The notes under the pieces were generated by a model. It had not been told where the DNA came from and made no database searches. It saw nothing but the letters and a program-made list of their open reading frames with translations. From Acidimicrobiales bacterium (GTDB taxonomy: Bacteria > Actinomycetota > Acidimicrobiia > Acidimicrobiales > JACCXE01): a stretch of DNA of 35,649 nucleotides. Positions 1 to 35,649 of this stretch are shown piece after piece. The DNA is taken from the NCBI GenBank assembly GCA_035546775.1, contig DASZWD010000029.1, positions 1 through 35,649 on the forward strand, written 5' to 3'. Numbering within the stretch: the stretch's first letter is position 1; every line of letters begins with the position of its first letter. The translations under genes were made by a program, and so were the position numbers.

Positions 1-1725
1 CCGGCGCTCATGCATCCCCGCACGGCGCAGATGGTGCGGGCGGCCACGTCGGTCGAGTGGATCCAGGTCGACACCGAAGTCGAGGCGCTGCTGCTCGAGT
101 TCTCGCTCATCCAGCGCTACCAGCCGCGGTTCAACGTGCGCCTGCGCGACGACAAGTCGTATCCCTACCTCGCCATCACGCTTGACCAGGAGTGGCCGCG
201 GGCGATGGTCATGCGCGGCGCCCGGCGCAAGGGCGTGAAGTACTTCGGTCCCTACGGGCAGGCCTACGCCATCCGCGAGACGCTCGACCTGCTGCTGCGC
301 ACGTTCCCGATCCGCACCTGTTCGGACAACAAGTTCACCCGCCACCATCGTTCGGGGCGGCCGTGCCTGCTGTTCCACATCGAGCAGTGCTCGGGTCCGT
401 GCGTCGGCGAGGTTACGGGCGAGGCGTACGCCACCATGGTCAAGGAGCTGATCCAGTTCCTCGACGGCGACACCGATCCCGTCACCAAGCGTCTCGAGCT
501 GGCGATGCTCGAAGCCTCCGACAAGCAGGAGTACGAGCGCGCCGCCCGCCTGCGCGACCGGCTCGCGGCGGTCAACAAGGCGATCGCCAAGCAGCAGATC
601 GTCACGGCCACGCCCGAGGATTTCGACGTGATCGGCATCGCGGACGACGAACTCGAAGCGGCGGTGCAGGTGTTCTACGTGCGGCGGGGGCGCGTCGTGG
701 GGCGCAAGGGGATCATGGTGGACAAGGTCGAAGACCTCACGCCGGGTGACCTCGTCGGACGCGTGATCGAGCAGCTGTACTACGACCCGCCGCCGCTGGG
801 TGTGCCGCGCCAGTTGCTCGTGCCCACGATGCCCGACGACCCCGACCTGTACACCGCGTGGCTCGGCGCGCTGCGCGAGGGACCCGTCACCATTCGCGTG
901 CCCCAGCGCGGCGACAAGCGGGCGTTGCAGGAGACCGTCACCCGCAACGCGGCCGACGAGTTCCAGCGCAGCCGCATCAAGCGGGCCTCGGACTACAACT
1001 CGCGGGCCGAGGCGCTCAACCAGTTGCAGGACTACTTGCAGCTGCCCGAGTCGCCGCTGCGCATCGAATGCTTCGACATGAGCCACATCCAGGGATCCGA
1101 CTACGTCGGCTCGATGGTGGTGCTCGAAGACGCCCTGCCGCGCAAAGCCGAGTACCGGCGCTTCAAGGTGAAGCAGGTCGGCCAGAACGACGACTACGCG
1201 GCGATGGAAGAGGTGCTGACCCGTCGCTTCAACGCGCTGCTGGCCGAGCGCCGCCGACCGCTGGAGAAGGGGCAGAAGTTCGCGTATCCGCCCCAGCTAC
1301 TGCTGGTCGACGGGGGCAAGGGGCAGTTGGGCGTCGCCGTGCGCGTGCTCGAAGAACTCGGCCTCGACGACGAGATCCCCGTCGCCTCACTGGCCAAGCA
1401 GTTCGAGGAAGTGTTCGTGCCCGGCCAGAGCGAGCCGATCCGCATTCCCCGTCAGTCCGAGGCGCTGTACCTGTTGCAGCGCGTGCGCGACGAGGCGCAC
1501 CGCTTCGCCATCCAGTACCACCGCCAGTTGCGCAACAAGCGCATGACCAAGTCGGTGCTCGACGACATCGCCGGGCTCGGGCCGGCGCGCAAGAAGCGAC
1601 TCGTCGACGTGATGGGCGGCGTGCGCGCCGTGCAGAACGCCACGCGTGAGGAACTGGGCGCGCTGTCGTTCCTGCCCGACGCCGTCGCCGACGCCGTCTA
1701 CGACAAGCTGCACCCGCGCGGGTAG
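1..1725 (+). CDS. uvrC: UvrABC excinuclease subunit C, 5'-truncated by the window edge
   Basis: UvrC makes the dual incisions of nucleotide excision repair after UvrA/UvrB damage recognition. The reading frame is open from base 1, so the true start and most of the GIY-YIG nuclease domain lie upstream; the Met at 10 is internal (it falls in the family's conserved HPRTAQMV segment). Numbering from that Met: a UVR (UvrB-binding) helical hairpin at about 158-195; the RNase H-like C-terminal nuclease with D356 in CFDMSH, D434 in LLLVDGGKGQLG and H497 in RDEAHRF; then a helix-hairpin-helix DNA-binding segment from about 518 (DDIAGLGPARKKRL). All the catalytic residues of the second nuclease are present, so the visible part looks intact. 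In many Gram-positive genomes uvrC directly precedes rapZ; here about 3 kb of accessory genes lie between them. Confidence 0.97.
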   Translation, partial: PALMHPRTAQMVRAATSVEWIQVDTEVEALLLEFSLIQRYQPRFNVRLRDDKSYPYLAITLDQEWPRAMVMRGARRKGVKYFGPYGQAYAIRETLDLLLRTFPIRTCSDNKFTRHHRSGRPCLLFHIEQCSGPCVGEVTGEAYATMVKELIQFLDGDTDPVTKRLELAMLEASDKQEYERAARLRDRLAAVNKAIAKQQIVTATPEDFDVIGIADDELEAAVQVFYVRRGRVVGRKGIMVDKVEDLTPGDLVGRVIEQLYYDPPPLGVPRQLLVPTMPDDPDLYTAWLGALREGPVTIRVPQRGDKRALQETVTRNAADEFQRSRIKRASDYNSRAEALNQLQDYLQLPESPLRIECFDMSHIQGSDYVGSMVVLEDALPRKAEYRRFKVKQVGQNDDYAAMEEVLTRRFNALLAERRRPLEKGQKFAYPPQLLLVDGGKGQLGVAVRVLEELGLDDEIPVASLAKQFEEVFVPGQSEPIRIPRQSEALYLLQRVRDEAHRFAIQYHRQLRNKRMTKSVLDDIAGLGPARKKRLVDVMGGVRAVQNATREELGALSFLPDAVADAVYDKLHPRG

Positions 1726-1743
1726 CCGCGGCCTACGCGCGGG
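1713..1743. terminator. Hairpin spanning the two convergent stop codons (uvrC and DinB-like gene)
   Basis: Arms CCCGCGCG(gg)TAG and CTACGCGCGGG pair over 11 bp with a 2-nt bulge around a 7-nt loop. The uvrC stop TAG lies in one arm and the stop of the opposite gene in the other, leaving a 7-nt intergenic gap. No T-tract follows on either strand, so a bidirectional terminator role is inferred from position and symmetry only. Confidence 0.45.
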
Positions 1744-2248
1744 CGCGCAGCTCGGCGAGGCCGCGGGCGACGTCGTCGAGGTGATGGGTCGAGTCGTGCA
1801 GCGCGTGCTCGAGCATCCAGCGCACGGTGTTGGTGGCGTCGCCGACGGTGAGGGTGCGATCCCAGCTGTCGATGTTGTCGGCCGCCAGCGCCGACAGCGC
1901 CGTGGTCTCACGCGCCAGGGCGGCCGCGACGTCGGCCACCTCCGCGGCGCCGTAGGTGGCGGCCGCCTCGGCGATCATGGCGTCGCCGTCGATGGGCGGG
2001 ACCGTGGCGTTCTCGGTGCTCAACGCGAACTCGACGCCGAAGACGTGCAGGGCGGTGATGTCCCGGCTGTGCGCCGCGTACTCCAGCGCCGACCACACTT
2101 CGGGCGCGGGCCGGGTACGCAGGTGATCGCCGGCGGAGTCGAGCAGGGCGCGCCACTGCGGCCCGAGCGCGGCGATGGCCTCGACGAGCGCGGCGTCGGT
2201 GTACATGGCGCCGTCGAAGCCACAGGCGTCGCAGGTTTCGTGGACCAC
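1733..2248 (-). CDS. DinB-like four-helix-bundle protein
   Basis: A 171-residue protein of the DinB/mycothiol-transferase-like superfamily, which holds a metal site on a four-helix bundle and in actinobacteria often acts in thiol-dependent transfer or isomerisation; the substrate here is unknown. The C-terminal HALHDSTHHLDDV segment carries the superfamily's typical metal-binding histidines, and a further His is in AAHSRDI. The N-terminus has a CDACGFDG motif seen in one DinB subgroup. The frame is open further upstream (to 2377), but GTG at 2248 is chosen because the recognisable protein starts there and because TACGGT stands 7 nt before it, the spacing of a leaderless -10 box. It converges on uvrC with a 7-nt gap. 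Confidence 0.8.
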   Translation of the reverse strand: MVHETCDACGFDGAMYTDAALVEAIAALGPQWRALLDSAGDHLRTRPAPEVWSALEYAAHSRDITALHVFGVEFALSTENATVPPIDGDAMIAEAAATYGAAEVADVAAALARETTALSALAADNIDSWDRTLTVGDATNTVRWMLEHALHDSTHHLDDVARGLAELRARA

Positions 2249-2255
2249 GATCAGA

Positions 2256-2261
2256 ACCGTA
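2256..2261 (-). promoter_or_regulatory. -10 box of the leaderless DinB-like gene
   Basis: On the minus strand TACGGT is followed by 7 nt and the GTG start, so transcription would begin at the start codon. The same bases lie within AACCGTAGAT, a word that recurs at 2908-2917 upstream of the methyltransferase. Confidence 0.5.
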
Positions 2262-2292
2262 GATCCCGCCGCGTGCCGGTCAGCCCTCTCGG

Positions 2293-2298
2293 TAGGGT
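2293..2298 (+). promoter_or_regulatory. -10 box of a leaderless small gene
   Basis: TAGGGT followed by 5 nt (CAGAC) and GTG at 2304. No clear -35 hexamer is seen. The box supports the start chosen for the downstream small ORF. Confidence 0.4.
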
Positions 2299-2303
2299 CA
2301 GAC

Positions 2304-2528
2304 GTGCCCTTGTCGAAGAAATCAATGATCGAGCTAGCTCTCGCCCACGTCGAGGCGGCCGCCGAGTGCGCGGACAACGCCGACAGCCTTCACGTCGGGG
2401 GCCATGAGCCCGAGTACGTCATGGCGGTGGCAGCCGTGGCTCAAGCCCACGCGGCCGCAGCCCAAGCTCTGGTCGCGTGCCTCGAGCTGGCGCCGACAAG
2501 AGCCAGGCGGGCCCCCCACGCTCCCTGA
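2304..2528 (+). CDS. Small hypothetical protein, Ala/His-rich helical
   Basis: A 74-residue ORF starting at a GTG directly behind a -10-like TAGGGT box. I do not recognise a family. The sequence is acidic and alanine-rich in its first two thirds (MIELALAHVEAAAECADNAD, then repeated Ala/His), consistent with a helical hairpin, and ends in a basic tail (PTRARRAPHAP). It is transcribed divergently from the DinB-like gene. Third positions are mostly G/C, as in neighbouring genes. It could be a spurious ORF; the promoter position is the main support. Confidence 0.4.
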   Translation: MPLSKKSMIELALAHVEAAAECADNADSLHVGGHEPEYVMAVAAVAQAHAAAAQALVACLELAPTRARRAPHAP

Positions 2529-2548
2529 CACACTCCCGTTTTGTCTCG

Positions 2549-2869
2549 CTAGAGACCAGCGTTCTCGGTGACCCGCCAGCCACCGTCCGTCTTCTCGACG
2601 GTCACTCCACACGGGTTGCCTTTCGGAGCAAACCGAACGCCCGCGAAGCTGCCGTTGTCTTGGCGCACCCAGTCCTTCGCTGAGTCGCCGACGTAGGCGA
2701 GCACTGCGGCTTTGGGTGTGGCCGCCATGGGTCCCGCCGCGCCGCCGCCGGCGCAGAAGTGCGCGGCGTGCCGGGGAGTGGCGACGCCCACCGTCAGCGC
2801 GACGGCAACGAGCGCCGCCACGAGTGTCGAGCCGGCCACGAGGCGACGCGAACGAGCATGGTCGGCCAC
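2549..2869 (-). CDS. Small membrane-anchored or secreted hypothetical protein
   Basis: 106 residues from a GTG at 2869 (TTG at 2878 is an alternative). A basic N-terminus (ADHARSRR) is followed by one hydrophobic segment (LVAGSTLVAALVAVALTVGV), so it is a single-TM or exported protein. The outer part has two Cys and a C-terminal section resembling small actinobacterial secreted proteins (KDWVRQDNGSFAGVRF, GVTVEKTDGGWRV). No family recognised. The frame is open to 2995 but that would run through the promoter and start of the divergent methyltransferase, so the shorter form is preferred. Confidence 0.55.
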   Translation of the reverse strand: MADHARSRRLVAGSTLVAALVAVALTVGVATPRHAAHFCAGGGAAGPMAATPKAAVLAYVGDSAKDWVRQDNGSFAGVRFAPKGNPCGVTVEKTDGGWRVTENAGL

Positions 2870-2908
2870 GGATTCCAATCGGTGGAAGGCGTGGTGGAAT
2901 GAGGCCGA

Positions 2909-2918
2909 ACCGTAGATT
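2909..2918. promoter_or_regulatory. Overlapping divergent -10 boxes
   Basis: On the plus strand TAGATT (2913-2918) stands 6 nt before the methyltransferase GTG at 2925, a leaderless arrangement. On the minus strand TACGGT (2909-2914) overlaps it by two bases and could serve the small membrane-protein gene, but with a leader of about 30 nt. The composite AACCGTAGAT also occurs at 2255-2264. Confidence 0.5.
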
Positions 2919-2924
2919 GGCGGC

Positions 2925-3671
2925 GTGCCCGACGAATCCGACGAAGGCCTCGTCTTATGGGAAAGCGCGACGGACTGGTGGCAGTCGGGATTCACCGAAG
3001 GCGCCGACCCCGAGTACGAGGAGCAGATCCTGCCGTTGGCGCGCGCCGAACTGGCCGGGCGCGCCCGGGTGCTCGACGTCGGCTGCGGTGAGGGGCAGAT
3101 CGCCCGGCTGGCGGTCGCCGATTGCGGGGCGACTCTCGCCGTCGGCGTCGATCCGACGCGCTCGCAGATCGTCGAGGCGGCGTTGCGGGGCGGGGGAGCG
3201 CACTACGCGCGGTCCTTCGCCGAACCGCTGCCGTTCCGTGACGCGTCCTTCGACGCCGTTGTCGCCTGTCTCGTGTTCGAGCACATCGACAACGCCCGCG
3301 CCGCGATCGAAGAAGTCGCGCGCGTCCTTGCGCCGGGCGGCCGGTTCTGCTTCTTCCTCAACCACCCGCTGCTGCAGACGCCGGGCTCGGGCTGGGTGAT
3401 CGACGTCGACCTCGACGAGCAGTACTGGCGCATCGGCCCGTACCTGGTCGAGGACCACTCGGTCGAGGAGATCCACCCCGGCGTGCACCTGCCGTTCGTG
3501 CACCGGCCGCTGTCGGTGTACGTGAACGCCCTCATCGACGCCGGCCTCGTCCTCGGCCGCATGCTCGAGCCCGCACCACCCGACGGCTTCCTCGCCATCG
3601 CGGACGAATACCGCGACGCCGCCGACATCCCCCGCCTCCTCTACCTGCGCGCCGACAAACCGTCCGCGTAA
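2925..3671 (+). CDS. SAM-dependent class I methyltransferase
   Basis: 248 residues. The glycine-rich motif I (RVLDVGCGEGQIARLAV, about residues 48-64), a second acidic strand end (GVDPTRSQIVEA) and the post-motif DASFDAVVACLVFEHIDN identify a Methyltransf_11-type Rossmann methyltransferase. It probably transfers a methyl group from S-adenosylmethionine to a small molecule in the cytoplasm; the acceptor cannot be read from the sequence. GTG at 2925 is chosen because TAGATT lies 6 nt upstream and because the protein begins there with the acidic leader usual for this group. Its last 31 nt overlap the convergent AbiEi-DUF559 gene. Confidence 0.9.
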   Translation: MPDESDEGLVLWESATDWWQSGFTEGADPEYEEQILPLARAELAGRARVLDVGCGEGQIARLAVADCGATLAVGVDPTRSQIVEAALRGGGAHYARSFAEPLPFRDASFDAVVACLVFEHIDNARAAIEEVARVLAPGGRFCFFLNHPLLQTPGSGWVIDVDLDEQYWRIGPYLVEDHSVEEIHPGVHLPFVHRPLSVYVNALIDAGLVLGRMLEPAPPDGFLAIADEYRDAADIPRLLYLRADKPSA

Positions 3672-4606
3672 GCCCGCACCCGCCCGGCGTACGCCTTCTT
3701 CAGTTCGGCGACGACACCGGCGGGCGTCCGGGTCACGTGCGCCCAGGTGTATTCGACGATGAGGTAGCCGGCGACGGAGAGACGGTTCCGTCGGGTCTTG
3801 TTCGCCTGAAAGGCGGCGAGCGAGGAGTGGTACAGCCAACCTTCGACCTCAACGGCCAACAGGAGGTCGGGCCAGGAGAAGTCGAGCCTGTACTCGCCGT
3901 GCTCGCCAACGATGAGTTCACACCGCGGCTGCGGTAAGCCGGCTTTGTCGATCAAGCGACGCATCTTCGCTTCGAGCACCGACGGAGGATGGCTGCCGGT
4001 GATGCCCGCATCGTCGAGAAGATGGCGGAGTGCGGCGGTGCCGCGCACTCCCATCTTGCCTCGGCGTTCGAGCTCGGCCAGCGCCGACATCGGCGTCACG
4101 ACCCGGTTGGCGATCCCGCGATCGAGCGCGAGTTGGACCTTCTGCAGGCTCATCACCGCTCCGAGGTCGAGGAGCGTTTCCGCCGCCGTCGTAACCGGAA
4201 CGCCCTTGCGGACCTCGGCTGGCAGCAACGGTGTCTGCGTGCGGTGAACCCGAACGTCCCTCCAGCGCAGCCGCACATCGGCCGGGATCGTGACCTCCGG
4301 AGTCTGCTCATACGGCGTCATGGCCCAGAGCCAGGCGCCAGCCCGATGCGATGACCGCGTGCCGTCGACACCAGTCGCCAACACTGCTGCCATGTGTGCC
4401 TGCGCGGGCGTCGACGGATGGCCCTCGACCACGAACACCCCGCGGCGAAAGCGTCGCCACGCGCCCTGCCCGATCCGCGTCCGCAGCGTTCTGCGACTGA
4501 CGCCAGCATCGAGCGCCTGCGTCACCGTGAACAGCCCGAGCTGCATCGCCGCAATGGCGAGCAGTCGTGACTCGGCCTCCCAATCCATCTCCACCTCTTT
4601 GGGCAT
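3641..4606 (-). CDS. AbiEi-type winged-helix protein fused to a DUF559 (PD-(D/E)XK) domain
   Basis: 321 residues. The N-terminal ~60 residues (AIAAMQLGLFTVTQALDAGVS, RTLRTRI) form the AbiEi antitoxin-type winged helix. A middle AbiEi-like region (RRFRRGVFVVEG, VTTAAETLLDLGAV) follows. The C-terminal third is a DUF559/VSR-like nuclease fold with D242 and E253-V-E255 in the PD-(D/E)XK arrangement. AbiEi proteins are type IV antitoxins and transcriptional autorepressors; no AbiEii nucleotidyltransferase toxin lies nearby. ATG at 4606 has GGAG 7 nt upstream; ATG at 4588 with AGAGGTGG just upstream is an equally possible start (315 residues). Three copies of a 10-bp word cover the promoter and start region. 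Function unknown: DNA-end processing, autoregulated nuclease or solitary defence protein are all possible. Confidence 0.85.
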   Translation of the reverse strand: MPKEVEMDWEAESRLLAIAAMQLGLFTVTQALDAGVSRRTLRTRIGQGAWRRFRRGVFVVEGHPSTPAQAHMAAVLATGVDGTRSSHRAGAWLWAMTPYEQTPEVTIPADVRLRWRDVRVHRTQTPLLPAEVRKGVPVTTAAETLLDLGAVMSLQKVQLALDRGIANRVVTPMSALAELERRGKMGVRGTAALRHLLDDAGITGSHPPSVLEAKMRRLIDKAGLPQPRCELIVGEHGEYRLDFSWPDLLLAVEVEGWLYHSSLAAFQANKTRRNRLSVAGYLIVEYTWAHVTRTPAGVVAELKKAYAGRVRAYADGLSARR

Positions 4607-4665
4607 CTGTGGTCTCCAGGCGACCGCCAGAGCCCAAAGAGTTCGCAAGAGGTCGCTCTTTGGGC
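4595..4665. promoter_or_regulatory. Candidate autoregulatory operator: three copies of GCCCAAAGAG
   Basis: GCCCAAAGAG at 4632-4641 and its exact reverse complement at 4656-4665 form a perfect 10-bp inverted repeat with a 14-nt spacer. A third copy (as CTCTTTGGGC) is at 4595-4604, overlapping the ATG at 4606 of the AbiEi-DUF559 gene. AbiEi antitoxins are known to repress their own promoter by binding inverted repeats, so this gene product is the natural candidate ligand. The divergent rapZ start is about 80 nt away. Confidence 0.6.
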
Positions 4666-4726
4666 AGTTGTGACGGTGCGCTGGCCCGGAGGGGAAGGGG
4701 TTGTCGGTGAGTAAAGCAGGGGGGTG

Positions 4727-4732
4727 TAACAC
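4727..4732 (+). promoter_or_regulatory. Possible -10 box for the rapZ-yvcK operon
   Basis: TAACAC lies 9 nt before the rapZ GTG, giving a leaderless or nearly leaderless transcript. The upstream region is G-rich and no good -35 is seen. Confidence 0.3.
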
Positions 4733-4741
4733 TGGGATGTA

Positions 4742-5599
4742 GTGGGCGAACTTGTCGTGGTCGCAGGGATGTCGGGGGCGGGGCGGTCGACGGCGGCTGC
4801 CGTGTTCGAAGACGCCGGGTGGTTCGTGGTCGACAACCTGCCGCCGGAGTTGGCCGGCCGTGTGGTCGACCTCGTCGCCCGCCCGGGCGGGACGGACCGC
4901 ATCGCGCTCGTCGTCGGCCGCAGCGGGACCGAACTCGGCGGGCTCGACGACGCCATCCGCGACCTGCGCTCCACCGGCACCCCCGTGCGCGTCCTCTACC
5001 TCGACGCCGCCGACGACGTGCTCGTCCGCCGGTACGAAGGCACGAGACGGCGACACCCGATCGAGGGTGAAGGCGTCGAAGGCGCCATCGCCGTCGAGCG
5101 GGCGCTGCTGGCGCCGGTCCGCCAGCTGGCCGACGTGGTTGTCGACACCAGCGAGCTCAACGTCCACCAGCTGCGCGACCGCATCCTCGACCTCTTCAGC
5201 GACCACTCCCGACCCGAGGTCGGACTGCGCATCGCCGTCGTCTCCTTCGGGTACTCCCACGGCTTGCCCCGCGACGCCGACCTCGTGTTCGACTGCCGCT
5301 TCCTCCCGAACCCGCACTGGATCCCCGAGTTGCGCCCCCACACGGGCCTCGACGTCGACGTGCGCGACTACGTCCTCGGCCAACCCGCCGCCAAGGAGTT
5401 CCTCGAGAAGATCGACGATCTCTTGGAACTCCTCCTGCCGGCCTACGTCGAGGAAGGCAAGGCGTACCTCACCATCGCGGTCGGCTGCACCGGCGGGCGC
5501 CACCGCTCGGTCGCCATCGCCAACGCACTCCACGAGATGATCGAGGCGCACGGCTACGACGCCAACATCAGCCACCGCGACGTCTCGAAGAAGACATGA
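4742..5599 (+). CDS. rapZ: RapZ-family nucleotide-binding protein
   Basis: 285 residues, full length for the YvcJ/RapZ family. An N-terminal P-loop (GMSGAGRST, residues 9-17) is followed by FEDAGWFVVDNLPPEL, then YLDAADDVLVRRYEGTRRRHP, the FGYSHGLPRDADLVFDCRFLPNP signature, and the C-terminal GCTGGRHRSVAIA loop. In E. coli RapZ is an RNA-binding adaptor that senses glucosamine-6-phosphate; in Gram-positives YvcJ hydrolyses GTP and is linked to competence and cell-wall precursor control. The GTG start has only a weak ribosome site, and the protein begins directly with the P-loop strand as usual. It overlaps yvcK by 4 nt (ATGA), implying translational coupling. Confidence 0.95.
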   Translation: MGELVVVAGMSGAGRSTAAAVFEDAGWFVVDNLPPELAGRVVDLVARPGGTDRIALVVGRSGTELGGLDDAIRDLRSTGTPVRVLYLDAADDVLVRRYEGTRRRHPIEGEGVEGAIAVERALLAPVRQLADVVVDTSELNVHQLRDRILDLFSDHSRPEVGLRIAVVSFGYSHGLPRDADLVFDCRFLPNPHWIPELRPHTGLDVDVRDYVLGQPAAKEFLEKIDDLLELLLPAYVEEGKAYLTIAVGCTGGRHRSVAIANALHEMIEAHGYDANISHRDVSKKT

Positions 5600-6492
5600 C
5601 GCGTACTGAAGACGAGCGCCCCGACGGCCCGCACGTCGTCGCCCTCGGCGGCGGTCACGGCCTCGCCACCACGCTGCGGGCGGCGCGGGCGTATGCCGGC
5701 CGGATCACCGCGGTCGTCTCCGTCGCCGACGACGGGGGGAGCAGCGGCCGCCTCCGTCACGACCTCGGCATCCCGGCGCCGGGCGACCTGCGTCACTGCC
5801 TGCACGCCCTCGCCGACGACGAGTCGCTGTTCGCCCGCGCCTTCGAGCACCGCTTCGACGCCGGCGACCTCGACGGCCACCCGCTCGGCAACCTCGTCAT
5901 CGCCGGGCTGACCGCGGCGACGGGCAACTTCGTGGCCGCCCTCGCCGAGACCGCCCGTCTCCTCGGCGCTCACGGCGACGTCCTGCCGGCCACCGTCGAA
6001 CCCGTCGACCTCGTGGCCGACCTCGCCGACGGCACCGAAGTGCGCGGCCAGGTCGAAGTCGACCACGCCCAGTCGATCCGCAGCGTGCGGCTCGACCCCC
6101 CGACGCCCTACGCGCCCACCGCGGTGATCGACGCCATCGCCGCGGCCGACCAGATCGTCATCGGCCCGGGCTCGCTGCACACCAGCGTGCTGGCCGTCCT
6201 CGCCGTCCCCGACATCCACCAGGCCCTGCACACCGCGGCGGCGCGCACGATTTTCGTGGCGAACCTGCGCGGGGTGCGCAGCACGGCGGGCCTGACGCTC
6301 GCTGACCACATCGGCGCCCTCGCCGACCACGGTGTCAACCCCGACGTGGTGGTGGTCGACGAGAACACCACGATGGCCGACGGGCCCCTGCCGCCCCACC
6401 TGCACCTCGTCCGCAAACCCCTCGCCCGCTTCGACGTACCGGCCCATGACCCCGCCCAACTGGCGAAGGCCCTCGCCGATCTGGTCGGATAG
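5596..6492 (+). CDS. yvcK: YvcK/GlmR (CofD-like) UDP-sugar-binding regulator
   Basis: 298 residues. GGGHGLATTLRAAR near the N-terminus, VADDGGSSGRLR, PLGNLVIAGL and GPGSLHTSVLAVL are the YvcK/CofD-like family signatures. Family members bind UDP-GlcNAc and steer carbon towards peptidoglycan precursors and gluconeogenic growth; the mycobacterial homologue CuvA is needed for proper cell shape. Start ATG overlaps the rapZ stop by 4 nt. The gene that normally follows, whiA, is not present: only 34 nt separate yvcK from gap. Confidence 0.95.
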   Translation: MTRTEDERPDGPHVVALGGGHGLATTLRAARAYAGRITAVVSVADDGGSSGRLRHDLGIPAPGDLRHCLHALADDESLFARAFEHRFDAGDLDGHPLGNLVIAGLTAATGNFVAALAETARLLGAHGDVLPATVEPVDLVADLADGTEVRGQVEVDHAQSIRSVRLDPPTPYAPTAVIDAIAAADQIVIGPGSLHTSVLAVLAVPDIHQALHTAAARTIFVANLRGVRSTAGLTLADHIGALADHGVNPDVVVVDENTTMADGPLPPHLHLVRKPLARFDVPAHDPAQLAKALADLVG

Positions 6493-6526
6493 GAACAGAC
6501 AACCACTCCAAGGAGTTCGAACAGAT

Positions 6527-7537
6527 ATGGCAATTCGTGTCGGCATCAACGGGTTCGGCCGCATCGGCCGCAACTTCTTCCGGGCGGCCAAGCAGACGGG
6601 CGCCGACTTCGAGTTCGTGGCCGCCAACGACCCGTTCACGCCGACGAATCTCGCCGCGCACCTGCTGACGCACGACACCGTGCTCGGTCGCTGGGAAGGC
6701 GCCGAAGTCGAGGTCGTCGACGAGGGCATCAAGCTCAACGGCGAGACCCTCAAGATCCTCGGCGAGCGCGACCCCGCGAAGATTCCGTGGGGCGACCTCG
6801 GCGTCGACGTCGTCATCGAGTCGACCGGCGTGTTCAGCTCGCGTGAGCAGGCGGCGGCCCACCTCGAAGGCGGCGCGCCCCTCGTCATCGTCAGCGCCCC
6901 GAGCGCCGGCGCCGACGCCACGTTCGTGGTCGGCGTCAACGACGACACGTTCGACCGCAACACCCACAAGGTCATCTCGAACGCGTCGTGCACCACCAAC
7001 TGCTTCGTGCCGATGGTGAAGGTGCTCGACGACGCGTTCGGCGTCGAGCGCGGCCTCATGACGACCGTTCACGCCTATACCGGCACGCAAGCGCTCGTCG
7101 ACGGTCCGAGCAAGGACCTGCGTGAAGCCCGCGCCGCTGCCGTCAACATCATCCCGAGTTCGACCGGCGCCGCCCGCGCCACCGCCCTCGTCCTCGAAGC
7201 GATGAAGGGCAAGCTCGACGGCACGTCGCTGCGCGTGCCCGTGCCCGACGGTTCGATCACCGACTTCACCGCCATCCTCAACCGCGACGTCACCAAGGAA
7301 GAGGTGAACGACGCCTTCCGCGTCGCCGCCGACAAGGGCCCGCTGGCCAACGTCCTCGTCTACAGCGAGGAGCCGATCGTCAGCTCCGACATCGTCGGGT
7401 CGCCCGCCAGCTGCACCTTCGACGCCCCCCTCACCATGGTGATGGGCAACCTCGTGAAGGTCCTCGGCTGGTACGACAACGAGTGGGGTTACTCCAACCG
7501 CCTCGTCGACCTGGTGCGCATCACCGCCGGCAAGTAG
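6527..7537 (+). CDS. gap: Glyceraldehyde-3-phosphate dehydrogenase, type I
   Basis: 336 residues, normal length. It oxidises and phosphorylates glyceraldehyde-3-phosphate with NAD in glycolysis. The NAD-binding GINGFGRIGR opens the protein; catalytic C155 sits in NASCTTNC and H182 in TVHAYTGTQ; WYDNEWGYSNR is at the C-terminus. The reading frame extends upstream to 6332 through yvcK, but ATG at 6527 is preceded by AGGAG at 6511-6515 (11 nt away) and matches the family start. It leads a gap-pgk-tpiA-secG run with spacings of 5, -8 and 11 nt, so these genes are probably one transcript. Confidence 0.97.
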   Translation: MAIRVGINGFGRIGRNFFRAAKQTGADFEFVAANDPFTPTNLAAHLLTHDTVLGRWEGAEVEVVDEGIKLNGETLKILGERDPAKIPWGDLGVDVVIESTGVFSSREQAAAHLEGGAPLVIVSAPSAGADATFVVGVNDDTFDRNTHKVISNASCTTNCFVPMVKVLDDAFGVERGLMTTVHAYTGTQALVDGPSKDLREARAAAVNIIPSSTGAARATALVLEAMKGKLDGTSLRVPVPDGSITDFTAILNRDVTKEEVNDAFRVAADKGPLANVLVYSEEPIVSSDIVGSPASCTFDAPLTMVMGNLVKVLGWYDNEWGYSNRLVDLVRITAGK

Positions 7538-7542
7538 CAGCC

Positions 7543-8664
7543 GTGAATCCGGCGGACGGGGTTCCCGTCCTCGAAGACCTTGGGGACGTATCGGGCCGGC
7601 GCGTGCTCGTCCGATGCGACTTCAACGTGCCCGTGCACGACGGCGTCATCACTGACGACCTGCGCATCCGCGCCGCGCTGCCCACCCTCACCTACCTGAC
7701 GCAGCACGGCGCCGATGTCACCGCCTGCACCCACTTCGGCCGCCCCAAGGGTCTGCCCGACCCGAAGTATTCCGTCGCGCCGGTGCGGGCGCGGCTCAAG
7801 GAGTTGGCGCCCGACGTGAAGCTGCTCGAGAACTTGCGGTTCGACGCCGGCGAGGAGGGCAACGACCCGGCGTTCGTCGACACGCTGATCGACGGCATGG
7901 ACGCCTACGTGAACGACGCGTTCGGCGCGTCGCATCGCGCGCACGCCAGCATCGTCGGACCGCCCAGGTTCCTGCCGAGCGCCGCTGGTCGCCTGCTGGC
8001 GAAGGAGGTCGACGTGCTCGGTGGCCTGCTCGACAAGCCGGCCAAGCCGTTCGTCGCCATCCTCGGCGGGTCGAAGGTCAGCGACAAGCTCGGCGTCATC
8101 AACGCGCTGCTCGCCAAGGTCGACACGCTCGTCATCGGCGGCGGCATGTGCTTCACCTTCCTCGCCGCGCAGGGTCACAAGGTCGGCGACTCCCTGCTCC
8201 AGCCCGAGCAGATCGAGACGTGCAAGCAGTTGCTGGCGTCGGGCCAGAACATCGTGTTGCCCGAAGACGTGATCGCGCTGAGCCCCGACGGCACGCAGAC
8301 GGCGACGCTCGGCGTCGACCTGCCCGACGGCTGGAAGGGCATGGACATCGGTCCCTACAGCGGCGCGATCTTCGCCGACGTCGTCGCGTCGGCCCGCACG
8401 GTGTTGTGGAACGGGCCGATGGGCGTGTTCGAGGACGAACGCTTCGCTATGGGCACGCGCGCGGTGGCGCAGGCGTGCGCCGATGCCGAGCGCGCCTTCA
8501 CCGTCATCGGTGGCGGCGACTCGGCGGCGGCTGTTGCCCAGTTCGGCCTCGCCAAGTACATCGACCACATCTCGACGGGCGGCGGTGCCTCGCTCGAACT
8601 GATCGAGCAGGGCGACCTGCCCGGGTTGAAGGCACTGAGGAATGGAGTGCACCCGCATGCCTGA
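7543..8664 (+). CDS. pgk: Phosphoglycerate kinase, with a shortened N-domain
   Basis: 373 residues from GTG at 7543, 5 nt after gap. Converts 1,3-bisphosphoglycerate and ADP to 3-phosphoglycerate and ATP. Signatures: RVLVRCDFNVP, THFGRPKG, FGASHRAHAS, GGSKVSDK, WNGPMGVFE and GGGDSAAAVAQ. The stretch between KYSVAPVRARLKEL and KLLENLRF is only a few residues, whereas typical bacterial PGKs have about 20-25 more (a helix and a strand before the LLEN motif). The frame is continuous, so this is an internal deletion rather than a frameshift, and all substrate and ATP motifs are kept. The frame is open upstream but overlaps gap; 7543 fits the family start. Confidence 0.95.
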   Translation: MNPADGVPVLEDLGDVSGRRVLVRCDFNVPVHDGVITDDLRIRAALPTLTYLTQHGADVTACTHFGRPKGLPDPKYSVAPVRARLKELAPDVKLLENLRFDAGEEGNDPAFVDTLIDGMDAYVNDAFGASHRAHASIVGPPRFLPSAAGRLLAKEVDVLGGLLDKPAKPFVAILGGSKVSDKLGVINALLAKVDTLVIGGGMCFTFLAAQGHKVGDSLLQPEQIETCKQLLASGQNIVLPEDVIALSPDGTQTATLGVDLPDGWKGMDIGPYSGAIFADVVASARTVLWNGPMGVFEDERFAMGTRAVAQACADAERAFTVIGGGDSAAAVAQFGLAKYIDHISTGGGASLELIEQGDLPGLKALRNGVHPHA

Positions 8665-9427
8665 CGCCCGCAAACCCCTCATCAGCGGCAACTGGAAGAT
8701 GCACCACGATCACCTCGAAGCGATCCGGGTCATCCAGAAGCTCAACTTCCGCCTCGACACCGACGTCTACAAGAACGTCGACGTGTCGGTCCACCCACCC
8801 TTCACCGACCTGCGCGCCCTGCAAACGCTGATCGACGTCGACAACATGAGCATCCTGCTCGGCGCCCAGCACTGCCACTGGGAGGACAGGGGCGCCTTCA
8901 CCGGTGAGGTCAGCCCGCAGTTCCTCGCCAAGCTCAACGTGCAGCTCGTCATCTGCGGTCACTCGGAGCGCCGTGAACTCTTCGGTGAGACCGACGAGAT
9001 GGTCAACCTCAAGGTGAAGTCGATACTCAAGCACGGCATGACGCCGATCATGTGCTGCGGCGAAACACTCGAAGAGCGCGAAGCGGGCAACGCCGAGGCC
9101 AAGGTCGACGGGCAGGTGCGCGCCGGCCTCGCCGGGGTGTCGCCGGCCGACGTCGCGCGCCTCGTCATCGCCTACGAACCGATCTGGGCGATCGGTACCG
9201 GGCAGACGGCCACCTCCGAGGATGCCCAGGCGATGTGCAAGGTCGTGCGCACGGTGGTGGCCGAAGTGGCCGGTGCCGAGGCGGCGGCCGGTGTGCGGGT
9301 GCAGTACGGCGGGTCGGTGAAGCCGGGCAACATCAAAGAACTGATGGCGTGCCCGGACATCGACGGCGCGCTCGTGGGTGGGGCCAGCCTCGACCCCGAT
9401 GACTTCGCCGCCATCGTCAGCTACTAA
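8657..9427 (+). CDS. tpiA: Triosephosphate isomerase
   Basis: 256 residues, normal length for the TIM-barrel enzyme that interconverts dihydroxyacetone phosphate and glyceraldehyde-3-phosphate. K14 in SGNWKMH, electrophile H102 in CGHSERR, catalytic base E174 in AYEPIWAIGTG, and the phosphate-binding QYGGSVKPGN and GALVGGASL loops are all present. ATG at 8657 is chosen (ORF open to 8642); it overlaps the pgk stop by 8 nt, consistent with translational coupling. Confidence 0.97.
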   Translation: MPDARKPLISGNWKMHHDHLEAIRVIQKLNFRLDTDVYKNVDVSVHPPFTDLRALQTLIDVDNMSILLGAQHCHWEDRGAFTGEVSPQFLAKLNVQLVICGHSERRELFGETDEMVNLKVKSILKHGMTPIMCCGETLEEREAGNAEAKVDGQVRAGLAGVSPADVARLVIAYEPIWAIGTGQTATSEDAQAMCKVVRTVVAEVAGAEAAAGVRVQYGGSVKPGNIKELMACPDIDGALVGGASLDPDDFAAIVSY

Positions 9428-9438
9428 TCTCTCCGCCC

Positions 9439-9687
9439 GTGCTGGCCGTCAACCTCCTGACCCTGACCGCGGGGATCATCGTGATCCACGTCATCGTGTC
9501 GCTGCTGCTGATCGTGCTGATCCTGCTCCACAGCGGCCGCGGCGGCGGCCTGTCCGACATGTTCGGCGGGATGGGTTCAGTCGCCGCGGGTTCCACCGTG
9601 GTCGAGCGCAACCTCGACCGCATCACGGTGGCGGCGGCGCTTGCGTTCGGCTTCACCACGCTCATCCTCGCCCTCCGTATGCAGTAG
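9439..9687 (+). CDS. secG: Protein translocase subunit SecG
   Basis: 82 residues with two hydrophobic segments (about 8-30 and 62-79) flanking the conserved cytoplasmic loop LLHSGRGGGLSDMFGG. SecG is the small accessory subunit of the SecYEG channel and follows tpiA in many Gram-positive genomes. GTG start, 11 nt after the tpiA stop, without an obvious Shine-Dalgarno; TAATCT overlapping the tpiA stop lies 8 nt before the start and could be an internal -10 box. Confidence 0.93.
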   Translation: MLAVNLLTLTAGIIVIHVIVSLLLIVLILLHSGRGGGLSDMFGGMGSVAAGSTVVERNLDRITVAAALAFGFTTLILALRMQ

Positions 9688-9691
9688 CGCG

Positions 9692-11044
9692 GTGCCCGCC
9701 CGCCGCGCGCTCGTCGCGCTGGCACTTCTTGTGGCGCTGGGCCTCGGCGCCTGCACCGGGTCTTCGGGCAAACATGGCGCCTCGTCGACGAGCACGACGG
9801 CCGCGAGCAAGCCCGTCCGCATCGGCGTGTGGACCGCGCCCGACCCGAAGGCCGCTACCTACGGCGGCGTGGGGGTGCGGGAACTCGTCTACCCGCAGTT
9901 GTTCAAGGCGACGCCCGCCGGCCGGTGGGCGCCGAGCCTGGTGAAGGCCGGCACCGACAAGACGGATTCCGGAGCGACGAGCGCCCGCTTCCGACTCCGG
10001 CCGGCGAAATGGTCCGACGGTTCGCCGATCACGGCCGCCGACCTGCGCCGCAGTATCGACGGCCGCTTCGTCAGCGCCGTCGACGACCCAACACGAGACG
10101 GCACGATCGTCGTGCACTTCTTCCGGCCGCTACCCGGGTGGCGCCGGCTGTGGTCGGGCCTCGACACCGTCACCCCTCCGGCGGATGGCGTCTACGGCGG
10201 GCCGTACAAGGTGCAGACGGTCACGCCCGGTCTCGAGACCGTGCTCGTCGCCAACGCCACGTACTTCGGTAGCCCGCCCGCGATCTCAGAGGTGCATCTC
10301 GTGCTGACGCCCGACGCCGAGATCGCGGCGCGCTTGCTGGAACGCGGCGACCTCGACGTGATCGCGCCGCCGGCGTTCACCGGTCGCACGGCGCGCCTCG
10401 AGCGGATCAAGGGCGCCCACGTCATCGAGGGCAACGCGGCCAAAGGCGGCTGGACCGCGGCGTTCGTCGCCAACCCGACGCGCCTCGACCTGGCGCAGCG
10501 CCGGTTCCTCTTCCATTACGCCAACGGGCCGCGCTTCACCGACGTGCTCCTGCACGACGAAGCCGCCTCGCTCGGGCCGGCTACGTCCGCCGACGCGGCC
10601 ACGCCGGAGTTCAAGACAACGCCGGCGTTCGCCCTTCCGGACGAGTCGGCGCCGGCCGGCGTGCTGCTGCACGCGATGCAACGCACGGCGCACAAAGCCG
10701 GCTTCGACTTCGACGTGCGCGCTGCCGACTTCGACCGCGTCCTCGGCTCCTACGCCGCCGCCGACTACGACGTGTTGTTCCGCTTGGAACCGACGCTGCC
10801 GGCGGTGTGCTGGGCGTGCCGTTACGCCACCGTCGACGCCACGCTCGCTCAAGCGGCCGACAGCGGCGACGCCGGCGCCGCGAGGTCGTTGCGGGCCGAA
10901 CTGGTCGACCAGGCCTATGACCTACCGCTGTGGCGGGAAGTGCCGGTCGCCGCCGTGCGCGACGGCCTCGATGGCGTCACCGAGAACGGGTTCGACGTCA
11001 ACGGTCCCGCATGGAACGTTGCTAAATGGCACTGGACGCGTTAG
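9692..11044 (+). CDS. Family 5 extracellular solute-binding lipoprotein (first of two)
   Basis: 450 residues from GTG at 9692, 4 nt after secG. Lipoprotein signal peptide with a lipobox ending at C21 (LGLGAC), then an STTAAS linker. The mature part has SBP_bac_5 features (LRPAKWSDGSPITAADLRRSI, GPYKVQTVTPG, VLVANATYFG). It is clearly shorter than the second binding protein (566) and than typical OppA/DppA, and lacks a well-conserved C-terminal lobe. Unusually, the C-terminal part contains a CWAC pair. It may bind a different or smaller ligand for the same importer, or modulate it. Confidence 0.85.
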   Translation: MPARRALVALALLVALGLGACTGSSGKHGASSTSTTAASKPVRIGVWTAPDPKAATYGGVGVRELVYPQLFKATPAGRWAPSLVKAGTDKTDSGATSARFRLRPAKWSDGSPITAADLRRSIDGRFVSAVDDPTRDGTIVVHFFRPLPGWRRLWSGLDTVTPPADGVYGGPYKVQTVTPGLETVLVANATYFGSPPAISEVHLVLTPDAEIAARLLERGDLDVIAPPAFTGRTARLERIKGAHVIEGNAAKGGWTAAFVANPTRLDLAQRRFLFHYANGPRFTDVLLHDEAASLGPATSADAATPEFKTTPAFALPDESAPAGVLLHAMQRTAHKAGFDFDVRAADFDRVLGSYAAADYDVLFRLEPTLPAVCWACRYATVDATLAQAADSGDAGAARSLRAELVDQAYDLPLWREVPVAAVRDGLDGVTENGFDVNGPAWNVAKWHWTR

Positions 11045-11088
11045 AGATTCTGTGTGAGTGGGTAGCACGTCCTGGTTACCACGACATT

Positions 11089-11094
11089 AGGAGG
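11089..11094 (+). promoter_or_regulatory. Strong ribosome binding site AGGAGG
   Basis: AGGAGG sits 6 nt before GTG at 11101 and fixes the start of the second binding protein. It is the strongest Shine-Dalgarno I found in the window, fitting high expression of a binding protein. A possible promoter (TTGCTA at 11019, 17 nt, TAGAGA at 11042) lies just upstream. Confidence 0.75.
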
Positions 11095-11100
11095 ACCCGC

Positions 11101-12801
11101 GTGAGAGCACGCAGCGTCGTACCCGTTGCCCTACTGGCGAGCATTGCGATGTTCGCGACGGCATGCGGCAACAACAACAAGAACAACGCCGCCACGACCA
11201 CCACGAACGCCAACGTTCCCAAGGGCGGCACCCTCGTCATCGGTGCCGAACAAGAGCCTGACTGCCTGGACTTCATCGCGAGTTGTTCGGGATCGACGTG
11301 GGGCGACTACATGGTGAAGGAGCAGACGATTCCGTCCGCCTTCGTCTTCCCGCGCGACTCGTCGGGCAACTACTCGTACAAGTACAACGCGCTCGTGCTC
11401 AGCGAAGAGCCGAAGCTCGAGACCTCGCCGGTCCAGAAGATCACGTACAAGATCAACCCGAAGGCCGTGTGGAGCGACGGCGTCGCCATCTCGTCGTCGG
11501 ACTTCAAGTACACGTGGGATCAGATCGCCAACGGCACCGACGTGTACGACAAGACGGGCTACGACCTGATCCAGGGCGTTGACGACTCCGATCCCCACAC
11601 CGCCGTCGTCACCTTCAAGCAGGGCAAGACGTTCTCGGACTGGAAAAACCTCTTCACCGCCAACTACGGGATCTGGCCGAGCCACATCCTCCAGGGCAAG
11701 GACCGCGACGCGGAGACCAAGGACGGCTACGCCTGGTCCGGTGGTCCGTGGATGTTGGAGGGCGGCGCCGCCGGTTGGGTCAAGACCGACCACATCACGC
11801 TGGTGCCGAATCCGAAGTACTGGGGACCCAAGCCGAACCTCGACAAGGTGATCTTCAAGGTCCAGGCCGACACGTCGGCGGAGTTCACGGCGTTCAAGTC
11901 GAAGCAGACGTCGATGATCTGGCCGCAGCCGCAGCTCGACGCGGTTGACCAGATCAACGCGGGGCTGCCGGGCGTCAGCAAGGACATCGCGTCCAAGACG
12001 GGCAACTTCGAGGCGCTGTGGCTCAACAACGGCGTGTTCCCGTTCAACGACGTGGCGGTGCGCCAGGCCGCGGCCTACGCGCTCGACCGCGCCGCGATCG
12101 TCCAGCGACTCTTCGGCGGCCTCGGCGTGAAGCAACCACTGCAAGACCTGAATGGTCCGATCGTGAACGAGTTCACCGACGCCCAGGCGTACGCGAAGTA
12201 CACGCTCAACCTCGACAAGGTGAACTCGCTGCTGACCGCCGACGGCTGGGCTAAGGGCAGCGACGGCATCTGGGCCAAGAACGGCCAGAAGCTCTCGTTC
12301 AAGGTGCGCACTACGGCCGGCAACAAGCGACGTGAGACCACGGAGCAGATTCTGCAGACGCAGTTCAAGGCCGCCGGTATGGACATGCAGGTCGACAACC
12401 TGAAGGCGGGCGACCTCTTCGGACAGGCGCTCCCCAAGGGCGACTTCCAGGCCGCCATCTACGCCCAGGTGCTCACGTCGCTGCAGGCGAGCACGTGCAA
12501 CCTGTTCTGCTCGAAGAACATGAGCCCGATCGGGCAGTCCGGCGGCAACAACTACACCCGCACGAACATCCCGAGCCTCGACGAGCAACTCACCAAGACC
12601 GACCAGGCGTTGAACGACAGCGACCTTGCGGCGGCGGGCAAGGCCGCGAGCAAGATCTCGGCCGACAACGTCATCAGCATCCCGATCGACCCGCTGCCTA
12701 CGATTCTGCTGTGGGACTCGACGAAGATCGTCGGCCACGTCGAGGACAACGCCCTTCAGGGTCCGTTCTGGAACATGAATACTTGGGGCGTCAAGAGCTA
12801 G
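11101..12801 (+). CDS. Family 5 peptide-binding lipoprotein (second of two)
   Basis: 566 residues. Lipobox ATAC with C22 at the end of a GTG-started signal peptide, then an Asn/Thr-rich linker. The mature protein has standard SBP_bac_5 features: GGTLVIGAEQEPDCLDF, INPKAVWSDGVAISSSDFKYTW, GPWMLEG, KPNLDKVIFKV, VRQAAAYALDRAAIV. It would capture oligopeptides or similar ligands outside the membrane and deliver them to the permeases encoded directly downstream. The frame is open to 11026, but AGGAGG at 11089 and the signal peptide define GTG 11101. The gap to oppB is 16 nt. Confidence 0.95.
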   Translation: MRARSVVPVALLASIAMFATACGNNNKNNAATTTTNANVPKGGTLVIGAEQEPDCLDFIASCSGSTWGDYMVKEQTIPSAFVFPRDSSGNYSYKYNALVLSEEPKLETSPVQKITYKINPKAVWSDGVAISSSDFKYTWDQIANGTDVYDKTGYDLIQGVDDSDPHTAVVTFKQGKTFSDWKNLFTANYGIWPSHILQGKDRDAETKDGYAWSGGPWMLEGGAAGWVKTDHITLVPNPKYWGPKPNLDKVIFKVQADTSAEFTAFKSKQTSMIWPQPQLDAVDQINAGLPGVSKDIASKTGNFEALWLNNGVFPFNDVAVRQAAAYALDRAAIVQRLFGGLGVKQPLQDLNGPIVNEFTDAQAYAKYTLNLDKVNSLLTADGWAKGSDGIWAKNGQKLSFKVRTTAGNKRRETTEQILQTQFKAAGMDMQVDNLKAGDLFGQALPKGDFQAAIYAQVLTSLQASTCNLFCSKNMSPIGQSGGNNYTRTNIPSLDEQLTKTDQALNDSDLAAAGKAASKISADNVISIPIDPLPTILLWDSTKIVGHVEDNALQGPFWNMNTWGVKS

Positions 12802-12817
12802 CGAACAGGGGATCGGG

Positions 12818-13762
12818 TTGCTGACCTATTCGGTCCGACGGGTTGCCTACTCGATCCCCGTTCTGCTCCTGGCGTCGTTTCTGTTGTTCGCCTTCGTGCG
12901 CACGACGTTCGACCCCACAGCCCGACTCGCCGCCTCGCGCGATCCGCAGGTGCGGATCCGCGAGCGGCATCGGCTCGGGCTCGACGACCCGCTCGTGGTC
13001 CAGTACGGGCGTTGGCTCAAAGGCGCCTCCCACGGCGACTTCGGCAAGAGCGAGATAACCCGCGAGAACGTGACGTCGGCCATCAAGCGGTCGATGGGCA
13101 ACACGCTCCAACTGATCCTGATCGGCGCCGCCGTGTCGTGCGTCATCGCCCTCGGAGTGGGCGTCTACTCGGCTGTGCGGCAGTACTCCGCGCTGGACTA
13201 CACGTTCACCGGTCTGTCCTACATCGGCATCGCCATGCCCCCGTTCTGGTTCGGCCTCATCGCCATCCAGTTCTTCGCCGTGCAACACCACTGGCTGTTG
13301 TCGCTCGGGCTGCACACCGGGGAAGGCCACGGCGTCAACCTCGACTACCTGAAGCATCTCCCGTTGCCCATCGCCACGTTGTGCGTGCAGATCGTGGCGT
13401 CGTGGAGTCGCTACGAGCGGGCATCGATGCTCGACGCCCTCAACGCCGACTACGTCCGCACGGCGAAAGCAAAAGGGCTGCCGGCGCGCACCGTCGTGTT
13501 GAAGCACGCACTGCGCAACGCGCTCATCCCGTTCGTCACCGTCGTCGCCCTCGACTTCGGGGCGCTGTTCGGCGGGCTGATCATCACCGAGTCGATCTTC
13601 TCCATCGGCGGGATGGGTCGGCTGTTCTTCTCGGCGCTGCAGCAAGGCGACGCCTACATCCTCGAGGCGTGGATGCTGGTGGCCGCCGTAATCATCATCT
13701 TCTTCAACCTCGTCGCCGACCTGCTCTACGGCGTCCTCGACCCGCGGATACGGCTGTCGTGA
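12818..13762 (+). CDS. Peptide ABC transporter permease, OppB/DppB type
   Basis: 314 residues from a TTG start that matches the family N-terminus (LTYSVRRVAYSIPVLLLAS). Six predicted membrane segments; the RERHRLGLDDPLVVQYGRWL loop after the first TM is the OppB signature, and the EAA cytoplasmic loop reads YVRTAKAKGLPARTVVLKHALRNALIP. It forms the membrane channel with the OppC-type subunit. The stop overlaps the next gene's GTG start by 4 nt (GTGA). Confidence 0.95.
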   Translation: MLTYSVRRVAYSIPVLLLASFLLFAFVRTTFDPTARLAASRDPQVRIRERHRLGLDDPLVVQYGRWLKGASHGDFGKSEITRENVTSAIKRSMGNTLQLILIGAAVSCVIALGVGVYSAVRQYSALDYTFTGLSYIGIAMPPFWFGLIAIQFFAVQHHWLLSLGLHTGEGHGVNLDYLKHLPLPIATLCVQIVASWSRYERASMLDALNADYVRTAKAKGLPARTVVLKHALRNALIPFVTVVALDFGALFGGLIITESIFSIGGMGRLFFSALQQGDAYILEAWMLVAAVIIIFFNLVADLLYGVLDPRIRLS

Positions 13763-14652
13763 CGATCGCTCCGTCCTCCGAAATGGAGGTGGTCGACCTC
13801 GAACCGGAGGCGCGCACGCAGTGGCAGCTCATTCGCCGCCGCTTCTTCCATCACCGCGTGGCGGTGGTCAGCCTCGTCGTGTTGATCGTGTTGATCCTGC
13901 TGTGCTTCGGGGCGCACTGGATCGCGCCGTATCCCAAGGGCAAGCAGGACCTGCTGCTCGGTCCCGTCGGCCCCAACGGCAAGCACTGGTTCGGCACGGA
14001 CAACCTCGGCATCGATCAGCTCACGACGCTGCTCTACGCCGGCCAGGTGTCGCTCAAGATCGGGCTCGCCGTCGCCCTGATCTCCACCGTCGTCGGCACC
14101 GTCGTCGGTGCGGTTGCCGGTTACTACGGCGCGGTGTGGGACCAGTTCCTCATGCGCGCCACGGACCTGTTCCTCGTCGTTCCCCAGATCGCCGTGCTCG
14201 CCATCGCACTGAAGAAGTTCGGCCATTCGGTGAACTGGATCATCGTCGTGCTCGCCGCGCTCGGCTGGATGTACGTGGCGCGCATCGTGCGCGGCCAGGT
14301 GCTGTCGATCAAGGAGAAGGAGTTCGTCGAGGCCGCCCGAGCCGCCGGGGCGTCGAGTCCGCGCATCATCGTGCGCCACATCCTGCCCAACTGCATCGGA
14401 CCCATTCTCGTCAACGCCACCCTGGCGATCGCCGGCGCCATCATCACCGAGTCGACGCTGTCGTTCCTCGGCTTCGGCATCCAGATTCCGGACGAGTCGT
14501 GGGGGCACATGCTGTCGTCAGCCGAGGGGAACTTCTCCGTGCACACGCACCTGCTCTACTTCCCGGGGCTCATGATCCTCCTGACGGTGCTGTGCGTGAA
14601 CTTCCTGGGCGACGGCTTGCGCGACGCCTTCGACCCGCAGAGTTCGCGGTGA
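13759..14652 (+). CDS. Peptide ABC transporter permease, OppC/DppC type
   Basis: 297 residues from GTG at 13759. A cytoplasmic N-terminal tail of about 35 residues (QWQLIRRRFFHHRVAVVSLVV leading into TM1) is typical of OppC. HWFGTDNLGIDQLTTLLYAGQVSLKIG and the EAA loop FVEAARAAGASSPRIIVRHILPN identify the family. Both ends overlap neighbours by 4 nt (GTGA), so oppB-oppC-oppD are translationally coupled. Confidence 0.95.
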   Translation: MTIAPSSEMEVVDLEPEARTQWQLIRRRFFHHRVAVVSLVVLIVLILLCFGAHWIAPYPKGKQDLLLGPVGPNGKHWFGTDNLGIDQLTTLLYAGQVSLKIGLAVALISTVVGTVVGAVAGYYGAVWDQFLMRATDLFLVVPQIAVLAIALKKFGHSVNWIIVVLAALGWMYVARIVRGQVLSIKEKEFVEAARAAGASSPRIIVRHILPNCIGPILVNATLAIAGAIITESTLSFLGFGIQIPDESWGHMLSSAEGNFSVHTHLLYFPGLMILLTVLCVNFLGDGLRDAFDPQSSR

Positions 14653-15710
14653 CGTTCCGCACACCCAAGCCCGAGCCCCTCGTGCTGGAGGTCACGGACC
14701 TCGTCGTCACGTTCCCCACCGACGACGGCGACGTGCACGCCGTGGGCGGGCTCACGTTCGGCGTGCGGGCCAACGAGACCCTCGGCATCGTGGGCGAGTC
14801 GGGGTCGGGTAAGAGCGTCACGTCGATGGCGGTTCTCGGCCTGCTCCCGAAGAACGCCAAGGTGAGCGGCAGTATCAAGCTGCACGGGCGCGAGCTCATG
14901 GGCCTCACCGAGAACGAGTTGCGCCCGATCCGCGGCGAGGAGATCGCCATGGTGTTCCAGGACGCGCTCACCGCGCTCAACCCGGTGTTCACCGTCGGCA
15001 GCCAGATCGCCGAAGCCATCCAGGTGCACCATGAGTTGTCGCACAAAGACGTGCGTGAGCGTGTCATGCACCTGCTCGACACCGTCGGCATCCCGAACCC
15101 CGACCGGCGCATCGACCAGTACCCGCACGAATTCTCCGGCGGCATGCGCCAGCGGGCGATGATCGCCATGGCGATCGCCAACGAGCCGTCCGTCCTCATC
15201 GCGGATGAGCCGACGACCGCCCTCGACGTGACGATTCAGGCGCAGGTACTCGAGGTCTTCGAGCGGATCCAGGACCGCACGAAGTCGAGCGTCATTCTGA
15301 TCACCCACGACCTCGGTGTCGTCGCCGGCACCGCCGACCGCGTGCTCGTCATGTACGCCGGGCGCGAGGCCGAACTGGCCAACGTCGACCAACTCTTCTA
15401 CAACCCCCGGCATCCCTACACGCGGGGGTTGCTGGCGTCGTTGCCGCGCGTCGACGGCTCGCGCCTGGCGCGGCTCAACCGGATCCGCGGCCAGCCTCCG
15501 TCGCTGATGACGATCCCGACCGGTTGCGCCTTCCATCCGCGCTGCGAAGACGCCCGCCTGCCATCGCCGTGTGCCACGGAGCGTCCTGAATTGCTGTCGG
15601 TCGAGGAGCGTCACCGCTCTGCGTGTCACTTCGCGCTCGAGTTGCCCGAGCTGTCGACGACGGATCTCGCGGCCGACGCGCACGACGAGGGGAGTGTCGA
15701 GAAGCTGTGA
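14649..15710 (+). CDS. Peptide ABC transporter ATPase, OppD/DppD type
   Basis: 353 residues from GTG at 14649. Walker A GESGSGKS, signature [16 protein letters not shown], Walker [13 protein letters not shown], and the H-loop ITHDLGV are all intact. The C-terminal oligopeptide-transporter domain ([12 protein letters not shown], then two more Cys) carries the four-cysteine pattern found in DppD/OppD proteins, where an iron-sulphur cluster has been described. It powers peptide import with the OppF-type ATPase that follows with a GTGA overlap. Confidence 0.96.
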
Positions 15711-16711
15711 CCGACGCCCAGCCGGTCCTCGAGGTGACCGACCTCGTGAAGGACTTCTCCATCCGCGGCGGTCTCTTGCAGCGCGAGGTGGCGAAGGTGA
15801 GCGCCGTCGCCGGCGTGTCGTTCTCGGTCGCCCGGGGCGAGACGCTCGGCCTGGTCGGCGAGTCGGGATGCGGGAAGTCGACGACGGGCCGCGTCGTGCT
15901 CGGCCTGATCCCGGCGACGTCGGGCTCGGTGAAGTTCGAAGGTCAAGAAGTCGTCGGGCGGTCCAACCGCGCCATGCGGCCGCTGCGCCAGAAGATGCAG
16001 ATCGTCTTCCAGGACCCGTACGCGTCGCTCAACCCGCGCATGACGGTGCAGTCCATCATCGAAGAACCGATGAAGATCCACGGCACGGCGAAGGACGCCC
16101 GCCGCACCCGGGTGCACGAGTTGATGGAGTTGTGCCACCTGAAGCCTGAGTTCGCCAACCGCTATCCGCACGAGTTCTCCGGCGGGCAGCGCCAGCGCAT
16201 CGGCATCGCCCGCACGCTCTCGCTCGACCCCGATCTGCTGGTGCTCGACGAGCCCGTGTCCGCCCTCGACGTGTCGATTCAGGCGGGCGTCGTCAACCTG
16301 CTAGAAGACATCCAGGACCGCCTAGGGCTCGCCTATGTGTTCATCGCACACGATCTGTCCGTCGTGCGCCACGTGTGCGACGACGTGGCGGTGATGTACC
16401 TCGGCAAGATCGTGGAGATCGGTACGCGCGCCAACGTGTACGACGCGCCGATGCATCCCTACACGCAGGCGCTGTTGTCTGCTGTTCCGGTTCCCGACCC
16501 GGTGAAGGAACGAAAGCGCAACCGCATCGTGTTGCAGGGCGACCCGCCGTCGCCGGTCAACCCCCCGTCGGGGTGCCGGTTCCGTACGCGCTGCTGGAAA
16601 GCGCAGGACATTTGCGCCGAAGTTGAGCCGCCGTTGGTCGTTCGCGGGGGCGCTGAGAACGGCGGTCAACGCGTCGCCTGCCACTTCGCCGAAGTCGCCT
16701 CGGTGATCTAA
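15707..16711 (+). CDS. Peptide ABC transporter ATPase, OppF/DppF type
   Basis: 334 residues from GTG at 15707. Walker [10 protein letters not shown], signature [15 protein letters not shown], Walker [14 protein letters not shown]-loop [11 protein letters not shown], and the C-terminal [15 protein letters not shown] segment. The insertion [21 protein letters not shown] near the N-terminus is typical of OppF. Last gene of the importer; 73 nt follow before the repeat protein, with a weak CCCAA/TTGGG hairpin after the stop. Confidence 0.96.
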
Positions 16712-16784
16712 ACCCAACTCTCATTTTCTTGGGAATTGCGGCTGCGTTGGGGGCCGTTGAGCGATGGCGTTCGATGAGTAGGAC

Positions 16785-19700
16785 ATGTCACTTCGCTTTC
16801 GTGTCGCCCAAGTTGGTGTCGTTGTCGGACTCGTGCTCGTGGCGCTCGTCACGCTCGTGAGTCCGGCATCGGCGCATCATCCAATCGTCAGTGGAGAGGT
16901 CGCCTGTTCGCCTGACGGCCAGACGGTGGTGGTCTCCTGGCACGTCCAGAACTCCGAGACCGTGAGCGGGACCAACCGCACGATGACGCTGTTGTCGGCG
17001 GTGGTCAGCCAGGGAACGCTCGTCGGCATTTCGGCGGGCATGACGGCACCGCCGCAACCGCTGGCCGGCTCGACGATCAACGGCTCGACCACTCTGCCGT
17101 CGACGACGAGTGGTTCCGTCACGCTCACGGTGCACGGGAGGTGGCCGTCCCCCGGTCCGCAGGACGTGACGGGCTCAGCCACGGTCGAGTTGCCGGGTGC
17201 GTGTGCACAGCCGAAGGGTTCGTTGAAGGTGACGAAGAGCGTCGACTGGAACGGCGTGACGCCCGATCAGTCCAAGACGTTCGAGATCTGCATCACCGGT
17301 CCGTCGTATCCGCAGGGCAACTGCCAGACCGTCGGCTTCAACGGCGGCACCCTGACGTGGAACGACCTCACCCCCGGCGACTACACGGCAACCGAGACGG
17401 GTCCCGGGTCATCGTGGAGCGTGAGCGGTAGCCCGACGGGCGTCATCACCGTGCCCGCCCTCGGCGGTCTTGCGACCAACAAACCGACGATCACCAACAC
17501 GCGCAAGCACGGTTCGTTGAAGGTGACGAAGAGCGTCGACTGGAACGGCGTGACGCCCGATCAGTCCAAGACGTTCGAGATCTGCATCACCGGTCCGTCG
17601 TATCCGAACGGCAACTGCAAGACGGCGGACTTCGACGGCGCCACGTTGACGTGGTCCGATCTGATCCCGGGCGCCTACACCGCGACCGAGACCAATCCGG
17701 GCTCGAGCTGGTCGGTGGCCGGTAGTCCGACCGGTGTCATCACGGTGCCGAGCGATGGTGGGCTGGCGGAGAACAAGCCGACGATCACGAATACACGCAA
17801 GCACGGCTCGTTGCAGGTGACGAAGTCGGTCGACTGGAACGGCGTCACGCCGGACCATGCGAAGACGTTCGAGATCTGCATCACCGGCCCGTCGTATCCG
17901 AACGGCAACTGCAAGACGATCGACTTCGACGGCGGCACGCTGACGTGGTCCGATCTGATCCCGGGCGCCTATACCGCCACCGAGACGAATCCGGGCGCGA
18001 GCTGGAAGGTCGTTGGCAGCCCAACGGCGACGATCACCGTTCCGACTGACGGCTCGACGGCACAACTGGTGCCGGTGATCAGTAACACCCGCAAGCACGG
18101 GTCGCTGAGCGTGACGAAACAGGTCGAGTGGAACGGGGTCACCCCAGACGACAACCAGACCTTCGAGGTCTGCATCACCGGCCCGTCGTATCCGGTGGAC
18201 GCCAACTGCAAGTCCGTGGGCAAGGACGGCGGCACGCTCACGTGGTCCGACCTCATCCCCGGCGCCTACACCGCGACCGAGACGAGCCCGGGTGTCAATT
18301 GGTCGGTAGCCGGCAGCCCGACCGGCACGATTACCGTGCCCAGCGACGGCGGTGCCGCATCGCTCGTGCCGGTGATCACGAACACCCGCCGACTGGGTTC
18401 GTTGCAGGTGACGAAGTCGGTCGACTGGAACGGCGTCACGCCGGACCAGGATCAGTCGTTCTCGATCTGCATCAGCGGGCCGTCATTCCCTGACCAACCC
18501 GACTGCAAGACGATCGGTGCCGACGGTGGCACGCTGACGTGGTCGCATCTCGTACCCGGTGCGTACACCGCGTCCGAGTCCGACCCGGGTGCGAGCTGGA
18601 ACGTCGGCGGCAGCCCGACGGCGAGCATGACCGTGCCGGCGGACGGCTCGACGGCCGAGTTGGTGCCGGTCATCACGAACACCCGCAAGCTCGGTTCGTT
18701 GCAGGTAACCAAGTCGGTTGACTGGAACGGCGTCACGCCGGACCAGGATCAGACGTTCTCGATCTGCATCAGCGGTCCGTCGTATCCCGACGAGCCGAAC
18801 TGTCAAAGCGTTGGTGCCGACGGTGGCACGCTCACGTGGTCGAACCTGATCCCGGGTGCCTACACCGCGTCCGAGGCCGGCGTCGGGACAACGTGGACGG
18901 TTTCCGGTAGCCCGTCGGACACGATCGTCGTGCCCAGCAACGGCGGCCAGGCCGAGAACGTGCCCGTCATCGCCAACACCCGGAAGCTCGGCTCGCTGCA
19001 CGTGACCAAGCACGTCGCGTGGAACGGTGTCGACCCGGTCGACGGCCAGGAGTTCTCGGTCTGCATCACCGGGCCGTCGTTCGAGACGGCGAACTGCAAG
19101 ACGTTCACGTCGCCCGACGGTCTCGAGCAGACGTGGACGGACCTGATCCCGGGCAGCTACACCATCACCGAAGCCGGGCTCGGCTCCGAATGGACGAAGA
19201 CCGGCGACGCGCAGGCGACGGTTCCTGACGACGGCGGCACGGTGTCGGCCAACGTCACGAATACCCGCAAGCTCGGCTCGCTGTCGGTGAAGAAGGTCGT
19301 CGACTGGAACGGGACCACGCCGAACGAGGACAAGACGTTCTCGATCTGCATCAAGGGGCCGTCGTTCCCCGACACGGCCGACTGCAAGTCGGTCGGGTTC
19401 AACGGCGGCACGGTCACCTGGACCGGTCTGGTCCCGGGTGACTACGTCGCCACCGAAGCCGACCCCGGTGCCAACTGGACGATCGACGGCAGCCCGACGC
19501 AGAAGATCACCGTGCCGGCTGACGGCACGGCGGCCGTCGACGTTGCCCAGATCACCAACACCCACAAACTCGGCTCGCTCGCCGTCGCCAAGATCGTCAA
19601 CTGGAACGGCGTCACACCGGTCCAGACCCAGACGTTCGAAATCTGCATCACCGGCCCGTCGTATCCGACGACGCAGAACTGCAAGACCGTCGGGTTCAAC

Positions 19701-19982
19701 GGCGGAACGCTGACGTGGACCGACCTCCTCCCCGGGAGCTACTCGGTCAGCGAGACCAACCCGGGCACCGACTGGGCGGTCGTCGTCAAGGACAGCCCGG
19801 CGACGGTTCCGGTCGGGGGCGGCCAGGCGACGGCGTCGGTCCTCAACACGCACTCCGCAGTGTTGGGCGAAGTACTGGCCCGAACGGGTGGTGACAGCAG
19901 CACGCCGCTGGCCTTGGCTGCCCTGGCCGTCATGGCTGCCGCAGGTCGCCGGGTGATCCGGCGGCGGCGGCGAGTGGCCTGA
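16785..19982 (+). CDS. Cell-wall-anchored surface protein with nine SpaA/Cna-B-like repeats and a LARTG sorting signal
   Basis: 1065 residues. Signal peptide at 1-30 (ending SPASAHH), an N-terminal beta-rich domain (31-144), nine tandem domains of 95-99 residues from 145, and a C-terminal sorting signal: LARTG at 1031-1035, a hydrophobic stretch, then RRVIRRRRR. LAXTG is the motif of class E sortases of high-GC Gram-positives, so the protein is expected to be covalently attached to peptidoglycan; no sortase gene is in the window. Each repeat keeps a Lys in strand one (VTK), a Glu (TATET-like) and an Asn (NTR) in the last strand, the arrangement that forms Lys-Asn isopeptide bonds in Cna-B/SpaA domains, plus a Cys pair (ICITGPSYP..NC). 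It is likely a rigid stalk or adhesin; the partner is unknown. Its 3' end overlaps the convergent gene by 53 nt. Confidence 0.9.
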   Translation: MSLRFRVAQVGVVVGLVLVALVTLVSPASAHHPIVSGEVACSPDGQTVVVSWHVQNSETVSGTNRTMTLLSAVVSQGTLVGISAGMTAPPQPLAGSTINGSTTLPSTTSGSVTLTVHGRWPSPGPQDVTGSATVELPGACAQPKGSLKVTKSVDWNGVTPDQSKTFEICITGPSYPQGNCQTVGFNGGTLTWNDLTPGDYTATETGPGSSWSVSGSPTGVITVPALGGLATNKPTITNTRKHGSLKVTKSVDWNGVTPDQSKTFEICITGPSYPNGNCKTADFDGATLTWSDLIPGAYTATETNPGSSWSVAGSPTGVITVPSDGGLAENKPTITNTRKHGSLQVTKSVDWNGVTPDHAKTFEICITGPSYPNGNCKTIDFDGGTLTWSDLIPGAYTATETNPGASWKVVGSPTATITVPTDGSTAQLVPVISNTRKHGSLSVTKQVEWNGVTPDDNQTFEVCITGPSYPVDANCKSVGKDGGTLTWSDLIPGAYTATETSPGVNWSVAGSPTGTITVPSDGGAASLVPVITNTRRLGSLQVTKSVDWNGVTPDQDQSFSICISGPSFPDQPDCKTIGADGGTLTWSHLVPGAYTASESDPGASWNVGGSPTASMTVPADGSTAELVPVITNTRKLGSLQVTKSVDWNGVTPDQDQTFSICISGPSYPDEPNCQSVGADGGTLTWSNLIPGAYTASEAGVGTTWTVSGSPSDTIVVPSNGGQAENVPVIANTRKLGSLHVTKHVAWNGVDPVDGQEFSVCITGPSFETANCKTFTSPDGLEQTWTDLIPGSYTITEAGLGSEWTKTGDAQATVPDDGGTVSANVTNTRKLGSLSVKKVVDWNGTTPNEDKTFSICIKGPSFPDTADCKSVGFNGGTVTWTGLVPGDYVATEADPGANWTIDGSPTQKITVPADGTAAVDVAQITNTHKLGSLAVAKIVNWNGVTPVQTQTFEICITGPSYPTTQNCKTVGFNGGTLTWTDLLPGSYSVSETNPGTDWAVVVKDSPATVPVGGGQATASVLNTHSAVLGEVLARTGGDSSTPLALAALAVMAAAGRRVIRRRRRVA
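17217..19858 (+). repeat. Nine tandem coding repeats of ~294 bp
   Basis: Units start at 17217, 17511, 17805, 18099, 18396, 18693, 18990, 19275 and 19572; spacing is 294 x3, 297 x3, 285, 297, so the unit is 98-99 codons (95 in the seventh). Each begins GSL.V.K.V.WNG. Units 1 and 2 are identical at the DNA level over their first 96 nt, and units 5 and 6 are also close, indicating recent duplication or gene conversion, while units 7-9 are diverged. Confidence 0.95.
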
Positions 19983-20292
19983 GCGACCAGCGACCGTAGG
20001 GACCGAGCGTCACGACGGATCGGTCGGGCAAGACGAGGCGGGCACGACCTAGTGGCGCAGCCACGAGGCGTGCCCCCTCGTCGTATGCCCAGCTGGCGAG
20101 CAGCGCTCCGGGATGCACCCGCCACGGCGAGCCGGCGAAGGCCACGAGCCGGCGGTCGGTCACGGCGAGCACGAAGGCGCCGTGGGGGAGCGCGCCACCG
20201 CGCCGGCGGCGTCGGTTGACGATCGCTCCGGCCGCGGCCATGAGCCGCTCGCCCGGCTCGAGGCGCTCGGCCAACTCCGCGTAGCGCGACAC
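19930..20292 (-). CDS. Small PH-like domain protein
   Basis: 120 residues from GTG at 20292. The pattern LEPGERLMAAAGAIV, FVLAVTDRRLVAFAG, and a hydrophobic-rich run ending VVTLGPYGRW resembles small bacterial PH-like (GRAM/bPH) proteins, where LTDRRL-type strands are characteristic. A basic NRRRRR loop interrupts the first strands. No signal peptide is seen. A leaderless -10 (TAGCGT) lies 6 nt before the start. The last 53 nt overlap the end of the convergent repeat protein. Function not known; the family assignment is tentative. Confidence 0.65.
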   Translation of the reverse strand: MSRYAELAERLEPGERLMAAAGAIVNRRRRRGGALPHGAFVLAVTDRRLVAFAGSPWRVHPGALLASWAYDEGARLVAAPLGRARLVLPDRSVVTLGPYGRWSLRPLAAAAGSPGDLRQP

Positions 20293-20298
20293 GTCACG

Positions 20299-20320
20299 AC
20301 GCTACGGCAGCGAGCAGAAT
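20299..20320. promoter_or_regulatory. Divergent leaderless promoters
   Basis: Minus strand: TAGCGT (20299-20304) then 6 nt then GTG at 20292. Plus strand: CAGAAT (20315-20320) then 6 nt then GTG at 20327. Only 34 nt separate the two start codons, so both promoters must overlap the neighbouring gene's upstream region. Confidence 0.5.
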
Positions 20321-20326
20321 CGCCGT

Positions 20327-22090
20327 GTGCGGTCGAAGCTGGTGGTGCTGGGGGCAGTAGTCGTATGGTTGTTCTCGCTGGTGTCGGTGTACGCCGCCGA
20401 CCATCCCGACAGCGTCCACCAGTCGATCGCCGACGGGTGCGGGCGCACACAGCTGGGGTTGCTGGGGGAGGCGGCGCTGTCGACGAAGCTGCCCGACCAT
20501 CCCACGGCGATGCCGAGTTGGGTGTACGTCGACGGCGACAACCGACCCAAGACCGTCGAGGGCACCGTGCTCGGTACCCACACGGCGGGCACGGATCTGT
20601 TCGGCGTCCACGACACCTACGACCTCAACATCGACGTGAAGCCCGACGCCGCCTACGAGGGTCTCCTGTCGACGCGCAACGCCGAGGAGAATCCCGGCCA
20701 GATCCACACCGAGTGGGAGAGCGGCCTGGCGCCGCTGTTCGCCTGGCCCGACGCCGGTGACCGCGTGCGCGAGACCGGCAGCGAGATCTGGGACTGCGGC
20801 CACTGGCAGGACGGCTCCCGCCGGATCCCCGAGAGCGACTACGTCCCCGGTGACCCGCTCGGCGACGCCGGCATCGAGAAGGTCGGGGGCGAAGAGATCG
20901 AGATCCATCCGATCGCCGAGCTGGCCACGTGGCGCGCCGCGGGCAACTTCGTTCCCGCCGGCCGCACCACCGCGGTCCACGCCAGCCAGCTCGACGTCGC
21001 CCTGTCGAATCAGGGCGGCAAGGCAAAGGCCGTCGAGAACTGCGCCATCCCGCTGCCGCACCAGCAGTCCGGCGTCGTGCGGCGCTTCCTCGCCGGGTCG
21101 GGCTGTTCGCGCCTCCAGAAGATCGCCGGGCGCGACTACACCTACGAGCTGAAGCCGCCAGTGGCGCGCCCGTCGTCCAAGGCGGTGCTGCACGTGCAGC
21201 AGGACGTGCACTTCGGACACCACGCGCCGGTGCCGGTCGTGTCGGTCAAGAACGACGTGGTGCACGTCACCGTGCCGTTCGCGTCGGTCCCGGCGTCCGA
21301 TGGCGTGCAGGACTTCGGCGCCACGTGGCACGCGTGGTGGACGCGCGACAACACGCCGACGCGCCGCTACCGCGTCACCCTCGAGTCCGTAACCATCTAC
21401 AACAACCTCGACGGCGACAGCAGCGCCGGCTACTTCAACCCGACGCTGACGCCGAACGGCGAGTGGAACATGTTCGTCGACGTCAACGGCAACTGGGTGA
21501 ACCTGCACGACCCGCGTCCGGGCCACACCGACTACGTGTCGCAACTCGGTTCGGTACCCAGCGCGCGGCCGAATCCGCAGGTACTGTCGCTGGCGCGCGT
21601 GCCGTCGCGCGTCGTCGCACTGGGTGACCGCGACGCGCTGCACCTGTTCACCGACGCTCGTGAGTGCGACCAGCCGGGCTACGTCGACTGCCCGACCAAC
21701 GAGTTGGCGACCACCGGCAAGTCGGCGGGCCGCGCCGAGTTGTCGCTGCCAAACGCTCGCTTGGTGCACCACGTCACCCACGTGACGATCCACCCGCAGG
21801 TGTGCGCGGCGGGCCAGCCGTGTCCCGAAGAGCACAACGACCCCGCGACGTGCCCGCGCAGTTGTTACGCCATGACGTACCGCATCGAGGACATCACCAC
21901 GAAGCTGCCGCTCACGCCGGTGACCATCAACGGCGACGGCACGGCGGGCGGGACGGTGTACGCCGACGCGTCGGCGAGCGGGTTGGCGTGGTGGATCAAC
22001 CCGGTGACGCGCTACGCGCCCGACCAGGAGGAGGAGAACGTGATCGTCGCCGACGTGATCGACCGTTATTTGCACCAGGAGTCTCGGTGA
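20327..22090 (+). CDS. Large secreted protein of unknown function
   Basis: 587 residues. N-terminal signal peptide (basic VRSK, hydrophobic LVVLGAVVVWLFSLVSV, cleavage near YAA-DH). No TM segment or wall anchor follows, so it is probably released. I do not recognise a named family. The clearest conserved-looking features are W155-D-C-G-H-W160 and E192-I-H-P195, a GH...EIHP pattern that could be a metal or active site, and several Cys (HTDARECDQPGYVDCPTNE, CAAGQPCPEE, CPRSCYAMTY) suited to disulfides. The middle and C-terminal parts look beta-rich (VTLESVTIYNNLDGDSSAGY). GTG at 20327 has a -10-like CAGAAT 6 nt upstream. It lies next to the LARTG repeat protein, suggesting a cell-surface neighbourhood. 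Confidence 0.8.
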   Translation: MRSKLVVLGAVVVWLFSLVSVYAADHPDSVHQSIADGCGRTQLGLLGEAALSTKLPDHPTAMPSWVYVDGDNRPKTVEGTVLGTHTAGTDLFGVHDTYDLNIDVKPDAAYEGLLSTRNAEENPGQIHTEWESGLAPLFAWPDAGDRVRETGSEIWDCGHWQDGSRRIPESDYVPGDPLGDAGIEKVGGEEIEIHPIAELATWRAAGNFVPAGRTTAVHASQLDVALSNQGGKAKAVENCAIPLPHQQSGVVRRFLAGSGCSRLQKIAGRDYTYELKPPVARPSSKAVLHVQQDVHFGHHAPVPVVSVKNDVVHVTVPFASVPASDGVQDFGATWHAWWTRDNTPTRRYRVTLESVTIYNNLDGDSSAGYFNPTLTPNGEWNMFVDVNGNWVNLHDPRPGHTDYVSQLGSVPSARPNPQVLSLARVPSRVVALGDRDALHLFTDARECDQPGYVDCPTNELATTGKSAGRAELSLPNARLVHHVTHVTIHPQVCAAGQPCPEEHNDPATCPRSCYAMTYRIEDITTKLPLTPVTINGDGTAGGTVYADASASGLAWWINPVTRYAPDQEEENVIVADVIDRYLHQESR

Positions 22091-22155
22091 GGCCAGCCGA
22101 ACAGGCGAGGGTTAGCCGAGTCGCCGCGTGGTGCGCTACCTTGGCCGGTCCCAAC

Positions 22156-22239
22156 GTCGAAGTGGCGGAATAGGCAGACGCGCTAGCTTGAGGGGCTAGT
22201 GCCCGCAAGGGCGTGGGGGTTCAAGTCCCCCCTTCGACA
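22156..22239 (+). tRNA. tRNA-Leu(GAG)
   Basis: 84 nt. Acceptor arms GTCGAAG/CTTCGAC pair perfectly with A as discriminator. The anticodon stem CTAGC/GCTAG encloses loop TTGAGGG, anticodon GAG, reading CUC/CUU leucine codons. A long class II variable arm (GCCC-GCAA-GGGC) and a T arm with GGGGGTTCAAGTCCCCC confirm tRNA-Leu. The 3' CCA is not encoded (CAC follows). Confidence 0.97.
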
Positions 22240-22246
22240 CTCACTG

Positions 22247-22270
22247 AAAGCGTCCCCGCGGGGACGCTTT
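22247..22270 (+). terminator. Rho-independent terminator of tRNA-Leu
   Basis: A perfect 24-bp palindrome starting 7 nt after the tRNA, arms AAAGCGTCCCC and GGGGACGCTTT, ending in TTT. It gives a GC-rich hairpin followed by a short U-run. Confidence 0.85.
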
Positions 22271-22274
22271 CTCG

Positions 22275-22339
22275 CGTTTGGTGCCGAGATATGGCGGCCA
22301 TATCGCGTCTACGTCAGAGAATGGCCGCCAGTTCGTGGC
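22275..22339 (+). repeat. Dispersed ~65-bp repeat, copy A
   Basis: About 85% identical (55 of 65 positions by hand alignment) to 28789-28853 in the same orientation. The core GTGCCGAGAT.TGGCGGCCA.ATCGCG and TCTACGTCA are shared. Inside copy A, GATATGG-cgg-CCATATC (22288-22304) is a perfect inverted repeat, and ATGGCGGCCAT pairs with ATGGCCGCCA (22321-22330) to form a larger hairpin. It lies 5 bp beyond the tRNA terminator and before the MMPL gene. Confidence 0.8.
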
Positions 22340-22367
22340 ATGAATGTTGGACTCCCCTTCAATACTC

Positions 22368-22383
22368 CGGTTCCGCGGAACCG
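22368..22383. repeat. Perfect 16-bp palindrome CGGTTCCGCGGAACCG
   Basis: Fully symmetric with no central spacer, in the non-coding stretch between tRNA-Leu and the MMPL gene's stop. It could be a protein-binding site or part of a structured RNA. The rest of 22340-22456 shows no convincing gene. Confidence 0.45.
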
Positions 22384-22456
22384 CTGTGGTCGCGTTTCAA
22401 CGAGATGCATATCGAACTGGCTGTATTCCGCAACGCGGTGACGATGATGGAGAGCT

Positions 22457-22473
22457 GCCATCCCTGGGATGGC
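22457..22473 (-). terminator. Hairpin just after the MMPL stop codon
   Basis: GCCATC and GATGGC flank CCTGG (the full inverted repeat is GCCATCCC-T-GGGATGGC). It begins 3 nt after the TAA of the minus-strand MMPL gene. There is no U-tract, so termination efficiency is doubtful. Confidence 0.35.
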
Positions 22474-22476
22474 GAC

Positions 22477-25400
22477 TTATGGCCGCGCCGACAGCACGGC
22501 GTGGCTCGTGATGTCGAAGCCGATGCCGCGGTAGGTGCCTTTCGCATGCTGCGCGTCGTCAATCGACATGCCGAGCGCGGGCACCCAGCACGACGTCTGG
22601 TCTTGTTGTCCTTGTGCGGCGCCGGTGAAGGTGGTCGACAGCTGTATCACCCAGCAGTCGTAGGTGGTACCCGCCGCCGTTTCCTGCCGAGTACCGGTGA
22701 CGTGGCCGTTGAAACGGCCATCGACGCTCCCGGTCGTCCACGAGCCTGACCAGCTGGCGCCGGCGTGGAGCGGCCACGGAACCAGCAGTTCGGGCGGCGC
22801 CAGCGTCCCGCCGTACGAGACCCCGCTCGAAGAGACCTGTGTTGCCACCAGGCTGACCCCGTCGGCTGCGTAGCGCCGACGGTCGTCCTGCGACCCGTTG
22901 CTCGACGCCGTCTTGACGCGCATGAACGGCGCCTGGTCGTCGCCGCCGTCGCGGCTCACGTTCGTCGTGGCCGCTTCGCTGTAGGGCTGCGTTGAGCCGG
23001 CCGCGCCGATCTTGCGGGTGCCCTCGACGTGGAACTGCCACGAGCCCGTCGCCGGTACCGCGACGCGCGCCGGCGACGGTAGCGGCGACGCGGCAGTCGT
23101 CGCGGGGGACACCGGCTGGACCGCGGTGGTGGTGGACGGCGTGGTGGTCGACGAGGTGCTCGCGATCGTGGTGTTGACCGCCTCGGCTGCCTGTACGCGG
23201 GTGACTGCCGCTGGGCGCGCTGCGACGTTGTCGATGCGCGTGATCACCGAACGCGTGCCCGAAGTCGCAGCGAGCGCGACCAGCGTGACCGCCAGTGCGG
23301 CGACGCCGGCACCTGCGAACCCCCACTGGCGCGCGTGCGCGCCCCCGCGCGCGGTCCGCATTCCCGGCCAGAACGCGGCGCGTCCGAGCAGCATCGTGGC
23401 GGCCGGCACGAGCAGCGATCGCACGACGAAGGTGTCGATGAGCACGCCCACCGTCACGGCGAAGCCGATCTGGCGCAGTTCCGGTAGAGGCGCAAACGCG
23501 AGCGCCGCGAACGTGCCCGCGAGGATGAGGCCGGCGGACGTGATGACGCCGCCCGTCGCCGTGAGTCCCCGCGTGACGGCGTCGTGGATCTCGGCGCCGG
23601 CAACCGCCTCCTCGCGGATGCGGCTCATGATGAAGATGTTGTAGTCGGCACCGAGCGCCACGAGGATCACGAACAAGAACGGCGGCAGCCAGAAGGACAG
23701 GCCGGGCTCGTGACCGAGGCCAACGAAGACCGCGGTCGTCAGTCCCATCGTCGCGGCGTAGGACAACACGACGCTGGCGAGAAGGTAGAACGGCGCGACG
23801 AGCGACTGGAGTAATAGCGCGAGCACCACGAAGATTCCGCCGATCAACACCGATGTCATCACTTTGAAGTCGCGGTTGCCGATCGTCTGCATGTCGGCGA
23901 AGAACGCCGCTGGTCCGCCGACCGAAAGACGCGCCCCCGACAACGCGGTGCCCGCGAGGCGACGGTTGACCTCCTGGTCGAGGTTACGGATGACGGGAAG
24001 GGCGTGGCGATCGTAGGGATTGCCCCGCAGTTCGACGAGAAGACGGGTCGAGTGCCCGTCGACCCCCTGGAAGAAACTCAACGGTCCCGACAGGAGTTGC
24101 GGGTACTGGCGCACGAGCGGCCCGGTGAAGCGCAGGCCCTCGGGCGACGCGAGTGCGGCGAAGAGGGGAGTGAGGTCGACCTTGTCGGGATCCATCCCCA
24201 GCGCGGTCATCGTCGCGCGGTCACCTCCCGCGGCGCCGGCGAAGCGCTCGAATGTCGCCGGCGTCAGCGGCGCCCCACCCGGCTGCGTGAGCGAGCGGAC
24301 CTGGCCGACGCCGGGGACATCGCGCAGCTTGTCGGTGAGCCGGTCGACGGCGGCGAGTCGTGCGGCGTCGGTGATCGGTCCGTTGGCATCGATCACGACA
24401 TAGACGGGCGCCAGCGTGCCCGGCGTGAAGTGACTACTCAGCGCGTCGAACCCCCGGCGCGCGTCGGCCGCGGCGGGCAGTTCGTGGACGAGGTCGAAGG
24501 ACTCTCTAAACCAACCCAATCCCGCCGCGGGCAGCTCGAGTGCGATCACCGCGGCCAACAAGATGTGGGTCGGATAGGCGCGGATGATCGCCGCCAGACG
24601 GTCCCAGCGCGTCGCCGATCGATTCTCGACTGTCGCCTCGGAACGCGCCGGCCAGAAGGCGAAGCGTCCGGTGAGGCGCAGCAACGCCGGAGTGAGCGTC
24701 AGACCCGCGAGCAAGGTGACGAAGATGGCGACGCCGATGGCGGGGCCCATCGTCTTGTTGAGGCCGAACCGCGCGGACAGCTGCGACATGAAGCCGACGA
24801 TCACCGTCGCTGCCGAGGCTGTGATCACCGCGCCGATGATCGTCATCGTGCGGCGCAACGTGACCGGCCGCGCATCGCCGGCCGCCAGCTCCTCGCGGTA
24901 GCGCGACACGATGAACAAGCAGTAGTCGGTGCCCGCACCGAACACCATCACGATGATGAGCGTCCCCGCCAGGCTCGCAACCTTGAAGCCGTGCGCGGCC
25001 ATCACGCCGATCACGCCCTGCGCGACGACGAAGGCGAGCCCGATGGTCAGCAACGGTATGAGCGGCGCGACCGCGGAGCGGTATACGAGGACGAGCAGGA
25101 ACAACACGAGCAGCACGGTGATGATCGCGGTTTGGTCGAATGACGACAGCAAGCCGTTCGCCTGGTCGGCCGCGAGGCCACCGACGCCACTGACGTGGTG
25201 CTGCAAGCCCGCTGGCGCCACGGCATCGATGTGGTCGCGCAGGTCGCCTACGACCTTGTTGATTCTCGGAGAGAACGGCGCGGCCGTAAACCCGGTGATG
25301 ACGAGCTCGGCGTGGCCGTCGGCGGAACGCAACTGGGACGCCAACGCCGGGTCGGTCTCGGCCGACTCGACGCGGGTGATCGCCGAGCTCAATGCCGGCG

Positions 25401-25698
25401 AACGCAGATACGTCACGACGTCGGCGATCGCCGCGTGGTCGGCTTCGGTGAGCTTGCCGTTGCGGGTGAAAACGAGAAGCGCCGAGTTCAGCGTTGGGTC
25501 GCTCGGATACAGCCGGTCAAGCTCGTGTTGCGCGCGCTGCGACGGGGCACTCGCCGGCAGGAGCGACGTGAGGTCCTGGACTCCGACCTTCGCGAGCGAT
25601 GGCGCAGTGGCGGTCACCACAACGGCGACGGCCATCCAGGCCAGGACGACCCACACCGCGTGTCTCTCGACGAACCGCGCCAGCCTGCCGAACATCAC
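22477..25698 (-). CDS. MMPL/RND-family exporter with a C-terminal extracellular domain
   Basis: 1073 residues. Two MMPL halves, each an N-terminal TM, a large external loop and a TM bundle. The bundle signatures GAGTDYCLFIVSRYREE and GADYNIFIMSRIREE hold the Asp-Tyr pairs used for proton-driven transport. After the last TM (about 790-810) there is a Ser/Thr/Pro-rich linker (about 840-875), then a beta-rich domain of about 190 residues (from about 880, GSWQFHVEG to the end) with two Cys (YDCWVI and TSCWVPA). MMPL proteins export lipids, siderophores or drugs; most end soon after the last TM, so this tail is unusual. The start overlaps the tetR stop by 4 nt (ATGA), so the pair is co-transcribed and probably repressed by that TetR protein. 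Confidence 0.93.
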   Translation of the reverse strand: MMFGRLARFVERHAVWVVLAWMAVAVVVTATAPSLAKVGVQDLTSLLPASAPSQRAQHELDRLYPSDPTLNSALLVFTRNGKLTEADHAAIADVVTYLRSPALSSAITRVESAETDPALASQLRSADGHAELVITGFTAAPFSPRINKVVGDLRDHIDAVAPAGLQHHVSGVGGLAADQANGLLSSFDQTAIITVLLVLFLLVLVYRSAVAPLIPLLTIGLAFVVAQGVIGVMAAHGFKVASLAGTLIIVMVFGAGTDYCLFIVSRYREELAAGDARPVTLRRTMTIIGAVITASAATVIVGFMSQLSARFGLNKTMGPAIGVAIFVTLLAGLTLTPALLRLTGRFAFWPARSEATVENRSATRWDRLAAIIRAYPTHILLAAVIALELPAAGLGWFRESFDLVHELPAAADARRGFDALSSHFTPGTLAPVYVVIDANGPITDAARLAAVDRLTDKLRDVPGVGQVRSLTQPGGAPLTPATFERFAGAAGGDRATMTALGMDPDKVDLTPLFAALASPEGLRFTGPLVRQYPQLLSGPLSFFQGVDGHSTRLLVELRGNPYDRHALPVIRNLDQEVNRRLAGTALSGARLSVGGPAAFFADMQTIGNRDFKVMTSVLIGGIFVVLALLLQSLVAPFYLLASVVLSYAATMGLTTAVFVGLGHEPGLSFWLPPFLFVILVALGADYNIFIMSRIREEAVAGAEIHDAVTRGLTATGGVITSAGLILAGTFAALAFAPLPELRQIGFAVTVGVLIDTFVVRSLLVPAATMLLGRAAFWPGMRTARGGAHARQWGFAGAGVAALAVTLVALAATSGTRSVITRIDNVAARPAAVTRVQAAEAVNTTIASTSSTTTPSTTTAVQPVSPATTAASPLPSPARVAVPATGSWQFHVEGTRKIGAAGSTQPYSEAATTNVSRDGGDDQAPFMRVKTASSNGSQDDRRRYAADGVSLVATQVSSSGVSYGGTLAPPELLVPWPLHAGASWSGSWTTGSVDGRFNGHVTGTRQETAAGTTYDCWVIQLSTTFTGAAQGQQDQTSCWVPALGMSIDDAQHAKGTYRGIGFDITSHAVLSARP

Positions 25699-26273
25699 GC
25701 CGACACGCCGTGCAGCACAAAGGCGGTGACTTCGGTCGCCAGCGGGGCGGCATCGAGCGGCGTGCCGGCCATGAGCTGGTGCAACCCGACGACCGTCGCA
25801 GCGCCGAAGATCGCCATGCTCGTCGCCGCCGGGTCGTCGACGGCGCGCAGCGAGCCGTCCTCGGCGCCTTCACGCAAGAGTCGTTCGACGGGCGCGTAGT
25901 ACGCGCTGACGAGCGCGTCGGCGAGCTCAGGCATGCGTGTCGCGCGACCGAGGTCGCTGATGAGCGCCAGCGCGACCGAAGGCGCTTCGGCGAGCACGTC
26001 GAGTTGCGCCCGCACGACCGCACCGAGGCGAACGGCGGCCGAACCTTCGGACTCCGCCGCGATGTCCACCGCCCCCGCCACCAGCGCGAGGTAGTCCCGG
26101 AGCAGGAAAACGAGGATCTCTTCCTTGCCCGAGAAGTAGTAGTACAGCGTCGCTTTGGGGATCCCGGTCGCCTCGGCGAGGTCCTCGATCTTCGTGTCGG
26201 CCAGGCCGCGGGTGGCGATCAAATTGGCTGCCAACGGCAACTTTGCGGCAATCGAACTCGGTACGGGTCGCAT
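25695..26273 (-). CDS. TetR-family repressor
   Basis: 192 residues. Residues 1-55 form the TetR helix-turn-helix (IATRGLADTKIEDLAEATGIPKATLYYYF, with the family's YYYFSGKEE). The C-terminal ligand domain is divergent, as usual. ATG at 26273 follows GGAGG at suitable spacing. It is the promoter-proximal gene of a two-gene operon with the MMPL exporter (ATGA overlap) and most likely represses it until a transported ligand binds. Phased GAGTT repeats upstream are candidate operators. Confidence 0.93.
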   Translation of the reverse strand: MRPVPSSIAAKLPLAANLIATRGLADTKIEDLAEATGIPKATLYYYFSGKEEILVFLLRDYLALVAGAVDIAAESEGSAAVRLGAVVRAQLDVLAEAPSVALALISDLGRATRMPELADALVSAYYAPVERLLREGAEDGSLRAVDDPAATSMAIFGAATVVGLHQLMAGTPLDAAPLATEVTAFVLHGVSA

Positions 26274-26297
26274 AGGGCACCTCCGCCGCCATGCTTA

Positions 26298-26331
26298 CCG
26301 GAGTTTGTACTCGGAGTTCAAGCTATGAGTT
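26298..26331 (-). promoter_or_regulatory. Candidate promoter/operator of the tetR-MMPL operon
   Basis: On the plus strand GGAGTT occurs at 26300 and 26313 and TGAGTT at 26326, exactly 13 bp apart. GAGT-ttgt-ACTC (26301-26312) is a short inverted repeat within the first. On the minus strand the same region gives a possible -35 TTGAAC, an 18-nt spacer and TAAGCA, so bound TetR dimers would block the promoter. Confidence 0.4.
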
Positions 26332-26400
26332 CAGTCTCGCGTTCTGGAGCTTGCGACTGTGCCTGGCCGCCGGAGCACCGAGCGCTTCGAGATGGGGCCT

Positions 26401-27201
26401 TCATCGGTGGTCGCCCGTGGGTTCGGTGGGGCGGTCGCCAACGCGCTCGAGCTTGGTCCAGCCGGTCCAGCCGCGTTCTTCCAAGAGACTCAGCAGCCTG
26501 CGGGCGCTCGGCACCGCGTTCGTGAACACCTCGTCGAGCAACGCGACGAGTTCGTCGTCGAGCGTGAAGTTGGCCGTTTGTTCGTCGCTCCAACGATCCT
26601 CGTCGGCTTCGAACATCGCGACGAGGCGGTCGGCCATTTCGTGGAGCCGGGGGTCGTCTGGTCCCCAGTCGACTGCGGCGACGAGGTCGAGGTACATCGC
26701 GGTGACGGCCGGGTCTTCGATCTGCGCGCGCTTCAGCGCCATCAACGCCGGCATCTGGTCGGGAATCTGCGCGGCAACGAGGATCCACGCGTCGCGTTCC
26801 ATGGCGATCGCCCGCTCGGGCACCTCCAGTGCGCGCAGCCGGTCGAGGTAGTCGACGGCTTCGGGTGGAAGGGCGAGACGGTCGCCGGCGGCGAGTTGGG
26901 CGACCAGTTCGCGGTGTCGCTGTTTCTCTCGGATTTCAGCGCGCAGGCGACGGTCGATCTCGGTGACCGCAGTCGCGAACTCCTCGTCGTCGGCGTGCAA
27001 GAGGTCTTGGACGCGTGACAACGGCACCCCGGCGTCGGCCAGGGTTCGGATGCGGATCAGTTCGACGACGGCGGCCGCGTCGTAACGCCGGTAACCCGAG
27101 TGATCCCGCTCAGGCTCCGCGAGCAGCCCCTTGGCGTGATAGTGCCGCACGGCCCGCACCGTCACTCCCGCGTAGGCCGCGAGCTGGCTGATCGTCAGCA
27201 T
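26401..27201 (-). CDS. MerR-family transcriptional regulator
   Basis: 266 residues. The first ~70 are a MerR winged helix (MLTISQLAAYAGVTVRAVRHYHAKGLL, GYRRYDAAAVVELIRI), then a coiled-coil helix (about 80-115) and a long C-terminal helical domain resembling ligand-sensing MerR proteins of the TipA/BmrR type, though I see no known ligand motif. ATG at 27201 overlaps the permease stop by 7 nt. It is the last gene of an ATPase-permease-MerR operon whose promoter contains a MerR-style inverted repeat with a long -35/-10 spacer, so autoregulation is likely. Confidence 0.93.
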   Translation of the reverse strand: MLTISQLAAYAGVTVRAVRHYHAKGLLAEPERDHSGYRRYDAAAVVELIRIRTLADAGVPLSRVQDLLHADDEEFATAVTEIDRRLRAEIREKQRHRELVAQLAAGDRLALPPEAVDYLDRLRALEVPERAIAMERDAWILVAAQIPDQMPALMALKRAQIEDPAVTAMYLDLVAAVDWGPDDPRLHEMADRLVAMFEADEDRWSDEQTANFTLDDELVALLDEVFTNAVPSARRLLSLLEERGWTGWTKLERVGDRPTEPTGDHR

Positions 27202-27959
27202 GCGAGCTTCCGGCGGTAGCTGCGTACCGCCAGCGTCCAGGCGACCACGAGGAGTCCACTACACCAGGCGAGCGCGACCCAAACGGCGTTGCCGAGCGGT
27301 TCCGTGGCGTACAGGTGGCGCAGCGTGTCGACGATCGACGTGACCGGTTGGTGTTCGGCGAACCACCGCACGGGCCCCGACATGCCCGCCGTCGGCACGA
27401 ACGCGGAGCTCACAAAGGGCAGGAACAGCAGCGGATAGGCGAAGGCTCCGGCGCCGTCGGGCGACTTGGCAGTCAGACCGGCGATGACGGCCAGCCACGT
27501 GACTGCCAGGGTGAAGAGCACGACGATCCCGAGTGCGCCGAGCCAGGCCAGCGGGCTCGCATCGGAGCGAAAGCCGATCACGACCGCGACAACGACGACG
27601 ACGACCAGCGAGATCAGGTTGGCGACCAGCGACGTGAGCACGTGAGCGCACAGCACCGCGGAGCGCGCGATGGGCATTGACTGGAAGCGCTGGACGATGC
27701 CGCTGGTGATGTCGGTGTACAAGCGCAGCGACGTGTAGGCGACGCCGGAGGCGACCGTGATCAGCAGGATGCCGGGCAGCAGGTAGTCGACGTACTTCGC
27801 GCCGCCCGTGTCGACCGAGCCGCCGAAGACGTACACGAACATCAACAGCATCGCGATCGGTGTGAGCGCCGTGGTGATGATCGTGTCGGGGCTGCGGGCG
27901 ATGTGCCGCAGTGAGCGCCCCAACAACGCGCCGGTGTCACGAAGAAAGTGCGGACTCAT
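27195..27959 (-). CDS. ABC-2 type exporter permease, DrrB-like
   Basis: 254 residues from ATG at 27959 (the open frame runs to 28199, but that part antisenses into the ATPase gene). An N-terminal cytoplasmic helix (SPHFLRDTGALLGRSLRHIARSP) and six hydrophobic segments; GIVQRFQSMPIARSAVLCAHVLTSLVANL is the ABC-2 membrane protein signature of the daunorubicin DrrB group. It forms the membrane channel with the ATPase upstream, which it overlaps by 4 nt (ATGA). Confidence 0.93.
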   Translation of the reverse strand: MSPHFLRDTGALLGRSLRHIARSPDTIITTALTPIAMLLMFVYVFGGSVDTGGAKYVDYLLPGILLITVASGVAYTSLRLYTDITSGIVQRFQSMPIARSAVLCAHVLTSLVANLISLVVVVVVAVVIGFRSDASPLAWLGALGIVVLFTLAVTWLAVIAGLTAKSPDGAGAFAYPLLFLPFVSSAFVPTAGMSGPVRWFAEHQPVTSIVDTLRHLYATEPLGNAVWVALAWCSGLLVVAWTLAVRSYRRKLAC

Positions 27960-28720
27960 GTCGTCACCTCGCTTCCGACGAGCGCCAGGAAGATGTCCTC
28001 GAGACTCGGTTGCTTCTCCACGTACTCGACCTGGGCCGGCGGCATAAGCGCCTTGAGCTCGGCCAGCGTGCCGTTCACGAGCAGCGTTCCGTTGTGGAGG
28101 ATCGCGATGCGGTCGGCGAGTTGCTCGGCCTCTTCGAGGTACTGCGTCGTGAGGAGCACGGTCGTGCCGCGCGCAGCCAGAGCGCGCACCGACTCCCACA
28201 CCTCGTGGCGGGCTTGGGGGTCGAGGCCTGTCGTGGGTTCGTCGAGGAACACCACCGGCGGGCTGCCGATGAGGCTCATGGCGATGTCGAGCCGGCGCCG
28301 CATCCCGCCCGAGTACGTCGCCACCCGCCGCTCGCCCGCGTCGGTGAGCGAGAAGCGCGCCAGCATCTCCTCCGCGATGCCGCCGGGGTTGTCGAGGTGA
28401 CGCAGCTTGGCGATCAACACCAGGTTCTCCCGGCCGGTGAGGATGTCGTCCACCGCTGCGAACTGCCCGGTGAGGCTGATCGCTTCCCGGACCTCGCCCG
28501 CTTCGGTGCGCACGTCGGAACCGTGCACGGTGGCAGCGCCGTCGTCGGGCCGCAGCAGGGTCGCCAGGATGTTGACCAGGGTCGTCTTACCGGAACCGTT
28601 GGGGCCGAGCAGGGCGAAGATCGTCCCCGCGGCCACGTCGAAATTCACGCCGCGGAGCACGGACAGATCGCCGTACGACTTCGTAATCCCCGTGACCCGA
28701 ATTGCTGGATCGTCGCTCAT
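27956..28720 (-). CDS. ABC exporter ATPase, DrrA-like
   Basis: 254 residues from ATG at 28720. Walker A GPNGSGKTT, Q-loop SLTGQFAAVDDILTGRENL, signature YSGGMRRRLDIAMSL, Walker B VVFLDEPTTGLD, H-loop TTQYLEEAEQLADRI, and the C-terminal QPSLEDIFLAL of the DrrA subgroup. It powers export of a drug-like or lipid molecule through the ABC-2 permease. The frame is open to 28789, but ATG 28720 matches the family start and has a -10-like CAAGCT 6 nt before it, giving a leaderless transcript. Confidence 0.94.
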   Translation of the reverse strand: MSDDPAIRVTGITKSYGDLSVLRGVNFDVAAGTIFALLGPNGSGKTTLVNILATLLRPDDGAATVHGSDVRTEAGEVREAISLTGQFAAVDDILTGRENLVLIAKLRHLDNPGGIAEEMLARFSLTDAGERRVATYSGGMRRRLDIAMSLIGSPPVVFLDEPTTGLDPQARHEVWESVRALAARGTTVLLTTQYLEEAEQLADRIAILHNGTLLVNGTLAELKALMPPAQVEYVEKQPSLEDIFLALVGSEVTT

Positions 28721-28726
28721 GTGTGC

Positions 28727-28758
28727 AGCTTGCCGGGTTGACCCCGCGTCAGGGTCAA
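28727..28758 (-). promoter_or_regulatory. MerR-type promoter of the ABC exporter operon
   Basis: Perfect inverted repeat TTGACCC-(7 nt)-GGGTCAA at 28738-28758. On the minus strand the outer TTGACC is a near-consensus -35, followed by a 20-nt spacer and CAAGCT (28727-28732), 6 nt before the ATG. A spacer of 19-20 nt with a dyad between the boxes is the hallmark of promoters activated by MerR proteins through DNA untwisting; the operon's own MerR gene is the expected regulator. Confidence 0.7.
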
Positions 28759-28788
28759 GGGGTAATCGCGAATCCCGACCAGCAGCCA

Positions 28789-28853
28789 CGTTTCGTGCCG
28801 AGATCTGGCGGCCAAATCGCGTCTACGTCATGAAATGGCGGCCAGACGGTGGC
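28789..28853 (+). repeat. Dispersed ~65-bp repeat, copy B
   Basis: Direct-orientation partner of 22275-22339. Inner symmetry is weaker than in copy A (CTGGCGGCCA at 28805-28814 and TGGCGGCCAG at 28836-28845). It lies upstream of the ABC exporter operon, so the two copies bracket the five minus-strand transport and regulator genes. Confidence 0.8.
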
Positions 28854-28871
28854 GCGACACCGCGCTCGATC

Positions 28872-29081
28872 TCACTCGAGGCTTCGGTAGCGGCGCACCG
28901 CGATGCCGGACCAGATCAGTTCGACCACGCCGAACGGCCAGGCCCCTGACAGGAAGCCGTACACGCTCGACAAGACGCAGCCCAGCGCAAACGCCAACAC
29001 GAAGCGCCGGCCGCGTGACTCGAGTGCGTACATCGTCATCATGAAGGTGACGGCACAAACGCCGTAGATCGTTACTGCCAT
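28872..29081 (-). CDS. Small integral membrane protein
   Basis: 69 residues with two or three hydrophobic segments (IYGVCAVTFMMTMYALE, FVLAFALGCVLSSVYGFLSG, FGVVELIWSGIAV) and a positive turn RGRR. It resembles small conserved actinobacterial membrane proteins with a GAWPFGVVELIW motif; function unknown. ATG at 29081. It is a single-gene unit on the minus strand. Confidence 0.75.
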   Translation of the reverse strand: MAVTIYGVCAVTFMMTMYALESRGRRFVLAFALGCVLSSVYGFLSGAWPFGVVELIWSGIAVRRYRSLE

Positions 29082-29172
29082 GGTGCGACGGCGTTAGCGC
29101 CACAGGATCGGTCCGGGCACAAGGGGCCGAGCCGGCTTGCGGAGTCGACCATGCAGGGACGCTACGCCGCTG

Positions 29173-29544
29173 TCACCGGTCGTTCACGAGATGCGTGGCG
29201 GCCGCCGCGAAGTAGCTCAACATCTCCTGCTCGTCCTCGGCCGGCAAGTGGGCGGCGGCGACGGCGGCGGCCATGTGGCGGAACCAGGCGTCGCGCTCGG
29301 GCAAGCCGATCACGAAGGGCGCGTGGCGCATGCGCAGTCGTGGATGGCCTCGAGTCGCGCTGTAGTCGCCCGGCCCGCCCCAGTACTGGACGAGGAAATC
29401 GCGCAGGTGTTCGCGCGCCTCGGTGAGGTCGTCGGGGTAGAGCGGGCGCAGTGTCGGGTCCTCGGCGACCGCTGCGTAGAAGTGCTTCGTCAGGGCGTCG
29501 AAGAACGGCTTACCGCCGACGCGTTCGAACATCGTGGCGGTCAT
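29173..29544 (-). CDS. glbO: Truncated haemoglobin, group II (GlbO-like)
   Basis: 123 residues. FERVGGKPFFDALTKHFYAAV and LRPLYPDDL open the 2-over-2 globin fold; HLRDFLVQYWGGPGDYSATRGHPRLRMRHAPF contains the distal region and the proximal His of RMRHAPF; ERDAWFRHM carries the conserved Trp of group II. It binds haem and O2 or NO in the cytoplasm. ATG at 29544 is 6 nt after the stop of the Nfu-domain gene, so both are on one transcript. Confidence 0.93.
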   Translation of the reverse strand: MTATMFERVGGKPFFDALTKHFYAAVAEDPTLRPLYPDDLTEAREHLRDFLVQYWGGPGDYSATRGHPRLRMRHAPFVIGLPERDAWFRHMAAAVAAAHLPAEDEQEMLSYFAAAATHLVNDR

Positions 29545-29550
29545 GCGCGC

Positions 29551-29784
29551 TCACAGATTCTCGGCGGCGGCGGCGATCACGGCTGGGACGACGGTGTCCC
29601 ACTCGGCCTCGGGCGCGCGCGTCACCGTCACGAAGTCGGCCACGCCGAACACGCCGACGACGCCCGGGATGGTCAAGAGCGCCTGACCGAACGCGCTGCC
29701 CTCGAGATCGGCGGGCACGGGAACGTCGAGGGTGAACTTCATCGCGTTGGGATTCGGTGTGGGCGACGGTGTGGCGGAGGCCAT
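29551..29784 (-). CDS. Nfu N-terminal-domain protein
   Basis: 77 residues matching the small stand-alone Nfu/NifU N-terminal domain (TPNPNAMKFTLD, GSAFGQALLTIPGVVGVFGVADFVTVTR). In full Nfu proteins this domain helps carry and deliver Fe-S clusters; the C-terminal Cys-X-X-Cys cluster domain is absent here, so a protein-interaction or regulatory role is inferred. ATG at 29784 is preceded at 6 nt by TAGACC, a leaderless -10. Upstream partner of the truncated haemoglobin gene. Confidence 0.9.
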   Translation of the reverse strand: MASATPSPTPNPNAMKFTLDVPVPADLEGSAFGQALLTIPGVVGVFGVADFVTVTRAPEAEWDTVVPAVIAAAAENL

Positions 29785-29790
29785 GGGCGA

Positions 29791-29796
29791 GGTCTA
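29791..29796 (-). promoter_or_regulatory. -10 box of the leaderless nfu-glbO operon
   Basis: Minus-strand TAGACC, then 6 nt, then ATG at 29784. No clear -35 hexamer. Confidence 0.5.
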
Positions 29797-29827
29797 CCTG
29801 ACGGTCGCGGCTGACGCCACATGGCAG

Positions 29828-29844
29828 CGCCCGCGGTGCGGGCG
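29828..29844. repeat. Inverted repeat CGCCCGC-ggt-GCGGGCG
   Basis: Perfect 7-bp arms with a 3-nt loop in the divergent region between the Nfu gene and the flavoprotein gene. It might be an operator for either; the sequence alone does not say. Confidence 0.35.
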
Positions 29845-29905
29845 TCGGCCACCTCCCAGCTCACGATCACGACCGCAGTTTGACCCGACGAACGGCGTCG
29901 GGCAC

Positions 29906-29911
29906 TAGAAC
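29906..29911 (+). promoter_or_regulatory. -10 box of the leaderless flavoprotein gene
   Basis: TAGAAC, 6 nt (GTCGCG), then GTG at 29918. It supports the GTG start. Confidence 0.5.
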
Positions 29912-29917
29912 GTCGCG

Positions 29918-31099
29918 GTGCGCGACCGGCAACTCGGTACCAAGCTGGTTTCGGTCGTCGGCGGCGGTCCGGCGGGGCTCATGGCCGCCGAGGTGGTTGC
30001 GACGGCCGGCGCACGGGTCGTGTTGCACGAGCAGAAGGCCGCTGTGGGTCGAAAGTTCCTGCTGGCGGGCCGCGGTGGTCTGAACCTCACGCATACCGAG
30101 AACCTCGACGCCTTCCTCGACCGCTACGGTGCCGCCCGGCCCCGGCTGGCCGCCGCCATCCACGCGTTTGGTCCCAGCGAGTTGCGCGCCTGGGCCGCGG
30201 GCCTGGGCGAGGAGCCCTTTGTCGGAACCAGTGGTCGCGTCTTCCCCGCCGGCTTCCGGGCGACGCCGCTGCTGCGCAAGTGGCTGGCGCGGCTACGTGA
30301 CCTCGGCGTCGAGATACGCGTACGTGATCGGTGGACGGGGTTCGACGATCCGTCGGCATCCGACGCCACCATCCTGGCGCTCGGCGGCGGCAGCTGGCCG
30401 GCGACGGGATCGGACGGAGCGTGGGTCGGCGCGCTACAACGCGCGGGCATCGCGGTGACACCGCTCCAGCCGGCGAACTGCGGCTTCCGCGTCGCTTGGA
30501 GCGCCGTGTTCCGCGACCGCTTCGCCGGCGCTCCGGTGAAGAACGTGGCCCTGACCGCCGGCGCGGCCGTGGCGCGGGGCGACGCCATGATCACGCGCGA
30601 CGGCATCGAGGGCGGCCCGGTCTACGCGCTCTCGGCGTCACTGCGCGACGCGCTTGGCGGCGGCGGCACCGCCACGTTGTACGTCGACCTGATGCCCGAC
30701 GTCACCGGCGACGCCCTGACGGGTCGGCTGGCGCGCCGGCGCGCCGGTGACTCGGCCGCGAGTTGGTTGCGCCGCGGCGGGTTCTCGCCGGTGGCGATCG
30801 GGCTGCTACGGGAAGCGTCGTCGAACCAACTGTCCGACGACGCATCGCTGGTGACCCAGCTCGCCAAGCGCCTGCCGGTACCAGTGATCGCGCCGCAGTC
30901 GCTCGGGCGCGCCGTCTCGACGGCGGGTGGGGTCGCGTTCGGCGAAGTCGACGACGCGTTCATGCTGCGACGCCGTCCCGGCACGTTCGTGGCCGGGGAG
31001 ATGCTCGACTGGGAGGCGCCCACGGGTGGTTACCTGCTGCAAGCGACGTTCAGCACCGCGGTGGCTGCGGCGCGCGGCGCGCTCGCGTGGCTCGCGTAG
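29918..31099 (+). CDS. YhiN/HI0933-like FAD-dependent flavoprotein
   Basis: 393 residues from GTG at 29918. FAD-binding GGGPAG at 15-20, then VVLHEQKAAVGRKFLLAGRGGLNLTHTE, which is the HI0933-like signature; ILALGGGSWPATGSDG in the middle; and the closing FVAGEMLDWEAPTGGYLLQATFSTAVAA typical of the TIGR03862 group. These are predicted NAD(P)/FAD oxidoreductases of unknown substrate. Its TAG stop (31097) is also the first three bases of the -10 box of the next gene. Confidence 0.93.
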   Translation: MRDRQLGTKLVSVVGGGPAGLMAAEVVATAGARVVLHEQKAAVGRKFLLAGRGGLNLTHTENLDAFLDRYGAARPRLAAAIHAFGPSELRAWAAGLGEEPFVGTSGRVFPAGFRATPLLRKWLARLRDLGVEIRVRDRWTGFDDPSASDATILALGGGSWPATGSDGAWVGALQRAGIAVTPLQPANCGFRVAWSAVFRDRFAGAPVKNVALTAGAAVARGDAMITRDGIEGGPVYALSASLRDALGGGGTATLYVDLMPDVTGDALTGRLARRRAGDSAASWLRRGGFSPVAIGLLREASSNQLSDDASLVTQLAKRLPVPVIAPQSLGRAVSTAGGVAFGEVDDAFMLRRRPGTFVAGEMLDWEAPTGGYLLQATFSTAVAAARGALAWLA

Positions 31100-31102
31100 C
31101 CT
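31097..31102 (+). promoter_or_regulatory. -10 box of the mca-like gene, built on the upstream stop codon
   Basis: TAGCCT, 6 nt (GCATCG), GTG at 31109. The TAG is the stop codon of the flavoprotein gene, so coding and promoter functions overlap. Confidence 0.5.
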
Positions 31103-31108
31103 GCATCG

Positions 31109-31936
31109 GTGAGCAAGCCACTGACGTTGATGGCGGTGTGCCCCCATCCCGACGACGAGTGCACGTCGGCAGGCGGCGCGCTAGCGCTGTACCACGACCG
31201 CGGAGTACGCACGGTGGTGGTCACGTGTACCAACGGCGAGCTCGGTGACGGGCCCGGAGGGATCAAGCCGGGGGCGCCGGGCCACGACGATCAGGCCGTT
31301 GCCGCCACGCGGCTACAGGAGCTGGCCGAGGCGTGCCGCATCCTCAATGTCGACCACAGCGAGCGGCTTGGGTATCGCGACTCGGGCATGTCGGACTGGG
31401 ACTTCAAGGGCCACGCCGACGCGTTCTGCAACGTGCCCGTCGACGACGCCGTGGCGCGCCTCGTCGCCCTCATGGAGCGCTACGAGCCCGACGTCGTGAT
31501 CTGCGACGACGACCAGGGCGGCTACGACCACCCCGACCACCTTCGCTCACACCTCGTGACGATGAAGGCCGTCGCCCGCAGTGGCATCCCCAAGAAGGTG
31601 TACATGCCGACCTTCGGTCGCCGCACGTTCGAGACGCTCTACAACGCGTTGAGCGACCTGGGCATCGAGATGCCGTTTCCCGAGCTCGACGACGCCGCGC
31701 TGGCGCAGATGGACAAGGCCGAGGCGCGCATCACGACGACGCTCGACGCCCGCGCATACGCGGAGCAGGTGCGCCGGGCGCTGGAAGCCCACGCCAGCCA
31801 AATCGCCGAGTCCTGGTTCGCCCACATCCCCACCGAGGCATTCGCTGCCTCGTTCGGCCAGCAGTGTTTCATTCGCGCGCACGACACCACCGGCGTGCCC
31901 GTGCCCGAGACTGATCTGTTCGCCGGAATCGCCTAG
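31109..31936 (+). CDS. mca: LmbE-family amidase, Mca-like (mycothiol S-conjugate amidase)
   Basis: 275 residues. Zinc-binding P12-H-P-D-D-E17, a second site H141-P-D-H144 in GGYDHPDH, and the NGELGDGPGG and GYRDSGMSDWDF segments of the Mca/MshB branch of the LmbE family. Mca cleaves mycothiol S-conjugates of electrophiles and antibiotics to GlcN-inositol and a mercapturic acid that is exported. Distinguishing Mca from MshB or other LmbE deacetylases needs a phylogeny. GTG at 31109 fits the leaderless box. The stop overlaps that of the convergent esterase gene in a single CTAG. Confidence 0.8.
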   Translation: MSKPLTLMAVCPHPDDECTSAGGALALYHDRGVRTVVVTCTNGELGDGPGGIKPGAPGHDDQAVAATRLQELAEACRILNVDHSERLGYRDSGMSDWDFKGHADAFCNVPVDDAVARLVALMERYEPDVVICDDDQGGYDHPDHLRSHLVTMKAVARSGIPKKVYMPTFGRRTFETLYNALSDLGIEMPFPELDDAALAQMDKAEARITTTLDARAYAEQVRRALEAHASQIAESWFAHIPTEAFAASFGQQCFIRAHDTTGVPVPETDLFAGIA

Positions 31937-33078
31937 CCGTCGCTGCGGCTGCGGCTGTGGGCGCGGAAGAAGCGCCAGGCCGGAGCCGTGGTCTCGGGCC
32001 CGTACGGGTCGACGTAGCTGCCTTCGGGGTTACCGCCGGAGTAGTTGTGGCTCATCCCGTGGATGACCCAGCTCTCGACAACAACGTCTTTCGGTTGCGT
32101 CCCGTAGCCGAACTCCGTGACGGTGTACGGGTAGGTCTTCCAGTCGAGCCATCCGGCGGGACACGGGTTGTTGGCGGAGTTGGTGACGTGGCAGCCGTTG
32201 CTCGAGACGTCGGGATGCGGTCCCGGCTCGAGCGTCGCCACCGACAGGTTGTGGTTGGTCGGTCCCTTGACGAGCCTCACCGAACGATTGGGCAGGCCGT
32301 CGTCGGCGAGGTCGTTCATCTCGACCGTGCCGGGAATCTGGGTGCCGGTCAGCGCCGGGTTCACGGTGTAGTCGAGGGTGCCGGCGAACATGATCGTGGG
32401 CACCACGCGGGCGTAGGCGCCCATGCGCTGGTAGCCGAGGGCGCCGCTGGCGTCGACGCAGAGGTAGTCGCAGCCGGCCCAGGAGGCGACGGCGCTGTAG
32501 ACGTCGGGGTACGTCGCGGCGACGACCGTCGACATGATCGCTCCCGCCGACACGCCGCCGATGTACACGCTGCCGCGATCGACGCCGTACGACGCGATGA
32601 CGCGCTGAGTGATCTCTTCGATGGCGCGGCTCTCGCCCGAACCGCGCGTCTCGTAGGCGGCGCGGCCCCACGACCAGCCGCGCAGATCGCTACTGCCGTC
32701 GGTGGCGTCGCCGCTCTCGGCTGAGGTCGCTTCTTCGGGATACACGACGATGAAGCGTTCCTGATCGGCCAAGTCGTTCCAGGTCGCACCGTTGGCCGCG
32801 TCGATCGCCGTCTGCGTCGTGCCGTGCAGGTAGACGACGAGCGAGCGGTGGCCCGTCGCCGGCAACGACGGTGGCACGTATACGTAGTAATTGCGCCGCG
32901 GCCACGTGCCGGCCGCGTCGGAGCCGGCCGGCAACGTCAGGCGGGCGGAGAACGTGCCGCGCCATCGCGTCGACGGCGTGACCGCGGCGGCGCGTCCCGT
33001 CACGCCCACGAGTGTCGCCAACGCCATCAGCAGCGCGAGCGCGACAGCACTCGCGACCCGACGAATCCCCATCCCCAT
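31933..33078 (-). CDS. Secreted PHB-depolymerase/feruloyl-esterase-type hydrolase
   Basis: 381 residues. Signal peptide about 1-33 (IRRVASAVALALLMALATL, ending GRAAA). An alpha/beta hydrolase of the esterase-PHB depolymerase family: oxyanion region VVYLHGTTQ, nucleophile S177 in GGVSAGA, D236 in GTLDYTV and H344 in GMSHNYSGG form a plausible triad. Cys residues around WAGCDYLCVD and GCHVTNSANNPC suit disulfides outside the cell. It probably cleaves polyester or aromatic esters. ATG at 33078 has CAAGCT 6 nt upstream. Divergent from the phosphorylase gene. Confidence 0.9.
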   Translation of the reverse strand: MGMGIRRVASAVALALLMALATLVGVTGRAAAVTPSTRWRGTFSARLTLPAGSDAAGTWPRRNYYVYVPPSLPATGHRSLVVYLHGTTQTAIDAANGATWNDLADQERFIVVYPEEATSAESGDATDGSSDLRGWSWGRAAYETRGSGESRAIEEITQRVIASYGVDRGSVYIGGVSAGAIMSTVVAATYPDVYSAVASWAGCDYLCVDASGALGYQRMGAYARVVPTIMFAGTLDYTVNPALTGTQIPGTVEMNDLADDGLPNRSVRLVKGPTNHNLSVATLEPGPHPDVSSNGCHVTNSANNPCPAGWLDWKTYPYTVTEFGYGTQPKDVVVESWVIHGMSHNYSGGNPEGSYVDPYGPETTAPAWRFFRAHSRSRSDG

Positions 33079-33081
33079 ACA

Positions 33082-33099
33082 CCCAGCTTGCCAGCTGGG
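33082..33099. promoter_or_regulatory. Inverted repeat CCCAGCT-tgcc-AGCTGGG over the esterase -10 box
   Basis: Perfect 7-bp arms, 4-nt spacer. The minus-strand -10-like CAAGCT (33085-33090), 6 nt before the esterase ATG, lies inside it, so a protein bound here would control the esterase gene and perhaps the phosphorylase 36 nt further on. Confidence 0.45.
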
Positions 33100-33121
33100 C
33101 GGGGGCCACTCGGCAACCGCC

Positions 33122-33127
33122 TAACGT
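33122..33127 (+). promoter_or_regulatory. -10 box of the leaderless phosphorylase gene
   Basis: TAACGT, 7 nt (TTTGCGG), GTG at 33135. It decides the start, since the frame is open to 33012. Confidence 0.5.
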
Positions 33128-33134
33128 TTTGCGG

Positions 33135-35213
33135 GTGCTCGCTGGTCAACACGACATCGACAACGCCGTGCGCGCCCTCGGCGAACGCATCCCGCCGCCG
33201 CTGGCGCCCCTTGCCCTCGCCGCCTACAACTACCGCTGGTCGTGGACGCCCGATGCCGACGAGGTGTTCGCGGTTATCGACCCCGATCGATGGGAGCGCG
33301 TCGGGCGCAATCCGATCGCCCAGTTGCTGAGCGCCAATCTGGCCCGGTTGCACGCGGTGGCCGCCGACGACGAGTTCGTGACGCGTGTGCACACGCTCGC
33401 CGACTCGATTTCCGCTGACCTCGCGCGTCCGGCGGCGGAGGGGTGGGAGGTGGCGTCGCCCGTCGCCTTTCTCTGTGCCGAGTTCGGCGTGCACGCCTCG
33501 CTGCCGATCTACTCGGGCGGGCTCGGCGTCCTGGCAGGCGACATCGTGAAAGAGGCATCCGACTTGGCGTTGCCGATGGTCGGCGTCGGGCTGCTCTACC
33601 GCACGGGCTACTTCCACCAGCGCATCGACGCCAGCGGCATGCAGCACGAGTATTGGATCGAGGCCGACCCCACGCAGCTGCCGTGCGCTCCCGTGACCGA
33701 CCCGTCGACGGGCGAACGGATCACGGTGACGGTCCCGATCGGCGACGAAGACGTGACGGTGCAGATCTGGCGCACCGACGTCGGTCGTGTTCCGTTGTAT
33801 CTGCTCGACACCGACCGCCCCGACAACTCGATCTCGGGACGCTGGATCACGTCGCGGCTGTACGAAGGCAATCCCGAGATCCGCCTGGCGCAATACGCGG
33901 TGCTGGGTGCCGGAGGTTCGCGCGCCCTGCGCGCCATGGGCATCGAACCGCGGCTGTTCCATCTCAACGAGGGCCACCCCGTGCTCGCCGCGCTCGACCG
34001 CGACCGCGATCGTCTCGTGTTCACGACGCACACGCCGGTGCCGGCGGGCAACGAGACGTATCGCCCCGACCAGATCATGGCGGTACTCGGGCGCCTGGCC
34101 GACGAGACGATCGGGCGCGACCGGCTGCTCATGCTCGGCCGCGTCGAGCCGGAGAACCCGGGCGAGTCGGTGGGCATGACCGTGCTGGCGTTGCGTTCTA
34201 CGCGCTCGGCCAACGCGGTCAGTCGCCGCCACGGTGAAGTCGCTCGCGGGATGTGGCAACCGCTGTTTCCCGAGCGGGCGCTCGAGGAGGTGCCGATCAC
34301 GCACGTCACCAACGGGGTGCACGTGCCGACGTGGCTGGCGCCACCGATGCGCGCCCTGCTCGACCGCTACCTGGGCGACGGGTGGTTGGTCCGCGCCGAC
34401 GACCCGGACACGTGGGCGGCGGTCGACGACATTTCCGACGCAGAGTTGTGGGAAGTGCGCCGGCGCATGCGCAGCGATCTCGTCGCCGCCACGCGGGTGC
34501 GCGCCGCCGAGGATTTCTTGCGCCGCGGCGAGGAGCGCGGTTACGTGAGCGCGGTGGCGAGCGGCCTCGATCCCGACAGGCTCACCATCGGGTTCGCCCG
34601 CCGCCTGGCCACCTACAAGCGGCTGTACCTCCTGTCCTTGCGCGCCGACCGGGCGCGGGCGCTCGTGAACAGCGAGTACCCGGCGCAGTTCCTCATCGCC
34701 GGCAAGGCCCACCCGCTCGACGACGCCGCCAAGGGCCTGCTGCGCGACGTGTTCCAGCTCAAGCGCGATCCCGCCGTTGCCGGGCGTATGACTTACCTCG
34801 AGGACTACGACCTCACGTTCGCCGCCGAGCTGGTCAGCGGCTGTGACATCTGGGTGAACGTGCCCCGACCCCCCGAAGAAGCGAGTGGTACGAGCGGCAT
34901 GAAGGCGGCGCTCAACGGGGCGCTGCAGGTGTCGGTGCTCGACGGCTGGTGGGCCGAGGGCTACGACGGGGAGAACGGCTGGGCGATCGACGGCAATGTC
35001 GACTGGGATCACGGGGCGCAGGACCAGCGGCACGCCGACGCTCTGTTCGACCTCCTCGAGCACCACGTGGCGCCGCTGTTCCACGACCGCGGCGACGACG
35101 GCATCCCGCACGCGTGGCTGACCAAGGTCAAGCGGAGCCTGCGCACGAACGGCCCGCAGTTCTCGGCCACCCGCATGGTGCGCGAGTACGCCGCGCGCAT
35201 CTACGCGCGATGA
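33135..35213 (+). CDS. glgP: Alpha-glucan (glycogen/maltodextrin) phosphorylase
   Basis: 692 residues. Releases glucose-1-phosphate from alpha-1,4-glucans using pyridoxal phosphate. An N-terminal DUF3417-type section (RIPPPLAPLALAAYNYRWSW) is followed by the archaeal/actinobacterial-type phosphorylase core: AEFGVHASLPIYSGGLGVLAGD, FHLNEGHP, VFTTHTPVPAGNE, TNGVHVPTWL, FARRLATYKR, and EEASGTSGMKAALNGAL in which K590 is the expected PLP lysine. This short form of the family is about 700 residues, so it is complete. GTG at 33135 is chosen from the leaderless -10 box; upstream extension would overlap the divergent esterase promoter. A small TM protein gene follows after 8 nt. Confidence 0.93.
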   Translation: MLAGQHDIDNAVRALGERIPPPLAPLALAAYNYRWSWTPDADEVFAVIDPDRWERVGRNPIAQLLSANLARLHAVAADDEFVTRVHTLADSISADLARPAAEGWEVASPVAFLCAEFGVHASLPIYSGGLGVLAGDIVKEASDLALPMVGVGLLYRTGYFHQRIDASGMQHEYWIEADPTQLPCAPVTDPSTGERITVTVPIGDEDVTVQIWRTDVGRVPLYLLDTDRPDNSISGRWITSRLYEGNPEIRLAQYAVLGAGGSRALRAMGIEPRLFHLNEGHPVLAALDRDRDRLVFTTHTPVPAGNETYRPDQIMAVLGRLADETIGRDRLLMLGRVEPENPGESVGMTVLALRSTRSANAVSRRHGEVARGMWQPLFPERALEEVPITHVTNGVHVPTWLAPPMRALLDRYLGDGWLVRADDPDTWAAVDDISDAELWEVRRRMRSDLVAATRVRAAEDFLRRGEERGYVSAVASGLDPDRLTIGFARRLATYKRLYLLSLRADRARALVNSEYPAQFLIAGKAHPLDDAAKGLLRDVFQLKRDPAVAGRMTYLEDYDLTFAAELVSGCDIWVNVPRPPEEASGTSGMKAALNGALQVSVLDGWWAEGYDGENGWAIDGNVDWDHGAQDQRHADALFDLLEHHVAPLFHDRGDDGIPHAWLTKVKRSLRTNGPQFSATRMVREYAARIYAR

Positions 35214-35221
35214 TCTGAGCC

Positions 35222-35461
35222 ATGACGTGGTCGATCGACGACGGAGTGGATGCGAACGCCGTGTCGGTATGGAGCGTCCTCGAACTCGCCGCCGAAGACG
35301 AGGAAGTCGCGCTACTGCCGGCGTGGTACCAGCCGGCGCCGACCCGTCGCCGCCTGCTCACCGGATGGCAGCGTCACCTCGCCCTCTTCACGATCGTGGC
35401 GTTCATCGCCATTGACGCCTTCGGCCTATGCAGCACGTACGGCCACATCGTCTTCGCCTGA
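35222..35461 (+). CDS. Small protein with a C-terminal TM segment
   Basis: 79 residues from ATG at 35222, 8 nt after the phosphorylase stop. An acidic N-terminal half (DDGVDANAVSVWSVLELAAEDEE), a WYQPAPTRRRLLTGWQRHL juxtamembrane stretch, then one hydrophobic segment (ALFTIVAFIAIDAFGLC). No family recognised. It is likely co-transcribed with glgP. Confidence 0.6.
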   Translation: MTWSIDDGVDANAVSVWSVLELAAEDEEVALLPAWYQPAPTRRRLLTGWQRHLALFTIVAFIAIDAFGLCSTYGHIVFA

Positions 35462-35494
35462 ACCGTCAGCCTCCGGAAAGCGGCGGGCGCGCCG

Positions 35495-35649
35495 TCAACA
35501 GGCGGGCCACTGCGTGACGGCGCGGACGTCGACGACGATTCCGGCCTTGGTCTGCAGGATGGTGCGGCTGCCGGGCAGCGACGTGGTCCATCCGGCTGCC
35601 GGCGGGAGGTCGACGCGGTTCGGCGGCTCGGCGACGACGAAGTCGTAGT
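35495..35649 (-). CDS. C-terminal fragment of a hypothetical protein, start beyond the window
   Basis: An open frame enters from the right edge on the minus strand and stops at TGA (35495-35497), ending VVDVRAVTQWPAC. It has no start inside the window. Nearly all third positions are G or C, as in real genes here, supporting coding. The visible 50 residues (YDFVVAEPPNRVDLPPAAGW, LPGSRTILQTKAGIV) do not match a family I recognise. Convergent with the small TM protein across 33 nt. Confidence 0.6.
   Translation of the reverse strand, partial: YDFVVAEPPNRVDLPPAAGWTTSLPGSRTILQTKAGIVVDVRAVTQWPAC

Follow-up and report, generated by a model that had tools for sequence, protein, structure and literature searches.

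An actinobacterial gene family joining an AbiEi-type winged helix to a homing-endonuclease-like domain is a candidate REPtron-like system of dispersed palindromes

In the literature covered, dispersed bacterial palindromes (REPs) are linked to one enzyme class, the RAYT/TnpA-REP transposase. In a REPtron, the TnpA-REP gene has its cognate palindromes beside it and the dispersed copies co-evolve with the enzyme; how REPs spread is an open question in this field (PMC8266576). Palindromes of another kind serve the AbiE type IV toxin–antitoxin (TA) systems: a characterised AbiEi antitoxin binds inverted 11-bp repeats that lie 27 bp apart and extend to 23-bp arms, and through them represses its own promoter (PMC3985639). 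Searches of open-licence papers for a link of AbiEi to DUF559, to palindromes or to homing and mobile genes yielded nothing relevant. The gene described here, from an Acidimicrobiales bacterium, belongs to a large, apparently undescribed actinobacterial family and is probably a member of a one-gene REPtron-like system, in which a winged-helix (wHTH)–nuclease protein has its own palindromes as recognition sites and probably spreads or converts them. Computation shows the domain composition, flanking on two sides, dispersal through the genome, palindromes that are specific to each gene and co-vary with its protein, and one empty site that holds a single palindrome.

Like REPs or REPINs and their TnpA-REP (RAYT) enzymes, the system has dispersed intergenic palindromes, a cognate enzyme gene flanked by them, and co-variation of the two. 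Unlike in REPtrons, the enzyme combines a wHTH with a PD-(D/E)XK/EDxHD-type nuclease instead of being a Y1 HUH transposase, and the palindromes are longer than REPs (∼45–65 bp) and resemble AbiEi operators. TnpA-REP (RAYT) is a Y1/HUH tyrosine transposase, which the protein studied here lacks (its only Pfam matches are AbiEi_4 and MTES_1575/DUF559); membership in the TnpA-REP REPtron family was rejected because the enzymes are unrelated, and the analogy is one of function.

Within the window (the whole stretch of 35,649 nucleotides that was analysed), the gene lies on the minus strand at 3641..4588, with its stop codon (TAG) at 3641-3643, and encodes 315 amino acids from its likely start, M8. 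Since homologues align to the protein from about residue 8 on, translation probably starts at this methionine (4586-4588), and the ATG upstream of it is probably not used. Surrounding genes are uvrC, a DinB-like gene, a methyltransferase gene (2925..3671, plus strand), the 3′ end of which overlaps that of the nuclease gene, the divergent rapZ (4742..5599, plus strand) and a CofD-like gene. No AbiEii nucleotidyltransferase toxin gene was present among the neighbours scanned in the window; the gene is solitary, as a preliminary description of this DNA had stated.

The same description had proposed an AbiEi-type wHTH joined to a nuclease, and this was borne out. The AbiEi-like N-terminal region (residues 1–180; 4049..4588, minus strand) is matched by AbiEi_4 of Pfam (residues 15–60, E 3e-9) and by PADLOC AbiEi profiles (residues 4–180, E 1e-27). 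For the nuclease domain (residues 204–315; 3644..3979, minus strand), the C-terminal Pfam match to MTES_1575/DUF559 is sub-threshold, and a PD-(D/E)XK-type domain is clear in the fold search. When an AF2 model (50-sequence alignment; pLDDT 94, pTM 0.74) was submitted to Foldseek, the top matches were the Streptococcus agalactiae AbiEi antitoxin (6y8q, E 1e-5), Rv2827c, and the catalytic domain of the homing endonuclease I-Bth0305I (probability 1.0, TM 0.82 on the domain); a profile search agreed (3hrl, E 4e-12; I-Bth0305I 3r3p, E 3e-4). The predicted fold is thus that of an AbiEi antitoxin plus an I-Bth0305I homing-endonuclease domain. AbiE TA systems share the AbiEi wHTH fold with this protein (Foldseek, PADLOC) but have AbiEii, whereas the gene studied here has no AbiEii and carries the extra nuclease domain. 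The likeness to I-Bth0305I extends from the nuclease fold to a long target (PMC3943268); however, the present gene lies outside introns, has an AbiEi module that would recognise the DNA, and its putative target is palindromic and multi-copy.

In the alignment, which included the window protein, E206, D236 and E247 are invariant (50 of 50 sequences). Position 249 is D in 49 of the 50, the window protein alone having E, and position 263 is D in 47, with N in the window protein. The nuclease fold and conserved acidic residues of EDxHD/Vsr-like homing endonucleases thus recur in the AbiEi/nuclease family at the family level, the window copy itself carrying E249 and N263. The window gene also has a palindrome on its 5′ side only. 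Because the 3′ palindrome is lost and two near-invariant nuclease residues are substituted, this copy may be a decaying or degenerate member of the family.

Three exact copies of the 10-mer GCCCAAAGAG are present upstream of the gene, as first described: copy 1 at 4595-4604 (minus strand), copy 2 at 4632-4641 (plus strand) and copy 3 at 4656-4665 (minus strand). Copies 1 and 2 form the ends of a 47-bp imperfect palindrome (family A; 4595..4641; CTCTTTGGGC-N27-GCCCAAAGAG) with 22-bp arms and a 3-bp loop, which sits in the intergenic region common to the gene and rapZ. Its 10-N27-10 plan has the geometry of the AbiE operator (11-N27-11; PMC3985639), which makes it a putative operator here; because of this shared plan, it is most simply read as the binding site of the protein's own AbiEi module. 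The preliminary description was right in placing at the gene start an inverted repeat with the geometry of an AbiEi operator, but had paired copies 2 and 3; that pair is a less likely operator, the constant-length palindrome family pairing copies 1 and 2 across the 27-bp gap. Copy 3 is taken for one remaining half-site of a second palindrome that has decayed; C17:114671 has a similar layout, with a half-site after a 14-bp spacer. The repeats had also been placed over the start codon; translation is unlikely to begin at the ATG that abuts copy 1, and if M8 is the start, the palindrome end probably overlaps the ribosome-binding region.

The exact 10-mer occurs 10 times in the 3.75-Mb genome. At an unlinked locus (C47) two exact copies are spaced as copies 1 and 2, and further loci show the 47-bp imperfect palindrome built in the same way (22-bp arms, 3-bp loop). 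A covariance model of family A, trained on six copies (which match by construction), returned eight full-length sites in the genome, all of 47 bp and with E down to 7e-16, and little else; those beyond the training set are C5:20281 and C17:114671. DNA folding z-scores of −3.8 to −7.7 mark the palindromes as strong hairpins. Six of the eight are intergenic, including the one upstream of the nuclease gene, those between convergent genes (C47, C48, C18 and C17) and that between fliR-like and flhB-like genes (C5). The other two lie inside coding sequence, in the 3′ end of a glycerol-kinase-like gene (G000:C4:88401-88447) and in the low-complexity N-terminus of an RNase E/G-like gene (C72:205852-205898); these gene names were read from translations.

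Both the 10-mer and the complete palindrome are found again at unlinked loci, which rules out a private operator, and a 10-mer common elsewhere in the genome was among the findings that the preliminary description itself had named as refuting it. That description had seen in the gene a one-gene TA or phage-defence unit. The AbiEi module does belong to an antitoxin family and the nuclease domain could be toxic, yet the AbiEii partner is absent, the neighbours are housekeeping genes, homologue searches found no matches on plasmids and a single weak one in phages, and the linked dispersed palindromes, which also occur on both sides of related genes and alone at one empty site, are left unexplained; we consider such a unit very improbable. 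The phage match is a distant homologue (31% identity) in a small unannotated record from human faeces (MT837367.1:3944-4657).

About 12 diverged paralogues of the gene are present in the same genome. There is also a second family of palindromes in this genome (B), with five dispersed copies, one of them beside a paralogue on C2, which carries the same family B palindrome on each side. Three related paralogues (L005, L007 and L009) have palindromes with differing stems and the common centre GGGTCTTTCT. In order-level relatives, family A is essentially absent (mostly weak matches, the best 4.6e-8 in G005), which indicates that the arrangement alone is conserved and not the palindrome sequence. 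The same-genus genome G001 illustrates this. Its orthologue, which sits in the same setting (rapZ – gene – methyltransferase – uvrC), lacks GCCCAAAGAG but has a different palindrome of ∼47 bp before its start and directly after its stop. In the window, the overlap of the methyltransferase and nuclease genes lies where this 3′ palindrome would fall. The G001 orthologue is disrupted (L041:495-1427), its open frame spanning only query residues 38–262 with a shortened C-terminal nuclease part, and still retains the two near-identical flanking palindromes.

Homologous loci were collected from the genome itself, its order and GTDB contigs; the contig scan used a five-sequence alignment, since a 17-sequence one was too diverse. 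Matching palindromes 5′ and 3′ of the gene were found at 59 of 118 loci, compared with 0 of 600 mismatched pairs and 7 of 534 window pairs shifted to neighbouring DNA; the remaining half had no matching flank pair by this test. Among the matching loci, 48 of 59 were palindromic beyond the 95th percentile of shuffles (median span 51 bp). On the 3′ side the palindrome starts at the stop codon (median −3 bp), and the two flanking copies are often in direct orientation. The palindrome sequence differs from gene to gene, and paralogue clades each own a palindrome, e.g., CGATCTTGCACTTT and GATCGCGCTCGATCC in the same Micromonospora genomes. In contrast to AbiE TA systems, many homologues have the palindrome at their 3′ end as well as genome-wide.

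In six Micromonospora genomes the palindrome TGATCATGANGTT has roughly 11–70 copies per genome (reversed-pattern control, 0–1). Between purA and purD, the gene was present at 25 of the 30 loci examined (two more were cut by contig ends), nearly all 25 with palindromes on both sides. For the 22 species with both copies at purA–gene–purD, 5′ and 3′ palindromes differed by 0.09 within species and by 0.26 between species (permutation p=2e-4). The co-variation of repeat and protein that the preliminary description had put forward as a check was found: palindrome distance tracked protein distance after purD distance was removed (partial r=0.61, p=0.0005), whereas host distance explained almost nothing of it (r=0.11). 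Some of this correlation could stem from joint inheritance of gene and flanks. CAAG and CATG palindromes are told apart without exception by residues 106, 109 and 112 of the protein, which fall in a loop joining two strands of the AbiEi-like region. Unlinked copies favour the type of the gene's palindrome (median CAAG share 0.62 vs 0.27, p=0.003), a tendency and not a rule, several paralogues being present per genome; an exact dissociation of CAAG and CATG between genomes was tried and failed, leaving the statistical tendency alone.

Three genomes without the purA–purD gene had 0, 3 and 16 palindrome copies compared with 14–108 in the others (p=0.005), and two of the three had no homologue anywhere at E<1e-8. 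These data bear on a passive explanation, by which the 5′ palindrome is an autoregulatory operator, the 3′ one a terminator-like hairpin, and the dispersed copies unrelated intergenic hairpins or leftovers. AbiEi proteins do autorepress via inverted repeats of the same geometry, and the palindromes are strong hairpins. Nevertheless, the 5′ and 3′ copies are identical in sequence type and change together, the dispersed copies are of the same sequence family as the flanking ones, and they are few where the purA–purD gene is missing, which renders this explanation improbable.

At purA–purD, G076 (L196) has no gene but one remaining palindrome; G051 and G058 have neither gene nor palindrome there, and the clean empty site with one palindrome is thus a single case among three gene-less sites. 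A dispersed repeat, flanking on both sides and a solo copy at an empty site together indicate a REP- or homing-like system. Under classical homing, the palindrome would be the target: the nuclease would cut solo palindromes, the gene would be copied in to yield palindrome–gene–palindrome, and solo copies would be empty or vacated sites. The often direct orientation of the two flanks, the solo palindrome of G076, the I-Bth0305I-like nuclease (I-Bth0305I is reported to dimerise on a ∼60-bp target; PMC3943268) and the diverged paralogues in one genome all fit such a course of events. On the other hand, solo copies (tens) far exceed genes (0–5 per Micromonospora genome), the gene's location at purA–purD is constant across the genus, and a gene flanked twice by intact target would be exposed to self-cutting. 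Classical homing is therefore considered unlikely, though less so than the passive explanation.

For the preferred, REPtron-like reading, we infer binding, cutting and repair-driven spread of the palindromes. The AbiEi module would bind the long palindrome (two inverted half-sites, ∼47–57 bp). Because one copy covers the promoter and start of the gene, the gene probably represses itself as well; intact members have another copy directly at their stop codon. The nuclease domain at the C-terminus, of I-Bth0305I fold, would probably cut at or near cognate copies, and repair from other copies would convert, homogenise and spread the palindrome across the genome, occasionally together with the gene that it flanks. 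Whether Actinobacteria harbour a widespread selfish or domesticated class of this kind, in which an antitoxin-type module and a homing-endonuclease domain replicate their own operator as a dispersed repeat, driven by double-strand breaks and not by HUH chemistry, is a broader proposal that we put forward tentatively, with the odds slightly against it.

The data suggest that bacterial REP-like repeats have a second type of enzyme behind them, unrelated to the first. If true, the AbiEi/nuclease family would be a second and independent case that uses different chemistry, its recognition module coming from a group with well-characterised operators, and a function would be explained for common genes that carry the label of a solitary AbiEi antitoxin or a DUF559 protein and may be wrongly counted among defence genes. 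The natural protein/palindrome pairs make recognition and spread directly testable.

Solo palindromes also occupy the unlinked carB–pyrD gap in many Micromonospora species and are missing from it in several others. The family of the solo palindrome varies there by species (L216-L245), and the gap seems to be a hotspot or a place where palindromes are converted. At two loci of G003 (L050 and L060), tandem pairs of palindromes lie on each side of the gene, reminiscent of REPINs, which have two REPs per unit.
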